Of a stretch of 64,000 bases of DNA, positions 1 to 64,000 are shown piece after piece (position 1 is the stretch's first letter; each line of letters opens with the position of its first letter). The DNA is from Paenibacillus sp. FSL H8-0548. GTDB taxonomy: Bacteria > Bacillota > Bacilli > Paenibacillales > Paenibacillaceae. The translations under genes and the position numbers were made by a program. The DNA lies in NCBI RefSeq assembly GCF_038630985.1, contig NZ_CP152049.1:5600501-5664500 (forward strand). Direction: 5' to 3'. Below the pieces are notes generated by a model. It saw nothing but the letters and a program-made list of their open reading frames with translations, made no database searches and was not told where the DNA came from.

Positions 1-892
1 TCGTTCCCATTCGCGTATAGGAGGATGTGTAGTTTTCGATGTCATTACTAAACGAACTGACCAGCCCCGCAGAAAAATTCGTGATGAACATATACATGGC
101 CAGAACGACTGAAACGAGCAATATAAAGTTTTTCTTTTTGCGAAAATCCAGAAATTTGATCATGGTAACGACAAGCGTCAGCAAACAGATGATCATAAAG
201 CCCTTAGAGCCGGTAACGAACAAATAAAATAAAAAGAAGCTGGAAGCATAAATGATTGACAGCGTCCTAGCGAGGCTGTTCAAATATTTCGTTAAATATA
301 CGAATATGGCCGCATACACTACAACGATGGAGCCTGTTGTGCTGCTCTCTGAGGTCAATAGCCTCACTCGCCAGTATGGATTGCTTCCTGAGTGCAAATA
401 AGTAAAAGCATTTGGCATGCTCGCAAGCTCTAAAATCATAATGAGCAAAAGCAGTGTAATCACGGCAAAAAAACAGCTGTACAGCAGCTTAAAGCTTTTG
501 ATACTGGCAAAAACGAGCTGCATATGCCGGATATAAAGCAATATCAGCACAAAATAAACCAGCACCTTTATCCCTTTGCCAAGCAAGCTCTCTGAGCCGA
601 AGCTGTAGCTGCCTTGTAGAAACTGCACTAGCAAATACGCGATCGTAATAAAGCTTAAATAAAGAATAAAGCCGAGCATATATTTTTGAAGCATCGAGCC
701 ATGTGTCACTCGCTTATGCCTCGCAAGCAGCGCGATCTCGCAAAATACAAATATCGGAAGCATCAAAATAATAGGGGTTCTGCCAATTTCGCCAATCATA
801 TTTACCAACGGAAAATCCTGATACACGGTTAGTACGAGCAGCAGGCTAAGATAAATCGCTAGAAAGAGCTGTTCTTTCTTCACTTCCTTCAC
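1..892 (-). CDS. O-antigen ligase/polymerase-like membrane protein (partial)
   Basis: An open frame without stops runs from a GTG codon at 892 off the left edge, so the C-terminus is missing. The start is supported by a GGAG site 8 nt upstream. The 297 visible codons encode a very hydrophobic protein with about eight predicted membrane segments, soluble stretches rich in Lys/Arg, and a long loop near residues 165-190. This is the layout of Wzy/WaaL-type polysaccharide polymerases, which join repeat units outside the membrane. It starts inside the last codons of the glycosyltransferase gene (47-bp overlap), so it is the next gene of the exopolysaccharide operon. The family call rests on topology and context, not on a catalytic motif. 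A flippase is a less likely alternative. Confidence 0.7.
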   Translation of the reverse strand, partial: MKEVKKEQLFLAIYLSLLLVLTVYQDFPLVNMIGEIGRTPIILMLPIFVFCEIALLARHKRVTHGSMLQKYMLGFILYLSFITIAYLLVQFLQGSYSFGSESLLGKGIKVLVYFVLILLYIRHMQLVFASIKSFKLLYSCFFAVITLLLLIMILELASMPNAFTYLHSGSNPYWRVRLLTSESSTTGSIVVVYAAIFVYLTKYLNSLARTLSIIYASSFFLFYLFVTGSKGFMIICLLTLVVTMIKFLDFRKKKNFILLVSVVLAMYMFITNFSAGLVSSFSNDIENYTSSYTRMGT

Positions 893-1988
893 TATCTTCG
901 CTCCTTTTCTGCAGTGCAGCCTCATATAACCGTTCGATTTGGTCGTTCATTTGATTCGAATGAAATTTTTGCTCGAAAATATCATATCCCGCCTGGCCCA
1001 TCTCCTTTAGACTGGACTTATCCAGCCGCTTGATGATGTCCGCCAGCTCCTGCTTATTCTCAAAATCAAAAATATAGCCATTCAAGCCATTGCTCACAAT
1101 TTCCGGCAGCGCTCCCCGATTGCTGGCAATGACTGGCTTCTTGTTGCGCAGTGCCTCAATAGCGACGATGCCAAAGCCTTCCCAGCGCGACGGAATAATA
1201 ACAGCGTCACAGCCTCTCATATAATGATCAATCTCGGAGTTGTTCACCCAGCCCAGCTTGACTGTATTTTCGGGAAAAATATAGCTGACCTCCTCCAGCA
1301 CCGTATCGCCGACCAGATAAAGTTGGACGTTCGCGAAATGATGCTCATTGAACACCTCCAGAAGAAGATCAAACCCCTTCTGACGGTCAAAACGCCCGAC
1401 ATACAGCAAATTAATTTTGTCTGGCTGGGTGGCAAAAGGCGGCCTGCTAGAAGCAATCGTATCGGAAACTCCGTTATACACAACGCCTGACTTCTTAGCT
1501 GGCAGCCCATACCGCATCGCCATCTCGTACTCATGCTTCGAGATATTGATAATATAGTCGGTGCGAAGCGCCAGCACCTTCTCCACGAAAGCGAAGGCGC
1601 GCTGCTTCCACGGCTTTGTATCCATGAGGAAGGCCCAGCCGTGCGCATTGTAAATAACAACCGGTCGTTGGCGCTTGAAAAAAAACAACGTCCGCAGGAA
1701 AACTCCTGCGAACGTGCCATGAACATGAACGATATCCGGCTTAAACTCGTTTACCTTGCGATGAATAGCTTTGATCGCTCGTACAAAGTATGCGGGCTTC
1801 CGCTTATACGGATAGAGCTGCAAGCGATCCCTGCTAATTTGCAGCGTTTCAGCGCTTGAGTTCTGCTCGGAAGCCATAAGATAAATATCATGTCGGCCCG
1901 ATTGGTAGCTCAGCACTTCATTTAGATGGGTTTCAATGCCTCCCTTAGTGAACTCCGATATATGCAGGACTCTTGCCATAGTTTTCAT
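846..1988 (-). CDS. GT4-family glycosyltransferase (GT-B fold)
   Basis: Predicted cytoplasmic glycosyltransferase of about 380 residues that adds a sugar to a lipid-linked exopolysaccharide intermediate. The N-terminal domain carries the usual GGIETHL loop near residue 17 and an HVHG motif near 92. The C-terminal donor-binding domain has the group-4 pattern PSRWEGFGIVAIEAL near residues 265-280, including the E(x)7E pair. The start is uncertain: AGGAG is followed closely by TTG (1991), ATG (1988) and ATG (1979). I chose 1988, but 1979 has more normal spacing. It follows the priming transferase gene after an 88-bp spacer made of two palindromic repeats, and overlaps the polymerase gene. Donor and acceptor sugars cannot be told from sequence. 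Confidence 0.88.
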   Translation of the reverse strand: MKTMARVLHISEFTKGGIETHLNEVLSYQSGRHDIYLMASEQNSSAETLQISRDRLQLYPYKRKPAYFVRAIKAIHRKVNEFKPDIVHVHGTFAGVFLRTLFFFKRQRPVVIYNAHGWAFLMDTKPWKQRAFAFVEKVLALRTDYIINISKHEYEMAMRYGLPAKKSGVVYNGVSDTIASSRPPFATQPDKINLLYVGRFDRQKGFDLLLEVFNEHHFANVQLYLVGDTVLEEVSYIFPENTVKLGWVNNSEIDHYMRGCDAVIIPSRWEGFGIVAIEALRNKKPVIASNRGALPEIVSNGLNGYIFDFENKQELADIIKRLDKSSLKEMGQAGYDIFEQKFHSNQMNDQIERLYEAALQKRSEDSEGSEERTALSSDLS

Positions 1989-1997
1989 CAACTCCTA

Positions 1998-2079
1998 AAG
2001 TTTTGCGTAGCAAAACTAGCATCGTAAGCATAGGCTTTAAGTTTTGCGTAGCAAAACTGACTTCGTAAGCATAGGCTTC
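1998..2079. repeat. Two tandem 41-bp units, each with a perfect palindrome
   Basis: The spacer between the priming transferase and the glycosyltransferase consists almost wholly of two 41-bp units (1998-2038 and 2039-2079). They differ at only a few positions. Each unit holds AGTTTTGC-GTA-GCAAAACT, an 8-bp inverted repeat with a 3-nt loop, followed by a conserved tail ending CGTAAGCATAGGCTT. Transcribed with the operon, each would form a small hairpin without a T-run. An intercistronic RNA-processing or stability element, or a small REP/MITE-like repeat, are both possible. Confidence 0.85.
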
Positions 2080-2766
2080 TCAATAAGCGTCTTGTGAAGC
2101 GACGACAGCTTTGACTGTTCTGAACATGATTTTAATATCGAACCAGATGCATCTTTGCTCGATATAAGCCAGATCCAGCTCAACCATCTGCTTGAAGCTG
2201 AGATTGTTTCTGCCGCTCACCTGCCATAGACCTGTGCAGCCCGGCGTAATGGACAAGCGCTGCTTGTCATACTCCGTATATTCTGCCACTTCTCTGGAAA
2301 GCGGGGGTCTTGGCCCCACTAACGACATTTCACCTCTAAGCACGTTCAGCAGCTGTGGCAGCTCGTCTATGCTCGTTTTGCGTATAAGCTTGCCGATCTT
2401 CGTAATCCGTGGATCATCCTTCATCTTGAACATTGCGCCGCTAATCTCGTTCTGAGCGAGCAGCTCCTTCAGCTTATCCTCAGCGCCTGTCAGCATCGAG
2501 CGGAATTTGTACATACGGAATGGCTTCTCATCCTTGCCAATTCTCGTCTGATAGAAGAATACAGAGCCTTTCGGGTCCTCCCACTTAATAAGGATTGCTA
2601 TAATGACAAATAACGGGCTTAGCAGCATTAAACCAAATAACGAACCGGTAATATCAATGGCACGCTTCATAATCGAATAAACGCTAATCTCATTGTGATT
2701 GCCGCGTTCCCGATAATAATCCGTAACTCCTATCACTGCTTCATCCTTATATTGTGGAGGGGTCAT
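2080..2766 (-). CDS. Bacterial sugar transferase (priming glycosyl-1-phosphate transferase)
   Basis: A 228-residue membrane enzyme expected to transfer a sugar-1-phosphate from a UDP-sugar to undecaprenyl phosphate, the first step of repeat-unit synthesis. After a short N-terminal tail comes one hydrophobic segment near residues 35-62, then the family core: [12 protein letters not shown], a [19 protein letters not shown] block near 90-110, the [22 protein letters not shown] signature near 153-175, and the terminal [16 protein letters not shown] motif. The length fits the short EpsL/PglC-like type lacking the long WbaP extension. Its ATG overlaps the GalU stop (ATGA), so the two are translationally coupled. 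Confidence 0.93.
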
Positions 2767-3671
2767 ATCCTCTCACCCCTTCCAACTAACAGCTTCTTCG
2801 CAAGCTCACGCTCCATTAATTCCTCAAGCTCGGACATCAATTGATGCTTCAGCTCGTTATTTCTAAGCGCAAAATCAATCGTCGTCATAATAAAACCAAG
2901 CTTCTCACCAACATCATAACGAATGCCTTGGAAGTCAAAGGCATAAACGCCTTTATCGACGTTAAGCTTCTGAATCGCATCGGTAAGCTGGATTTCGCCT
3001 CCCGCGCCGAGCTCATGCTTACCTAGATATTCGAATATATCAGGCGTCAGCACGTATCTTCCCATAATGGCTAGATTCGATGGCGCTTGGCCTTGCGGCG
3101 GCTTCTCTACGAAGCGGTTAACCTCATAAAGATTGTTTACTCGCTGGCCTGGATCAACGATTCCGTAACGATGCGTCTGATCTACGCCCACGGTCTGAAC
3201 GCCGATGACCGAACGTCCCGTCCGTTCATATTGCTCAATGAGCTGCCTTGTGCAGGGCACCTCAGCCTCTACGATATCGTCGCCAAGCAGAACAGCGAAC
3301 GGCTCATCGCCAATAAAGTTTCTTGCGCACCATACCGCATGTCCAAGCCCTTTGGCCTCTTTTTGCCGAATATAATGAAGGTTTACGTTTGATGATTTTC
3401 TTACCTTTTCCAATATATCGAGCTTTCCTTTTTCCTCTAAAATATGCTCAAGCTCAAACGCGATATCGAAATGATCCTCGATCGCCCTTTTCCCCTTGCC
3501 TGTCACGACGATAATATCCTCAACGCCTGATTCAATCGCTTCCTCAACAATGTATTGAATAGTAGGCTTGTCGACAATAGGAAGCATTTCTTTAGGCATC
3601 GCTTTCGTGGCTGGCAAAAAACGTGTACCGAGTCCAGCCGCTGGAATAATTGCTTTTCTCACTTTTTTCAT
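2763..3671 (-). CDS. galU: UTP--glucose-1-phosphate uridylyltransferase
   Basis: A 302-residue nucleotidyltransferase making UDP-glucose from UTP and glucose-1-phosphate. The N-terminus has the nucleotide-binding [19 protein letters not shown] pattern (residues 11-29), followed by the metal-site LLGDDIV near residue 128 and the FVEKP motif near 190. All of these are typical of GalU/GtaB proteins of about 290-300 residues. It begins about 50 nt after the structured leader RNA and is coupled by a 4-bp overlap to the priming transferase. The position right after the RNA matches that of epsC in the Bacillus eps operon, although the enzyme differs. The Bacillus name gtaB would be equally apt. Confidence 0.95.
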
Positions 3672-3721
3672 CTGACATCACCCTATCCTATATATTTTTT
3701 TAAACTTTCCTATATTTAAAA

Positions 3722-3852
3722 TAAGGGCATCTAACCCCTCCTCACGTCACACCCTTGACGATTAACGTCTAAGGTCGGCTGACCCACAGCATGACCGAGT
3801 GCCTCCGGTGATAGAGGTGCAGGAGACATTACCTAATCTATACGACCCTTCC
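3722..3852 (-). ncRNA. Structured operon RNA, candidate EAR (epsC) antitermination element
   Basis: The 200-nt gap between the tyrosine kinase and galU holds no ORF but can fold well on the minus strand. Outer arms AAGGG (3850-3846) and CCCTT (3727-3723) could close the structure. Inside lie CCTC/GAGG and GGTC/GACC hairpins and a helix CCTT-a-GACG/CGTC-AAGG around a TTAAT loop. The Bacillus subtilis EAR element sits at the same place, between the second and third eps genes after the chain-length regulator and kinase, and lets RNA polymerase read through terminators in the long operon. The identification rests on position and fold; I could not align it to the published consensus. A cyclic-di-GMP riboswitch was considered, but its conserved core is absent. 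Confidence 0.6.
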
Positions 3853-3871
3853 AGCGATAGAGAAAACGAGT

Positions 3872-4564
3872 TTATGCGTCGCTCTTCTCCCCGTAGTAGT
3901 AGGAATAGATATCTGAATGATTACGATTAATTTTGTTAAGTACGACACCGATAAGCTTTGCTTTGACATGATCAAGCGACGCCTTCGCCTTAAGAACGAC
4001 ATCCTTCTTCACCTTGCCTGAATCAACGACGAGCACGACTCCATCGCTTTGAACAGCAACAATTTGAGCATCAGTCACTGACATAATAGGCGGAGTGTCG
4101 ACGATGATCATATCGAACTGCTCTCTCGCCTGCTTCAGAAGATTCGCCATTGGCTCTGATGAGAGCAGCTCTGAAGGATTAGGAGGTGTTGGCCCCGCCT
4201 GTATAATGGACAGATTATCCGTGTTCGTATACTGAATAATATCCTTCAGCTCTAGTTGGTTTAATAGAGCCGTCGTTATTCCGCTTCGATTGGACTTTCC
4301 GAATATGTGATGCTGGGACGGCTTGCGCAAATCTGCATCGATCAGCAGCACCTTTTTGTTAGCCTGAGCAAACGCGACAGCCATATTGGCACAGGTTGTA
4401 CTCTTTCCTTCACTCGGCTTGGACGAGGTGACCATAATGATTTGCAGCTTCTGATTGATAGTCGAGAACTCGATATTCGTTCGCAGCATGCGGTAGCCTT
4501 CCGATATTGGCGATTTTGGATTTAACTCCGTAATCAGGTTCCATTTAGGAATCAAACGAGACAT
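3872..4564 (-). CDS. CpsD/CapB-family tyrosine-protein kinase
   Basis: A 230-residue cytoplasmic BY-kinase that regulates exopolysaccharide assembly together with the membrane chain-length protein upstream. It has Walker A SSKPSEGKSTTCANMA near residues 47-62, Walker A' LLIDADLRKPSQH near 74-86 and Walker B IIVDTPP near 153-159. The C-terminus ends in a Tyr-containing cluster (DIYSYYYGE), the site of autophosphorylation in this family. As usual in Firmicutes, the transmembrane activator is a separate protein: the preceding gene overlaps this one by 20 bp. Length is normal. Confidence 0.94.
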   Translation of the reverse strand: MSRLIPKWNLITELNPKSPISEGYRMLRTNIEFSTINQKLQIIMVTSSKPSEGKSTTCANMAVAFAQANKKVLLIDADLRKPSQHHIFGKSNRSGITTALLNQLELKDIIQYTNTDNLSIIQAGPTPPNPSELLSSEPMANLLKQAREQFDMIIVDTPPIMSVTDAQIVAVQSDGVVLVVDSGKVKKDVVLKAKASLDHVKAKLIGVVLNKINRNHSDIYSYYYGEKSDA

Positions 4565-5300
4565 TTTGTTCCCTCCCCGCTAATTTCGATGATGAAGCAT
4601 TGCTGCTTCTGTCCAATGAATCACGCTCTTCAAACATCGGAATCGATGTCAGCACCGGTACGTCCAGCAGCGCTTCAATATCCTCCTCTGTTTTTACCGT
4701 GTCATCCAAATAATCGAGCAGGAAGGAAATTCCTACGCCAACCATCAAAGCCAGCATGAACGCAACGGCAATATTCATCTTTGCATTCGGCGCTACCGGC
4801 CCGTGATACTCTTTCGGATCGGCTTGGTCGAGTACCGAGACATTGTCAACCTTCATCAGCTCGGGCACCGATTTCTGAAATACGATAGCCACTGCGTTAG
4901 CGATTAAAGCCGCTTGCTCATAAGAATCGTCCCGTACAGATATAGACATGACCTGCGTTTCATTTACCGAGCTTACACTCACCTTTCCGATGAGCTCGCT
5001 ATACGTAACTCCAAGGTCTGGATATTGCTTTACTACCTTTTTCATCATTCGCGGGGTTCTCAAAATTTCTTTATAGGTTTTAATCAGTCCAATCGTGGTG
5101 TTAATCGCCCCAACATCGATGCTTGGCAGCAGCGAGCTGCTGTCCTTATATTGATTGACGATTAATTTAGCGGATGCTTCATACTGTGGCTTGATAAAGT
5201 AGCTGGAGTAAATGCCTATGGTTAGACAGCTGACGGTAATGATTAAAGTAATCATTAGAAGCCTTCTTTTTACGATGAGCCAATACTGTTTCAATTCCAA
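4545..5300 (-). CDS. Wzz/CapA-type chain-length regulator and kinase activator
   Basis: A 251-residue membrane protein that sets polysaccharide chain length and activates the CpsD kinase. It has an N-terminal membrane segment (about residues 15-40), an extracytoplasmic region carrying the Wzz fold, and a second membrane segment near residues 178-198 preceded by the proline-containing VAPNAKMN motif. A cytoplasmic tail follows that normally docks the kinase. I place the start at a TTG codon (5300), with a perfect GGAGG 7 nt upstream. This gives the N-terminus LELKQYWLIVKRR that is usual in the family. The ATG at 5327 would add nine residues and has a poor ribosome site. Probably the first core gene of the operon. 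Confidence 0.9.
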   Translation of the reverse strand: MELKQYWLIVKRRLLMITLIITVSCLTIGIYSSYFIKPQYEASAKLIVNQYKDSSSLLPSIDVGAINTTIGLIKTYKEILRTPRMMKKVVKQYPDLGVTYSELIGKVSVSSVNETQVMSISVRDDSYEQAALIANAVAIVFQKSVPELMKVDNVSVLDQADPKEYHGPVAPNAKMNIAVAFMLALMVGVGISFLLDYLDDTVKTEEDIEALLDVPVLTSIPMFEERDSLDRSSNASSSKLAGREQNVSFDS

Positions 5301-5462
5301 ATGATTTCCTCCGTTACTCGTAGTCATCCGTCCCTACATGAATCATTAATTATTCTTAATGAATATTAAAATTTTTTAATTATTCAAAACGCGACCTTTT
5401 GGGCATCGTTGATGAACAGTGAAATCCACTCGCATGAATTTCTATGATAAGGACGGAACCTA

Positions 5463-5747
5463 TTATTGGGCTGTATTCATAAAATCATCGACCGTTCCAC
5501 CGTTCATGATGTACTCCATCATTTCTGTAGAACAGGCTTTCAAGCCGAGCTTGCCAAGCAATTGAGACATAAGCTCCGCCATATCGATAGGCTCATTGCA
5601 GAGCCGGCATCCTGTTGCCATAAGAAGCTCAGACAGCGGCCTTGCTTCCCCGTGATCAGTTTTTTGTAATAGAGAAGGATCCTCGGATAGTATTTTCAAA
5701 AATTGCTTCAGCCTTATTCGCTTCTGCTCCTGATTTGAAATGTTCAT
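5463..5747 (-). CDS. Hypothetical 94-residue protein with a CxxC motif
   Basis: A short protein of unknown function upstream of the exopolysaccharide operon, same strand, 163 nt before the chain-length gene. The second ATG (5747) is preferred because a GGAGG site lies 8 nt upstream; the first ATG (5762) overlaps that site. The sequence is charged, mostly helical and lacks a signal peptide or membrane segment. CRLC near residues 48-51 and one further Cys near 71 are the only notable residues. It may be a small regulator of the operon or an unrelated gene, as the AT-rich gap after it could hold a separate promoter. Confidence 0.6.
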   Translation of the reverse strand: MNISNQEQKRIRLKQFLKILSEDPSLLQKTDHGEARPLSELLMATGCRLCNEPIDMAELMSQLLGKLGLKACSTEMMEYIMNGGTVDDFMNTAQ

Positions 5748-5986
5748 CTCTGAAACCTCCATTCATCAGATCATATGCTCACTTTGAATTTTGCGATTCA
5801 CCTATTCTCTGTTGCACTCTAGTATGACACAATCATTGCTAATTCTTGAGGGAATAAAGACATGGTGTCGATTAGACAATCTTACTCATTTTCATGACTG
5901 TTTTCATAAGTACGTAATCCTAATTGATGCGAATAGTAGGATATAAACCTGCGTTTTTCCACTGTCAAAATTAAATATTCTGATAA

Positions 5987-6002
5987 TTGAAAGCGTTTTA
6001 TG
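5987..6002 (-). promoter_or_regulatory. cre-like (CcpA) site, weak
   Basis: TTGAAAGCGTTTTATG fits most of the catabolite-responsive-element core (TGAAAGCGTTTTCA) but lacks the final CA. It lies about 240 nt upstream of the small gene that precedes the exopolysaccharide operon. Position and partial match are suggestive only. Confidence 0.25.
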
Positions 6003-6369
6003 AACTTTGTGAGAAAGTCCACCAATAGTCTCATATAATCATATCCTAAAATGCTCAGTTCCCTTTTAAAATAAAGGGTCTTGTGTTTTTTGGGCGCAGC
6101 TTTTAGCTGCTTTTTCGCGAAAAAAATCTGATTTTGGGCACGAAAAAAAGGGACTATTGACCAGAGTCCTACCTAAGCAGCATAAAAAATCAATTCGACA
6201 TATTTTGCAACGTCTATTTAACTGGATGATTTTATCAATGATAGCGCTGTCTTTACATTAAAAAAAGAAAATATTAATGTCTTTTGCTAAAAAAAGTGTG
6301 ATTTTCTGCTAAAAAAACGGACATTCAGGTATACGAGCTGCATCGATTATGCTCTTTTTCCGTTCATAG

Positions 6370-6497
6370 CTAACATGGGATCAGGATTTCAACCCACGAA
6401 TCGGGATTAATATAAAGCTCCAAAAGCACTGAATATCCATCTCCATAACGACTGGACTTATTCCAAAATAACTATACTCAGCACTTCTCCAAACGAC
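6370..6497 (-). pseudogene. Coding-like fragment without a start
   Basis: A 42-codon open stretch that ends in TAG and is entered directly from a stop codon, with no ATG or Shine-Dalgarno. The translation has protein-like composition (aromatic- and acid-rich, ending INPDSWVEILIPC), unlike random AT-rich sequence. It may be the degraded 3' end of a lost gene. No family is recognised. Confidence 0.25.
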
Positions 6498-6508
6498 CTA
6501 TCCTCTAC

Positions 6509-6625
6509 TTATTTTGACGAAGGCTGCCTAACTAGCACTACGATGTAACCGGGGAAAGCATTCCCCCTGCCCTCGTACTCGACTTCGATCTCCATTTCCA
6601 CCGCATGTTGTTCTATTCTCGACAT
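6509..6625 (-). pseudogene. 38-codon coding-like ORF next to the repeat array
   Basis: A short ATG-started frame with many acidic residues (EMEIEVEYEGRG) ending in TAA. It lies just before the coding-like fragment at 6370-6497 but in a different frame, so the two may be parts of one decayed gene. The only purine-rich site upstream (GGTGG) is too far away. No family is recognised. Confidence 0.22.
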
Positions 6626-6679
6626 TTACTATATGTGTTTTCCACCCGCTGCCGCTGTGCATAACTTCTGTGTGACAAA

Positions 6680-7866
6680 CTTAACGCTCCTAGAACTAAC
6701 CCTCCAACGGGCTCTCCAACTAACCAAACTACGCTGCTATCCTGCACTTTGGCAGGATAGCAGCTGGTTTTTGCGAGCTCCACATGTCTATGTTGTACCA
6801 CAGCAATATAGAGAGCCTTACAGGTGCGACTGAAGCCGAATTCAGTCCATTCTAATGCAAATGTGCAGGATAGGCAGCTTGGTGAGACTGAAAAGCGCGA
6901 AGTTAGTGCTAATATGCAGGATAGCCTGCGTGCGGAGGAAGCAGGGGTTCGTGCTCGGAGTAAATGTACGACAATCCTAGAACTAACCCTCCAAGCTGTT
7001 CTGCAACGGGTTCTCCAACTAACCAAACTACGCTGCTATCCTGCACTTTGGCAGGATAGCAGCTGGTTTTTGCGAGCTCCACATGTCTATGTTGTACCAC
7101 AGCAATATAGAGAGCCTTAGAGGTGTTTCTTAAGCCGAAACCAGTCTATTCTAATGCAGTTGTGCAGGATAGGTAGCTCGATGAGGCTGAAAAGCGCGAA
7201 GTTAGTGCTAATGTGCAGGATAGCCTGCGTGCGGAGGAAGCAGGGGGACGTGCTCGGAGTAAATGTACAACTATTCTAGAACTAACCCTCCAAGCTGTTC
7301 TGCAACACTTCCTCCAGCTAACCCTCCAACCTATTCTGCAACGGGCTCTCCAACTAACCCAATTACGCTGCTATCCTGCACTTTGGCAGGATAGCAGCTG
7401 TTTCTTCGAGCTCCCGCAAGGCTATGTTGTACCGCAGCAATATAGAGAGCCTTACAGGTGCGACTTAAGCCGAAATCAGTCTATTCTAATGCAGATGTGC
7501 AGGATAGGTAGCTCGATAAGGCTGAAAAGCGCGAAGTTAGTGCTAATGTGCAGGATAGCCTGCGTGCGGAGGAAGCAGGGGTTCGTGCTCGGAGTAACTG
7601 TACAACTATTCTAGAACTAACCCTCCAAGCTGTTCTGCAACGGGCTCTCCAACTAACCAAACTACGCTGCTATCCTGCACTTTGGCAGGATAGCAGCTGG
7701 TTTTTGCGAGCTCCACATGTCTATGTTGTACCACAGCAATATAGAGAGCCTTACAGGTGCGACTGAAGCCGAATTCAGTCCATTCTAATGCAAATGTGCA
7801 GGATAGGCAGCTCGATGGGGCTGAAAAGAGCGAAGTTAGTGCAAGGGTGCAGGATAGCCTGCGTTG
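6680..7866 (+). repeat. Array 1: four tandem copies of a ~299-bp structured repeat
   Basis: Four near-identical units, seen from the hairpin anchors starting at 6733, 7032, 7367 and 7666 (periods 299, 335 and 299; the longer one carries a 36-bp internal duplication rich in CTAACCCTCCAA). Each unit contains a perfect 13-bp hairpin GCTGCTATCCTGC/GCAGGATAGCAGC with a 6-nt loop, an ACATGT palindrome, and two further direct copies of GTGCAGGATAG, one continuing into CCTGC. The period is not a multiple of three, so the overlapping short ORFs change frame between copies and are unlikely to be genes. The array stops about one base before the TAA of the peptidase gene. Function unknown. Confidence 0.93.
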
Positions 7867-7867
7867 G

Positions 7868-8917
7868 TTACTCCATTACATACGCAAGCAGCAGCGCCGC
7901 TGTATTCACTATCGCATCAAGATGCGTACGCTCCATGCCATGCGAGGCATGGACGCCGGGCCCGATCAAGGCAGCACGGATATTGCTTCCGCCTCTCAAC
8001 GCCGCTGAGGCATCGGAGCCGTAATGAGGATAAATATCGACCGCATAAGCAAGCTTCTCACGCCCCGCTAGCTCAATCAGCCGAGAAGTCATTTGATAAT
8101 CATAGGGCCCCGTCGAATCCTTGGCACAAATAGACACATCCTGCTCCGTAGCTGACAAATCATCTCCAAGCGCCCCCATATCAACAGCAATCATCTCCGT
8201 AATATCCGCTGGGATATAGGAGCTTCCGTGCCCCACCTCTTCATATGTGGAGAAAATAAGCTTCAGCGTGTGAAGCGGAGTCCTTCCCTCACGCTTCAGC
8301 CATTCCATGAGGCCGAGTAAAGCAGCAACGCTCGCTTTGTCATCCAAATGACGTGACTTGACGAAGCCGCTTGGCAACATACGCGTTCTCGGCTCCCAGG
8401 ATATAAAGTCGCCTACAGAGATGCCTAGACCTTCCGCCCCTTCTTTTGATTTAACCAGCTCGTCGATGCGAATCTCCATATTCGCTTCTTCTCGCTTCCA
8501 GTCCCTCGCGTCTGAATAAACATGCACGGAGGCCTTGGTAGACAATACGGTTCCCTCATATTTGCGGCCATCGCGCGTATGAATTAAGCAGTATTCTCCT
8601 TCAACCGTATGCATCGCATAACCGCCGATGGGCGTAAAACGCAGCATCCCGTTCGGCTTAATGGAACGAACCATCGCTCCGAGCGTATCGAGATGCGCAG
8701 TTATTCCAATGGTATGATCAGCATTCACGCCAGGAATGGTGACCATTCCGTTTCCTTTTGGTGTAGTCTCCAGTAAGTAACCAAGCTTCGTGGACTCCGA
8801 AACCATATAATTTATAATCTCCATACAAAACCCGCTGGGACTCGGTATGCTAAGCAAAGCTTCAAGCTGGCGGGCAATATAGCTGCGATCGAGCTGCGAC
8901 GCAAGTGGTGTTGACAT
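7868..8917 (-). CDS. M42-family metallopeptidase
   Basis: A 349-residue cytoplasmic aminopeptidase of the M42 (tetrahedral or deblocking aminopeptidase, YsdC/FrvX-like) family, which trims peptides in large dodecameric shells. The metal-site pattern is complete: AHLD near residues 72-75, RHLDDK near 188-193, the catalytic EEVGHGSS near 221-228, an Asp in VDMGALGDD near 242, and a C-terminal His in GVHASHGMERTH. Length is normal. GGAG lies 9 nt before the ATG. It seems to be a single-gene unit, since the GH3 gene upstream ends at a terminator. Its stop codon touches repeat array 1. Confidence 0.93.
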   Translation of the reverse strand: MSTPLASQLDRSYIARQLEALLSIPSPSGFCMEIINYMVSESTKLGYLLETTPKGNGMVTIPGVNADHTIGITAHLDTLGAMVRSIKPNGMLRFTPIGGYAMHTVEGEYCLIHTRDGRKYEGTVLSTKASVHVYSDARDWKREEANMEIRIDELVKSKEGAEGLGISVGDFISWEPRTRMLPSGFVKSRHLDDKASVAALLGLMEWLKREGRTPLHTLKLIFSTYEEVGHGSSYIPADITEMIAVDMGALGDDLSATEQDVSICAKDSTGPYDYQMTSRLIELAGREKLAYAVDIYPHYGSDASAALRGGSNIRAALIGPGVHASHGMERTHLDAIVNTAALLLAYVME

Positions 8918-9025
8918 TAGTGTTATCTCCTTTTTTATGTGGATTGTTAGTTAGACTCAGTACGAAACCCATTATCCTCCTATTTTACGCGATTGCACGG
9001 CAGGATCAAAGTCAGAGTAAATACA

Positions 9026-9064
9026 AAACAACCCCCTGCAATGACTTCGTCATCACAAGGGGCT
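9026..9064 (-). terminator. Intrinsic terminator after the GH3 gene
   Basis: On the minus strand CCCCTTG-TG-ATGAC-gaa-GTCAT-TG-CAGGGG forms a stem of about 12 pairs with small bulges, followed by GTTGTTTTG. It lies about 100 nt downstream of the GH3 stop. Confidence 0.7.
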
Positions 9065-9163
9065 TATCAGCCACATTCGCTGCAGATTGTAAAGATCAAC
9101 ATCTTCCTGGAAAAGACTATCGATTTAGCATATTGCTGTTGGATTGCGCCGCTTGATATCAGA

Positions 9164-11434
9164 CTATTTTCGCTTGCTGTAGCGCTCCGTCCGTTCGTCC
9201 TGAATGACCCCGCTGAAGTTTAAACCATAGGAAAAATCATAGGCGTTCCCTTCGGAGTCAACATGTACTTCCATATCATGAGCAACATCTTCCAATTGCT
9301 CCTCGACGGTTCTCATATTAGCGGGCATCTGCATAGGCAGCAGTCCGGAAGGCTCCGCTTCACCAGTTACCATATCTAGAATAGCTTGATCCTGTACCCC
9401 GAAAGCGACGATGATCGCATCAACCTCAGCTTCAAATTCCGCAACGATGGAAGGCTTCGATAATTGGAGAGATACAATAACTGGCTTGCCATTCATGATC
9501 TCCTTCGTTCTTAGAACCGCTTCCAGATCGGAGCTATTCGTTGCCGTTATCGATTTACCTTTATAGGAACGGTTCAACACATCTCTTTCATCGCCGGCAA
9601 GGCTGTTTTCCCTAGCATGCTCTGCGGTATAAGGACCATACTGCAGGCTGATCGGGACATAGCCGTTTCCACCAGCCTCTGCATCGGCTTTGCTGTATCC
9701 ACTGCCGGAGTCTGCCCCCGTAATGAACACAAGCGCGAAATCGGCTGCCTCTGGATCGTCTGTAACGTTGAAATATTTCTGAACCATATCCATATTGACC
9801 GGATAACCGTCAAATTCAGCAGTCGGAAAACCGATCCAATTCGTACCCGCCGGTCGATATCGCTTAGGAATATAGACCGTCTTCATTTTCTCCATAGGAA
9901 GAGCTTGTCCTTTGTTTTTCAACATCACAAGTGATTTGAGCTGAGCCTCATATCCAGCCTTCATAAATTCGGCATGGCCGACAATACGAGAGGTTTCTTC
10001 TGTTTCGCAATAAGGATTCTCGAATAATCCGACACGGAACATATTGGTCAATAGACGTACCGCCGATTGCTCAAAGCGCTCTCGCATATAGGCTTCACCG
10101 TGCTCAGCAACGCCAATATGGTAAGCTTCGATGACTGGGCCTGCATCATTGTTTCCGCCAAATTGATCTACTCCAGCCATAAGCGCTTTGTAATGGCGTT
10201 CCGCCACCGTATACCCTTGCTCGACACCCCATGAACGTCCACCCGGAAACAACCGGCTAATATCGGAGCCTTCGTCGTCTGTTATCCCCCAATCGGTGCA
10301 TACAACACCATCATAACCGTATTTGTCGCGAAGCAGGTCGCCTATAATGTGAGCGTTATAGGAATTTCCTACATTCTCGCCGTTCACCTGATCCTGCCCA
10401 TAAGAAATCGTATAATACGGCATGATGGCAGAAGCTTTCTCCGTCCCGCCTTTTAATTGAAAGGCTCCTTCCAGAAAAGGGATCAGATGCTCCTCAAAGT
10501 TGTTGCCCGGATATACCGCATATTTACCGTATCCAAAATGAGCATCCCTGCCGCCCTCGCCAGAACCGCCGCCCGGCCAGTGCTTGACCATCGCATTCAC
10601 GCTGCTGGGGCCCCACCCTTCTGAGCCTGACAGCTCTTCGAATGAAGTCTGAAAACCATCGATATAGGCTTTGGCCAAATCCGCTGACAAGCTCGAATCC
10701 TCCCCAAACGTACCGTCAAAGCGTGACCACCGCGGGTCAGTCGCAATATCAATTTGTGGAGAAAGCGCAGTTGCAATACCAAGCGCTCTGTATTCCTTAG
10801 CCGCAATCTCGCCAAACCGCTGCACAAGCTCAGGATCAAACGCAGCCGCAAGACCGAGCGTTTCCGGCCACATGGAAATCGTTCCTCCCGCTCCGGCATT
10901 ATACTCTTTGCTGGCATCGGAGCCATGACGCGGATCGCTGCTATTATTGGCCGGAATGCCAAGATCCGTGCCTTCCGCCAAAGCTTGTACCTTATTATTC
11001 CAACGAGCGGCAATTTCAGGGCTTTCAACAGAAGTAAGGAGCACATGCCGCAGATGATCCTTAGTCAGAAACTTGATTTGTTCATCCGATAAATCATAGG
11101 GCTTTGCACCGCTCTCCGCATAGGACTTTCCGTCATATGAAGCAGTGAAAAAACCTTCTGAAGCCGGCACTGCCTGATGCGCACTGTATAACATCAAACC
11201 GGCAATTTGCTCAATAGACATTTTAGAAGCCAGATCCTTCGCCCGTACGTTCGCCGGCAAGCGCCAGTCCTCGTAGGCGTCCAGCTTCCCATCCTTGTTA
11301 AGGTCTTTAAATGCCAATCCATCTTCAAAAATAACAGATACGCCTGAAGCTTCCGAATATGCTAGTGTAGGACCACCTTCATTCGCAGCGTATGTAATTG
11401 TTCCCGATTTTGTTTTTTCCAAATTATCATTCAT
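9164..11434 (-). CDS. GH3-family beta-glycosidase
   Basis: A 756-residue glycoside hydrolase of family 3, probably a beta-glucosidase or beta-xylosidase. After a short N-terminal part comes an Asp-rich motif FKDLNKDGKLDAYEDWR (about residues 40-56) resembling an EF-hand/dockerin calcium loop, which some members of this GH3 subgroup carry. The (beta/alpha)8 domain follows, with KHWPGGG near 280 and the nucleophile Asp in VVCTDWG near 380. The alpha/beta sandwich domain fills the second half. The second ATG (11434) is chosen: GGAGG lies 10 nt upstream and itself falls inside the longer frame. There is no signal peptide, so it likely acts on imported oligosaccharides. Own terminator and spacing suggest a monocistron. 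Confidence 0.92.
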   Translation of the reverse strand: MNDNLEKTKSGTITYAANEGGPTLAYSEASGVSVIFEDGLAFKDLNKDGKLDAYEDWRLPANVRAKDLASKMSIEQIAGLMLYSAHQAVPASEGFFTASYDGKSYAESGAKPYDLSDEQIKFLTKDHLRHVLLTSVESPEIAARWNNKVQALAEGTDLGIPANNSSDPRHGSDASKEYNAGAGGTISMWPETLGLAAAFDPELVQRFGEIAAKEYRALGIATALSPQIDIATDPRWSRFDGTFGEDSSLSADLAKAYIDGFQTSFEELSGSEGWGPSSVNAMVKHWPGGGSGEGGRDAHFGYGKYAVYPGNNFEEHLIPFLEGAFQLKGGTEKASAIMPYYTISYGQDQVNGENVGNSYNAHIIGDLLRDKYGYDGVVCTDWGITDDEGSDISRLFPGGRSWGVEQGYTVAERHYKALMAGVDQFGGNNDAGPVIEAYHIGVAEHGEAYMRERFEQSAVRLLTNMFRVGLFENPYCETEETSRIVGHAEFMKAGYEAQLKSLVMLKNKGQALPMEKMKTVYIPKRYRPAGTNWIGFPTAEFDGYPVNMDMVQKYFNVTDDPEAADFALVFITGADSGSGYSKADAEAGGNGYVPISLQYGPYTAEHARENSLAGDERDVLNRSYKGKSITATNSSDLEAVLRTKEIMNGKPVIVSLQLSKPSIVAEFEAEVDAIIVAFGVQDQAILDMVTGEAEPSGLLPMQMPANMRTVEEQLEDVAHDMEVHVDSEGNAYDFSYGLNFSGVIQDERTERYSKRK

Positions 11435-11611
11435 GCTATGACTGCCTCCTTGGACCATCTAATTCATCGATTTCGTTAGAACCCTTTGTCTCCTTTATTT
11501 TAGTATGGATATAACAGGACAAACTACCATATTTCCGACCAATTCCTTTTACTATTCAGACCTTAACGAGCACTTCCAAAATCTTTGGCAGCTTTCCTAG
11601 CATTCTCTTCA

Positions 11612-11658
11612 TAAAAAAAAGCTCTGACACAATCAACAGTGTTGATCGCATCAGAGCT
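11612..11658 (-). terminator. Intrinsic terminator of the 11672-13348 lipoprotein gene
   Basis: AGCTCTGA and TCAGAGCT form an 8-bp stem closing a loop that itself contains ATCAACA/TGTTGAT. A run of eight T follows on the minus strand, 13 nt after the stop codon. Confidence 0.85.
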
Positions 11659-11671
11659 AATGTAAAAACGA

Positions 11672-13348
11672 TTATTTTGTTACCGACTTAAACCAATCAT
11701 TAACTTCCTTCGTAATTTGATCGCCGCCATTTGTTTTCCAGTTCGTAACGAAGCTATCGAATGCCTCGATTGGCAATTTGCCATAAATGATTTTGTTGAA
11801 CGTCTCAAGCTCAGATTGACGCAGAAGGCTCCATTTCGAAATCATCGTCGGCGTAGCCGCACCAGTAAAGTAGTTTTGCTTGCGGATATCAATTTGTGAC
11901 ATGACGATTTTTGCAGAATACCAGTTTTCCGGCTTGCGGAATTCAGCAGTTTGCTTCTCGTATGGCGTTTCCGGAGCTGCGCCGTCTGCAAGCTTCACTA
12001 GTGTTTTCATGTAAAGATCAGGAATACGCGCCGGTCCAGTGATGAACGGAAACTCGTTATTGAAATCTTTAACTTTATCCTTGTTGTTCGTCGGTACTCC
12101 ATCTACAACATCCCAATCGTACCCTTTGGCAAAACCAAATTCATAATCGCTTCCTGCAGCAGGATTCGCTAGGTTGTCAAGCAAGTAGTTATAGTAGATG
12201 AAAAAGGCTTCTGGATGCTTCGCATCTTTATTAATCATAAAGCTGCTGTTCACGCCTGAGTTCTGCCACTTTGTTCCTCTTAATCCGTCAGGACCAGCTG
12301 GAATCGGATAGGCTTTATATTTGGAGCCAACAACGTTTTTCAATAAATCCGGAGCCGGCCAATCCGGCACCCAGTTGGCTCCAGGCAGAACGCCCGCTTT
12401 GCCATTTGTCCATATTTCAGCTGTCTTGCCCTCATCCCACAAAGCGGCGTCAGGATGAATATAACCTTTATCCATCCATTCTTTCAGTTTGGCGAGCGCT
12501 TGCTTAGCTCCTGGATTGACGGAGCCGTATTCAAGATTTCCATCTGCGTCTTTGTTCCATTGCTCTTCAACCGCTCCATATGCTCCGAACAGCCAATCCA
12601 GTGATCCCATCCACGTATTGGTGTTGTTTTTCAAGGAGATAGCCAGCGGATAAACATCCTTTGCAGCCAGACCATCCGGGTTTTCGTTTTTGAATTTGTC
12701 AAAAATGATGTCTAAATCGGCAATCGTTTCCGGAGCCTTTAAATTCAGCTTCTCCATCCAGTCTTCCCGCAGCCAAAGAATGGTATCATCATTGTCGGTA
12801 TATTCTAGAATCGGCAGGTTCCATTTCTTGCCGTCTCTTGTGAATGGATACCATAGCTCCGGATGCTGGGCAGCGTGATCCTTCCAGGTTTGGTTGGCAT
12901 ACTTATCGAACAGCTCGTCAATCGCTAGAAATTGTCCTGAATCAATGAGCTGATTAGTCAAGATCGAATCCGTCGGCACGAATACAAAATCAGGCAGCTT
13001 CTCGCCTGATGAAATAGCAAGCTGAAGCTTTTGCTTATATTGATCGTTGCCAGCCGGGTACCAGGTGTTCTTGTGCTTCATGCCGAATTGCTCCAGCATC
13101 CAGCGGTCATGAACATTGTCTTCCTTCGTATCGCCATTTGTGTATTTCTTCGGCATAATGACTGTGCTGATTTCAATAGGCGGGTCATATTTGCCCTTGG
13201 CAAATGAAGCGTCACCTTCACTTGATACTACACTAGTACCGGCGTTTTCTGTGTTCGCATTCTCGTTCTTGCTGGTATTTCCGCTGCATGCGCTTACGAT
13301 GAATGCCATAGCAACGAGCAGCAAACCTGCTTTTTTAAGATTCCCCAT
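11672..13348 (-). CDS. Sugar ABC transporter substrate-binding lipoprotein (LplA-like)
   Basis: A 558-residue extracellular solute-binding protein (family 1) presumed to bind an oligosaccharide. The lipoprotein signal is clear: Lys-rich start, hydrophobic core, then the lipobox VSACSG with Cys near residue 21 and a Ser/Asn/Glu-rich linker. The mature part has the long form typical of LplA/YtcQ proteins in Paenibacillus (about 500-560 residues). AAGGGG precedes the ATG. It lies downstream of the response-regulator gene, same strand, with its own terminator. The two permeases that should work with it are divergent at 17022-18860. Substrate unknown. Confidence 0.92.
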   Translation of the reverse strand: MGNLKKAGLLLVAMAFIVSACSGNTSKNENANTENAGTSVVSSEGDASFAKGKYDPPIEISTVIMPKKYTNGDTKEDNVHDRWMLEQFGMKHKNTWYPAGNDQYKQKLQLAISSGEKLPDFVFVPTDSILTNQLIDSGQFLAIDELFDKYANQTWKDHAAQHPELWYPFTRDGKKWNLPILEYTDNDDTILWLREDWMEKLNLKAPETIADLDIIFDKFKNENPDGLAAKDVYPLAISLKNNTNTWMGSLDWLFGAYGAVEEQWNKDADGNLEYGSVNPGAKQALAKLKEWMDKGYIHPDAALWDEGKTAEIWTNGKAGVLPGANWVPDWPAPDLLKNVVGSKYKAYPIPAGPDGLRGTKWQNSGVNSSFMINKDAKHPEAFFIYYNYLLDNLANPAAGSDYEFGFAKGYDWDVVDGVPTNNKDKVKDFNNEFPFITGPARIPDLYMKTLVKLADGAAPETPYEKQTAEFRKPENWYSAKIVMSQIDIRKQNYFTGAATPTMISKWSLLRQSELETFNKIIYGKLPIEAFDSFVTNWKTNGGDQITKEVNDWFKSVTK

Positions 13349-13454
13349 GTTTCAGTCCCCTTTGTTGTAAGATGATCTCATAAGCTACTTTACCAACTAG
13401 TGGGGGAGGGCATCTATATGATTTTGTTAGTTTCCATAGCACTCTGTCATGTTG

Positions 13455-15062
13455 TTAGGAACCGAATCTATAATCTTGGGGCGTCACTCCGAACTGCCTT
13501 TTAAACACCTTAATAAAATACGCTGGCTCCAAATAACCAATCTCCGTGCTGATTTCATATACCTTTTTATCAGTCGATTTCAGCAGATGGCAAGCCCTTT
13601 CCATTCGGAGACGGGACACATAATCGCTAATTCCCTCACCCGTTTCAATCTTATAAATTTTAGATAAATGTGTCGTATGCAGATTCACATGGTCAGCCAG
13701 TGCTCGCAATGACACATCGAGATGCAGATTTTTTTCTGTGAACGCCTGAACCTTCTTCACATACAGGGAGCGAATGTCATTAACGTCATTAGCCGATCCA
13801 TCCTTCAGCTTGCCCAGTACGCTAAGCGACCAGTTGCGAAGCCTGCTAATCGAGGAGAAAGCTTCTCCGCTCTGCAAAAGCTCCATATCCTCCCCAAGCA
13901 ATTTTGCCAGAGTGTGACCATTGCGGTGGGCAAAATGTGTGAAGGTTGAGGCAATTAAATAGCCTGCCTCCATGCAGTGCTCCCATGAATCAGACCATTT
14001 CTCGTCCAGCTCCGCAAACACATCCTTCAGCTTCTGTTCGGCAGCATCCCAGCGTCCCGCCTCAAGCAGATTGCTTAATGCGGGCGGGACATGAATGGCA
14101 TCCAAAGCTCCCTGCGATACATTTGGCTTCAGTTCGCTTACACGCATTACGAATTCACGTTCTTCCCCTACGATTTGCCGGAAGGAAGACGAGGCTTGCC
14201 GATAGCTTGCTGGGAGCTCCTCAGGAAATTGGAAGGGTTCTGTAATTACAATAGACAGGGAGCCCCTCAGAAACTGCTTGACCTTCGACTGCAGCTGTAC
14301 GCCAAGCTTCTCAAGCAGCATATCCTGCCGAGAATAGGAGGCATTCGCCTTAGGCTGCAGCAAAAATGCCAAATAACCATGCTCCTCTTTGACGGCCCAA
14401 ACCTCTGCATACTCACTAATAATTTCTTCAGCTATATTGATAATGGCATACTCCATCAGCTGCTGACCATTGTTCCGATACTGACCGAATTCATCCTCCA
14501 TTCGAACGAGCATCAGCGTACAATTCCCGAATTGGATAGGCAAGCTGTAATTTTCCAGCTTCCGATGCCACTCCTCCGCAAGCATTCGCTCGCCCCGCAG
14601 CGCGTCAAGCAGCAGCTGACCACGCAGCAGCGGCAGATTCTCCCGTAGCGTAAATTCCGTACGCTCATGGGAGCTAATGTTTTCCCATTCAGCTTTCAGT
14701 CCGTCAATAGCTGCTCCCACAGCATCAAACAATTCCTTATCGGTCGGCGGTTTAAGCAGGTACTCCACTGCTTGATGCCGAAGTGCCTCCTTCGCATAAT
14801 CAAAATCGGAATGCCCGGATAAAATGATGCATTTGATTCGCTTATCATATTCTCGTATTTTTTCTAACAGCTCGATCCCTGTCATTTCGGGCATTAATAT
14901 ATCCGATATGACAATATCGATCGGATGTGTCTCGATAATTTGCAGCGCTTCCCTTGCGGAATAAGCTTTATGCACCTGCTCAATGCCCAGCGTATGCCAA
15001 GGCTTTTGCATGGACAAATTGTCTACCCAGTGCGCTTCATCATCTACTATAATCATTTGCAT
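13455..15062 (-). CDS. YesN-type response regulator, AraC output
   Basis: A 535-residue response regulator. The receiver domain (residues 1-120) has the acidic pair D7/D8, phospho-acceptor D54 in VISDILMPEMTG, and the conserved Lys in LLKPPTD. A long linker of about 300 residues follows. The C-terminal 100 residues are a double helix-turn-helix AraC domain with the IGYLEPAYFIKVFKRQFGVTPQDYR signature. The start at 15062 is chosen because GAGGAGG lies 8 nt upstream and the protein then begins with the receiver domain. A longer frame to 15254 would overlap the kinase. It is one base behind the kinase stop (TGACATG), so the two are coupled. It likely activates the neighbouring importer. Confidence 0.94.
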   Translation of the reverse strand: MQMIIVDDEAHWVDNLSMQKPWHTLGIEQVHKAYSAREALQIIETHPIDIVISDILMPEMTGIELLEKIREYDKRIKCIILSGHSDFDYAKEALRHQAVEYLLKPPTDKELFDAVGAAIDGLKAEWENISSHERTEFTLRENLPLLRGQLLLDALRGERMLAEEWHRKLENYSLPIQFGNCTLMLVRMEDEFGQYRNNGQQLMEYAIINIAEEIISEYAEVWAVKEEHGYLAFLLQPKANASYSRQDMLLEKLGVQLQSKVKQFLRGSLSIVITEPFQFPEELPASYRQASSSFRQIVGEEREFVMRVSELKPNVSQGALDAIHVPPALSNLLEAGRWDAAEQKLKDVFAELDEKWSDSWEHCMEAGYLIASTFTHFAHRNGHTLAKLLGEDMELLQSGEAFSSISRLRNWSLSVLGKLKDGSANDVNDIRSLYVKKVQAFTEKNLHLDVSLRALADHVNLHTTHLSKIYKIETGEGISDYVSRLRMERACHLLKSTDKKVYEISTEIGYLEPAYFIKVFKRQFGVTPQDYRFGS

Positions 15063-15063
15063 G

Positions 15064-16878
15064 TCATATGCCTCCTCGTGTCGTTGGATATTGGCTTTGT
15101 TCTGCTCCGGCGGGCGTTCGCCACACAATTTCTGTTCGGAAGCCTCCGAGAAGCGATTTTGTAAAATATAAATTAGACCCTTCACCGAACTGATGCACGA
15201 TTCGTTGATTCGTATTCCAGAGCCCGCAGCCCATTTCCTCCTGCAGCGGCTCACGCATCTTACGATTTAACGCCTCCTGCTGCTCCGTGTTTATGCCTGG
15301 TCCGTCATCGTCGACGTAAACGCGGCAGAAGCCGCCCGACATTTCGCCTCGAATTCGTATTTCACCTGATGAATAGGATTTGGCCACCCCGTGAATAACT
15401 GCATTCTCCACAATTGGCTGCAGCATCAAGCGCGGCACCTGCTGCTTACGCAGCTCATCCGGAATTTCGATGCTGTATTCGATCCTTTCATTGCGCAGCT
15501 TCTGAATATCCAAGTAATTAATAATAAGCTTTATTTCTTCTTCCACCGTTGCTGTTTCCCGTTCCATTCGGGTCGTATAGCGATAGTATGAGCTTAGGTT
15601 ATAGGCCATGGATACGACCGCTTCCTGTTCCTTCATCTGGGCCATGTTAATGATATAGCCAAGACAGTTGTATAGAAAATGAGGATTGATCTGCGCCTGC
15701 AGCTGCTTTAAGGTCGCTTCTCTTGCACGCAGCTTCTCGCCGAGCACCTTCTCAACCAGATCTTGAATTTGCCGTGACATTTCATTGAATCGATAAAATA
15801 AAAATGCAAACTCATTATTAGCATTAGACTTGATTTGTACGGAAAAATCTCCGCGCTGCACGCTTTGCAAGCCGCGAATCAGCTTAATGATTGGACGCTG
15901 GATATTCCGGTAAAGCAGTACAGAAGCAGATATTCCAATTACGAATAACAGAATCATCGATATATAAAAGAGATTGCGGCTAAACGATATCGGTCCCAGC
16001 ATCTTATCAAGCGGAACGATATCGACCAAATACCAACCCAGCTGAGGAGATTTAACAGCGCTTACCAAATAGCTTTTATCAGCTAATCGTACGACCTCTT
16101 GATCGGTATCCCCAAGCTGCTTCCCGTCCAAATAATGAGTCAATTCATTCACCAGCTCCACAGATGCGCTTCGATTCAGTATCGGAGCTTCGCCCTTATG
16201 ATAAAATAACGGATCGCCTTGGCCGCCAGCTTTATACGTATCGAGCATGTTCTCTATATTTTCGTGGCCAAAGCTGGCGTGCACGATGAGATTGCTGCCT
16301 TTAAGCGTACCTTGATGCCCAAAAGAATCGGTATAAAACCAATGAAAGGACTTCAGCTCCCCGTCATTCATTTCTTTTCCATCGCCATAAGTCCATTTTC
16401 CTGTCATATTGCTGTTTAAATAGTCCTCATCATACTTAATTGTATCTTTATTGTTCGATATCGCCTCTTTGTTTTGCTGAGAATAAACCGTATAGGTGAC
16501 TGGCCAAACATTCATAACACCAGATTGCAGCATCATCTTCTCCTGAACCACATACTTCGTCTGCATCTTGTCATATAGATCGTCCCATAGGTTCAAGCCA
16601 TTAAATTTCTCCACGTTCGGATCCTTCGAGAACGTAATAACGAAATCCGCAGTCTGATTAATTCTAGAGTCGATTTGACTGGATAAAAAAGAAAGCTGCT
16701 TGATGTTGGAAGCCTGCAGTTCCTCGCTAATCACTTGAGAAGCGACATTATTGGAGTACGTAAACAAGATGATGATTGGAATAAATAATAGGAGAATCAA
16801 AAAATTCATTTTGGCAAACAGGCTAAATCTTGCTTCCATCTTTTTTTTCACGAACGCGATGCTTTTATTTAGTGCCAT
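15064..16878 (-). CDS. YesM-type sensor histidine kinase
   Basis: A 604-residue membrane kinase. It has a transmembrane helix at about residues 24-44, a long extracytoplasmic sensor region (about 45-295), a second helix at about 300-322, a HAMP domain, then the His_kinase (LytS-like) segment with QINPHFLYN near residue 395 carrying the phosphorylated His. A HATPase domain with the N-box (LQPIVENAVIHGV) and DDGPGI motif follows. GGAGGGG precedes the ATG. Divergent from the permease genes across a 140-bp promoter region. Its ligand is probably the sugar imported by the adjacent transporter (inference). Confidence 0.94.
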   Translation of the reverse strand: MALNKSIAFVKKKMEARFSLFAKMNFLILLLFIPIIILFTYSNNVASQVISEELQASNIKQLSFLSSQIDSRINQTADFVITFSKDPNVEKFNGLNLWDDLYDKMQTKYVVQEKMMLQSGVMNVWPVTYTVYSQQNKEAISNNKDTIKYDEDYLNSNMTGKWTYGDGKEMNDGELKSFHWFYTDSFGHQGTLKGSNLIVHASFGHENIENMLDTYKAGGQGDPLFYHKGEAPILNRSASVELVNELTHYLDGKQLGDTDQEVVRLADKSYLVSAVKSPQLGWYLVDIVPLDKMLGPISFSRNLFYISMILLFVIGISASVLLYRNIQRPIIKLIRGLQSVQRGDFSVQIKSNANNEFAFLFYRFNEMSRQIQDLVEKVLGEKLRAREATLKQLQAQINPHFLYNCLGYIINMAQMKEQEAVVSMAYNLSSYYRYTTRMERETATVEEEIKLIINYLDIQKLRNERIEYSIEIPDELRKQQVPRLMLQPIVENAVIHGVAKSYSSGEIRIRGEMSGGFCRVYVDDDGPGINTEQQEALNRKMREPLQEEMGCGLWNTNQRIVHQFGEGSNLYFTKSLLGGFRTEIVWRTPAGAEQSQYPTTRGGI

Positions 16879-17021
16879 AACACAGCCCCTCCATCCGATC
16901 TGCCTAACAAAAACCTATGAATCCTAACATTGTCTTATAGTTTCATACTCCAACACTTTGTTACTATTTATATCAGGGTTTCACGTGTTACACAAATATG
17001 TTTTTATGGAAAGGGATAATT

Positions 17022-17972
17022 ATGGACTCTAACACCCTACTGCAACCAAACCCTAAGGCCGTCCGAAAAACGAAGAAAAATCGCGGCTACAAGCAGCCTT
17101 GGATGCTTCATTTCATGGTGCTTCCTGCTGCACTGCTCGTCTTTATTTTTGCTTATGTACCTATGTCAGGTCTTGTCATGGCCTTTCAGGATTATAAGGC
17201 CGCTTTAGGAATCGCCGGTTCCCCATGGGTTGGCTTGAAGCATTTTCGTTATATGTTCGAGAATGAATATTTCTTGCAAATTACATGGAATACTTTATTT
17301 TTTGCCTGTTCAAAAATTGTCATGAACTTAATCATTCCGTTTATTTTTGCCTTGCTGCTCAACGAGGTTAGAAACATGGGGCTCAAAAGATCGATTCAAA
17401 CGCTCGTTTACCTGCCTCACTTTCTTTCATGGGTAACGCTCTCGGGAATATTGATCGATGTGCTTGCCCAGACCGGTATTATCAATCAGTTCCTTACCAG
17501 CTTGTTCGACATAAAACCAATTTTCTTCCTAGCCGACGGCAATTGGTTCCGGTTTACGATTATTTCCAGTGATGTTTGGAAAGAGTTTGGCTTCAATACC
17601 ATCATTATTCTAGCTGCGCTCTCCGGGATCAATCCTGCGCTATACGAAGCAGCAGAGGTTGACGGGGCCAGCCGAATCAAACAAACGATGCATATTACCG
17701 TGCCAGCGCTTATCCCTATTCTCATCGTTGTGGCCACTTTAGCGCTAGGAAATGTGCTTAACGCCAACTTCGACCAAGTGTTCAACTTATATAGCCCGCT
17801 TATCTATCAGCAAGGGGATATTATCGACACATTCGTCTATCGCGAAGGACTGCTCAGCGGACAATTCAGCTTCGCGACAGCCGTAGGCTTTTTCAAATCG
17901 ATGATCAGCTTAGTTCTAATCGTTATATCCTACCGTTTTGCATACAAATTCGCTGGATACCGGATCTTCTAG
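17022..17972 (+). CDS. Sugar ABC transporter permease (LplB/YteP type)
   Basis: A 316-residue inner-membrane permease with six predicted helices after a basic N-terminal tail. The EAA loop that contacts the ATPase is visible as YEAAEVDGASRIKQTMHITVPALIP near residues 205-230. The start at 17022 is chosen because AAAGGG lies 6 nt upstream; the alternative ATG at 16998 would read through that site. First gene of a divergent pair, 15 nt before the second permease. As is usual for this subfamily, no ATPase gene is nearby; a shared MsmX-like ATPase elsewhere would energise it (family knowledge). Confidence 0.93.
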   Translation: MDSNTLLQPNPKAVRKTKKNRGYKQPWMLHFMVLPAALLVFIFAYVPMSGLVMAFQDYKAALGIAGSPWVGLKHFRYMFENEYFLQITWNTLFFACSKIVMNLIIPFIFALLLNEVRNMGLKRSIQTLVYLPHFLSWVTLSGILIDVLAQTGIINQFLTSLFDIKPIFFLADGNWFRFTIISSDVWKEFGFNTIIILAALSGINPALYEAAEVDGASRIKQTMHITVPALIPILIVVATLALGNVLNANFDQVFNLYSPLIYQQGDIIDTFVYREGLLSGQFSFATAVGFFKSMISLVLIVISYRFAYKFAGYRIF

Positions 17973-17987
17973 AAAGGGTGACTGCTC

Positions 17988-18860
17988 ATGTACCATAAAA
18001 CACTGCCTTACCGCATATTCAGCATATTCAACAATGTTCTGCTCACTGCGATCTCAATCCTGTGCCTGCTGCCGCTCGTTCACCTGCTCATGGTATCCTT
18101 AAGCTCTTCCGCTCCAGCCAATGCCGGACTCGTCACTTTCTGGCCGATCGGCTTTACAATGGAGGCTTATGCCAAAACATTCAACAACGCCAACTTCCTG
18201 TCTTCTCTGTGGGTGTCTGTACAGCGGACCATTATTGGAACGGCGCTTGCGATGCTTGTGAATGCCGTTGCTGCTTTTGCCCTTTCCAAAGATACGCGTA
18301 TTTTTCGGGCGCGAAATATTTATCTATGGTACTTCGTCGTAACGATGCTGTTCAGCGGCGGTCTCATTCCAAACTATATTCTAATTCTTAAGCTTGGGCT
18401 CATGGATACGCTAATGGCGCTTATTCTTCCAGTGATGATCTCGGTTTACAACATTATTCTGCTCTTGAACTTCTTCCGAACGGTGCCTAAGGAGCTTGAA
18501 GAAGCTGCCTTTATTGACGGAGCCAACCATTTGCGCAGCTTTGTTTCCATTTACTTGCCGATTTCCATGCCCGCCATCGCGACGATTTCGCTGTTTACGA
18601 TGGTTGGACATTGGAACGCTTATTTTGACGGATTAATTTATATTAAAGAATCGATGAACCTTCCGCTTGCGAGCTTTCTGCAGACGATTATCGTACAGGC
18701 GGATATGACAAAGTTCGATCCATCGATGGTAGCCAATCTGTCTCAGCGCACGATTCGTGCTTCCCAAATCTTCATCGGGGCTTTGCCAATTCTACTCGTC
18801 TATCCATTCCTGCAGCGCTTCTTCGTCAAAGGGATTGTTATTGGCGCTGTGAAGGAATAG
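17988..18860 (+). CDS. Sugar ABC transporter permease (YtcP/AraQ type)
   Basis: A 290-residue partner permease with six membrane segments, the LEEAAFIDGANHLRSFVSIYLPISMPA EAA loop near residues 165-190, and the typical C-terminal LQRFFVKGIVIGAVKE tail of the family. AAAGGGTG lies 9 nt before the ATG. It completes the importer with the LplB-type permease just upstream and the lipoprotein at 11672. The operon ends at an inverted repeat shared with the converging SLH gene. Confidence 0.93.
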   Translation: MYHKTLPYRIFSIFNNVLLTAISILCLLPLVHLLMVSLSSSAPANAGLVTFWPIGFTMEAYAKTFNNANFLSSLWVSVQRTIIGTALAMLVNAVAAFALSKDTRIFRARNIYLWYFVVTMLFSGGLIPNYILILKLGLMDTLMALILPVMISVYNIILLLNFFRTVPKELEEAAFIDGANHLRSFVSIYLPISMPAIATISLFTMVGHWNAYFDGLIYIKESMNLPLASFLQTIIVQADMTKFDPSMVANLSQRTIRASQIFIGALPILLVYPFLQRFFVKGIVIGAVKE

Positions 18861-18916
18861 TCGCTGGCGAAGATACGTTACAGCAGCGCTACTTACTGCG
18901 TGCGACTGGCTGCTCA

Positions 18917-18954
18917 TGTAAGGTTTCTGCTGTAAAAAGTACAGTAGAACCTTG
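18917..18954. other. Long imperfect hairpin between converging genes
   Basis: AAGGTTTCTGCTGT and ACAGTAGAACCTT pair over about 13 bp with one bulge around an AAAAAGT loop. No T-run follows, so it may be an mRNA 3'-end stabilising hairpin rather than a terminator. Confidence 0.4.
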
Positions 18955-18989
18955 CTGACTAATGCAAATGTGGACGCCAAAAACAAAGA

Positions 18990-19016
18990 AGCTAAGCAGA
19001 TTCAAATCGCTTAGCT
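18990..19016. terminator. Candidate bidirectional terminator
   Basis: AGCTAAGC/GCTTAGCT is a perfect 8-bp inverted repeat between the converging permease and SLH genes. It is followed by CCTTTGTC on the plus strand and TTCTTTGTTTTTGG on the minus strand, so it works better for the minus-strand gene. Confidence 0.6.
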
Positions 19017-19113
19017 CCTTTGTCATTCAAATATTCACTTATTCCAATGTTCAAGAATGTAATGCACACCTATGATTGATGCTGTGGGACATCCTCTTTC
19101 TGCTCAGCAATAT

Positions 19114-21615
19114 TTATTTTCCAAGCAGATTATAGATCGCTTGTGCAGCTTCAGCGCGAACCGTTAAGCCATTTGGAGCAAATGTATTCTTATCCGGCCC
19201 TTGCATAAGTCCAGCACCGAGTGCTTTATTCACTTCTGCTTGTGCCCATGAGGTTACTTGCGCAGCATCCGTATACTGGAGCAGCAAGTCACTCGTGTCA
19301 AGCAGGTTTCCTGTTTTGTATTCATAGGCTCTAACGAGCAGTATAGCCATTTGTTCACGAGTAATCGTAGCATTTGGCGCAAAATGATTTTCATCGAGGC
19401 CTTTTATAATTCCGGATTGAACAGCTGCTGCGATGGCTTCAGCATACCAAGCTCCTTCAGCAACATCAGTAAAGGACACCTTCGCTTCCGTAGATTGAAT
19501 GCCAAGAGCGCGAACGAGCATAGTGACAAATTGTGCCCGAGTCGTCGTTTGAGTAGGAATAAACTGCTCACTATTTACACCCTCGATCACATGAATCGCA
19601 CTTAATCTTTGAATCGTTTGATACGCCCAGTGCGTCGCAGGCACATCCGCATACGTTTTTGTGTATTCAAGGACAGCGTATTTGGAATTATGCGTTAAAG
19701 CTGTCTCGATTGATGTTTTGCTATTCCCTATCTCTCCTCCAACGTACTCCCATTGCTTCAAGCTCTCATTGAGATAATAAATGCCTAATAGATTCGTATC
19801 CGTATTGTCAGAAACAAGTGTGTAACGTAAAGTAATAGGCTCATTAAAACGATCCAAACGAATCGTCTTCCCTGTTGTGGACACTAACGTAAAATCAAGC
19901 TCATACAGCTGACCATTTTGTTTAATTGAAGCTCCGCTTGCAAGATTAGCAGCCTTCACCAAGTCGTCATCCGTTGAATCTTGTACTTCCTTAAATGTTA
20001 TTTGCAGCTTAGCATTTTCCCATTCATCGCCACTGCCTAATTGATTAAGCTCATTTAGGACGGAGAATGGAATCGTTATAGATTGTCCACTCGCTTTCAA
20101 GAGCAGTGCTTTATTAGCTTGCTGCAGAAGCTCACCTACATTGCTAGGTAAAAGAAGAGGCTCAGTCCCTGTCACATCAATCGCAATTACCGCTGATGTG
20201 CCAGCAGAAGCAATAAGATCGTTTATTTCTTTCGCCGTTAGTTCATTGGCTTTAGGAACCGTATTCGTATTCGTATTGCCACTTGAGGAGCCCACAGCCG
20301 TTGTTTTTGCTGTTATGGTCGGCCCATTAGTGGTCCATATTCCATTCGGGAGCTTCGCCTCTACTTTAAACGTATAGAAGGTATCCGCTGATAACCCCGT
20401 TACTTTATATACACTTCCGGATACTGTAGCTGCTTCTGCTTCACCATTAAAAATTTTATAATCAGCACCGCCGTTAGCTGGTGTCCAATTCAAAGTGAGA
20501 CTTGATGAATCAATGCTCGCAGCCGTCAGCGTGCTATCGAGCGGCCATACATAAGAGTTCTTCATTACATTCCAAAAAGCATCTGCGATCGCCTTATAGC
20601 CTAGCTCGCTTGGATGAATATCCATAGAGTTAGGCAAATGGTTCGCATAATCTGCAGCAATAGCCTCTCCAGTAGACACGAATATTGCTCCTGTTTGCGC
20701 AGCCACACCTGCCAGTGTCTGGTTTAGATAATTCAATACAACTGCAAACTCCTGTTTCTGAAGAATAGGAAATGGAAAATTATGAAACGCGTCATAATAG
20801 CCCATAAGATATACATTTACGGTTGGGTTCAGCTGCTTGATTGCTGCAACAATAAGTCCAGTATTCATGCCCGCCTGCTCAATTAATCCTGGTACTATAG
20901 CCGGATCTATTGTATAAGTAGGACTTAACTGACTTAGAAGATCGTTTACCCCAATGTCCAACGTAATGACGTCTGCGCTCGCTATATTTTGCTTAATGGT
21001 TTTCCCGTTCGGAGCGGCAACATTATTCTTAATATCGTTCAGCACATCCTGAGTCGTATATCCTGGATAAGTATGGTTTTTATTGAATTCGCCCAAATAA
21101 CCAAAGCTGTGAATATACTCAGCAAGCGTATCGGTATAGCTGAGACCTATTGATTTGTACGGTGTCATGCCTGCTGCTAAGGAATCTCCTAGCGCAAGAT
21201 ACTCGATCTTGCCCGCCCCAGCATCAACCAATACATTAAACGTTGATTTCCACTGCTCTGCCGGGTTTCCATCTTCATCAGAAACATCGACCGTCAACTG
21301 ATACGTGCCGTTAGGCAAGCCTTGTGTCGCCGCCGCCAAAATTCCAGTGCTGCTGTCGACCTGGAAAGGTGCCGGAACTCCATTCACTTTCACTTGAATA
21401 GTAGCGCCATCAATTCCTGAACCAGTATCCCGTAAATTAGCTGTAATCGTTGGCATGGACGTATACACCGTCGCTTGGTTTGTCGGAGATACGTTTGCAA
21501 TGATGGGCCCTGTCGCGCCGCCCGCAGCAAAAGCATGCATTGGCAGCATGACAACCACAAGCACCAATAATAAGTTAAAAATCCATTTTCCCCGTGCGGA
21601 ATACATTTTCTTCAC
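19114..21615 (-). CDS. SLH-anchored SGNH/GDSL hydrolase
   Basis: An 833-residue secreted cell-wall protein. Order: signal peptide ending near AFAAG (about residue 31), an Ig-like module (about 35-125), an SGNH hydrolase domain (about 135-355), a fibronectin III module (about 365-445), a Ser/Asn/Thr linker, a beta-rich region (about 460-640) and three SLH repeats (about 655-833) that tether it to secondary cell-wall polymer. The hydrolase shows the blocks LGDSL near 141 (catalytic Ser), GVND near 218 and DIHPSELG near 336 (catalytic Asp/His). It probably removes acyl groups from polysaccharide, as SGNH enzymes often do; the substrate is inferred. The start is GTG with GAGGTTG upstream. Confidence 0.9.
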   Translation of the reverse strand: MKKMYSARGKWIFNLLLVLVVVMLPMHAFAAGGATGPIIANVSPTNQATVYTSMPTITANLRDTGSGIDGATIQVKVNGVPAPFQVDSSTGILAAATQGLPNGTYQLTVDVSDEDGNPAEQWKSTFNVLVDAGAGKIEYLALGDSLAAGMTPYKSIGLSYTDTLAEYIHSFGYLGEFNKNHTYPGYTTQDVLNDIKNNVAAPNGKTIKQNIASADVITLDIGVNDLLSQLSPTYTIDPAIVPGLIEQAGMNTGLIVAAIKQLNPTVNVYLMGYYDAFHNFPFPILQKQEFAVVLNYLNQTLAGVAAQTGAIFVSTGEAIAADYANHLPNSMDIHPSELGYKAIADAFWNVMKNSYVWPLDSTLTAASIDSSSLTLNWTPANGGADYKIFNGEAEAATVSGSVYKVTGLSADTFYTFKVEAKLPNGIWTTNGPTITAKTTAVGSSSGNTNTNTVPKANELTAKEINDLIASAGTSAVIAIDVTGTEPLLLPSNVGELLQQANKALLLKASGQSITIPFSVLNELNQLGSGDEWENAKLQITFKEVQDSTDDDLVKAANLASGASIKQNGQLYELDFTLVSTTGKTIRLDRFNEPITLRYTLVSDNTDTNLLGIYYLNESLKQWEYVGGEIGNSKTSIETALTHNSKYAVLEYTKTYADVPATHWAYQTIQRLSAIHVIEGVNSEQFIPTQTTTRAQFVTMLVRALGIQSTEAKVSFTDVAEGAWYAEAIAAAVQSGIIKGLDENHFAPNATITREQMAILLVRAYEYKTGNLLDTSDLLLQYTDAAQVTSWAQAEVNKALGAGLMQGPDKNTFAPNGLTVRAEAAQAIYNLLGK

Positions 21616-21856
21616 AGTTTCAACCTCACTTTATAAATTATTTTCATAGATGCAAAAATTAGCCTCTACTAGTATACTGGTAAAAAATTGAATTAAATGT
21701 ATATTCTTGTCGAAGGATTAATATTTAATGACTCTCACCAAGACCGGCAAAGAACATGAAAAAGACCAGCATTTGGGACTTGATCACCCCATAGCGCTGG
21801 CCGTTGCTTTGTATTTCCTTATAAACGATCTTGTCAATAAGAGTAATAGTCCTTTT

Positions 21857-22672
21857 TCAAGAAGTATATTCTGCATTAACATGATATCTTCCTTTTGGCA
21901 CGACCAAAGGTGATCCCGAAATGGGGTCTTTTATTACCGTGCAATCAAGCCCGAAAATGTCTTTAATCATTGTACTCGTAATAACCTCTGCCGGCTCGCC
22001 CTCAGTGACGAGCATTCCTTGATGAAGCGCGAAAATATGGTCTGCATAACGCGCGGACAAGTTTATATCGTGCAGCACCATTACAATTGTAGTTCCATGT
22101 TTGCGGTTAAGGTCAGTGAGCAGGTCAAGAATCTCGACTTGATAGGTGATATCTAAAAAGGTTGTTGGTTCATCGAGAAACAAGATATCCGTTTGTTGGG
22201 CCAGAGCCATTGCAATCCAGACGCGCTGCCGTTGACCACCTGAAAGCTCATCGATATTATGATTGGCAAACTGAGTGATATCCATAAGGCTCATCGCTTC
22301 GGCAACGGCCTCATAATCCTTTTTTGTCCATCCACCGAACATGGATTGGTGCGGAAACCTGCCTCGTCCAACCAAATCCGCTACAGAAATTCCTTCCGGC
22401 ACAATGGGGGATTGTGGTAGCAATCCTACTACTCGGGCCAATTGTTTGGATGGAATTTTGCCGAGCGGCCTTCCGTCAAGCGTAATTTTTCCGGATATGG
22501 GTTTGATCAGCCTGGCCAGTGTTTTCAGAAGCGTAGACTTTCCGCAGCCATTTGATCCAATAATCACGCTTATTTTATTGCTAGGTATGACAAGGCCTAC
22601 ACCGTGAATAACCGTTTTATTCTCATAGCCCGCTACTAATTGTTCGGCTTGAAAAATATGGGTCGGTTTCAT
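21857..22672 (-). CDS. Ferric-siderophore ABC transporter ATP-binding protein
   Basis: A 271-residue ATPase of the FecE/FhuC/YusV group. Walker A GSNGCGKST near residues 39-47, signature LSGGQRQRVWIAMAL near 143-157, Walker B ILFLDEPTTFLDI near 163-175 and the switch His in MVLHD near 197 are all present. Its ATG overlaps the stop of the upstream permease by one base (TAATG). Last gene of a four-gene iron uptake operon; no clear terminator is seen in the 180 nt downstream. Confidence 0.94.
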   Translation of the reverse strand: MKPTHIFQAEQLVAGYENKTVIHGVGLVIPSNKISVIIGSNGCGKSTLLKTLARLIKPISGKITLDGRPLGKIPSKQLARVVGLLPQSPIVPEGISVADLVGRGRFPHQSMFGGWTKKDYEAVAEAMSLMDITQFANHNIDELSGGQRQRVWIAMALAQQTDILFLDEPTTFLDITYQVEILDLLTDLNRKHGTTIVMVLHDINLSARYADHIFALHQGMLVTEGEPAEVITSTMIKDIFGLDCTVIKDPISGSPLVVPKGRYHVNAEYTS

Positions 22673-23703
22673 TAGAATTCTCCCTTTCGATTCATTCGGA
22701 TTAACAAGAAGATCAGATAAGGCGCTCCGAGTAATCCGGTAATGATGCCTACAGGGAATCTGTACTCAAAAGCAAATTGTCCGATTAGATCTGCCGCCAA
22801 CACCAAATTAACGCCAACAAGTCCCGCCGGAATGACGTTCGAGAAGCCAACTCCGACCAGTCTTTTCGCGATCGGTCCCGCAAGGAAGGAGACAAAAGCA
22901 ATTGGACCTGTGGTAGCAGTAGCAATAGCGATCATGACGACGGAGCTCACGATAAGGGCAATTCTTGTCCTGTCCGTGTTCACGCCAAGAGAAGAAGCTG
23001 ATTGTTCTCCAAGCTCCAGAATACTTAGATGTTTTCCCAGCACGATAACGATAGGTGTAAAGAAAATAACCGCTATTACAAGAGGCGGGAGCTGATTCAT
23101 CTGAGAGCCATTGAGGCTGCCTCCCAGCCATCTAAGCGCTGAAGGAATATCTTGTTGTGCGCTAACCAGTATAAGGTAGGATATTACAGCGTCAAGCATA
23201 GCCTGTATGCCTATTCCGATTAGAATTAATCGCCCGATCGAAAACGACTTGCCTCTGGATAAGAGATACATGATGATGACTGTGCTAAGACCAGCAACTA
23301 CCGAAGCAATGGAAATAATGGCTTTGTTCGAATGAAGTATGGTTATGCAAAAAACAGCTGCCGCGCTGGAGCCGGAGGTAATACCGATGACATTCGGGTT
23401 CGCAAGGGGGTTGCGCAGCATGGTCTGGAAGACGTAACCAGCAATGCCGAAAGCAAATCCCGCGAAGAGACCAGCCAGCATTCGCGGTAAACGTATGGTA
23501 TTCACGGCAAACGACACGCCTTTGAGCTGCTCTCCCGAAAGGGCTCGAATCACTTCCTTAACCGGATAAATCGTGTTTCCAAGTAGGAGCATAGTGCAGC
23601 ATAGCGCGCATGCCAAGAGGGTAAGAAATCCAGTGATAAGCATCCAGCGGCGAAGTCTTTGACGTCTCCCCGCCATAATAAATTCAATAGTATGATTTGT
23701 CAT
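22672..23703 (-). CDS. FecCD-family siderophore permease
   Basis: A 343-residue permease of the BtuC/FecCD fold with about ten predicted membrane helices. The family blocks RLPRMLAGLFAGFAFGIAGYVFQTMLRNPLANPNVIGI (near residues 63-100) and GPIAFVSFLAGPIAKRLVG (near 265-284) are intact. It pairs with the permease upstream to form a heterodimer. Coupled at both ends: ATGA overlap with the gene upstream and TAATG with the ATPase gene. Confidence 0.94.
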   Translation of the reverse strand: MTNHTIEFIMAGRRQRLRRWMLITGFLTLLACALCCTMLLLGNTIYPVKEVIRALSGEQLKGVSFAVNTIRLPRMLAGLFAGFAFGIAGYVFQTMLRNPLANPNVIGITSGSSAAAVFCITILHSNKAIISIASVVAGLSTVIIMYLLSRGKSFSIGRLILIGIGIQAMLDAVISYLILVSAQQDIPSALRWLGGSLNGSQMNQLPPLVIAVIFFTPIVIVLGKHLSILELGEQSASSLGVNTDRTRIALIVSSVVMIAIATATTGPIAFVSFLAGPIAKRLVGVGFSNVIPAGLVGVNLVLAADLIGQFAFEYRFPVGIITGLLGAPYLIFLLIRMNRKGEF

Positions 23704-24740
23704 AATGAACGCACTTTCGATCTCATAGCTAATATGATTAGTATTGGAGCTCCTACAAATGCTGTAACTACACCGACCTCAAGCTCTCCCGGATGGCCGA
23801 TGAGCCTGCCGCATACATCTGATACCGTCAAAATGATCGCTCCTGCAATAGCTGACATTGGAATAACCAAACGCAGATCGGGTCCAAGAATGAGGCGGAT
23901 GACATGAGTGGACAAAAGCCCAATAAAACCAATCGGGCCCGCGAGCGCAGTAGCCGCCCCACATAGAACAACGCCAGCAAAAGCTGCAATAAACCGCAGT
24001 GTTCCTGTGTGAACGCCCAGTCCGGTCGCAACCTCATCTCCCAGTGCCAATGCATTCAGTGCCGGAGCAGCCAAAAAGGCGATTAGTAATCCAACTATCA
24101 GAAACGGAATAAAAGTAGTAATAGAGCTCCAGGTTGCCGAGCCGACGCTTCCCACTTGCCAGAACCTGAACTGATCCATAACATAGGAGCGCGGAATCAA
24201 GATGGCTGTGACCAGAGAAGAAAGTGCGGCGGTTGTGGCTGCCCCCGCCAAAACTAGCTTTATGGGCGTGGCTCCGCCACGCCCCATTGAGCCGATTCCA
24301 AATACGAACACTGCAGTAATCGCAGCTCCGGCTAAAGCAAGCCAAATATATTCATTAGCACTGCTAATGTTCAAGAACGCAATACCGAAAACGACAAACA
24401 AGGCTGCCCCTGTGTTGACTCCCAGTATACTTGGGTCAGCAAGTGGATTACGGGTAACCGATTGCATGATTGCCCCAGAAACCCCAAGCGCCGCACCGCA
24501 TAATAAACAAAATACGGTGCGAGATATTCTCTTGCGAACTACATTAGCCCCGAAGGAATCAATGTCTGCGTGGAATAATCCGTCCATCAGTTCATTAAAC
24601 CTTACGACCCGAGAGCCCAAGACCAGAGAAGCAACCACACATACGCCGAGCAAGACCATACAAATGACAAGAACAGTCGTAAAATTGCCCGGAATAGGCG
24701 AGGTTGGCTGTTTGTTTTTGGAAACTGAAGAACTATTCAT
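23700..24740 (-). CDS. FecCD-family siderophore permease
   Basis: A 346-residue permease of the same fold. It has an N-terminal Gln/Pro/Asn-rich tail, the conserved ALGVSGAIMQSVTRNPLADPSILG block near residues 82-105 and GPIGFIGLLSTHVIRLILG near 266-284. It overlaps the lipoprotein gene by 8 bp. It is clearly diverged from the second permease, as expected for a heterodimer such as FeuB/FeuC. Confidence 0.94.
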   Translation of the reverse strand: MNSSSVSKNKQPTSPIPGNFTTVLVICMVLLGVCVVASLVLGSRVVRFNELMDGLFHADIDSFGANVVRKRISRTVFCLLCGAALGVSGAIMQSVTRNPLADPSILGVNTGAALFVVFGIAFLNISSANEYIWLALAGAAITAVFVFGIGSMGRGGATPIKLVLAGAATTAALSSLVTAILIPRSYVMDQFRFWQVGSVGSATWSSITTFIPFLIVGLLIAFLAAPALNALALGDEVATGLGVHTGTLRFIAAFAGVVLCGAATALAGPIGFIGLLSTHVIRLILGPDLRLVIPMSAIAGAIILTVSDVCGRLIGHPGELEVGVVTAFVGAPILIILAMRSKVRSL

Positions 24741-25818
24741 TTATTTTATCAATAGCTCCTCCTATTAATGCAAGGTAATCATCAATGGTATAAGCGATTG
24801 AAAGCGGGTTTGGAGTTCCAGCTGCTACCAATGGTGTATCGCTATCAATAAAGGCAACGGAACCTCTGGCAATCGCAGGGATTTTGCCAAGCAGTGTGTC
24901 AGCCTTAATCGCTTGATACAGTTCGTCATTCCCATATCCAACGAATAAGTCTGCATCGTATAGAGACTCGACATTCTCAGCGCTTAAACTTAAAGAGTAG
25001 CTGTTAGGATCAGTAATTTGCTCCGTAATGCTTTCAGGATAAACCATTCCTAGCTCGTACAAGAAAGAGACACGGGAATCTACAGGAGTATAAATATGCA
25101 ATTTCGACATATCTGTAGCCGAGAAATTGACCCAAACGACTTTTTTGCCTTGAATCTGAGGATATTTGCTTAGCTTTTCGTTAACCATTTCCTCAGTGCT
25201 CTTGATAAGTAGTTCGCCTTCCGCTGTCATGCCCATTCCTGTTGCATTTAACATAACTTGCTCGCGCCATGTAGTTGCCCAAGGAGCTGTTGGATAAGGC
25301 ACAACCGGAGCGATTTCGCTAAGCAGATTGTAGTCTTCCTGAGTTATGCCGGAGTAAGCGGCAAGAATGACGTCCGGGTTGGAATCTGAAATAGCCTCAA
25401 AATCAAGGCCGTCCGTATCCTGAAACACATTAGGATCCTTTACGCCGAGTTCATCAAGCTTTTTAGCTGTCCAAGGCAAGAGGCCGCTGCCATCCTGAAC
25501 GCCGAAGTTCGCTGCCGAGAAGCCTACAGGAACAACACCAAGCGCAAGTGCGACATCGTGATTCGCCCATTGGACAGTGGCCACACGTTCGGGCTTGCTT
25601 TCAATTACCGTTTCTCCAAGAGCATGCTTGATTACGATCGGATATTCTTGGGAAGCTGGAGCTTCTGTTGCAGGAGTTTCAGTGCTTGCCGTTTCAGTTG
25701 CAGCCGGAGAGGATGAAGGCTCCGAATTGGATGAGTTATTGCCACAACCTGCTAGCGCTATTACAAGCACTAAGAAAATGAATAATGTAGTTAATGGGAA
25801 CTTTCTTTTTGTGTTCAT
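24733..25818 (-). CDS. Iron-siderophore substrate-binding lipoprotein
   Basis: A 361-residue binding protein of the FeuA/FhuD/YclQ type. The signal has the lipobox LAGCGN with Cys near residue 24, followed by a Ser/Ala/Thr/Glu-rich linker (about 25-55) that keeps the domain away from the membrane. The mature part has the class-III layout: the ALGVVPVGF and NPDVILAAYSG stretches, and Glu residues that would contact permease arginines. First gene of the iron operon, about 110 nt downstream of a Fur-like box. The siderophore type cannot be read from sequence. Confidence 0.93.
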   Translation of the reverse strand: MNTKRKFPLTTLFIFLVLVIALAGCGNNSSNSEPSSSPAATETASTETPATEAPASQEYPIVIKHALGETVIESKPERVATVQWANHDVALALGVVPVGFSAANFGVQDGSGLLPWTAKKLDELGVKDPNVFQDTDGLDFEAISDSNPDVILAAYSGITQEDYNLLSEIAPVVPYPTAPWATTWREQVMLNATGMGMTAEGELLIKSTEEMVNEKLSKYPQIQGKKVVWVNFSATDMSKLHIYTPVDSRVSFLYELGMVYPESITEQITDPNSYSLSLSAENVESLYDADLFVGYGNDELYQAIKADTLLGKIPAIARGSVAFIDSDTPLVAAGTPNPLSIAYTIDDYLALIGGAIDKINE

Positions 25819-25928
25819 TTGTGTACCTTCCTTATCATAAAATATTTTTTTAGCTGGTGCTTTGCTGGGTAAAAGAATATCAATTATGATGCGATAATGC
25901 AGCTTAGAAAAGATCCTTCATATGATGC

Positions 25929-25947
25929 GATAATGATAATCAACCTC
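25929..25947 (-). promoter_or_regulatory. Fur box-like operator of the siderophore importer
   Basis: GATAATGATAATCAACCTC matches the first 14 bases of the 19-bp Fur consensus GATAATGATAATCATTATC exactly. It lies about 110 nt before the lipoprotein start codon. A second partial copy, ATGATGCGATAATG at 25886-25899, repeats the motif at 25922-25935, giving two ATGATGCGATAATG boxes 36 bp apart. Iron-dependent repression is the expected outcome. Confidence 0.7.
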
Positions 25948-26002
25948 AATTAATATATATCCTCTTTTAAGTGGTGTCAATGTAAAAAAAAGTAAATCAA
26001 AG

Positions 26003-26212
26003 CTATAACGCATGAATGCTATCACAAATAAATCTACTTGGATCTTGCGAAGCTGTTGGGAGAAAAGGCCATTTATCCTCGCCATTCCAGTCCCAGCCAT
26101 GTTCGAGCGCCTCGGCACAGCTCCAAGCAGCGCGAGCGTAATCTTTGTTCACGCCATACTTCTCATCACCGAACAGTATGTAAGATTTGAATACATCGCC
26201 ATCGGTGTTTTT
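26003..26212 (-). pseudogene. C-terminal remnant of an unrecognised protein
   Basis: A 69-codon minus-strand frame, without a usable start, ends in TAG. The translation is strongly protein-like, with blocks such as GDEKYGVNKDYARAAW and EHGWDWNGEDKWPF. It is entered from TGA; a frame carrying DYFMVHHEK just upstream joins it if one base is added or lost in an A6 run at about 26205, so a frameshift is likely. The IS element sits about 50 nt upstream of the remnant and may have separated it from the rest. I do not recognise the family. Confidence 0.5.
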
Positions 26213-26305
26213 TCATGATGTACCATAAAGTAATCTTTACAGACAAAAGAAAGGCCGACAGCCCCAATGTCATTAAGTTAAGGCGCAGGACCAAAAATGA
26301 AGAAA

Positions 26306-26343
26306 AAGAGCAGGTTATCGAAAAGATAGCCTGCTCTTTTTTT
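26306..26343 (+). terminator. Hairpin upstream of the transposase gene
   Basis: AAGAGCAGGTTATC and GATAGCCTGCTCTT pair over 14 positions with one G/T-type mismatch and a 5-nt loop, followed by T7. It lies between the left IS end and the transposase. IS231-type elements carry such a terminator to block activation by transcription entering from outside. Confidence 0.75.
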
Positions 26344-26424
26344 GTGCGAAAAAGAAAAATAGAACTTGACAAGTAGATGGAAGTGTGTGGCGAAGCCTCT
26401 TGGAAAAACGAGGAGGTTACGCCA

Positions 26425-27747
26425 ATGAATGAGTACGCGAATTCGCTAAAAAAAACGCTGACATCTCTCATACGAGAAATGTCAGCCGCACCAGCACCTT
26501 ATGTCAAAAACCCTGAAAAAGATTTTACCCGAATGAAAAAGCTATCCTTTGAAACGGTTATGCAACTCCTGATCGCAATGGGTGGAAACAGCATCTATAA
26601 GGAGCTCTTGGAATCGCAGGGCTATAACGTAAATACCGCAACTACTTCTGCTTTTGTCCAGCAGCGGAATAAAATCTTGCCATCTGCTGTGGAATTTTTG
26701 TTTCACGCATTTACAGAGTCGTATACGGCTATCAAGGACTACCGAGGGTATCGCTTGCTTGCCGTTGACGGTTCGGATTTGCATATCGCAACGGATTCTA
26801 CGGATACGGACACCTATTTTCAAAGTCAGCCGAACACGAAAGGCTATAACCTTCTACATTTGAACGCAGCCTATGACCTCTGCAACCGACTTTACGTGGA
26901 TGCTATTGTTCAGCCACGAAGGTTGTGCAACGAGGGAAGGGCGCTGGCGGCTATGGTGGACCGTTCCTCTATCCAAGGCAAAACCATTGTAATTGCCGAT
27001 CGAGGTTATGAAAGCTACAACAATTTCGCGCATCTTGAACGCAAAGGGTGGAACTACGTCATACGGGTAAAGGATTTGGATTCCAATGGTATTCTTTCGG
27101 GCTTGCGCCTGCCCGCTAGCGGAGCGTTTGATATTGACGTTCATCTGACGCTCACCAAAAAACAAACCAAAGAGGTTAAGGCTCATCCCGAAATTTACAG
27201 ATTCGTCCCTTCCACGTCTACCTTTGATTTTTTGGATTTGCAGGAGAACTTGTTTTACCCGATTTCCTTTCGGGTTGTTCGTTTCATCCTGCCGAGTGGC
27301 GATTATGAAACCGTCATAACGAATCTTTCTGCTGCTGATTTCCCACCCGATGAACTGGGGTCCATTTATCACATGCGATGGGGCATTGAAACCTCTTTCC
27401 GGGCATTAAAATACACCGTCGGTTTGACGAATTTTCACGCAAAGAAACGGGAGTCCATCATCCAAGAGATTTTCGCAAGAATGATCCTGTACAATTTCGC
27501 TGAAATGATGACCTCGCACGTCGTCATTTCGCAAATGGATAAACGGCACGCCTACCAAGTCAACTTCACGGTTGCCGTCCACGTTTGTAGACATTTCCTG
27601 CGCTCAAGGGATGATGAACTCCCGTCAGATGTTGAAGCGCTGATTCGTAAAAACATTTTGCCGATTCGACCCATTCGCCCAGGGCAGCAGAATACGCGCA
27701 AAATCCGCTCCAGATCAGCTGTTAGCTTCGTCTACAGGGTAGCATAA
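26425..27747 (+). CDS. IS4-family transposase
   Basis: A 440-residue DDE transposase. The catalytic residues are visible: Asp in LLAVDGSDLH, Asp in VIADRGYES, and Glu within YHMRWGIETSFRALK. That last block satisfies the Y-(2)-R-(3)-E-(6)-K signature of the IS4 family exactly. The start at 26425 is chosen because GGAGG lies 8 nt upstream; the frame opens 48 nt earlier without a ribosome site. No frameshift or early stop, so it should be functional. Confidence 0.95.
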   Translation: MNEYANSLKKTLTSLIREMSAAPAPYVKNPEKDFTRMKKLSFETVMQLLIAMGGNSIYKELLESQGYNVNTATTSAFVQQRNKILPSAVEFLFHAFTESYTAIKDYRGYRLLAVDGSDLHIATDSTDTDTYFQSQPNTKGYNLLHLNAAYDLCNRLYVDAIVQPRRLCNEGRALAAMVDRSSIQGKTIVIADRGYESYNNFAHLERKGWNYVIRVKDLDSNGILSGLRLPASGAFDIDVHLTLTKKQTKEVKAHPEIYRFVPSTSTFDFLDLQENLFYPISFRVVRFILPSGDYETVITNLSAADFPPDELGSIYHMRWGIETSFRALKYTVGLTNFHAKKRESIIQEIFARMILYNFAEMMTSHVVISQMDKRHAYQVNFTVAVHVCRHFLRSRDDELPSDVEALIRKNILPIRPIRPGQQNTRKIRSRSAVSFVYRVA

Positions 27748-28126
27748 TTCCGTTCACATGAACACTTTTTTAAGCGGATCTTCCATCCGCTTTGTTTGCT
27801 GTACGCATTTTTCCTTGCTTGCACCAAAAAAGAAACGGCACAGGACTTTTTCCCATGCCGTCTCGGATCCATTTTTATTCCCGATCTTGTCTTTGAGCTT
27901 AACTTAATGACATTGCCGACAGCCCTCTTCTTCTGAATGTTTTTCGTTCATCAGTCTCCAATGCATAGTAATTCTGTTTTCTTAGTGGCGGTCTTATGCT
28001 GCGCGAGAAGATCGTTCTGAAGGGTAGACTGTACTTTGTACAATAGAAAGCTCACATGAGAGCCGTTTCAGATGGCTACATTGTAATTATGCAGCAGAAT
28101 GAGCATAACACTGTGCTGGAGGCACA

Positions 28127-28164
28127 AAAGAAGCCTCTCCTCCTATTTGAGGAAAGGCTTCTTT
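28127..28164. terminator. Bidirectional terminator after the GH88 gene
   Basis: AAAGAAGCCT and AGGCTTCTTT form a perfect 10-bp stem, with an inner CTCCTC/GAGG pairing, 4 nt after the GH88 stop codon. The A/T arms supply a U-tract in either direction. Confidence 0.85.
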
Positions 28165-28167
28165 GTT

Positions 28168-29274
28168 CTAATAAACTCGGTTCTTCCAGCCGTTCAGCTT
28201 CGCAACAGCTTCTAGGTAATAATAATCGCCATAGATGAGCGAGCTGCCAATTCCGCTAGAGACACTGCCAGTGCCATGCAGCAAAATAGCCTCATGATCC
28301 GGGTTATCCCAGGTTGCATAATTTTCAGTAAGAGAGCGCAGAATACGCTCGGCCGCGCCAGCATATAGGTTTTTTTCGCCTTCTGGAACGACCGCCGCTA
28401 TTTCCAGCAAGCCTGAAGCGGCAATCGCTGCTGCTGAGCTATCGCGCAAACGTCCCTCAAGCGATTCAAAACGGAAGTCGGAATACGGTACGTGATCCTC
28501 TGGAAGTGCTGCAATAAAGTAATGCGCGATCCGCTTGGCCGTATTTAGAAAACGAATATCGCCAGTATATCGATACGTATTAATGAAGCCATATATTCCC
28601 CACGACGTACCGCGGCTCCACGATGACTCTGCAGAAAGGCCTTGTCCACCGAAGTTTTCAATATAGTCTCCTGTCTCCGCATCGAAGGATATAATATGCT
28701 TGGTTGAACCATCCTCGCGAATACCATGCTGCATCGTCGTTTCTGCATGAGCGATTGCCATATGCTTATAGCGTGGATCACCGGTCACTTTGCTTGCCCA
28801 GAAGAGAAGTGAAATATTGAGCATACAATCAATGATCACCCAGCCGTATTTATCTTCATTCCAAGCACGAATGAATTTACCCACTGGATTATATCTAGCC
28901 GCTAAGAAGTTCGCTGCTTCAATTCCACGACGAAAAGCATCCTCATCGCCTGTAATCGTATGCTTAATGACTGCCGTTGATAGAAATTGAAAGCCCACGT
29001 CATGATGCATTTCTACCGTTGGTTTGATAAACCACTGTTCAAGCTCTCCATCCCAGCGCCATGCGGCTTCTTTATAATGCTCCTTGCCAGTCATGTCATA
29101 CATCACCCAAAGCATGCCTGGCCAAAAGCCGGTGGTCCACCAATCCGAGCCAATATCGTCATATTTCCCGTCTTCTCCAGCGAAATGAGGACATTTATCG
29201 CCCATTTGGGAAATCGTTCGAGTCACTTTATGATCAAGACGATCCATAATTTCATTCCAATACGCAGTACTCAT
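28168..29274 (-). CDS. GH88 unsaturated glucuronyl hydrolase
   Basis: A 368-residue cytoplasmic (alpha/alpha)6-barrel enzyme that removes the 4,5-unsaturated uronic acid left at the non-reducing end by polysaccharide lyases. The two catalytic Asp regions are seen in HHDVGFQFL near residue 85 and IIDCMLN near 143. Aromatic substrate contacts and the SSWSRGTSWGIYGF block lie near 215-230. The start at 29274 has GGAGGG 8 nt upstream; the longer frame to 29340 reads through it. There is no signal peptide. It stands alone with its own terminator, next to the IS231-like element, and would act on the products of a lyase such as the PL8 protein at 54097. Confidence 0.92.
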   Translation of the reverse strand: MSTAYWNEIMDRLDHKVTRTISQMGDKCPHFAGEDGKYDDIGSDWWTTGFWPGMLWVMYDMTGKEHYKEAAWRWDGELEQWFIKPTVEMHHDVGFQFLSTAVIKHTITGDEDAFRRGIEAANFLAARYNPVGKFIRAWNEDKYGWVIIDCMLNISLLFWASKVTGDPRYKHMAIAHAETTMQHGIREDGSTKHIISFDAETGDYIENFGGQGLSAESSWSRGTSWGIYGFINTYRYTGDIRFLNTAKRIAHYFIAALPEDHVPYSDFRFESLEGRLRDSSAAAIAASGLLEIAAVVPEGEKNLYAGAAERILRSLTENYATWDNPDHEAILLHGTGSVSSGIGSSLIYGDYYYLEAVAKLNGWKNRVY

Positions 29275-29478
29275 TTGATCACCCTCCATTAAGTTTCCTT
29301 GATTATATCGTGATGGAGGTGGCATATGTGTTGATTTCATGCTTGAAAATGTTGATATATTGCTGTACTGCTGTTGTTCTGTTTTTCGACAGGCGGTAGG
29401 TTCTATAAAAGTTAGAACTGCCCGGCAGATGAACTTGCTGTTACGCTTGAAGCAAGAAGAATTTGAGGAGGAGACATT

Positions 29479-30273
29479 ATGACATTGCCAAGATGGTCTC
29501 AGGTTGCAGCTTATGCGGCCTCAAAACTAACGGCTGCTGGTCTTGTATTTCTCGCCTTTCTCGTTATAGTGGGCGGATTTCGACTCTACGAGATGTCGGA
29601 GATAACTCGGCAGATGCCGCTTTGGGGGTCTATTTATGGCTATGCCGTTCTTTTCTCTGCTCTTGCGGACGCGGTGCTCTGCAAGTGCAAGGCCGGTCCT
29701 GCCAAAAAGGCACTTACCGTCCTGCTTTATATGCTCGGAGGGTATGTGCCTTTTTGGTTCTGGTTTCCGGGCCAATGGGTCTTGAGTTTGATTGCCGGCC
29801 TTTACGGTATAATCTGTGCGCTGGCGTTTCTCGCTGCGACTCAACTATTTCGCAGCCGGTGGCCCTACAGCGCAACTGCGGCACTACTTCTGCTGGCCGT
29901 GGCTCTCTACATCTCCCTAACCGATTTCACGGTGACCAAGCAGTGGACAGAAACAAGAACCGCCGATGGCTATCAAGCGGAATTCGCATATTTTCATGGG
30001 CATAAAGAGATTCCAGTCAAACTCGAAGCAGGGCAGACGTTATCCTATTATATGAACTGGCAGGTCACCGATGGCGGCTACGGTACACATTTGGACGCCA
30101 AAGGCGGGACGTATGAGAACGTTACGCGAGGCGGCGAACCACAGATCGCTTATCGGGTGAATGCCCCTTCCACAGTGCGTATCGTCATCACGGGAGATCA
30201 GGCGCGGGGGGCGTTGACGGTAGTGTGGGAAATAACCGGGTCAGACTACCATCTTCAAAATGACGATCGATAA
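29479..30273 (+). CDS. Unassigned membrane protein with extracytoplasmic C-terminal domain
   Basis: A 264-residue protein I cannot assign. The first half has about five hydrophobic segments (near residues 15-35, 48-65, 80-97, 100-122 and 132-150). The last 110 residues are soluble and look like an all-beta domain (alternating hydrophobics, many Gly/Thr/Tyr). GAGGAGGAGA lies just before the ATG. The GC content is higher than in the neighbouring intergenic DNA. It stands alone between divergent GH88 and repeat array 2. The translation is regular, so a real gene is likely. Confidence 0.75.
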   Translation: MTLPRWSQVAAYAASKLTAAGLVFLAFLVIVGGFRLYEMSEITRQMPLWGSIYGYAVLFSALADAVLCKCKAGPAKKALTVLLYMLGGYVPFWFWFPGQWVLSLIAGLYGIICALAFLAATQLFRSRWPYSATAALLLLAVALYISLTDFTVTKQWTETRTADGYQAEFAYFHGHKEIPVKLEAGQTLSYYMNWQVTDGGYGTHLDAKGGTYENVTRGGEPQIAYRVNAPSTVRIVITGDQARGALTVVWEITGSDYHLQNDDR

Positions 30274-30304
30274 GCTAGTTCCCCTACGGTTTCTTCTTGT
30301 CTCT

Positions 30305-30326
30305 CCATTATATAATGGTCTTTTTT
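30305..30326 (+). terminator. Candidate terminator of the membrane-protein gene
   Basis: CCATTA-TA-TAATGG, a short A/T-rich inverted repeat, is followed by TC and T6, 32 nt after the stop codon. The 2-nt loop means the actual stem is shorter. Confidence 0.5.
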
Positions 30327-30484
30327 ATAGTTTCAATAATGTTCCTATCGTACTGAATTGATACGATAATACAATAAAGTGCCTTCTGTTCAATTGAATC
30401 TAGGGATGTTATCTTAATCGGAGAACAGGCGAATAAGTCTTATAGGCAATCACAGGACAATAGCGAATGGGATCTTCAAGGCGG

Positions 30485-31989
30485 TGGTTAGTGCAAATGT
30501 GCAGGATAGCCTCCGTGCGGAGGAAGCGGGGTTCGTTCTTGGAGTACATTTACGGCTATCGTAGTACTAACCCTCCAACCAGTTCTTCAACGTTTCTTCC
30601 AACTAGTCCCCCAACAGGCTCTCCAACTAACCCAACTACGGCGCTATCCTGCACTTTAGCAGGATAGAAGCCGCTTTATCGAGCTCCCACGTGTCTATGT
30701 TGCATCGCTGCACTATAGACAGCCTTGCAGGTGCATCTTGAGCTGAAATTAGTCTATTCTAATGCATACGTGCAGGATAGGCAGCTCAGAGAGGCTGAAA
30801 AGCGCGTAGTTAGTGCAAATGTGCAGGATAGCCTCCGTGCGGAGGAAGTGGGGTTCGTTCTTGGAGTACATTTACGGCTATCGTAGAACTTACCCTCCAA
30901 CCAGTTCTTCAACGTTTCTTCCAACTAACCCAACTGCGGCTTCTATCCTGCACTTTAGCAGGATAGAAGCCGCTTTATCGAGCTCCCACGTGTCTATGTT
31001 GCATCGCTGCACTATAGACAGCCTTGCAGGTGTATCTTGAGCTGAAGTCAGTCTATTCTGTTGCATTCGTGCAGGATAGGCAGCACAGAGAGACTGAAAA
31101 GCGCGAAGTTAGTGCAAATGTGCAGGATAGCCTCCGTATGGAGGAAGCGGGGTTCGTGCTCGGAGTGAATTTTTGACTATTGTCGAACTAACCCACCACC
31201 GAGTCCTCCAACGTGCTCTCCAACTAACCCAACTACGGCGCTATCCTGCACTTTAGCAGGATAGAAGCCGCTTTATTGAGCTCCCACGTGTCTATGTTGC
31301 ACTCCAGCACGATAGACATCCTTATAGGTGTATCTTGAGCTGAAGTCAGTCTATTCTAATGCATACGTGCAGGATAGGCAGCACAGAGGGAATGAAAAGC
31401 GCGAAGTTAGTGCAAATGTGCAGGATAGCCTCCGTATGGAGGAAGCGGGGTTCGTGCTCGGAGTGAATTTTTGACTATTGTCGAACTAACCCACCACCTA
31501 GTCCTCCAACGTGCTCTCCAACTAATCCAACTACGGCTTCTATCCTGCACTTTAGCAGGATAGAAGCCGCTTTATCGAGCTCCAACATGTCTATGTTGCA
31601 CCGCTGCACTATAGACAGCCTTGCAGGTGCTTCTTGAGCTGAAATCAGTCTATTCTAATGCATTCGTGCAGGATAGGCAGCTCGGAGAGGCTGAAAAGCG
31701 CGAAGTTAGTGCAAATGTGCAGGATAGCCTTCGTGCGGAGGAAGCGGGGCTCGTTCTTGGAGTACATTTACGGCTATCGTAGAACTAACCCTCCAACCAG
31801 TTCTTCAAAGTTTCTTCCACCTATTCCCACAACGTATTCTCAAACTAACCAACTACGGCGCTATCCTGCACTTTCGCAGGATAGAAGCCGCTTTATTGAG
31901 CTCCCACGTGTCTATGTTGCATCGCTGCACTATAGACAGCCTTCCAGATGCAACTTGAGCTGAAGTCAGTCTATTCTAATGCATACGTG
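30485..31989 (+). repeat. Array 2: five tandem copies of the ~299-bp structured repeat
   Basis: Same family and orientation as the array at 6680, about 24 kb away. The hairpin anchors start at 30644, 30943, 31241, 31540 and 31861 (periods 299, 298, 299 and 321). All copies keep the 9-bp core CTATCCTGC/GCAGGATAG. Copies 2 and 4 extend it to a perfect 14-bp stem starting GGCTTCTATCC; copies 1, 3 and 5 have a mismatched lower stem. Each unit also has a CCTCC/GGAGG hairpin with loops GTGC or GTAT and a CACGTG-like palindrome. The last unit ends inside the stop codon of the GH31 gene. Non-coding by the same frame argument as array 1. Confidence 0.93.
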
Positions 31990-34041
31990 CTATCCTATAT
32001 GATAACGTCTCCCTGAATAATTGCCGCTGCGGGTAATCTTCAGCTCATTATCCAGCTCAAGTTGAACCCAATTGTATTCCCCTTGGCGGTAGCTGAAGGA
32101 CGTTCCGTCATCCTCATAAAGAACAGTTGTGAGCAGACCTGTGCCATAGCTCTTTAAGGCGATATCAAATACAGCATCATCAGCTACATTTTGGAGTGGA
32201 GCAGCAAGCGGCAGCAGCGTCCCATCCTTCACAAATACCGGAATGCGTGTCAGGTCCGCCGTAATTTGATACGCAGTTCCGCCCTCATACATCTCATTCG
32301 TCCAATAACAATGCCATCGACCTGCTGGCAAATAAACAGAACGGCCGGTTTCACCAGCAACAAGTGGCGCAACGAGCAAAGATTCACCCATCATATAAGC
32401 ATCGTCGATGCCAAACGTGTTCGGGTCATCTGGATAATCCATAACTAGCGCTCGGAACGGCGGTAATCCGTCGATGCTGTATTTTGCATAGCTTGTATAT
32501 AGATAAGGGATCAGCGCCATGCGAGTCTCAAATAAAGAGCGGCAAATGGCTCTGACCTCTTCGTAATTATCCAGAAACTCACCCTTAATATTTTTGTCGC
32601 GATCGACCTGCATCCAAGGCGGATTCGGAATCCGCCAGCAATTCAGCAGCGCCATTGGCGAGAAAACAGCAGTTTGAATGCGGCGAATCAGATCCTCTGG
32701 CGACTGTGCCTGACGTACCTCAGGTGACCAAAGCAAGCCAGAGAAGCCACAGTTCACGACGCCGCGTATAAACACCTTGTGGTCATATAAGTCACTATAG
32801 AGTACAAATGGAAACGATGACGCCAGTGCTCCTGATGCTCTTACCTGAGATAAGGTACGACGACCAATCGCTTCAAATGGGGCTTGAATTGCTTCTTGAT
32901 ATAACGTACCGATTTGGTTATGCATCTGTTCGCCGTCCATGCCTGACGGGAACTTAGAGATGTCAGGAAATGACCAATTGGAATGGACAAAGTCAGAGCT
33001 GTCGCATTCATCAAGCTTGAAGCCCGCGATCCCTTTCTCAACGAATTCAGTTAAATGATGGTTCGCGAAAATCTCCTTGCCCTCTTTTACAGCCAAATCA
33101 GGAACAAGTCCTTCCCATACCTCATAATCTCCGGAATGCGGCAGCAGTGCATCGTACATAGGCGATGAAGGGTGAATGAACAGATGCTCCCATAAATTCA
33201 CGCGATAATTTTTGCTGTAGAGCTCTTCCAGCATTGCCTCATGATCAGGAAATCTTCCATCATCCCACACAAAGGAGCAAGAATAAGCTTTCGTTTGCCA
33301 GCCTGGCTCGAAGCCAAATACATCAACCGGCATTTGATCGGCACGGAATTGATCGGCTAGTCGCGTTACATCCTCTTTCTTCGCTGCGCTGTATGCGCGG
33401 TACCACATGCCGAGCCCCCACATAGGCGGAAGCACGCCTCCTCCAGAGAACAAATTGTAGCGCTGCACAGCATTCAACATATTGGGGCCTTCAAAAAAAT
33501 AAACATCTATGCCTTCCGCAGCCGGAATATCGACAACTACCGTGCGATCCCCCTCCGCCGCCTGATAGCCGTACAATTCAATTTCCGAGGTTCCGATTTC
33601 CTTCTGCTCATCTTTTTTTCCTGCTGATGCCCCTTTGCGCGTATTCGTTCCACAATAAAAGGTTGCATAACGCGCCGTATCTACGAACACGCCATAGCCC
33701 GCAGTCGATACATAGAACGGAACCGGGGCATGACTATCGCCTGTATCCGCTACAGGGTCGCTGTTCACACGAATGACTTTTTTTCTTCCTGTATGATCCA
33801 CACGATGAAGCTGCAGGCCAAAGCCATAAATATGCTCTTCAGCCCCCAATGGAATTTCAATATAAACGCCTCGTGAGGTTGCTTTGATTTCAATCTGATT
33901 CTCTGCAAAAGGTGCTGTGCCGGCACAATTCAGCTTCTCTAGTGCTCCTGCCTGTAGTTCATTTTTCCTCAAGCTTACTGGCGTATGAGCCTCAGGCTGG
34001 CCAAAGCTTAATTTCCATACACCGTTTGCGATTTTCTTCAT
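31990..34041 (-). CDS. GH31-family alpha-glycosidase
   Basis: A 683-residue glycoside hydrolase (alpha-glucosidase or alpha-xylosidase type) without a signal peptide, so probably cytoplasmic. An N-terminal beta-sandwich carries the IYGFGLQLHRVDHTGRK block near residues 69-85. The catalytic barrel contains GMWYRAYS near 211, FGFEPGWQ near 243 and the nucleophile region IAGFKLDECDSSDF near 340. The C-terminal region has the LPAGRWHCYW strand. ATG with a plausible purine-rich site upstream. Its TAG lies in the sequence where repeat array 2 begins. Next to GH95, about 140 nt apart on the same strand, so the two may be co-transcribed. Confidence 0.9.
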   Translation of the reverse strand: MKKIANGVWKLSFGQPEAHTPVSLRKNELQAGALEKLNCAGTAPFAENQIEIKATSRGVYIEIPLGAEEHIYGFGLQLHRVDHTGRKKVIRVNSDPVADTGDSHAPVPFYVSTAGYGVFVDTARYATFYCGTNTRKGASAGKKDEQKEIGTSEIELYGYQAAEGDRTVVVDIPAAEGIDVYFFEGPNMLNAVQRYNLFSGGGVLPPMWGLGMWYRAYSAAKKEDVTRLADQFRADQMPVDVFGFEPGWQTKAYSCSFVWDDGRFPDHEAMLEELYSKNYRVNLWEHLFIHPSSPMYDALLPHSGDYEVWEGLVPDLAVKEGKEIFANHHLTEFVEKGIAGFKLDECDSSDFVHSNWSFPDISKFPSGMDGEQMHNQIGTLYQEAIQAPFEAIGRRTLSQVRASGALASSFPFVLYSDLYDHKVFIRGVVNCGFSGLLWSPEVRQAQSPEDLIRRIQTAVFSPMALLNCWRIPNPPWMQVDRDKNIKGEFLDNYEEVRAICRSLFETRMALIPYLYTSYAKYSIDGLPPFRALVMDYPDDPNTFGIDDAYMMGESLLVAPLVAGETGRSVYLPAGRWHCYWTNEMYEGGTAYQITADLTRIPVFVKDGTLLPLAAPLQNVADDAVFDIALKSYGTGLLTTVLYEDDGTSFSYRQGEYNWVQLELDNELKITRSGNYSGRRYHIG

Positions 34042-34180
34042 TGCATATCCCTCTGCTTTCTCTGTATCTATTACGATTTATGATTTTCTCGTATACACAG
34101 AGTTATTATAGCTCTCGGATAACATTAAAAGTTTCGCTTAAATACAATAAAACATTGTAATTTTGTCCTATTATAAGTAG

Positions 34181-36526
34181 TTATACGGTAGTAAAAGAAT
34201 ATATCTTTCCTGACTCCGTTGTGAATTCAAGCTCGCGACTGCCATTCCCATCTTCTCCTATGAGCTTTAACGCTGCCGCTGAAGACAAGCGGCACACTCC
34301 ACCGCTTACTGACAAAACCTCAACATTCACCAGCTTTCCGCTGCTCCAGCTCATGCTAATTTCATAGCCTCCTCTTGCACGCAAGCCAGACACCTCGCCT
34401 TCAGACCATACATCTGGAAGAGCAGGCAAAAGCTTGATCCCCCCCTCATGCGACTGCATCAGCAGTTCCGCGACACCAGCTGTAAAGCCAAAGTTTCCGT
34501 CAATCTGAAACGGTGGGTGGGCATCGAATAAATTGGGATAAACGCCACCGCCGATCACGCCAGTTGCATCGCTGTCTACAAGTCTTAGCAAATTTCCAAT
34601 TAAATAATGTGCCCGATTCCCATCACCAAAGCGCGCCCATAGGTTCAGCTTCCACGCTAAGCTCCAGCCGGTCCCCTCATCGCCTCGACGCTCCAATGCT
34701 TTCTGTGCCGCAGCAAACCAGCTCGGAGTGGAGCGCTCTGTCAACTCGCTGCCGGGGTATACACCATATAAATGAGATACATGCCGGTGATGAACATCCT
34801 CATCCTCGAAGTCGCTCGACCACTCCTGCAGTTGACCATACTTGCCAATCTGATAAGGGAAAAGCCGAGCTTTGGCCAAGACCAGCTGCTGACGGAAATC
34901 ATCGTCTGTATTTAATCGCTCAGAAGCTGCTATACAATTCGTGAACAGCTCTCTAATGAGTACCATATCCATCGTTGCAGCCTTGCTTACAGATGCTTTC
35001 GATCCGCTCGGAGCGATAAATTTATGCTCGGGCGATGTTGATGGCGAAGTCACGAGATAGCCGCTGCTATCCTCTATAAGCCAATCCAGACAGAACAGTG
35101 CCGCTTCCTTCATGACCGGATATGCATTATTTTGCAGAAACTTCATATCTCCGCCAAATTCATAATGCTCCCACAGATGCGCGCAAAGCCACGGAGCTGC
35201 CATAAACCAGCTTGCCCAGCCAGGATCTCCATGTCCATAGGCTCCTACTGGCGCCGCTTGGCACCATATATCACTGTTATGATGAGCTACCCAGCCGCGC
35301 AGACCATAATTAGCACTTGCGATGGCCGCGCCGGTTTTCGCCATATTTTGAATGTAATCGAGAAACGGCTCATGGCATTCCTCTAGATTGCAGGTTTCCG
35401 CCAGCCAATAGTTCATCTCAGCATTAATGTTTAACGTATAATTACTGCTCCAAGGCGGCCTTACTTCCTTGTTCCAAATCCCCTGTAAATTCGCAGGCTG
35501 CGTCCCTTGTCTTGAGCTGGCAATAAGCAGATATCTTCCATATTGAAAAAGCAGCTCAATAAGCCCAAGATCACGCGCTCCATAGTTGGCAACTCTCTCA
35601 TCCGTCGGCAAACCCTCGAACAAGTCGGAGCCTCCCAGCTTAAAGGAAACACGATTATATAACAAATGGTAGTCCTTCATATGGGCTTGAAGCAGCTCCT
35701 CGTAGGATTTCTCCAACGCAGCGGATACATAGCGCTGTGCACATAGCGCTGGATCATTCCCGTCAAGTCTCGGGTGGCGGTCATATCCATTAAAGCTTGT
35801 CGCTGCACTGAAGATAAGCGTAGCAGTGTCGGCTGCTTCTACATGAAGACCATCCTGATCCACATAAAAACGCCCGCCTTCCAATTGTATTCCGAGTCTG
35901 CCTTCAAACAGCATCCCAGACTCACTATAGTCTACCGGATTGTCCGTTCTGTAATAGTTCGGATCTACATTAGCTGGACACTCCCCTGTAAGAGCCAATT
36001 GATCGCCGCTCACATTCGTTTGATGCTTCAGACGACTGTCGATGCTTGCTGTAAAGCTTAGCGCTTGTGGACGATTGGATTCCAGCCTGAGCACCAGCAC
36101 CTGATCGGGATTTGAAATAAAGCTTTTTCTCCGATATTCCGTCTGACCGATTTGGTAGCGTACAGAAGCGATCGCATCCTGCAAATCAAGTGCTCGCTCA
36201 TAGCCCGTTGCTAAATCACCATGACGGAAAACGAGCTTCAAGTCCCCTAACGGCATATAGGACTGTGTATAAGGCCCCATCGTTTCTTTACATAAAGTCT
36301 CTGCTTCTTCATAGTTCTCTTCATCAATTAGCTGGCGAATTTCCGATATTTTGGCAGCGGCGTTCGTATTCGCTCCTGTTTGTGGAGTTCCTGACCATAG
36401 CGTGTCCTCGTTTAATTGTAAAAGCTCCGTTTCCACTCCGCCGAATTGCATAGCACCAAGTCGCCCATTGCCTAGTGGGAGTGCCTCTGTCCATTTTGAA
36501 GCTGCCTTTTTGTATCGTAATTTCAT
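34181..36526 (-). CDS. GH95-family alpha-L-fucosidase/galactosidase
   Basis: A 781-residue inverting glycosidase of family 95, most likely removing alpha-L-fucosyl or alpha-L-galactosyl groups. The N-terminal beta region has [19 protein letters not shown] near residues 11-29. The (alpha/alpha)6 domain shows [16 protein letters not shown] near 368, where family members keep two catalytic Asn. The [23 protein letters not shown] and [18 protein letters not shown] blocks follow. The second ATG (36526) is used: GGAGG lies 9 nt upstream. No signal peptide is seen. Divergent from the GH28-like gene across about 235 bp. Confidence 0.92.
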
Positions 36527-36761
36527 AGCATTTATCCTCCTGTTATACGTCATTTTATTGTGATGACGTAATCTCTCTCCGATTATAAAAGTGTATTCCT
36601 GCCATTACGATGGCAAAATCTAAGGTTTATGTGCACATTCTTAAGCTCTAATAGCAGTTTTTTAACAACCTTATGAATTACTATCGAAAGATTGCAATAA
36701 TTACGCTACATTAATATGACATATAAACCATTGATGAAAATTCAGATTTCGGAGGCTGGTC

Positions 36762-38198
36762 ATGACCATTCATATTCATCCAGAAATAAAAGGTATTCCG
36801 CAGAGGAAGGAATTTTCTGTACGCATTCGGGAGGCTGACGGTGAATGGAGCGAGCTTCCTGCCTACGAAGCTAACGTCGATATGCACAACGTAAGTCAGG
36901 CCTCTTTTGCCTCCTTCGACATGGAAGGGCCCGTTGACGTTGAGATTACTTATTTATTAGGGGAAATTACTTCTTCCATTATAAGGCCTTTATCCTACGG
37001 CATCGCAGCCCACCAGCTAACCGATAACACAATAAGCTTTCAGCTTGACCAGCCGCGTAAGCTTTCCATCGAAATCAATGGAGGGCGGTTTAACAATCTT
37101 CACTTATTTGCAAATCCAATTGAAATAAATGCACCTTCTCCAGATGATGCAAATGTCATTTTGGTTAAACCCGGGATACACCGGATAGAGCATCTGCTTC
37201 GTCCACTCACAACACCTCGTTCGGAGGGGAATGAACAACCTGAAATTCTTTATTTCTTGCCAGGCTTGCACTACATTGAAGAAACCTTATTAAAAATCCC
37301 GTCTGGAAAAACCATATATATCGCAGGCGGCGCTGCCGTTGTCGGTTCCATGGTTTGTGATCATGTGAAGGACGTCACCATACGCGGACGCGGAATCGTT
37401 TATCTAGCAGAATTCCACCGATTTACCGCTTTCCGCGGCGTACGTATTTTATTTTCGAGCAACATAGAGGTTGAGGGCATTACGACCTTAAATCCTCCCC
37501 ATTACAGCATTTATATCGGCGGGTCTGAGCATATTCGCATTCATAATTTCAAATCGTTCAGCTGCAAGGGCTGGAGTGATGGCATTGATATCATGTCGAG
37601 CTCGTTTATTGATATTGATGATATTTTCCTCCGCACCTCTGATGATAGCATCGCCATTTACGGAAGCCGCTGGGATTATACTGGTGACTCGCGCCATATT
37701 ACCGTCCGCAACTCCAGCTTCTGGGCAGATGTCGCTCATCCGCTTATGATTGGAACCCACGGCAATTACCATAAAAACGGTGATATCATTGAGCATATAC
37801 GGTTTGAAAATATCGATATTTTAGAGCATCATGAGCCGCAAGAAAACTATCAGGGCGCGATGACGATCAACGCAGGGGATCTCAATACGGTTCGGCATAT
37901 TACGTACGACAATATTCGTGTAGAGCATTTTGAGCTTGGTCGTTTGTTCGATATCCGCGTGGTCTGGAACAAAGATTATAATCCCGTACCAGGCAATCGC
38001 ATCGAGAACATCGTCTTGCAAAATATCGAGTACAACGGTCAGGGAGCTAATCCTTCAAGAATTTATGGCTATAGCGGGGAAAGGTATGTGGCCGGAGTCA
38101 TAATTAGAAATGTAAAAGTTAACGGAGAAAAGGTCACGCATGCCCATCATCCCTTCTTGGATATTAATGAGCATGCGCATCAGGTATCGTTTGAGTGA
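36762..38198 (+). CDS. GH28-like right-handed beta-helix glycosidase
   Basis: A 478-residue protein with an N-terminal beta domain (about residues 1-160) and a parallel beta-helix from about 165. The GH28 hallmarks are visible: GWSDGIDIMSS near 272, the paired Asp in LRTSDDSIAIYG near 290, and IGTHGN near 330 that would supply the conserved His/Gly site. This fits polygalacturonase-like exo-enzymes, but many relatives act on other polysaccharides. It has no signal peptide, unlike most pectinases, so an intracellular role on oligosaccharides is likely. GGAGG lies 7 nt before the ATG. It ends at a strong terminator. Confidence 0.88.
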   Translation: MTIHIHPEIKGIPQRKEFSVRIREADGEWSELPAYEANVDMHNVSQASFASFDMEGPVDVEITYLLGEITSSIIRPLSYGIAAHQLTDNTISFQLDQPRKLSIEINGGRFNNLHLFANPIEINAPSPDDANVILVKPGIHRIEHLLRPLTTPRSEGNEQPEILYFLPGLHYIEETLLKIPSGKTIYIAGGAAVVGSMVCDHVKDVTIRGRGIVYLAEFHRFTAFRGVRILFSSNIEVEGITTLNPPHYSIYIGGSEHIRIHNFKSFSCKGWSDGIDIMSSSFIDIDDIFLRTSDDSIAIYGSRWDYTGDSRHITVRNSSFWADVAHPLMIGTHGNYHKNGDIIEHIRFENIDILEHHEPQENYQGAMTINAGDLNTVRHITYDNIRVEHFELGRLFDIRVVWNKDYNPVPGNRIENIVLQNIEYNGQGANPSRIYGYSGERYVAGVIIRNVKVNGEKVTHAHHPFLDINEHAHQVSFE

Positions 38199-38230
38199 AT
38201 TTCACGGCTGGGTTTCCTGTAGAATAGGAA

Positions 38231-38268
38231 AAGGTCAAGGATGCACAATGCGCATCCTTGACCTTTTT
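38231..38268. terminator. Bidirectional terminator between GH28-like and CBS genes
   Basis: AAGGTCAAGGATG and CATCCTTGACCTT form a perfect 13-bp stem around a 9-nt loop, followed by T3-A4 on the plus strand. It serves both converging genes. Confidence 0.88.
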
Positions 38269-38279
38269 AAAATCAGCTT

Positions 38280-38735
38280 TTACAGAAAGCTCTTGAAAGC
38301 ATGCCTAATGACATCCCCGCGGCTAATAATTCCTACTAGAGCGCCTTTTCGCACCACTGGCAGCTTTTTTATTCTTTTTTCTCCTAAAATAGCTGCAATA
38401 TTTTCAACCTCTTCATTCCATTCTACCTTATGCACCTTTTTCTTAGCGATGGACATCACGTTTAAATCAAGGATTTGAGGAATTCTTTCTTCGAACTCCT
38501 CTTGATCTCCTTTGACAACATTCATATACATAATCGTGACAAAAATAATATCCTTATGCTTTCCAATATATCTCATAATATCTCCGTCACTAATATAAGC
38601 GACCATCTCATTTCGCTCGTTCACCACTGGCAGACCACTAATCCCGTATTTAATAAATCTTTCAAGGACTGACCGCACCGTATCCGTTTCTCTAACCTTA
38701 TAGACCTCTTTGACCATAATTTCATGAGCCTGCAT
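38280..38735 (-). CDS. CBS-domain pair protein
   Basis: A 151-residue protein made of two CBS domains (about residues 5-62 and 88-148) forming one Bateman module, which typically binds adenosine nucleotides. Each repeat has the GISGLPVVNE/KKLPVVRKG core and a terminal GIISRGDVIRH or AYISDGDIMRYI strand. The ATG at 38735 is chosen from GGAGG 9 nt upstream; the frame extends upstream without a start signal. Divergent from the MarR gene. Its partner is unknown. Confidence 0.9.
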   Translation of the reverse strand: MQAHEIMVKEVYKVRETDTVRSVLERFIKYGISGLPVVNERNEMVAYISDGDIMRYIGKHKDIIFVTIMYMNVVKGDQEEFEERIPQILDLNVMSIAKKKVHKVEWNEEVENIAAILGEKRIKKLPVVRKGALVGIISRGDVIRHAFKSFL

Positions 38736-38865
38736 AAAATCAATCCTCCAATCCTCTATTTGATTTTTGCGAGAGCAGAATATATGATACTTACTATATA
38801 ATTGCATTATACAACTAATCATTATCTTGTCAATGAACATTAGACAGCGAGGTGTGATAACTATT

Positions 38866-39321
38866 ATGGACGAATATGCATTGGAAACGATAGAGCTTGA
38901 ACTGGCACTTTTAATCCGCCGCGCTATTGCAATATCAACCAATAAATCAATCGGAAATCTGGATCGGTCTGCATATCTGCTGCTGCAGCAAATTGCCTCT
39001 CAGGGCTCTGCTGGCGTAAAAGCATTGTCGGAACAATTCCATTTAGATATTTCAACAGTGAGCAGACAAGCAGCAGCTTTGGAGCAAAAGGAATATGTGA
39101 AGCGCATTCCCGATTCATTAGACAGGAGGGCATACTATCTTCAGATCACTGCTCTCGGAACAAAGGAATTAATCGATTATAAAAATGCTAGAAAAGCTGC
39201 AATAGCCGAGCTATTGCAAAGTTGGTCCGCTGAAGAAGCTGAAATGTTTGGGCAGCTTATGAAAAAGTTTAATCGTACCTTCATAAGCTCTGATTACGGG
39301 AACAAAAAATACTTCGGATGA
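38866..39321 (+). CDS. MarR-family transcriptional regulator
   Basis: A 151-residue winged-helix regulator. The DNA-binding region (about residues 33-105) shows GSAGVKALSEQFHLDISTVSRQAAALEQKEYVKRIPDSLDRRAYY, with the typical Asp-Arg-Arg wing at its end, flanked by helices for dimerisation. GAGGTG lies 11 nt before the ATG, a loose spacing. Divergent from the CBS gene, which it may control (inference). A TGACGAA/TTCGTCA hairpin at 39329-39347 lies 8 nt after the stop. Confidence 0.92.
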   Translation: MDEYALETIELELALLIRRAIAISTNKSIGNLDRSAYLLLQQIASQGSAGVKALSEQFHLDISTVSRQAAALEQKEYVKRIPDSLDRRAYYLQITALGTKELIDYKNARKAAIAELLQSWSAEEAEMFGQLMKKFNRTFISSDYGNKKYFG

Positions 39322-39328
39322 AATGTCT

Positions 39329-39360
39329 GACGAAGCGTATTCGTCAATGAATTTTAGCGT
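39329..39360 (+). terminator. Candidate terminator of the MarR gene
   Basis: TGACGAA-GCGTA-TTCGTCA is a perfect 7-bp stem with a 5-nt loop, followed by ATGAATTTTAG; the T-run is short. It may belong instead to the relic that follows. Confidence 0.4.
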
Positions 39361-39410
39361 TAGATTCAGACGCCGTGCTCCTCCGCATTCGCTCCGTCCT
39401 CGCGGACTGT

Positions 39411-39462
39411 CTCCTGACCTCTTGCATGCCTTGCAAGCGCTCCCCCAGCTGAGCTAAGCCCC
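39411..39462 (-). pseudogene. Truncated tRNA-Ala(GGC) relic
   Basis: Read on the minus strand, the sequence begins GGGGCTTAGCTCAGCTGG and continues through a D-arm. An anticodon stem CTTGC/GCAAG follows, closing the 7-nt loop AAGGCAT with anticodon GGC, then AGAGGTCAGGAG. It breaks off where the T-arm should begin: there is no TTCGA loop, no 3' half of the acceptor stem and no CCA. What follows is a GTCC-GCGA-GGAC hairpin and unrelated sequence. It cannot make a working tRNA and is best read as the scar of an integration or rearrangement at a tRNA-Ala gene. Confidence 0.75.
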
Positions 39463-39499
39463 AGTGATCATTCTAAAATTCAGGTATTCATTTTTTCTT

Positions 39500-40015
39500 G
39501 GGATGTGTAACCAAACAGCTCGTACTAGTAAACCAATCCTGTACTCACGCATTATAGCTCCGTTTCAGCTCATTTCCAGCCGTCTCGTCTCCATGCAGCT
39601 AGGCTGCAAATGCGCAGGAAAGTCTACTTTATTGGCTGTCACGGGCAGAGCTTGGCTGCCGCTGCCTTTGTTCTAGGCATGTTTGTATATCTCCTCTATA
39701 CTTCACGAAACACACACACACATCGTCTTTTCCCTCAACTTTCCCACGTTCGATGCCGCTCCTCAAATCCTCACGTCTTCTACTCCCAGCGCGAAAGCTA
39801 TCCTGCACTTTTGCAGTAACTTCATGCGATTGGGACTCTCTAGCAAACCTATCCTGCACTCACGCATTATAGATCGTCATCTCAGCTCATCTAAAGCCAT
39901 CTGATCTCCATTATTGGCAGCTATCCTGCTTACGTACAGGATAGCTGCCCTAAACCATTAAAAAGAGTAGGCTACCCTGCAAATGTGCAGGATAGCCTGC
40001 TCATTCTTATGATTG
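39500..40015 (-). repeat. Array 3: decayed, inverted copies of the repeat family
   Basis: Two diverged copies about 315 bp apart (compare 39526 and 39841: each has TAG-AAACC, ATCCTG-ACTCACGCATTATAG, then TCAGCTCAT). On the minus strand the second reads TATAATGCGTGAGTGCAGGATAGG, closely matching TAATGCATACGTGCAGGATAGG of arrays 1 and 2, so the array is inverted. It ends with two hairpins: a perfect 13-bp GGCAGCTATCCTG/CAGGATAGCTGCC at about 39917-39950, and GGCTACCCTGC/GCAGGATAGCC at about 39970-39998 with one mismatch. No gene is seen in 39322-40120. Confidence 0.72.
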
Positions 40016-40224
40016 ACTGTCAGGTCAAAGCTCTTGCTGCTGCCGCAGCATCATTATCAACAGGTTCCGAGAATGCATAATTTCCTATACAATAAAAAAA
40101 AGAAAGCCCTATACCTAAAGTGAAGTGCCCCCTGTCAAGTAGACAGTGTAAAAAACAAAAAAAGTTAATTTATTTCCCCTCAGTTCAATTAACAGAGCTG
40201 AGGGTTTTGTTTTCAGCTCTCGTG

Positions 40225-41079
40225 TTATGCAGTTCGTCGGTATTCCATAGGGGACAAGCCATTTAAACGCTCTGTATAGCGGTAACGGTTGTAGTAACGC
40301 ATATAATTTCTCACATCATGAAGGACATCTTCATAGGTCTCGTATTTGGTGAGATAATAGCTTTCAGCTTTTAATGTACCCCAAAATCGTTCAATCGGTT
40401 GGTTATCCAAACATCGACTTACGCGAGACATGCTTTTAGTAAAATGGTGCTTAACCTGTAGTCGATTGTATGCATGTGAAGTATATTGGAAGCCCCTGTC
40501 GCTATGGAGAAGTGGGGCTACGCCCGGGTTTCTTTTGTAAGCCTTCTGTACGGTGTCTATGACGAGTTTATTGTTGTTAGAGTGGCTTAACACCCATGAA
40601 ACAACGGAGTTATCGTAGAGATCAAGGATAGCGCTCAAATAGGCTTTACGACCATTCCCATACTTTAATTCTGTAACATCTGTACACCACTTACGATTAG
40701 GAGAATCTGCGCAAAATTCACGGTTCATCACATTTTCAGCCACATGCATCTCGGAGGCTTTCAGGTAGTTTGGTCGCTTCCTGCGAATGACGGCTTTTAA
40801 CCCAAGAGCACGCATGATTCGGTAATAACGTTTTTTGTTAAAATTCTTTTTGAGTTTTCGGTTCATTTGTATGCAGATTTGACGATAGCCAAGTATTCCT
40901 TTCCGCTTGTCATAGCGAAGTTTCACTTCTTTAGCGAGCGAAAGGATTTCAAGTTCCCTGATGGATGGTTTCCATTTGAGCCATTTATAATAGGCAGACC
41001 TGGCGACTCCTGCTAGCTTACACAGCATGGTGATGGCGTAGCCTTTCTCCGTGTGCAATTCTTGAATAGCTCGATACAA
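40225..41079 (-). CDS. IS3-family transposase OrfB (rve integrase core)
   Basis: A 284-residue catalytic half. It has an N-terminal HTH_21 region (KLRYDKRKGILGYRQICIQM near residues 50-70) and then the integrase core with the DDE triad: Asp in WCTDVTELKYG, Asp in LHSDRGFQYTS and Glu in NQPIERFWGTLK, spaced as usual for DD(35)E. The listed start is a TTG, but the frame is open upstream into the OrfA region. The protein is probably made as an OrfAB fusion by -1 frameshifting. Confidence 0.92.
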   Translation of the reverse strand: MYRAIQELHTEKGYAITMLCKLAGVARSAYYKWLKWKPSIRELEILSLAKEVKLRYDKRKGILGYRQICIQMNRKLKKNFNKKRYYRIMRALGLKAVIRRKRPNYLKASEMHVAENVMNREFCADSPNRKWCTDVTELKYGNGRKAYLSAILDLYDNSVVSWVLSHSNNNKLVIDTVQKAYKRNPGVAPLLHSDRGFQYTSHAYNRLQVKHHFTKSMSRVSRCLDNQPIERFWGTLKAESYYLTKYETYEDVLHDVRNYMRYYNRYRYTERLNGLSPMEYRRTA

Positions 41080-41099
41080 GTCTGCATGCCGAACTAAGG

Positions 41100-41792
41100 T
41101 TAGCGTGTATTTCGTCGCCGGATCTCTGCCAACTTTTTTGCGAGGGCATTCTCCATTTCTAAGTACTCGTTGCGTGCTTCAAGTTCTTTGATTCTAAGCT
41201 GGAGTCGATCATGATCATCCAGCTCCCCTGCAGGCCTATTACGGCCCCGATTGTCATGAAGGGCTTCCACACCCCCGGATGTATATTTACGAACCCATGC
41301 ATACACCTGTTGATAAGAAACATCATACTTCTCAATGGATTTCTGATAATCCAAATCATTGGCGATCGTATACTGTACGATTTCAATGCGTTCTTCGAAA
41401 GTGGTTCTACGTCCTTTGTTCATGCGGGATAGCCCTTTCCCTTTACGAGTAGGTTTTATTTCTATCCCTTTAGTATACTTGGAAATCCATCTCGTCAAAA
41501 CGCTTTTACTCGAAATATGGTACTTCTTCGTTGCCTCTCGTATAGAATGATTACCGGATAGGACATCCCTAACTGCAGCCAGTTGCAGATCCTCTGAATA
41601 GGCCTTACACCCACTAGATTCCTTTAATCCTTCATTTCCATCTGCTTTATACTTCCTTATCCAATCCGTAAGCGTACTGCTGTCTACCCCTAGCCGTTTC
41701 GCCTCAAAACTGGGGGTTGTTTCATTCAGAAGGCATCGCTTTACGACGCGTAACTTTACCTCGAAAGAAATTGGACTCCTTTTGGACATCAT
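41100..41792 (-). CDS. IS3-family transposase OrfA (DNA-binding half)
   Basis: About 230 residues with two helix-turn-helix modules (near residues 8-55 and 135-190) and a C-terminal leucine-zipper-like helix (RLQLRIKELEARNEYLEMENALAKKL). This is the longer IS150-type OrfA. The start at 41792 has GGGAG 5 nt upstream. Near its end the message contains A-AAA-AAG, where a -1 slip leads into the OrfB frame. Confidence 0.9.
   Translation of the reverse strand: MMSKRSPISFEVKLRVVKRCLLNETTPSFEAKRLGVDSSTLTDWIRKYKADGNEGLKESSGCKAYSEDLQLAAVRDVLSGNHSIREATKKYHISSKSVLTRWISKYTKGIEIKPTRKGKGLSRMNKGRRTTFEERIEIVQYTIANDLDYQKSIEKYDVSYQQVYAWVRKYTSGGVEALHDNRGRNRPAGELDDHDRLQLRIKELEARNEYLEMENALAKKLAEIRRRNTR
41133..41139 (-). 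promoter_or_regulatory. Programmed -1 frameshift site (A6G)
   Basis: The heptamer A-AAA-AAG occurs in the OrfA frame at its Lys-Lys codons. After a -1 slip the reading continues VGRDPATKYTLTLVRH directly into OrfB without a stop. This is the standard IS3 strategy for making the active transposase. Confidence 0.8.
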
Positions 41793-41922
41793 AAAAACTC
41801 CCATCATTGTAGAAGTAGAAGTTTTTGTTTTTTCTACTGTCTACTATGATGGGAGCATATCAAAGGCTCTCTCTGCAACAATTTTTAAGCTCCTTGCATT
41901 TTCGCTTGAGCTGTTTATTCGA

Positions 41923-42645
41923 TTACTTTACCGATATGTTCTCCAGCGGCTGAGCATTTCCATAAACAGGACGATTGCGTTCCACGGGCTTCGCCCATTT
42001 CGCGGCATTCACAATGACGCGTTGAACGTCTTTATTATAGTAAGTTGGGTACGTTTCATGGCCCGGTCTGAAATAAAACACTTTGCCGTTTCCACGCGTA
42101 AATGTGCAGCCGCTGCGGAACACTTCTCCGCCTTCAAACCAGCTTGTAAAAATAAGCTCGTCAGGTGCAGGAATGTCAAAATGCTCACCGTACATTTCTT
42201 CTTTTTCCAGCTCGATATACTCCCCAATGCCTTCTGCAATCGGGTGGCTTGGCGCAACAACCCAGAGACGTTCCTTCTCGTCCGCCTCGCGCCATTTCAA
42301 ATCGCAGCTAGTTCCCATTAACGCTTTAAAGATTTTTGAGAAATGACCCGAATGAAGGACGATCAAGCCCATGCCGTCAAGCACACGCTGTTGTACCTTT
42401 TGGACCACCTCGTCCGTCACTTCCCCATGTGCAAGATGTCCCCACCACACTAATACTTCCGTATTATTCAATACGTCATCTGTTAAACCATGCTCCGGCT
42501 CATCCAGAGTTGCCGTCCTTGTCTCAAGTCCTGCTTCCGTTAAAAATGCTGCAATCGCACCGTGAATACCATTTGGATAAATCTCACCTACAAGCGGATT
42601 TTTTTGCTCATGACGATTTTCATTCCATACCGTTACCTTTACCAT
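41923..42645 (-). CDS. ThuA-like protein
   Basis: A 240-residue member of the ThuA (trehalose utilisation) family, a glutamine-amidotransferase-like fold without the amidotransferase catalytic triad. Visible blocks: [11 protein letters not shown] at the N-terminus, [13 protein letters not shown] near residue 23, [12 protein letters not shown] near 65, [18 protein letters not shown] near 95-112 and [14 protein letters not shown] near 190-203. Family members are implicated in sugar metabolism, but the reaction is poorly defined. AGGAG precedes the ATG. Divergent from the AraC gene, which may regulate it. Its terminator seems to have been split by the IS3 element. Confidence 0.9.
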
Positions 42646-42841
42646 GTTAGAAGCACTCCTTCTGCATTTAAGTAGTTTCAGTATAGAAAATTTGCGAAGT
42701 GAGCGTAATACTAAAACCTGCTGATTTTATATTCAAAAGTGTCCTCTCTAGCGAAATCACGAAAAATTACACGGTATTCAGTTAGATTCATTCTATCTAC
42801 ATTTCCAAAAGTGGTATACTCAAAAAAAGGAGGTTGTTTGC

Positions 42842-43795
42842 ATGCCCATAATAGAAACCGCTATTGATACGCATATCGAAGCCATCAACGAAGAAGTCAT
42901 CTATCAAAATCCATTGCTGTTTCTTAAAATATGGGAAATCAGTGCGGATGCTAATCAGTTCAGCACTTTGGAGAAGCATCCCTGGCACTACCATAAAGAA
43001 GTAGAGTTTCTTGCGATCATAGAAGGTCATTTAGGTGTGCAGAGCAATCACGATTACGTTGTCCTTGGACCGGGTGATGTTATGGTTTTAGGTTCCTCCC
43101 AGCCGCACCGTTCTCATAAACCGCTTACGGATGTACTACACTATGTCGTATTTCAGATCGATTTAGGCAAACATTTTGACCAGAGTACTATGCCTTACCT
43201 GTACTGCTTCTCGGAATTGACTCAGCCGCTGGATAAACTAAACTATATTTTTGATGAACAACAATTGGCAAAGCGGGAAGCCTATGCTTTCATTTTGGAA
43301 ATCTTCAATGAATCGCAAACACGGATGAGGGGCTACGAAATTTCCATCAGCTCGATTATTAAGAGATTGCTGCTGCTGCTGCTGCGAAATGATAGTCGCA
43401 ATATCCTGAACTATACGGAGGAAAGCGATTTAATTCGTTTAAGACCTGTTCTTGATTATATAAGCGCCCATCTGGACGATAAGCTTGTTGTAGAGGATGC
43501 TTGTACCTTGCTCAATTTGAGCTATCACTATTTCGTGAAATATTTCAAGAAGACGATGGGCGTCTCTTTCGTAGAATACGTCAACTACAAACGAATCAAG
43601 AAGGCCGAGCTGCTCTTGCTGACGAGTGAGCTTAGCATTATGGAAGTAAGCTATGAGGTAGGCATCACGAACATGTCCCAGTTTTATAAGCTGTTCAAGC
43701 GGCATAACCAATGCTCGCCAAGAGAATTCAAGCTGCAAATGCGAAGTGAGTCGAAGGTTGCAATGAAAGCTATGCAGCCATCTGCGGAAGGTTAA
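42842..43795 (+). CDS. AraC-family transcriptional regulator with cupin sensor domain
   Basis: A 317-residue one-component regulator. The N-terminal cupin (about residues 40-130) shows HPWHYHKEVEFLAIIEGHLGV and LGPGDVMVLGSSQPHRSH, typical sugar-sensing blocks. The C-terminal AraC domain (about 200-300) has two helix-turn-helix units ending MEVSYEVGITNMSQFYKLFKRHNQCSPREFK. AGGAGG lies 7 nt before the ATG. Divergent from thuA-like across about 195 bp, the usual arrangement for regulator and target. Confidence 0.93.
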   Translation: MPIIETAIDTHIEAINEEVIYQNPLLFLKIWEISADANQFSTLEKHPWHYHKEVEFLAIIEGHLGVQSNHDYVVLGPGDVMVLGSSQPHRSHKPLTDVLHYVVFQIDLGKHFDQSTMPYLYCFSELTQPLDKLNYIFDEQQLAKREAYAFILEIFNESQTRMRGYEISISSIIKRLLLLLLRNDSRNILNYTEESDLIRLRPVLDYISAHLDDKLVVEDACTLLNLSYHYFVKYFKKTMGVSFVEYVNYKRIKKAELLLLTSELSIMEVSYEVGITNMSQFYKLFKRHNQCSPREFKLQMRSESKVAMKAMQPSAEG

Positions 43796-43824
43796 CTAAT
43801 AAGATTGTTGTTTAAACTGGCTAC

Positions 43825-43974
43825 TTACTTCTGAATCACCTCAATTACATAGCAGTTATTAATAATCAGTAATGCGATCAGTTGAATGGTTATTAAAGAG
43901 AATTCTAGAACAAGCCGGGAAAGTAAACCTGATTTTTCATTCTTTATTTCCTCCTCCCTGATTTCCAGTCCCAT
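43825..43974 (-). CDS. Possible 49-residue single-span membrane peptide
   Basis: An ATG frame encoding a charged N-terminus (EIREEEIKNEKS) followed by one long hydrophobic helix (about residues 20-43), the design of small regulatory membrane peptides. The ribosome site is weak (AGGA about 13 nt upstream). Inside the frame a GGGAGGAGG lies before another ATG whose frame closes after 11 codons. No family recognised; it could be chance. Confidence 0.3.
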   Translation of the reverse strand: MGLEIREEEIKNEKSGLLSRLVLEFSLITIQLIALLIINNCYVIEVIQK

Positions 43975-44053
43975 TTCATCCGTTGTTCCTACTTTAGCAT
44001 ATTTTCTGTATTCACAATCCCCCTGAAGCTTTAGCTTTTAAAATAAATACCGT

Positions 44054-44097
44054 TAAAAAGCAGAGGCAATTCTAGACAAACAAGTCCAAGATTGCCT
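44054..44097 (-). terminator. Terminator of the 44189-46495 beta-helix gene
   Basis: On the minus strand AGGCAAT and AATTGCCT arms, extended by internal pairing (CTTGGAC/TCTAG), are followed by CTGCTTTTTAACGG, about 90 nt after the stop codon. Confidence 0.6.
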
Positions 44098-44188
44098 ATG
44101 CTTTATACACGATTTGAATTTAATTTATGGCATTAAAAGCTCTTTGCTGCGCTCAGGTTCTGGTTGGATCGTTCACTTACACGCAGTA

Positions 44189-46495
44189 CTACTGAGAAGC
44201 CATCGTCACTTTGCCAATTTGCGGCGTATACGCATTGCCGCTTGTATTATTCCAGCGCATCTTCACATAATGGATATTCGACATGTTGCTTAAGCTGTAG
44301 GTATATTTTATCCAGTCACCTGAAGCGCCGGTAATCGTTGGGGTAATGGAATTCCATACAGATCCGTCGAATGAAGTATAGAGACTGAAATGCGACAAGG
44401 CTTCTGAAGGCCAGAAATACGTCTCAGCGGCAAATGACCTTATATCCTGCTGTTTCCAGACGATTTCCTCATTCGTCGCTGTCGTTCTTTTCACACGGGA
44501 AGGATCTCCTCCAAATTTGGCCGTGTTGGCCGTGTCAAAATTCAGGTTTGACGAATGACTAATCGTTTTGCTCCAATCATTCAACTCATCATGAAACGAA
44601 TACGTCATCGTCACTTTGCCAATTTGCGGCGTATACGCATTGCCGCTTGTATTGTTCCACCTCATCTTCACATAGTTGACATTGGTCAGATTGCTAATGG
44701 TGTACGTATGTTTTTTCCAATCGCCTGATCCACCGGCAATCGCAGGAGTGACCGCGATCCATGCGGAGCCATCGGATGAAGTATAGAGGTTAAAATGCGA
44801 TACCCCTTCTGAAGGCCAATAATACGTCACTGCCGTGAATGACGTCATGCCGTTCTGCTTCCAGACTACTTCCTCATTCGTCGCTGTCGTTCTTTTCACA
44901 CGGGAAGGATCCCCTTCGAATTTGGCTGTGTTGGCCATATCAAAATTCAAATTTGCCGTACGGCTATACGTCTTGCTCCAATCATTCAAATGATCCACAA
45001 AATGTCTTGTCGGCTTGGCCCGGTCTTTCGCAGGCAACGTATTGTCTGATCCCCAATTCGCATCTACGCCCGGACCAAACAGCGGCCAAGGCTTGGAGCC
45101 CAAGAACGATGGTTTGACGGTAAGATATAACGATGCGGGAATCGTTGATCCTGAGCTTAGCTCCCCCCATTGAATGACACTGGAAGTCAATCTATTGGCG
45201 CCAACATAGTGGCCCGATCCTGAGGTCGAGATGCTTGATAATTGATTCCCTATTATGTTTTGATTCACGGTAGAAGTATTGTCGCTCCCGATCTTCCCAC
45301 TTGCATGATTGCGAAACCATGTATTGCGCGGCCCTGTGGCTGTCATGATGCTGTCATAGGACTTCGAGTTGTCTGCATAGCTTTCTTTAAAGCTGTTGCC
45401 TTCAATTAAGTTCATGTAGGCGTAATTCGAATGGAAGGCCAGATCATTGTATCCCGTATAGGAAGCCTCCACAGAATTATAGCTGACCACGGAGTGATTT
45501 GCCCCGAGCTGAAGCAAGATATGATGTCGTAAATCCCAAACCTTATTATCCGTAACCTGAATCCCCGTAGAGCCGTTAACGACGATTCCATACGCATAAC
45601 CGCCAACATCTTTAATAAACGCGTCATGAACAAAATTCCGTTCCACAACCACATCTCTGCTATTGTCGATGGAAATATGTCCCCGGCCGCTCTTAATGGA
45701 CTCCATATCCTTGACATACCCTTTCACTACTCTGTTGAAAACGAGGCTATTCGTATTTTCTATAGTGGGCTGGACGGTTCTGGCAAGCCTTATTTTTTCC
45801 ACTCCTACATTAGACAGCAGATTAAGCTTACTCACCATCGGGAGCTTGGCGGAGGGATAATCCAGCCCCAACTTCATGTCCAGATTCAACGTATTTCCGC
45901 TTTTGGATAAAATTTTAACGATCTGCGATTCGGTATAGCTTCCCCAAGCTACACGACCTCCGGAAAGATACAGAAGGACATAGTCGCCGGCATTCAAACT
46001 ACTTGCGTTCGATACGGTGACGGCCCCACTTCCCGCAGCCGGGGAGCCGATTACAGCTATGGGAGCGCCCGGAGCTCCGCCGTCGAAGCGCAGCTCCGTA
46101 TTGGGATTGGAAGAATCGCCGATATAAAAAGTGGTCGTCTCCAAAGCATCTCCGCGTATAAGGATATCTCCAGATGTGATGCTGAGCGGGGTCTTAAAGT
46201 AATAATCGCCGTTCGGAAAATAAAGGATGCGTTTGCCTGACGTGCTGCCAAGGATGCTATTCACTACTGAGGCAGCATCCACGCCCGTATCATTCGCCGG
46301 CAGCCCGCTCATCGTTACATTAATGGTGGTCCATCCACCTGGGTCGATCCATTGCGTATTGCTCCATCCGTTGGAAGGCATGTGGCTTGACGGAACAGCG
46401 CCATAATCGAAAGCAAATGCCGAGACGGGACTTACCGTTACCAGAAGAATGACCAGCAGCAGTCCCCTACTCAAAAGACGGATTTTTTCCATCAT
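44189..46495 (-). CDS. Secreted beta-helix protein with two tandem C-terminal modules
   Basis: A 768-residue exported protein. Order: signal peptide (cleavage near AFA, about residue 28), a pectate-lyase-superfamily beta-helix (about 45-500) opening with the [14 protein letters not shown] and [18 protein letters not shown] blocks, then two near-identical modules of 135 residues. Each starts LNDWSKT and ends [13 protein letters not shown]. Such modules follow catalytic domains in Paenibacillus lyases and probably bind carbohydrate. There is no SLH anchor, so it should be free or loosely attached. It probably cleaves the same uronic polysaccharide as the PL8 enzyme, but catalytic residues cannot be pinned down by eye. 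Last gene of the importer block. Confidence 0.85.
44201..45005 (-). repeat. 405-bp tandem duplication inside the beta-helix gene
   Basis: The two C-terminal modules are also repeated at DNA level: CATCGTCACTTTGCCAATTT begins at both 44201 and 44606, and long identical tracts follow with the same codon choices. The period of 405 bp is 135 codons. The close identity points to a recent in-frame duplication. Confidence 0.9.
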
Positions 46496-46555
46496 TCTTA
46501 ATCACGCTCCTCTTCTCATTTAGCCTACTGATTTTCTTTTAATGTGATTAGCAAT

Positions 46556-46759
46556 CTATACACAACGATTGCTTGCATCGAACTGCAAATGTTCCGTACG
46601 GCTGTATACTTTCGTCCAATCGACCAGCTCGTCGACTAGAATGTCCGCTTTGCCAGATAGCGACTCAGCAGCAGACACCGTATAATAGCTTGGAATCACA
46701 GCTATGAGCATTAGCAATGAAAGTGACAACAGCCCCCATTTTCTCCAAACATTTCTCAT
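46556..46759 (-). pseudogene. Truncated secreted protein (signal peptide plus module fragment)
   Basis: A 67-codon gene with a proper start (GGAGG before ATG at 46759), a full signal peptide (cleavage near VSAAES, about residue 31) and then the beginning of the same module found twice in the next gene (LVDWTKVYSRTEHLQFDASN). It then ends after RCV. The module continues for over 100 residues in its neighbour, so this looks like the 5' end of a larger gene that lost most of its body by deletion. It could still be expressed as a short secreted peptide. Confidence 0.65.
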
Positions 46760-46787
46760 GATTAACCTCCCAATATAATCCCATAAA

Positions 46788-46802
46788 AGTAAACGCTTCC
46801 AA
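46788..46802 (-). promoter_or_regulatory. cre-like (CcpA) site
   Basis: TTGGAAGCGTTTACT fits the catabolite-responsive element apart from G at the third core position. It lies about 30 nt upstream of the truncated secreted gene and downstream of the lipoprotein gene, so it could repress the beta-helix part of the operon when a preferred sugar is present. Confidence 0.45.
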
Positions 46803-46835
46803 TTCGTTTTAAAAATCAACTCATTTCGTTTAGAA

Positions 46836-46864
46836 GAACAGCCGAGCTTTGAACTCGGCTGTTC
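46836..46864 (-). terminator. Strong hairpin after the lipoprotein gene
   Basis: GAACAGCCGAG and CTCGGCTGTTC form a perfect 11-bp stem around a 7-nt loop, 16 nt after the stop codon. The sequence that follows (TTCTAAACG) is not a full U-tract. It may attenuate rather than stop transcription, or protect the message of the lipoprotein, which is needed in excess over the permeases. Confidence 0.65.
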
Positions 46865-46879
46865 GAACGGTATACTCGC

Positions 46880-48559
46880 TTACTTCGTTTCTATCATGTC
46901 ATAAATATCTTTTGCCAGGAATGCTGTATCTTTGCTGTTGATATACCAGTCCTGATACCAGTCCTCCACCTTCTTGCCGCCGGACTTCTCCCAAGCCATA
47001 ATAGCATCCTGCATAGCCTGATCTGTAGTATAGCTGCTGCCTCCCAAAACGGACTTGTACCAGATCGGTTGAATAGCTTCAATAGCGCCTGTCATAATCA
47101 GGCTGAGATCTTCCGGCAGCATCGGATAATGCTCCGGATGCGTGATTCCCGGATAAGGCTTGTTCACATCAAGGTAAGCTTCCTTGGCCATTCTGTGCAT
47201 CTCCAATCCTTCCTTCTGAATCGGATCATTCACATTGAATTTCAATTCCGGATCGCCGCATTCTACATCCAGAAGTCCGGAAACGAGCATTTGCAGATCT
47301 CCATTATAAGCAACCTCATTCTTAAACTTGTCAGCGTCTGTTACGACAGGACAGCCGTTCTCGCCAATGACATGATGCGTTCCGTCATCCCCATAGCCCA
47401 GCTTGCGGCCGGTCGAGACTTCAGACGCAAAGTCAATATATTTCATAACAGCATCGGGGTTCTTAGCGTTAGCGTTAACATATGCGGTTACTTGGACCGG
47501 ATTGGTGAATGCCGGGTTATAAGACCCCTTCGAGCTTGCTGGATATGCAATCGGAATGACTTCCGCTGCCGGGTCATTCTTCTTCAGCACGCTAAGGGAA
47601 TTGACGGCAAAGTCAAAGTAGGTTCCTACCTGATTCGGATAGATGCCCAGCTTTCCATTCAGGAAATCTTGCTTTGCCTTTGCTCCGTTGGCGTCATTCA
47701 GGAAATCCTTATCCGCTGCACCCATCTCGAATATTTGTTTCATATAATCGACAGCCAGCTTCTGATTTTCCCAGGAGATAACGAGCTCTCCATTCTCTAC
47801 AACAAGAGGAATCGCCGGATTAATGCCATATGCATTAAAAAAGGATTGAATAACATCCTGCGATTTGAAACTCAGGCTAATCCCATAGGTGTCATCCGCG
47901 TTATTGCCATCCGGATCCTGCTCAGTGAACGCCTTCGCGACTGTCAGCAGCTCCTCGACTGTTGTCGGCACCTCCAAGCCCAGCTTATCCAACCAGTCTT
48001 TCCTGATTAACAAACCATGAATCGGTTGAACAGATGCCAGACGTGCCACCGAATAAAGCTTGCCATCCGACTTCGTGCCTACTTTCCTCAAAGCCGGATA
48101 TTGCTCCAATAAATTCTTGTAAACGGTACTATGTTTTTCAATGAGGTCATCCAATGGCATAAGCTGTTTCTGCGTATAGAACGTATCCATAATAACCGGG
48201 TTGTATTCGAATATCAGATCAGGAGCACTGCCCGAGGCGAACAGGACATTAAGCTTTTGCGCCGACTCCCATCTTGGTATAGGAACGAACTTCACATTCG
48301 ACGGCCCACTCTCGTTCAGCCACTTTGTCCAACGATTGTCCTCTGTCGTCCCTTCCGCCGCCGGCACGCTGCCTCTGTCATAGACCGAGACGGTAATATC
48401 TTTTTTCGGTTCGGATGTCGGGTCCGTTCCTTTCTCTCCCGCCGGTGCATTTGTCGAACGTTTATCTGTATCTGTAGTGTTCTTGCCTTGCGTGCAGCCC
48501 GTCATCAAGACGGTCACCGACAATAATGCACTCAATGTGGTTGTCATTAATTTCTTCAT
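46880..48559 (-). CDS. Sugar ABC transporter substrate-binding lipoprotein (LplA-like)
   Basis: A 559-residue family-1 solute-binding lipoprotein. The signal ends in a lipobox VLMTGCTQ with Cys near residue 22, followed by a Thr/Asp/Lys-rich linker. The mature domain has the LplA-type ASGSAPDLIFEYN and GLLIRKDWLDKLGLEVPTTVEELL blocks. GGAGGG lies 9 nt before the ATG. It follows the two permease genes on the same strand after about 130 nt and is expected to bind oligosaccharides released by the nearby lyase (inference). It shares architecture with the lipoprotein at 11672. Confidence 0.92.
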   Translation of the reverse strand: MKKLMTTTLSALLSVTVLMTGCTQGKNTTDTDKRSTNAPAGEKGTDPTSEPKKDITVSVYDRGSVPAAEGTTEDNRWTKWLNESGPSNVKFVPIPRWESAQKLNVLFASGSAPDLIFEYNPVIMDTFYTQKQLMPLDDLIEKHSTVYKNLLEQYPALRKVGTKSDGKLYSVARLASVQPIHGLLIRKDWLDKLGLEVPTTVEELLTVAKAFTEQDPDGNNADDTYGISLSFKSQDVIQSFFNAYGINPAIPLVVENGELVISWENQKLAVDYMKQIFEMGAADKDFLNDANGAKAKQDFLNGKLGIYPNQVGTYFDFAVNSLSVLKKNDPAAEVIPIAYPASSKGSYNPAFTNPVQVTAYVNANAKNPDAVMKYIDFASEVSTGRKLGYGDDGTHHVIGENGCPVVTDADKFKNEVAYNGDLQMLVSGLLDVECGDPELKFNVNDPIQKEGLEMHRMAKEAYLDVNKPYPGITHPEHYPMLPEDLSLIMTGAIEAIQPIWYKSVLGGSSYTTDQAMQDAIMAWEKSGGKKVEDWYQDWYINSKDTAFLAKDIYDMIETK

Positions 48560-48691
48560 TAGATATTAACCCTCCGTTATACGATTTGGATGCAATCTAA
48601 TCTTCCGTCCTTGCGTTCTTCCGCTTCCTCGCTCCCTATCACCCCCCATGCAAAATAACCTGATGGACCAAGCGGACCGCGGCCGCTCGCG

Positions 48692-49567
48692 TCAGCCCTT
48701 AACAGCCCCCAGCATTACACCTTTCACAAAATATTTTTGGAGGAACGGATAGACGATCAGCATCGGTAGGATCATGACCATAATACCTGTCGCTTTAATT
48801 CCTTCCGGCGTAATTTGAATCGAATCCTCCGTTTGTGTCGCAACCATTTCCTGCAGCAGCGATTGGCTTTGAATCATTTGCTGCACGAGCACGGTCAGGT
48901 TGTATTTGTTCGTCTCGTTCATATAGATCATGACACTCATGAACAGATTCCAGTATCCTACACCATAGAATAAGGATAGCGCTGCAATAACCGGCAACGA
49001 TACCGGAAGATAGATGCGAAAGAGCATCGACCACTCCCCACATCCATCCATCCGCGCCGCTTCTTCCACCTCAGAAGGTATATTTTCGAAAAAGCTTTTC
49101 ATAATCAACAAGTTGAACGTGCTTATTAAAGCAGGGAGCCATAATGCGCCATACGTATTAATCAGGCCAAGCTCCTTCACGACCAGATAGGTCGGAATCA
49201 TGCCTCCGGTGAACAACATCGTGAATACAGCTCCAAAAATAAAATAGGATCTTCCAATCAAATACCGTTTCGTTAATGGATAGGCGGTTGTAATGGTGAA
49301 CACCATGCTCAGGACGATCCCTACGATTGTAATCGTAACGCTGTTCTTGAGCGATTGGATGACGTTCGTTCCATTCAAGAACAGATCGAACGATTCCAGC
49401 GTTAATCCGACAGGCCACAAAGTAACCAAACCGGAGGCGACCGAATGCGTATCGCTCAGCGACAACGCAACAATGTGCATAAGCGGCAGCAAGCAGCTTA
49501 GAGCAATCAGCGACAAAACAACGTAGTTAACCGTATAAAATATTTTATCTGCTTTGGAAATTCTCAA
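48692..49567 (-). CDS. Sugar ABC transporter permease (YtcP/AraQ type)
   Basis: A 291-residue six-helix permease with the EAA loop VEEAARMDGCGEWSMLFRIYLPVSLPV near residues 165-190 and the C-terminal FLQKYFVKGVMLGAVKG motif. It starts at TTG, supported by a GGAGG site 9 nt upstream. It lies 30 nt behind the LplB-type permease gene. Confidence 0.92.
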   Translation of the reverse strand: MRISKADKIFYTVNYVVLSLIALSCLLPLMHIVALSLSDTHSVASGLVTLWPVGLTLESFDLFLNGTNVIQSLKNSVTITIVGIVLSMVFTITTAYPLTKRYLIGRSYFIFGAVFTMLFTGGMIPTYLVVKELGLINTYGALWLPALISTFNLLIMKSFFENIPSEVEEAARMDGCGEWSMLFRIYLPVSLPVIAALSLFYGVGYWNLFMSVMIYMNETNKYNLTVLVQQMIQSQSLLQEMVATQTEDSIQITPEGIKATGIMVMILPMLIVYPFLQKYFVKGVMLGAVKG

Positions 49568-49597
49568 GCAAGATGACCTCCTATTATCATTCTTCCG

Positions 49598-50515
49598 TTA
49601 CCATAAGCCATTATTGAAACGCCGAGCTATATAGTTGGCCGAGACCACAAAGATCAATCCAATGACTGACTCGAACATCCCCATCGCCGAGGTTAGGCTG
49701 AACTTGGCACCTTGTATGCCAACCTTGAATATATAGGTGCTGATTACATTGGACACTTCCGCCACTGCGGCATTTTGCAATACGTATACCTGGTCAAATC
49801 CAACCTCCAAAATTTTGCCGAGCGATAAAATCAGCATGAGGATTATAATCGGCATGAGACCCGGTATTGTTATATATTTAATCTGCTGTACCTTGGAAGC
49901 ACCATCCAGACTGGATGATTCGTACAGGCTCGGATCAATGGAAGTAAGCGCCGCCAAGTAGACAATCGCTCCGAAGCCCATCTCCTTCCATATGCCGGAT
50001 CCGAGGAAGACCATAATCCATGATTCCTTATTGTAGAGAAAGGGATACGTTTGTCCGAACAGCCGCTCAATCCAGTAATTGATTGCTCCGGACTCCTGCG
50101 AGAACAACGTAATCACCAGGCCGCCCATGATAACCCATGAGAAGAAGTGGGGCAAATAAACAATCGTCTGCACAGATCGCTTGAACCAAGACTTACTGAC
50201 TTCATTCAATAAAATTGCAATAATAATCGGCATTGGAAACCCGAGGACCAGATTCAAAATTGACAGTATAAACGTGTTGCGAATAATGCTGACGGTTTGA
50301 ACCTGATTGAACAAGGTTTGAAAATTATCCAGTCCGACCCAGGGGCTGCCGAAAACGCCATCGAAGAAATTATAATTTTTGAATGCGATCATAAGCCCAA
50401 GCATCGGAGCGTATTTAAATAATAGATAAAAGATAATTCCCGGCAGCAGCATGGCAAGCAGCGGGATGTTTCGTTTCCATTTTTCACGGTTTCTTCTGGA
50501 TGTCAATATTGCCAT
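49598..50515 (-). CDS. Sugar ABC transporter permease (LplB type)
   Basis: A 305-residue permease with six predicted helices, a basic N-terminus (RRNREKWKRN) and the EAA loop YESSSLDGASKVQQIKYITIPGLMP near residues 190-215. First gene of the importer cluster, downstream of the terminator behind the response-regulator gene, so it probably has its own promoter in the 130 nt between. No ATPase is encoded in the window, as is usual for this type. Confidence 0.92.
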   Translation of the reverse strand: MAILTSRRNREKWKRNIPLLAMLLPGIIFYLLFKYAPMLGLMIAFKNYNFFDGVFGSPWVGLDNFQTLFNQVQTVSIIRNTFILSILNLVLGFPMPIIIAILLNEVSKSWFKRSVQTIVYLPHFFSWVIMGGLVITLFSQESGAINYWIERLFGQTYPFLYNKESWIMVFLGSGIWKEMGFGAIVYLAALTSIDPSLYESSSLDGASKVQQIKYITIPGLMPIIILMLILSLGKILEVGFDQVYVLQNAAVAEVSNVISTYIFKVGIQGAKFSLTSAMGMFESVIGLIFVVSANYIARRFNNGLW

Positions 50516-50611
50516 CGTTTCAACTCCTTTGTTTGTCTATGCCCTTATTCTACCTGCAACTGAAGGAAGCGACCTTGAGATACTTGTCATGATTCTTTGT
50601 TTTCTTGCAAA

Positions 50612-50637
50612 TAAAAGGCGCCTCTATCTAAGGCGCC
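50612..50637 (-). terminator. Terminator of the kinase/regulator operon
   Basis: GGCGCCTT-AGATAG-AGGCGCC followed by TTTTATTTG on the minus strand, 7 nt after the response-regulator stop codon. It separates the two-component genes from the importer genes. Confidence 0.8.
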
Positions 50638-50643
50638 GCGCAA

Positions 50644-52179
50644 TCACTTGTTTATATGTCTATAGTTTTTTCGATACTCGGTTGGCGACATCCGAAGCGC
50701 AGTCCGAAATACGTTTGTAAAATAATTCGGGTCATCATAACCTACCATTGAAGCGATTTCGAATATTTTCATATCGGTATTGCTCAGCAGCAGCCTTGCT
50801 TTATTCATTCTTAGCTTGGTTAAGTATGCCGAAAAATTCCCCCCGGTTTCTTTCTTGAACAATTTGCTCAAATACGTATCATTGACGTGAAACCTTGCGG
50901 CCAGCTCCGACAAAATGCACTCCTTCATATAATTGCTCTCCAAGTAAGCAAGCACCTTGCCAATGACACCATCATTGGAGCGATTTCTCCATTCCTCATA
51001 CTCCGCCATGAAATGATCGGTCATCTTCTGCAGCCACAGGCAGACCTGCTCCGCGCTCTCGGCCCTTTGCAGCTCATCCAGCCGGGCCCCCTGCAATTCG
51101 GGCAGCCGACTAGAATGAAATTCCTTGTCTAATATGTCCCGCAGCGCCAAGACCATAGAGTATGCGGTATGCTTGGATTCCTCCAGTGACTGCCGCTTTA
51201 GTTGCTCCAATGTATCTTGTATTTGTCGCTGCGTCTCGACAATAAACCCCATAATGATCTTGGACATCAGATTCAGTCGAATAGCCCTTACCTGCTCTTG
51301 TTGACTATGATTAATAGGCTTGGTATCTGTAAGCTGAGGCAGTTCGCTGCTGTAATGACGGTAAAGCCGTCCGAGTTCCTCCGCAGTTGATATCTCGCCT
51401 GCGTTTGATACGGACATATGCAAGCCGAGCAGCTTATACACCGTATCTCGCATCACGCTTGTCATGGATTTGATTTGCTTCCCAGCCTTGGGCAAGAACA
51501 GAATCATTTTATCGGCTTCAATGGCTACCAACCTCCCCTTGCCCAGATCATCCGCCACACACAATTCCTCCAATATATTGATCAGAGCAAATTGCAATAA
51601 GCTCATCTCCTGTGGCCGGTAAGCTTTTCCCTTGGGGAAATAGGTCGTCACTCTCAGAAACAACGCTTCATAGCCTTGAATCTCTGCGAAAAACTCTCCT
51701 AGGCGAGTCCGATCATAAGGCAACCCCATGCAAAATTCACGCAGCGCCGCCTCCTGCAGCTTCTTCTTCTGATCCAGCTGCCTGTTTTTTTTCGATATGC
51801 CGCTAATCCATTTCTCATAAGCCTTCTTCAGCATCGTCTCCACCGTATCTTCAGTGCAAGGCTTAATCAAATAATCCAAAACCCCATATTGTACGGCCGT
51901 TTGCGCGTATTCAAAGTCTTTGTACCCGGTCAAAATAACAGTCAGCGTATCCAACTTGTGCGTATAAATATGTCGGATCAGCCCAATGCCGTCCATCATA
52001 GGCATACGAATATCGGTAAGGACGAGATCCGGCTTGTACAATTCTATTTGCACGATAGCCTCATGTCCGTTAGATGCCTCTGCAGCCACAATCCAGCCTG
52101 TCGCTTTGCTCGTTATCATTTTTTTCAAGCCTTCACGAAATATAGCCTGATCCTCTACTATAAGCAGTCTGCCTCTCAT
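50644..52179 (-). CDS. YesN-type response regulator, AraC output
   Basis: A 511-residue response regulator. The receiver domain has the acidic pair at E9/D10, phospho-acceptor D56 in VLTDIRMPMMDG and the Lys of YLIKPCTED. A long linker follows, then the C-terminal AraC domain (about 410-511) with HVNDTYLSKLFKKETGGNFSAYL and VGYDDPNYFTNVFRTALRMSPTEYRK. Its ATG overlaps the kinase stop (ATGA). It is expected to activate the importer at 46880-50515 and perhaps the flanking lyase genes. Confidence 0.94.
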   Translation of the reverse strand: MRGRLLIVEDQAIFREGLKKMITSKATGWIVAAEASNGHEAIVQIELYKPDLVLTDIRMPMMDGIGLIRHIYTHKLDTLTVILTGYKDFEYAQTAVQYGVLDYLIKPCTEDTVETMLKKAYEKWISGISKKNRQLDQKKKLQEAALREFCMGLPYDRTRLGEFFAEIQGYEALFLRVTTYFPKGKAYRPQEMSLLQFALINILEELCVADDLGKGRLVAIEADKMILFLPKAGKQIKSMTSVMRDTVYKLLGLHMSVSNAGEISTAEELGRLYRHYSSELPQLTDTKPINHSQQEQVRAIRLNLMSKIIMGFIVETQRQIQDTLEQLKRQSLEESKHTAYSMVLALRDILDKEFHSSRLPELQGARLDELQRAESAEQVCLWLQKMTDHFMAEYEEWRNRSNDGVIGKVLAYLESNYMKECILSELAARFHVNDTYLSKLFKKETGGNFSAYLTKLRMNKARLLLSNTDMKIFEIASMVGYDDPNYFTNVFRTALRMSPTEYRKNYRHINK

Positions 52180-53906
52180 AGGACTGTGCCTCCTCCCGTC
52201 GTTTGGAATGGCAAAGTGAGCGAAATCATTGTGCCTGCTCCAGGAGCGCTGTCGATCTCCACCCCATAAGGAGAGCCATGCACGAGCTCTACTCGTTTAA
52301 TTACACTCTGTATACCAATGGAAGCTTGCGGTTCTTTGTGAATATTTCTTATTCTCTTGATCGTATTTCCACTCATGCCATGACCGTTATCCTTTATCGT
52401 AATGATCAGCTTCTCGTCTTCACTTTTATGTGCCGAAATAAGCACAATTTGCACGCCTTCAAAATCTTTGAACGCATGAATAAATAAATTTTCGACCAGC
52501 GGCTGGAGCAACAGACCTTGAATGGAACAGAATTGCACCTCATCATGGATACGAATAATAAATTCCGTCTCTGTATCTATAAATGCCAGACGCAATGCAA
52601 TATAATTGCGAATCATTTCAATTTCTCTCGCTAGTATCGTTGGCTGGTCCACGCTTTCCAATGAATATCTCATCATCTCTGATAATACGGAGACCAGATG
52701 GGCAGTCTCTTTCTCATCTTTCAAATACAGCTTCCAGTACAGCCCATTTAACGTATTGTACAAGAAATGAGGATTAAGCTGCGCTTGTATCGCTTTCAGC
52801 TCCGCTTCCTGCTCGTTCAGCCTTCTTTCATACACTTCCTTGATCAATTGCTGGACATGATCCGCCATCGCATTAAAATTTTCGCCGATCATTTGAAATT
52901 CATCAAGCGTCTTCACTTCAATTCTACTATCCAGGTTTCCTTTCTTCATACTGCGCATCGCTTTAATAATAAAGGTTAACGGCTTCAACAGCTGTTGTGT
53001 CAATAAGACGATTAGAAATCCGCTCAGCATTATACTGATGGCCGCCAAAAATAAACTGGTCTTAAAAAATTGCCGGATTTCACTAAAAAATTCATTAATG
53101 GATACTCGGCTGATAAGGGAAAATTGGTCATGAGTTTGATGCTTCGCATAGAGGTACAGCCTGCCGTTGCTTTCGGATATGATGCTCTGGTTGGAATACG
53201 TCAATAGTGACTCCGAAGAAACAGAGTTTCCCGACACATTAGTGTATAGACTATGCTTCCTTGGGCTTAGCAGAGATACTTCCGAATTATCCGCGCTAAT
53301 CAGCTCTTGGAACAACTCGGTGAAAAACGTTTCGTCGATCACCATCGTCATTATGCCGTAGCGGCCTGCTTCATTGCTGTTCATCCATCGCGAGGCAACA
53401 ATAACAGACCTGAATCCGCTTTGCTCGACGACGCTTGGCAAGGACAGTCTCATCCAGACGGTTTCACCTATCGTTTGATTGACAGCCTCGAGGATGACCG
53501 CGAAACTCGCAGAATCTATTTGGTTGACCGGATTTTGCATATGTCCGACATAATGGTTTTTCCCGGTCAGATCGAATAAAAATAAAGAAATAATTTTCGG
53601 TTCGTCCAATTTGATCTGATTGAGCAGCTTTGACATTTGCACTTTTTGGCTGTAATCCTCAAATTGACTAATCTCTCCGCGCATCATTTCAAGCAGCGTG
53701 GTTTCGATAATCGGATTAAATACGACATAATTCGAAATTCGGTTTATTTCCTTCACACGCAATTCCAAACGTGCGGCTGCTTGCTCATTTGCTTTCGAGA
53801 ACTGCTGGCTCAGCTCGTTCTTAAAGATGTTGAATTGTGATCGGTATGACAAATAAGCATGTAATGTAAAAGTCAACAAAAGAATAATAGAAATTCCCGC
53901 CAACAA
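52176..53906 (-). CDS. YesM-type sensor histidine kinase, start uncertain
   Basis: About 576 residues: first membrane helix at the very N-terminus, extracytoplasmic sensor (about 25-270), second helix (about 285-307), HAMP, QAQLNPHFLYNTLNGLYWK near 375 with the phosphorylated His, and a HATPase domain with LLQPLVENLFIHAF and IKDNGHGMSG. The start is a problem. The TTG at 53906 has no ribosome site and lies at the edge of the helix. The frame stays open upstream to 53990, encoding the usual basic pre-helix residues (WTWSFRAK), but contains no ATG, GTG or other standard start. GAGGGGG lies nearby at about 53951. Confidence 0.88.
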   Translation of the reverse strand: MLAGISIILLLTFTLHAYLSYRSQFNIFKNELSQQFSKANEQAAARLELRVKEINRISNYVVFNPIIETTLLEMMRGEISQFEDYSQKVQMSKLLNQIKLDEPKIISLFLFDLTGKNHYVGHMQNPVNQIDSASFAVILEAVNQTIGETVWMRLSLPSVVEQSGFRSVIVASRWMNSNEAGRYGIMTMVIDETFFTELFQELISADNSEVSLLSPRKHSLYTNVSGNSVSSESLLTYSNQSIISESNGRLYLYAKHQTHDQFSLISRVSINEFFSEIRQFFKTSLFLAAISIMLSGFLIVLLTQQLLKPLTFIIKAMRSMKKGNLDSRIEVKTLDEFQMIGENFNAMADHVQQLIKEVYERRLNEQEAELKAIQAQLNPHFLYNTLNGLYWKLYLKDEKETAHLVSVLSEMMRYSLESVDQPTILAREIEMIRNYIALRLAFIDTETEFIIRIHDEVQFCSIQGLLLQPLVENLFIHAFKDFEGVQIVLISAHKSEDEKLIITIKDNGHGMSGNTIKRIRNIHKEPQASIGIQSVIKRVELVHGSPYGVEIDSAPGAGTMISLTLPFQTTGGGTVL

Positions 53907-54005
53907 CTTAGCTCGAAAGCTCCATGTCCAAAAAAATCGGAACGCCCCCTCTAATCCATTGTTAGACCTTGACGGATGACTGCCATGTCAACATCACTCT
54001 ATTGT

Positions 54006-54056
54006 TTTAAAAAAGGAGGCTATCCCTCAGGTCTTGTTAGACCTTTAGGGATAGCC
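54006..54056 (-). terminator. Strong terminator of the PL8-SLH gene
   Basis: GGCTATCCCT-A-AAGGTCT and AGACCT-G-AGGGATAGCC form a stem of about 16 pairs with a 4-nt loop, followed by TCCTTTTTT on the minus strand, about 40 nt after the stop codon. Confidence 0.9.
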
Positions 54057-54096
54057 TTATCATCTACTCTAGTTCTCTCTTATTCCTCATTCAGAA

Positions 54097-57000
54097 TTAA
54101 TCCCATTGTTGGAGCAAATTATAGATCGCCTGCGCGGTATCTGCGCGAGTCGCATAGGCAAGCGGGTTGAAATACTGTGCATTCTGGCCTTTCATAATGC
54201 CGACAGTTACAGCTTTGTCAACATGGGATTGCGCCCATGCTGATACATTCCCTCCATCGGCAAATGAGCCTAACTCCTTACTAACGACAATACTGCTTCC
54301 GGTATACCATTCATAAGCTCGAACCAGAAGCACCGCCAACTGCTCTCTTGTTAACCTTTCTTCGGGACCAAAGGTGCCATCGGAGTGTCCTTCGATCAGC
54401 CCCGCCGCGTGTGCAGATTGCACGCTATCGTGGAACCAGGCCTCAGCCGCCACATCTTCAAAGACGTTCTCCCCCAGAACCGCTGGCGGAATATTCAAGG
54501 CACGTACAAGCAGGGTCACAAAATCTGCCCGGGTCGCAACCTGCTTAGGCATAAAGCTCTCATCCGTTACGCCATATACCAGATGCTGCGAAGTCAGAAC
54601 CTTCAGGCTCATATGCAGCCAATGCTCCTCAGAGACATCCTCGAAAGACTTATCATACTCCAGCACCGCGTATTGGCCGGGTCTGCTGATCTCAACCTCA
54701 GCTTCCTGAAGCAATACATTGTACTTGCCACGGATAAATGTCCATAATCCCTTCTGCTCATCATAACGGTATATGCCGATCAGCCTGTCGTCGACTTTAT
54801 CTGCATCCACCTTCAATGTAAGCTTCAGCGGCTCCACAAAGCTTGCCACCTCCTTCGTTATCTCAGAAGTTCTGAAGGCTAGAGTCAGGTTGAATATAGG
54901 ACTTCCAAGCCGTTGCTGACTTCCCAAATGTTGGTCCCCCGGTTGTTCCGTAGCGATTCCCACACTCAGCGCAAATTGGCCTGCGTCTTCTTCCTCCTCA
55001 TTTGAAATACCCCATACGGTTGAGGGAATGGATAAGTGAAGACCTTTGGATTGTATGGACAATCTATGGCCTTGCAGCAGTTCGCCGACATTAGCCGGGA
55101 GCAACAGCTCCGTCTTGCCATTTTCCAGAACGATGTCTGAATTCTTGCTCACTGCTTGCTTCAATTGCTCGGCATTCAAAGCAAGAATATGTGGTTCAAT
55201 CGGGACCACTGGTGAAGGCGGCGACGATGGATTATTGGAATCCGTCGACTGCTCAGGGTCTTGAACAGCAGGAATTATGATCTGCACCGACTGGCTGAGT
55301 GCCGAGCGATTACCTGCGTTATCCAAAGCTGCAACCGTATAGTTGTATGCGATGCCCGGCACAACATTCGTATCCAGAAATTCAACACCCGTTGTTGTAG
55401 CCCATTCCTCATCGTTTCGATAGACGGTATAACCTGCTATTTCAGAAACATCCTCTACAGCCTGCCAACTGAGCAGGATAGCCTGTTCATACACGGATCC
55501 GGTGACGTTTTGCGGTACCGTTGGCGAATTGACGGGCGGAATCCCAGCAATTCCATCATTCACCTGATCCGTCAATACTTTCAGTGCCGCGATGGATTGA
55601 ATGATCGCTTCGTCGGCGGCCTCATGGCTTGCAAGCAGCTCTTCTGCTCTATGCATGCTCTCCAGCAACGACTCTCTTGGTTCCCACAAGTGATCAGGTG
55701 TGGCTGCTGGAATCCGGTTTATAGCCTCCACAGCTTTCATCATGGCTGCCTCCAGCGTCGCCGGAAGATCATATTCAATGATCAGCCGTGGCGGATTTGC
55801 TGTCGAATATACGGCTTCTTTCGTTGTTACCTGATAAAACAAATTTGGATTCTCATCTGTCATAGCTTTCTGGACGATGGCCATAGACACAATGCCACTA
55901 GCCAGATTTTCAGCAACGTAATTGGTAATGTCAAACTCCGTTTCCACCTGACCCCTGCCTGACGGAGTGGATTCAGCGAGTACATCCCCAATGTAATCCG
56001 GCATATCATTGTGTGTAACTCCCGTTTCCGACCAATTGCTGTCGGTTAAGGCCCGAATGGTTATAGGTGGAACAACCGCTGACGGGTTGCTGTCATTGAC
56101 GCTTCCCTGAAAGACCAGTTTGACGTTTTTGACAACTTGGTCATTGTCACCAAGCACAAATCTCAGCAAACCGACCCTGTTTCCTCCCGCCCATGATGTA
56201 TCTGTTTTGATAGGCAGCACTCCGGCATGGCCATGATTCTCCGATGTTCCAAATCGAATAGCCGTGTCTGCATCCGCAATAATCGTCAAGCTGTCCCGTA
56301 CCTTTGATAATTGAAAGTTCTTTACGGCAATATCCAGTTGTCTGACGGCATCCGATTTTTCTGCTTCATTTAAATCCTCTTTTGAAGCGTAAGGGACGAT
56401 TCCGGCAATCGCCGTTTCCAGCCTACTTTTTGCTGCAGGCGGGTATTGCCCGTATTCATATCCAATGAAGGCGCCGTTTAGTACATCCCGGGCAACTTGA
56501 ATCGCATTTGCTACAATGATCTGTCTGGCTGCTAAATCCGGATCGATCGGAATAAAAACCTGCGCCGGTAGACTGAGTTCGGAAACATTGCCAGCAGCGT
56601 CTATCGCTTGAACGGTATAAGCATGCGTGGCGCCAAGCATAGGACTTACATCGCGATATCTCGTCGTCGCCACATCCACAAGCAGGACATCATCGCGATA
56701 AATGACATACTTGACTACCCCGACATTATCTGTCGATGCGCCCCAATTCAATTGAACCTCTGCTCCGCTAACGACTCCTGTCACATGTTGGGGCGTACCG
56801 GGCGGTTCCAGATCAGCCGATTGTCCGATGGTCAGGATGACCTGCTCACTGAGCTCCGAACGATTTCCCGCCGTGTCGATTGCTGCAATACTGTAGATAT
56901 ACTCCGAGTTGAACTGTACATCCGTATCCTGAAAATCCGTTGCCGCTGTTACAGCCAGTTCCACGCCATTTCGGTAGACGGCATATCCCGCTATTCCGAA

Positions 57001-60000
57001 CATATCGGCGGAAGCCTGCCAGCTCAACAGCACCGTATTATCATTGGTCGCACCGCTCAGTCCTTGCGGTACTGTTGGGGGGATGGCAGCAAGAGCATCG
57101 TTTACTACTTCCGTTGCCGTCATTAAGGCTACGATAGCAGCGCGGACTTCTTCATCTTCCGCATTCTCCTGAATTAATAAAGCTTCTCCCGCAGTTATCT
57201 TTCCTTCCAGCTCAATTGTCTTGGCTTGCAGCTCAGCCGCGATCTCGGCAGGAATCCGTTCTATTGCCGCTTCGGCATTGGCCAATGCTCCCTCCAGCGT
57301 TTCATATTCGATTACCAGCCGGGGCGCTGTGGCCGCTCCGCCCTCCTTCGACCTGATTCTGTAGAGAGGACTCGTATTATCATTGTTAGGTGTGTTCGGC
57401 GCAATGATAGGAAGCAGAGGTACCTGGACGACAGCCATGGACACGATGCCATCGGATAATTGATCGGCAATGTATGAGGTAATGTCGAATTCGGTCTCCA
57501 CCTGATTTTTGCTTGACGGGGTAGACTCAGCGACAACGGATTCACTGTACGCCGGCATCGAGCTGTACGTCATTCCCGTTTCCGACCAATCGTTCCCCGC
57601 CACACTCCGGATCGTTAACGGCGGCAGTGCCGTCGTAGTTTCTGCAATTCTGGTATGAATCGCCAGCTTGGCGCTCTTGACAACAGCTGCATTATCTCCA
57701 AGTACGAATCTTAGAAAAGCAACTCTCGTTCCGCCGAGCCATCCTGTGTTGTCCGTCTTAACGAAGATTTCCGCATCTATGCCCAGACCGGCGGAGTTAT
57801 TAAATTGAACAGATGTATCCGCATCCACGGCGATCTGCAGACTGGTCCGCACCTCTGATGACTTAAATCGCTGGACCGCAATATCCAGAGCGCGAACAAC
57901 CTCCGCTGTTTCCGAATCAGTCAAGTCGGTATCAATCGCAACCGGAGTCGCCAGAGCAATGGCTTCTTCCAGTTCGGTTTGGGCAGAAAACGGATATTGG
58001 CCGTTGCTATAACCAATCATCGACCCGTCTAGCAAATTCTGGGCAGCGTTGATGGCAAATTTCACAGCAACCTGTCTGGCTGCCAAGGCCACATCGTTAT
58101 CAGCGAGAAATATGGCTTCCTCCTTGCCATTTCCAACTCCGGCAAACGCGATTTGGATGGACTTGCCCTTCAGCCCATTGACGTTGACGCCCAGCATAAT
58201 TGTCGGCTGTAGGCTGATCACTTCAATTCGGGGATCCGCACTTGTCAAAGCCTCCGCGCTGTGATTGATCTCCAGCAGAATCGTTCCCGAATTGGATTGG
58301 GTTGGGTCTGAGACAGATACAGCCAGCTCGTCGCCTTGTTGGCGAATCATAACGGAAGCCTTTTTGTTTACCCGCAGCTTGTCGACTGCCGATACCTCAT
58401 CTGTCCAGAAGTTTGCCGCTGTAATCACCAGTTCCTTTTCCCTCACAGCCTGGATTTTGTTCGAATTAGCGAGGACCTCAATATCCGGATTGCTGGCGTA
58501 TGCCTCCGTATCCTGAACCGTTCGGGCAGGCAGAATGACATACTCGTAATGTTCACCGGTTATGTTTGCGCCATGGTCCTTCATAATGGACAAATAATTT
58601 TCCGTTATCTGAGGCTCTGTGGGATCTCCGTGAACGCTTATAGCATGGAGATTGCCGCTCCGGCTGTACCGGGCGACCTGCATCGTTTCTGGTTGTGGGA
58701 AATAATAGCCTCCCATGGCATCCAGATGCATCCACTGTGCATTCGATACCGTTCGCTCCAACGGACCCGCAGGCTGCTCCTCTCCGTCTATAACGAATAA
58801 TTCATTGGCTTCCGGAGACAGCCTTCTGTTTTCTACAATCGTATGAATATTGGAGCCTTCGCTGCTGCTTATGTCCGCTCCCAGGGCAACAACCTCATCG
58901 TCAAACATAAACCATGACTTTTGGGCCATGAGCTCTTTTATCGCGGTGTTCGCATTGATACTCGAGTTGAGTACGCCCGATAATTGCATGCCGGCAATGC
59001 CATAGCTGCCAAGGTCTGTCCCACCCGTCCATGTCATGGGATTGTTGGCAATGAACGGCTTGGACATGTAAGGATGCTCATTCCACATATCCACACTGAC
59101 ACCGTTAATTTCAAGAGGACGCGGACGGCTATTGACCGTTGTCCCTGGAAGCTTGTCCGGATCCACGGTAAACCAGAAGTTGTCCGTAAATTGCAGCTTA
59201 TCTTTGTCCGTGTACACGTATGTCATGCCATTGGCTATATTCCAGCCATTTTTGTATTCGCCGTTAGCCTCAAAGTTTTTGGTCCGCACAGAGTGCATCG
59301 CCAAGCCAATCGTGAAATCTTCATTGCGATGCACAACACGATCCATCCCGGGATATCTGAGATGTTCCGCGGTTCGAGTTGACACGGCAACAGAAGAATC
59401 CGTAAATATATCGTTGCTTAGCTTCAGCTCCAATATGGCAGAATAATTATTGTATTCATCAAGATTGATGCTGATCATCATACTCTTGACCATGGATTTG
59501 TAACGAGAGACATACTCCTCCGGAGCAAATGTGCTCATTTTGGCAACCGTGTTTATGAGATTGTAGGCGGATTGCTTCGACGCACTCTTCCGCGCAACAG
59601 CCCGCCCCTCCACCATCCCCATCCCGAGCCCATTTACAATAAACGGCTCATAAGCCTTCTCGGTCCACTCAAACACCCTTGACAGGTTAGGATCCGTTGG
59701 GTACCAGGGAGTTCCTTGCAAAACATAAAGCGTATTAACAATATCGGTTAATGAAGACATACCATATGATAGATTATAAGGATTCCAGGCGTGCTGCAAA
59801 AAGGAATAGTCCTCCTGCATGCCATCGCCAGACTCCACATACTCGAAGCTCTCGCTCAGCTTATCTCTTGCCTCTGCGATCTTTGCCGGGTTCCTGCTTA
59901 AAGCTCCGCTTAGCAAGACGCGGAATCCCTTCCATACTGCATTGGCTCCAACATTTTCACCGGAGGCCGCGGTAGGAGAATCATCAACGATAGTAGGAAC

Positions 60001-60615
60001 ATATCGATCAATCGAATTCATGTAATTCTGCAATTGAGCCTCACTAAGCCGGTCATACATCAGAACAGCGACGTTGTTAATTTTGCCGGGAATATCAATT
60101 TTCAGATACCACCAGTTCGCGCCGGAGAAGTCACGAGTCAAGTTATACCAATTGTCATAGAGGAAGTCCATTCCGCCTATAATCAGATCGGCAAGCTCAT
60201 CTTTCTTATACCAGTCGGTTCCCGGCGTGGCATAGGTTCTGGCCATCACAACCAGACGGGAGTAGGAATAGGCAACGCTTTCAGTAGAACTTCCCGCAAA
60301 CAGCTCCCCTTCTACCACGGCATTCGCCCCATATCGCAAATCCTCCCATAAATAGGTCCGATCAGCAGCGCTATTCATCGCATTCACATGCTGATCTGTA
60401 AGCGCATCCAATTGATCCAGTTTCTTGGCAATAACCGAATCTGGTTGATCGGAATCATAAGTTCCTTGCCCCGTGAGCAGCTCATATTGCTTTAGCCGAA
60501 TCGACTCATAGCCAGATTCATATGCCTCCACTCCCGTGGCAGCCATAGCCGCCGGAGTAATGCTTAAATAGGTAGATAACAATACAAATACCAGAATAAC
60601 AGGAATTTTTCTCAT
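54097..60615 (-). CDS. Giant SLH-anchored polysaccharide lyase (PL8 type)
   Basis: A 2,172-residue surface enzyme. Order: signal peptide (about 1-27), PL8 alpha/alpha-toroid (about 40-400), and the PL8 beta-sandwich domains (to about 790). Two cassettes follow, each a helical FIVAR-like segment (842-925; 1358-1438), a DNRLRE/CBM96-like beta module (925-1102; 1442-1615) and a second helical segment, then fibronectin III modules (two near 1177-1362, one near 1698-1782). A linker and three SLH repeats (about 1985-2168) complete it. Catalytic Asn in GENVGANAVWKG near 221 and His in YSFLQHAWNPYN near 273 fit PL8, which cleaves hyaluronan, chondroitin or xanthan by beta-elimination. The substrate is undecided. 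The start at 60615 has GGAGG 12 nt upstream and gives a clean signal peptide. Confidence 0.92.
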   Translation of the reverse strand: MRKIPVILVFVLLSTYLSITPAAMAATGVEAYESGYESIRLKQYELLTGQGTYDSDQPDSVIAKKLDQLDALTDQHVNAMNSAADRTYLWEDLRYGANAVVEGELFAGSSTESVAYSYSRLVVMARTYATPGTDWYKKDELADLIIGGMDFLYDNWYNLTRDFSGANWWYLKIDIPGKINNVAVLMYDRLSEAQLQNYMNSIDRYVPTIVDDSPTAASGENVGANAVWKGFRVLLSGALSRNPAKIAEARDKLSESFEYVESGDGMQEDYSFLQHAWNPYNLSYGMSSLTDIVNTLYVLQGTPWYPTDPNLSRVFEWTEKAYEPFIVNGLGMGMVEGRAVARKSASKQSAYNLINTVAKMSTFAPEEYVSRYKSMVKSMMISINLDEYNNYSAILELKLSNDIFTDSSVAVSTRTAEHLRYPGMDRVVHRNEDFTIGLAMHSVRTKNFEANGEYKNGWNIANGMTYVYTDKDKLQFTDNFWFTVDPDKLPGTTVNSRPRPLEINGVSVDMWNEHPYMSKPFIANNPMTWTGGTDLGSYGIAGMQLSGVLNSSINANTAIKELMAQKSWFMFDDEVVALGADISSSEGSNIHTIVENRRLSPEANELFVIDGEEQPAGPLERTVSNAQWMHLDAMGGYYFPQPETMQVARYSRSGNLHAISVHGDPTEPQITENYLSIMKDHGANITGEHYEYVILPARTVQDTEAYASNPDIEVLANSNKIQAVREKELVITAANFWTDEVSAVDKLRVNKKASVMIRQQGDELAVSVSDPTQSNSGTILLEINHSAEALTSADPRIEVISLQPTIMLGVNVNGLKGKSIQIAFAGVGNGKEEAIFLADNDVALAARQVAVKFAINAAQNLLDGSMIGYSNGQYPFSAQTELEEAIALATPVAIDTDLTDSETAEVVRALDIAVQRFKSSEVRTSLQIAVDADTSVQFNNSAGLGIDAEIFVKTDNTGWLGGTRVAFLRFVLGDNAAVVKSAKLAIHTRIAETTTALPPLTIRSVAGNDWSETGMTYSSMPAYSESVVAESTPSSKNQVETEFDITSYIADQLSDGIVSMAVVQVPLLPIIAPNTPNNDNTSPLYRIRSKEGGAATAPRLVIEYETLEGALANAEAAIERIPAEIAAELQAKTIELEGKITAGEALLIQENAEDEEVRAAIVALMTATEVVNDALAAIPPTVPQGLSGATNDNTVLLSWQASADMFGIAGYAVYRNGVELAVTAATDFQDTDVQFNSEYIYSIAAIDTAGNRSELSEQVILTIGQSADLEPPGTPQHVTGVVSGAEVQLNWGASTDNVGVVKYVIYRDDVLLVDVATTRYRDVSPMLGATHAYTVQAIDAAGNVSELSLPAQVFIPIDPDLAARQIIVANAIQVARDVLNGAFIGYEYGQYPPAAKSRLETAIAGIVPYASKEDLNEAEKSDAVRQLDIAVKNFQLSKVRDSLTIIADADTAIRFGTSENHGHAGVLPIKTDTSWAGGNRVGLLRFVLGDNDQVVKNVKLVFQGSVNDSNPSAVVPPITIRALTDSNWSETGVTHNDMPDYIGDVLAESTPSGRGQVETEFDITNYVAENLASGIVSMAIVQKAMTDENPNLFYQVTTKEAVYSTANPPRLIIEYDLPATLEAAMMKAVEAINRIPAATPDHLWEPRESLLESMHRAEELLASHEAADEAIIQSIAALKVLTDQVNDGIAGIPPVNSPTVPQNVTGSVYEQAILLSWQAVEDVSEIAGYTVYRNDEEWATTTGVEFLDTNVVPGIAYNYTVAALDNAGNRSALSQSVQIIIPAVQDPEQSTDSNNPSSPPSPVVPIEPHILALNAEQLKQAVSKNSDIVLENGKTELLLPANVGELLQGHRLSIQSKGLHLSIPSTVWGISNEEEEDAGQFALSVGIATEQPGDQHLGSQQRLGSPIFNLTLAFRTSEITKEVASFVEPLKLTLKVDADKVDDRLIGIYRYDEQKGLWTFIRGKYNVLLQEAEVEISRPGQYAVLEYDKSFEDVSEEHWLHMSLKVLTSQHLVYGVTDESFMPKQVATRADFVTLLVRALNIPPAVLGENVFEDVAAEAWFHDSVQSAHAAGLIEGHSDGTFGPEERLTREQLAVLLVRAYEWYTGSSIVVSKELGSFADGGNVSAWAQSHVDKAVTVGIMKGQNAQYFNPLAYATRADTAQAIYNLLQQWD

Positions 60616-61195
60616 CTTGTCTTTCTTCCTCCTCTTAACATATTGATTACACAGGTCATGGTTCGTTTCCATCCGCAAAAGTCATTTAGAAAGGGCTTTC
60701 ATTTTTCCTCCTTCGTTATACTGATGAGCCACGACGGTAATACATGTTTAGTATGGCATCGCTTCTGTGCGACAACAATAAACCATTCTGACTTTTCAGG
60801 ATGAAATCGCTTTATTTTAAAAAATAAAAAATGATTACAAGCATATTCAAGCGCTACTATCAATGAACCAAAACGATTTTTATTGTTAAAAATGATTTTC
60901 ATTGCATACTCGATAGGGTCGCACTGATTGCGTGGAGATGAATTTCCGATAAATCCAGATAACTCCCACAAATTCTGGAGCTTAGTCATCCAGTACTAAT
61001 CGATGTGCGCTCCCAAACGCACAAAAACCAGATGAGAGCAAGCTCGCATCTGGTTGGTAATAAGGTGAAGCTTATAATAGATAATCATGACCGCAGCCGT
61101 CATCGAAGCTGAGCGTTGCCACTTTCGTGCGTACGTCCGGAAGCCGGTCCGACCTCATTACGTTTCTGCCCACGTCTGATCATTTCTCTTGTTTT
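60616..61195. other. Intergenic region upstream of the PL8 gene
   Basis: About 580 nt. The left part should hold the PL8 promoter; a 96-codon minus-strand frame at 60699-60989 has no ribosome site or recognisable content and is not called. A terminator for the hydrolase gene lies at 61014-61055. I see nothing else. Confidence 0.5.
61014..61055 (-). terminator. Terminator of the alpha/beta-hydrolase gene
   Basis: AACCAGATG and CATCTGGTT form a perfect 9-bp stem (61026-61055), followed by TTTGTGCG on the minus strand, with inner CGAGC/GCTC pairing. Confidence 0.75.
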
Positions 61196-62383
61196 CTAAT
61201 GCTTCATTATAAATTCAACAACTATCGACGGATCCTCCAGGCTATGAGGATGATGACCGACCCCTGGCTTGACGATCAACTCCAGCTCGCCTCCGAGGCT
61301 GCGGTATTTCTCCGCCAGCAGAGCCCCATTCTCGGAGAGGGGAACCGGAACATCCGCATCTCCAGCCACGATGATGATCGGAATGCCTGCTGCGGCTACT
61401 GCTTCAATCTGATCCAGTGGAGATACGCGGGCGTTCGCGCTCTCTTCTTCGGACAAGCCATATATGGCCTTGCATTCCTCCCACTCGAACACGGCTCCAA
61501 TTCCGTTACCCTTGCCGCCCGGCCAGCTGCGAATGTCCAGCACAGGCGCGTCCAGATACAGCGCGCGCACCTTGCCCGGATAGGCCGCCGCATAGTTGAA
61601 GCTGTACAGACCGCCACGGCTGAAGCCGAACAAAACGGTTCGGTCGGCAAGTCCGAACATCTCCGTCACAAAGGATTGGAACGCCCGCATCAGCAGGATA
61701 GCTCCTGGGCAGCCATACATATGGCTGAACCTACCATATGCGATCGCCCAGCCTCTATCCAGCAACGCCACATCGACGGACGGGAAATCATTAAAAAATT
61801 CAGCACGCCATATCCAAGGCCTTCCCGGAGCAGCCTCCCTCGGGAAGATGACGAAACCTTCCCTTCCTTGCAGCATGAAGTCGGCACGTTCATAACCCTG
61901 CCACGTTCCGCGGATCATGCCATCAAAGGGCTTCAACTGCAGCGTAACATTGAACAGCCCTCTTAGCAGTCCCTTGGCAACAGACCAATCGCGCTCTCCA
62001 GGCTCGGAAGAGATATCCAGCCTCATGATAAAGTCGGCTTCTCCTAGTGCAACAGACAGGCTGTCATCGACATCATGCTCCGTCAAGATGACGGCTTTAG
62101 CGCCAGCTTTGTGGATCATGCCCACCCCCTGAGGCAGCCGGACGCCTTCATCGTTCCCGCCAGCATATTGAATGACCCAATTACAATCCTCCGAATGCCC
62201 CTCCAATTCCTCGACACCCCGAACCCGTTTCATAACGATTTCATTTTCCTTATGGTGCTTGGAGAAGTATTCCTCCATCAGCCGGATCGCCTCACCATTC
62301 TCCCAAGGTCCTTGACCAAGGAAGGCAATGCTCAGCTTCTCGGGGATAACCGCATCCTTGCCGTACAATGGTTTCTTCATCAT
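61196..62383 (-). CDS. Alpha/beta hydrolase with an extra N-terminal domain
   Basis: A 395-residue protein. The C-terminal part (about residues 155-395) is an alpha/beta hydrolase with nucleophile Ser in LFGFSRGGLYS near 247, acid Asp in VAGDADVPV near 338 and His in GVGHHPHS near 374. The first 150 residues are a separate alpha/beta domain starting LSIAFLGQGPWENGEAIRLM, with GNDEG near 76, resembling an SGNH-type fold start. I cannot assign it firmly. There is no signal peptide. The ATG overlaps the stop of the upstream regulator (ATGA) with GGAGG 7 nt upstream, so translation is coupled. Probably an esterase removing acyl groups from imported sugars (inference). Confidence 0.82.
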   Translation of the reverse strand: MMKKPLYGKDAVIPEKLSIAFLGQGPWENGEAIRLMEEYFSKHHKENEIVMKRVRGVEELEGHSEDCNWVIQYAGGNDEGVRLPQGVGMIHKAGAKAVILTEHDVDDSLSVALGEADFIMRLDISSEPGERDWSVAKGLLRGLFNVTLQLKPFDGMIRGTWQGYERADFMLQGREGFVIFPREAAPGRPWIWRAEFFNDFPSVDVALLDRGWAIAYGRFSHMYGCPGAILLMRAFQSFVTEMFGLADRTVLFGFSRGGLYSFNYAAAYPGKVRALYLDAPVLDIRSWPGGKGNGIGAVFEWEECKAIYGLSEEESANARVSPLDQIEAVAAAGIPIIIVAGDADVPVPLSENGALLAEKYRSLGGELELIVKPGVGHHPHSLEDPSIVVEFIMKH

Positions 62384-64000
62384 TCATTCTCCTCCTGTCT
62401 GATCTGGCGCTGGTACTCGTCGCGGAATTCCACTGGTGTCTTGCCTGTCTCCTGCTTGAACACCTTGGCAAAGGACTGCGCCGACATGTAGCCGATCCGT
62501 TGGGCGATATCTGCCACCTTCAAGCCGGACGACGCCAGCAGCTTCTTCGCGATGCGCATTCTTTCGAATTGAATATAGTTTTTGACCGTATCGCCCGTCT
62601 CGTCCTTGAATAGCTTGCGGAGATGGGACGAGCTGATATAGAATTGCTCGCTGAGACGCTCCAGCGTCAAATCATCCGCGATATGGCCGGTTACATACGC
62701 CTTGACCTCGTCGGTCAACTCTTTGTTCTTCGCACTGCGCTTATTCTCGAGATAAGCCAAAATCTGATCATATACCTTGCCTAGATAAACAACCATGCCG
62801 CGCATCGTTTCCTCGTTAAGCAGGTCGACATGCTTCGCCTCGCCCATCAATGAACCCAGCTCAAAGTCGGAATCCATCTCGTAGATGCACTTCACAGACG
62901 AGGAGAACAGCTGCAGGAAGAAACCCCGCACCACTTCCATATGCTCTGTCGCATGCTCCTGAATATATGCCTCGAAATCGGCGAAATGTGCGGCTACGGC
63001 GGCCGAGTCGCCCATCTTCAGTCCGCTCAGCAGCTTCTTCTCGATCGCGACGGGGTAAGCGATATGCTTGTCGCTTCGCTCCACGCTTTCATAGAGAATG
63101 ATGTTCCCGTTCTCCAGAATAAGTCTATGGTCAGCCGCGGCCGACGCTTCGTAGAAGCTCTTCGGAATGTTCGCGATCCCCTTGTAAGGAGAACTAATTC
63201 CTGCCGTGAAACTGAACGGATAACGTTCATGGATAGAAGCATGCACATTCTTGGCAACAGCATAAGCCAATTCCTTCACCTCAGAGGCAGCAAGAATCGC
63301 CGGATAGTTCATCACCCAGACCAGCTGGTTCGTCTCGGCCTCCACGATAAAGCTGTTCTCATGCAGCAGCAAATCGTTCTCCAGTGTATCCAAAATTCCA
63401 AGAAACAGCTCGTTACGTGCCTTCTCTGTATGCTCACCACAATACTTCCCATAGTCGTCCATAGAGAGCAACCCGGTCACCACATATCCCTCCGGGTCGA
63501 AGCGCAGACCATAATAAGTCAGCTTCTCCAGCGTGTTCGAGGCCTCATTCTCCGCCTCTGACAGCAGCGAAGCCAGAAATTTTTTCCGGCTGTATGCTTC
63601 ATATTCGCCCATCATCAGCTCCAGTCGACGATTCCGATCCAAAATACGGCTCACATTTCGTTCGATCTGCGTCACTTCCTTGAGAGATCCGCCCGGCTTG
63701 CCGCCTTCTTCCATTTCACTGTTTTTCAGCAACTGCAGCATCCGTTTGAGCGGATCGAAGATGCGCTTGGAGAACAGCAGCGACACCGCCAGTCCGAGCA
63801 AAATTACGAATACGCTTACAATAAGCGCTGTCCTTAACCAAATTTTAATTTTCGCCGTAATGACATCCATAGGAACGGTATAAATATACGTCCAGCCGTA
63901 CTTCTCTGAGCTGACGTAAGAAACCAGCGTTTCCGCACCATCGATTTCCTTCTCATAGGAATCCACAGGAACCTCAGCGGGGAACGACATATATTCCGAA
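62380..64000 (-). CDS. Membrane-bound AraC-family regulator (partial)
   Basis: The frame is open to the right edge, so the N-terminus is missing; 540 residues are visible. It begins inside an extracytoplasmic Cache-like sensor (SYVSSEKYGWTYIYTVP), followed by a membrane helix (about residues 55-77), a HAMP-like linker, a long cytoplasmic region and a C-terminal AraC domain with YISSSHLRKLFKDETGDTVKNYI and IGYMSAQSFAKVFKQETGKTPVEFR. Such one-protein sensors in Paenibacillus usually sit beside sugar-uptake or hydrolase genes. Here it is coupled to the hydrolase gene. Confidence 0.9.
   Translation of the reverse strand, partial: SEYMSFPAEVPVDSYEKEIDGAETLVSYVSSEKYGWTYIYTVPMDVITAKIKIWLRTALIVSVFVILLGLAVSLLFSKRIFDPLKRMLQLLKNSEMEEGGKPGGSLKEVTQIERNVSRILDRNRRLELMMGEYEAYSRKKFLASLLSEAENEASNTLEKLTYYGLRFDPEGYVVTGLLSMDDYGKYCGEHTEKARNELFLGILDTLENDLLLHENSFIVEAETNQLVWVMNYPAILAASEVKELAYAVAKNVHASIHERYPFSFTAGISSPYKGIANIPKSFYEASAAADHRLILENGNIILYESVERSDKHIAYPVAIEKKLLSGLKMGDSAAVAAHFADFEAYIQEHATEHMEVVRGFFLQLFSSSVKCIYEMDSDFELGSLMGEAKHVDLLNEETMRGMVVYLGKVYDQILAYLENKRSAKNKELTDEVKAYVTGHIADDLTLERLSEQFYISSSHLRKLFKDETGDTVKNYIQFERMRIAKKLLASSGLKVADIAQRIGYMSAQSFAKVFKQETGKTPVEFRDEYQRQIRQEENE

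What the first reader, a model, noticed from the sequence alone, without database searches (positions are those of the whole stretch)
6733..6764. Compensatory base changes in the core hairpin across three arrays
Array 1 has GCTG-CTATCCTGC/GCAGGATAG-CAGC. Array 2 copies 2 and 4 have GCTT-CTATCCTGC/GCAGGATAG-AAGC. Array 3 has GCAG-CTATCCTG/CAGGATAG-CTGC. Two lower-stem positions change on both sides and keep pairing (G-C to T-A; T-A to A-T). This suggests that the hairpin itself, as RNA or cruciform DNA, is selected. A caution: array 2 copies 1, 3 and 5 have an unpaired lower stem.
Basis: partly seen in the sequence, partly recalled or inferred. Interest (0 to 1): 0.75.

Follow-up and report, generated by a model that had tools for sequence, protein, structure and literature searches.

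The report
Hairpin repeat family in Paenibacillus
A roughly 200-letter non-coding repeat made of four hairpins is scattered through the genomes of several Paenibacillus species; its matching base changes are real, but some look like one hairpin arm being copied onto the other, which bears on the usual inference that matched changes prove a working RNA.

Summary
In detail: GCTG/CAGC, GCTT/AAGC and GCAG/CTGC lower stems are at the stated places. The hairpin is module H1 of a ~200-nt, four-hairpin intergenic repeat (99 hits, 81 near full length, in 53 clusters; model hits in 24 of 51 genus genomes, own included). On 36 diverse copies the hairpins covary beyond shuffled and slid controls.

Two corrections. 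Array 3's hairpin is module H2 of a minus-strand element, not the homologue of H1. Array 2 copies 1, 3 and 5 are not unpaired: CGGC/GCCG pairs outside a 1x2 internal loop.

'Selected as RNA or cruciform' is only partly supported. Array 2 copies 2 and 4 differ from 1, 3 and 5 by G to TT in one arm, exactly matching the unchanged other arm; a second array shows AGC to CCCC. Between orthologous copies, pairs broke 40 times against 2 two-sided repairs. G-U and A-C events are balanced overall (166:147).

Best reading: a BOX/MITE-like selfish repeat with a terminator-like first hairpin, its palindromes kept partly by arm-to-arm template switching.

The parts
6731..6930 (+). Array 1, element copy 1 (four hairpins H1-H4)
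   Evidence: R1 match 1-200 (G000:C1:5607231-5607430)
6733..6764 (+). H1 of copy 1: 13-bp hairpin followed by TGGTTTTT, terminator-like
6788..6811 (+). H2 of copy 1: CTATGTTG...CAATATAG with one G-T wobble
   Evidence: sequence, alignment A1
6847..6873 (+). H3 of copy 1: imperfect hairpin (...ATTC-TAA-TGCA-AATG-TGCA-GGATAG)
6902..6925 (+). H4 of copy 1: imperfect hairpin GTTA...TGCAGGATAGC; its right end is the inverted partner of H1's left arm
6931..7029 (.). Linker between tandem units, with short CTCCAACTAACC-like repeats
7030..7229 (+). Array 1, element copy 2
7365..7564 (+). Array 1, element copy 3
7664..7863 (+). Array 1, element copy 4; ends 4 nt before the stop codon of a minus-strand M42 peptidase gene
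30484..30524 (+). Array 2, leading fragment of an element (H4 end)
30638..30837 (+). Array 2, copy 1 (left arm CGGC-G)
30937..31136 (+). Array 2, copy 2 (left arm CGGC-TT, perfect match to right arm)
31235..31434 (+). Array 2, copy 3 (left arm CGGC-G)
31534..31733 (+). Array 2, copy 4 (left arm CGGC-TT)
31827..31990 (+). Array 2, copy 5, truncated where a glycosyl hydrolase 31 gene ends
39789..39996 (-). Array 3: one element of subfamily B on the minus strand
   Evidence: nhmmer best match on the minus strand; alignment
39921..39944 (-).
39972..39995 (-). H1 of the array-3 element, followed by CCTACTCTTTTT

Best explanation
The hairpin is the first of four modules in a ~200-nt, non-coding, quasi-palindromic interspersed repeat of Paenibacillus (11-nt inverted ends CTATCCTGCAC...GTGCAGGATAG), a non-autonomous MITE/BOX-like parasite that sits between genes and in places has expanded into tandem arrays with a ~299-nt unit. 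H1 followed by a T-tract most likely acts as an intrinsic terminator when transcribed on its plus strand and shields the element or the neighbouring gene from read-through. The stem pairs are kept by two processes: structural requirement acting on the copies that still spread, and DNA-level template switching within the palindrome that rewrites one arm from the other. Shown: family, architecture, covariation, intergenic placement, T-tract, two block changes in sister copies that match the opposite arm. Inferred: mobility, termination activity, the direction of those block changes, and which process dominates.
For: Family and architecture: 85 DNA matches in the genome (40 of 74 first-look candidates scored); 99 hits in the fetched loci, 81 spanning at least 150 model positions; R1 hits in 24 of 51 genus genomes, own included. 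Covariation. Placement: 0 of 99 hits has its midpoint in a predicted ORF and 2 touch an ORF end; of the 53 gene pairs that hold them 19 are convergent, against 17 of 112 other gene pairs in the same loci (p 0.004), and 4 divergent, against 27 of 112 (p 0.011). Terminator-like: at least 4 T in 7 nt after H1 in 70 of 77 own copies, against 10 of 77 for A in the mirrored left flank, and 30 of 116 and 7 of 116 after H2 and H3; all four H1 of array 1 score as terminators, 4 found against 1.3 expected. Arm conversion: array 2 copies 2/4 carry TT where 1/3/5 carry G, making the left arm the exact complement of an unchanged right arm; in L059 copy 3 the right arm has CCCC for AGC, the exact complement of its left arm; 3 of 76 H1 have 8 or more contiguous outer pairs against 0.06 expected under independence. 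Weak repair in established copies.
Against: No autonomous partner or target-site duplication was found; no clean empty site in six locus comparisons. The genome has no Y1 transposase. Orientation relative to co-directional genes is not biased (17 versus 13, p 0.58), which argues against a dedicated terminator for the upstream gene. The T-tract is weaker in relatives (35 of 80). My idea that first copies of arrays have better H1 stems than later ones failed (p 0.35). The direction of the arm changes rests on parsimony: other arrays carry GGCG-type left arms, but 4 of 77 H1 have a GGCTT left arm, all facing AAGCC, two of them outside the window (L074 and the first copy of L083), so GGCTT could be older than I assume. 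L059 copy 3 is truncated and also differs further downstream. Sister right arms also differ without gaining pairs (for example L050 and L048). None of the 77 H1 loops is inverted (all begin AC or AT), although loop inversion is the strongest footprint of template switching according to PMC8794818.
Confidence: 0.6

Rival explanations
1. The repeat is a functional structured RNA (four-hairpin non-coding RNA or 3' UTR element) and the paired changes are compensatory mutations kept by selection on the transcript.
For: Covariation over four hairpins; H1 inner stem WC-to-GU 31 versus WC-to-AC 14 events; plus strand folds better in 53 of 77 copies, by 4.6 kcal/mol on average over all 77; T-tract after H1; stem columns diverge half as fast as others; element identity exceeds nearby intergenic identity in 7 of 11 comparisons; the folds of one copy are far below shuffles on both strands (z -5.1 and -4.6).
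Against: No overall strand bias (166:147); RNAalifold energy of the full set is lower on the minus strand (-23.6 against -13.5; subfamily B the other way round, -58.8 against -76.2); pairs break more than they are repaired in orthologous copies; 3 of 11 elements are less conserved than their intergenic surroundings and one is equal; no Rfam match at gathering scores over the arrays or in 20 of the 49 fetched own loci; orientation to co-directional genes near random.
Confidence: 0.15
2. The hairpins are DNA sites: a repeated palindromic target (about 51-61 nt apart) for a DNA-binding protein or single-strand transposase, with cruciform or hairpin DNA recognised.
For: Core letters CTAT...ATAG are kept beyond what pairing needs across 116 copies (consensus); modules are regularly spaced; G-U and A-C events balanced as expected for double-stranded DNA; the hairpins fold well as DNA.
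Against: No Y1 transposase in this genome; no candidate protein identified; outer stems covary, which a simple duplex-binding site would not need.
Confidence: 0.2
3. The paired changes are purely mutational: template switching homogenises the arms of any palindrome and no selection on structure exists.
For: Two block changes of unequal length that match the opposite arm; excess of very long perfect arms; two-sided repairs no more than shuffled between orthologues (2 against 1.28); mechanism described in PMC8794818 (abstract and one results section read).
Against: Stem columns are slower than non-stem columns; core compensations are found across species; T-tract kept beside H1; no inverted loop among 77 H1, the strongest expected footprint according to PMC8794818.
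Confidence: 0.2

Closest known systems
Pneumococcal BOX, RUP and SPRITE repeats (PMC3049150; abstract and one results section read)
   Same: Short interspersed repeats predicted to form stem-loops; BOX is modular with variable module number; SPRITE is a hairpin followed by a U-rich tract like a Rho-independent terminator; the authors read them as parasitic elements that move slowly.
   Different: No sequence comparison was made; here four hairpins share one core, the element is quasi-palindromic as a whole and tandem arrays have ~299-nt units.
BrickBuilt MITE of Porphyromonas gingivalis (PMC4596501; abstract read)
   Same: MITE-like intergenic element with tandem repeats of a unit.
   Different: BrickBuilt has 23-nt spacerless repeats; here the repeated unit is ~299 nt and contains a four-hairpin element plus a linker with short degenerate repeats.
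REP/BIME elements with RAYT (PMC2817692 seen in a search listing only; details recalled)
   Same: Many intergenic imperfect palindromes per genome, some clustered.
   Different: No Y1_Tnp gene in this genome; element is ~200 nt with four hairpins.
Template-switch mutations in RNA hairpins (PMC8794818; abstract and one results section read)
   Same: One arm rewritten from the other, converting several mismatches at once.
   Different: Reported there for RNA genes by ancestral reconstruction; here seen between sister copies in tandem arrays of an interspersed repeat, without loop inversion.
Intrinsic (Rho-independent) terminators
   Same: Hairpin followed by T-tract on one strand (H1).
   Different: It is the 5' module of a larger repeat and shows no preferred orientation to co-directional genes.

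Membership tests
MITE | Terminal inverted repeats | tested here: met
   The 11 end positions CTATCCTGCAC / GTGCAGGATAG are Watson-Crick complements in 63 to 77 of 77 copies each
MITE | Target-site duplication / empty site | tested here: inconclusive
   No clean empty site in six locus comparisons; G027 lacks the element at one G071 site but holds other sequence there; a 521-bp indel flush with an element end is seen
MITE | No coding capacity, many copies, intergenic | tested here: met
   the three ORFs of at least 100 aa that overlap arrays 1 and 2 have no Pfam match
MITE | Autonomous relative sharing the ends | not tested
   No search for transposons with these ends was made
REP/RAYT | Y1 (RAYT/IS200-type) transposase in the genome | tested here: not met
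   PF01797: 0 matches in G000; control rings in 5 of 14 genomes
BOX | Homology to boxA/boxB/boxC | not tested
   Only architecture compared, from PMC3049150
Intrinsic terminator | Stable hairpin plus T-tract | tested here: met
   H1 in array 1; 70 of 77 own copies have at least 4 T of 7; only 35 of 80 relatives
Intrinsic terminator | Termination in vivo | not testable with these tools
   No transcript data held
Structured RNA family | Match to a described Rfam family | tested here: not met
   No match at gathering scores over the arrays or in 20 loci
Structured RNA family | Covariation with strand-specific G-U tolerance | tested here: inconclusive
   Covariation met; strand bias 166:147 not significant, H1 inner 31:14

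The most novel reading that the evidence does not exclude
A genus-wide repeat family in which much of the hairpin covariation is made by the mutation process itself: template switching in tandem palindromes rewrites one arm from the other, so that textbook compensatory changes accumulate without selection on any transcript. The arrays would then be a natural bacterial recorder of arm conversion and a negative control for covariation-based RNA discovery.
Probability: 0.3. Interest if true: 0.7.

Novelty: new member of a known kind. Interest (0 to 1): 0.45.

Why it matters
Covariation is treated as the best sequence evidence for functional RNA structure. This family passes covariation tests, yet it contains sister copies in which one arm differs by an unequal-length change that exactly matches the other arm, and its established copies lose pairs more than they repair them. 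It gives a concrete set of loci for measuring how much covariation comes from template switching. It also describes a repeat family, not found in print by the searches made here, that fills intergenic space and may terminate transcription in several Paenibacillus species.

Tried and rejected
Raw G-U versus A-C cell counts first looked strongly plus-stranded (for example H1 inner 28 versus 5 over 77 copies); counting events on a tree removed most of it. The idea that the 5'-most copies of arrays have better H1 stems failed (p 0.35). RAYT/IS200 mobilisation was rejected for this genome. A link of subfamily B with rRNA or tRNA genes was looked for and not found (Rfam in 20 loci including the ten subfamily B loci; tRNAs in 49 loci, one hit, L060, not subfamily B). 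The core with an ACTTTN loop has 0 matches in named genomes and in viral contigs. RNAalifold alone gave a weak consensus on A1 (-13.9 kcal/mol, 16 pairs), so the structure used was drawn by me from the modules and may favour itself against the slid controls. Four rows with truncated or odd ends were dropped from 81 to give 77. In one search the pair L343/L354 was left out because L354 holds six copies, and for L337 I took the second of two copies in L346. Of 15 G016 loci, 10 had a partner among the fetched G068 loci; both sets were fetched because they hold elements, so this is not an estimate of site sharing. Of the other five, three were searched in G068: two reach contig ends, one has a matching left flank and no match at the element; L336 and L344 were not searched. 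The background of gene pairs first used (16 of 111) was a subtraction; one search recounted it (17 of 112) with the same outcome. Literature: four searches showed no paper that I recognised as describing this repeat; two searches were for template switching and BOX elements; three papers were opened.

Full report
WHAT IS IN THE WINDOW. CTATCCTG occurs 42 times in the window, against 1.59 expected from shuffles. Array 1 (6692-7864) has four tandem copies, array 2 (30487-31990) five plus a leading fragment, with a ~299-nt unit. Folding shows that copies 1 and 3 of array 2 still pair their lower stems as CGGC/GCCG around a 1x2 internal loop; copy 5 has the same arms. The array-3 hairpin at 39917-39948 belongs to an element on the minus strand and is its second module; the first module there is 39972-39995. 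So the three-way comparison in the finding mixes two modules, although both share the same core.

THE ELEMENT. A BLAST search of the window's own genome (7.35 Mb, one contig) with one unit gives 85 matches, 40 of 74 candidates having been scored; CTATCCTG-N4-14-CAGGATAG occurs 71 times, its reversed control never. An HMM from eight window copies gives 99 non-overlapping hits in the fetched loci, 81 of them spanning at least 150 positions. The copies align over about 200 nt as four hairpins: H1 (CTATCCTGC...GCAGGATAG), H2 51 nt further on (CTATGTTG...CAATATAG and covarying forms), then H3 and H4, imperfect hairpins that mostly keep TGCAGGATAG on the right. Many copies match on both strands because the whole element is a quasi-palindrome with 11-nt inverted ends. 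The three ORFs of at least 100 aa that overlap arrays 1 and 2 have no Pfam match, and Rfam has no match at gathering scores over the arrays or in 20 of 49 further own loci.

DISTRIBUTION. A covariance model built on 36 copies chosen to be below 87% identity finds the element in 24 of 51 genomes of the genus, own included, at E 0.001 or better; the best other genomes have 45, 38, 16 and 15 hits (at most 49 candidates per genome were scored). Two of these are P. paridis and P. sinopodophylli, by equal contig lengths. Distant forms have changed cores that still pair, such as CTATGTTGGATTTGATCCAACGTAG or TTCTGCTGCATTTATGCAGCAGAA. The exact core is rarer: 6 of 51 genomes of the genus, and 4 of 60 in a wider sample, all four in the same genus; both counts include the own genome.

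COVARIATION. With the four-hairpin structure written by me on alignment A1, 82.9% of cells pair against 79.8% in shuffles, and the covariation score is 0.129 against 0.083 (0 of 500) and at most 0.060 when slid. The number of pairs with a two-sided change, 15 against 12.9, is reached by 55 of 500 shuffles and is not remarkable. With a tree built from the rest of the element and columns simulated independently, H1 outer pairs 1-5 and 7 of 10 exceed the null in the G statistic (p 0.0005 to 0.018 each, uncorrected for 19 pairs; 2000 simulations); by the plain number of paired copies only outer pair 1 does (p 0.019). Of the nine nearly invariant inner pairs one exceeds the null (p 0.036).

WHAT MAKES THE PAIRED CHANGES. 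Three tests cut against a simple RNA-selection reading. First, sister copies. In array 2 the right arm AAGCCGC is the same in all five copies; copies 1, 3 and 5 have CGGC-G on the left, copies 2 and 4 CGGC-TT, an unequal-length change that makes the left arm an exact complement of the right. Other arrays carry GGCG-type left arms with different right arms, so G is the likelier ancestral state; against this, two copies outside the window (L074 and the first copy of L083) also have GGCTT facing AAGCC. In another array (L059) the third, truncated copy has CCCC where the first two have AGC, the exact complement of its own left arm GGGG. I read these as one arm copied from the other, as described for template switching (PMC8794818, abstract and one section read). 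Three of 76 H1 have at least eight contiguous outer pairs against 0.06 expected under independence. None of 77 loops is inverted. Second, orthologous copies. For 11 element pairs at matching sites (ten between G016 and G068, one between G071 and G027), stem columns differ less than the rest (83 of 1090 against 177 of 1110). Of 74 changed stem pairs, 40 broke on one side, 18 stayed paired after a one-sided change, 10 and 2 were unpaired in both, 2 broke with two-sided changes, and 2 changed on both sides and kept pairing, against 1.28 expected from shuffles (731 of 2000 reach 2). Element identity is higher than that of nearby intergenic DNA in 7 of 11 comparisons, lower in 3 and equal within 0.001 in 1; some of the intergenic stretches align poorly. 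Third, strand. Changes from a Watson-Crick pair to G-U and to A-C are balanced, 166 to 147 (p 0.31), over 116 copies; 40 to 42 in the own genome; 117 to 95 in relatives. H1 inner alone shows 31 to 14, p 0.016 before correction for six helices. The plus strand folds better in 53 of 77 copies, while the RNAalifold energy of the whole set is lower on the minus strand.

POSITION AND POSSIBLE ACTIVITY. By a simple ORF caller 0 of 99 hits has its midpoint in a gene and 2 touch an ORF end; convergent spaces are enriched (19 of 53 against 17 of 112, p 0.004) and divergent ones depleted (4 of 53 against 27 of 112, p 0.011); orientation among co-directional genes is even (17 to 13). H1 is followed by a T-tract in 70 of 77 own copies and in 35 of 80 relatives (after H2 in 30 and after H3 in 7 of 116), and the four H1 of array 1 score as terminators. 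I take this as a parasite tolerated where it does not disturb promoters, with a hairpin that probably stops transcription entering from its left. No Y1 transposase is present, and I found no clean empty site; an autonomous partner was not searched for. Ten of 15 G016 loci had a partner with the element among the fetched P. paridis loci (an ascertained set), so movement may be slow. One site shows a 521-bp indel flush with an element end.

VERDICT. On checking the calls I added the plus-strand folding, the GGCTT copies outside the window and the 7-of-11 conservation count; I left the odds as they were, since these weigh in both directions.

Noticed in passing
window 39414-39462, minus strand: A stretch that reads like the first ~50 nt of a tRNA-Ala gene (recognised from memory; ARAGORN calls no tRNA in the window), running into unrelated sequence, ~330 bp from the array-3 element.
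   Followed up: no
window 40121-41862: Two-ORF insertion sequence with rve and HTH_Tnp_1 domains and 41-nt inverted ends (76% complementary), ~125 bp from the array-3 element.
   Followed up: partly
window 1998-2078: Two tandem copies of a 41-nt unit that itself contains the palindrome-like AAGTTTTGCGTAGCAAAACT.
   Followed up: no
window 3724-3834, minus strand: epsC RNA (RF01735, 104 bits); a minus-strand Wzz-domain gene lies at 4545-5327.
   Followed up: no
window 44201-44989: A 405-nt tandem duplication (80% alike, a multiple of three) inside a long minus-strand ORF.
   Followed up: no
L230 1273-1886 (G071): In a relative the element lies inside a ~610-bp stretch with inverted ends GGGCTGTCC...GGACAGCCC (read by eye), absent from the matching site of G027; three other G071 places that match its middle also carry an R1 hit.
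   Followed up: partly
L226 (G068), between two elements: The linker between tandem units is a degenerate minisatellite of CATCAAACC-like repeats, comparable to the CTCCAACTAACC-like linker in the window.
   Followed up: partly
L049, L061, L065-L067, L072, L076, L085, L086, L092 and window 39.4-40.2 kb: Subfamily B elements sit in larger mosaic repeats (up to ~1.1 kb, partly with ~385-nt periodicity) shared at roughly 80-90% in the printed comparisons.
   Followed up: partly
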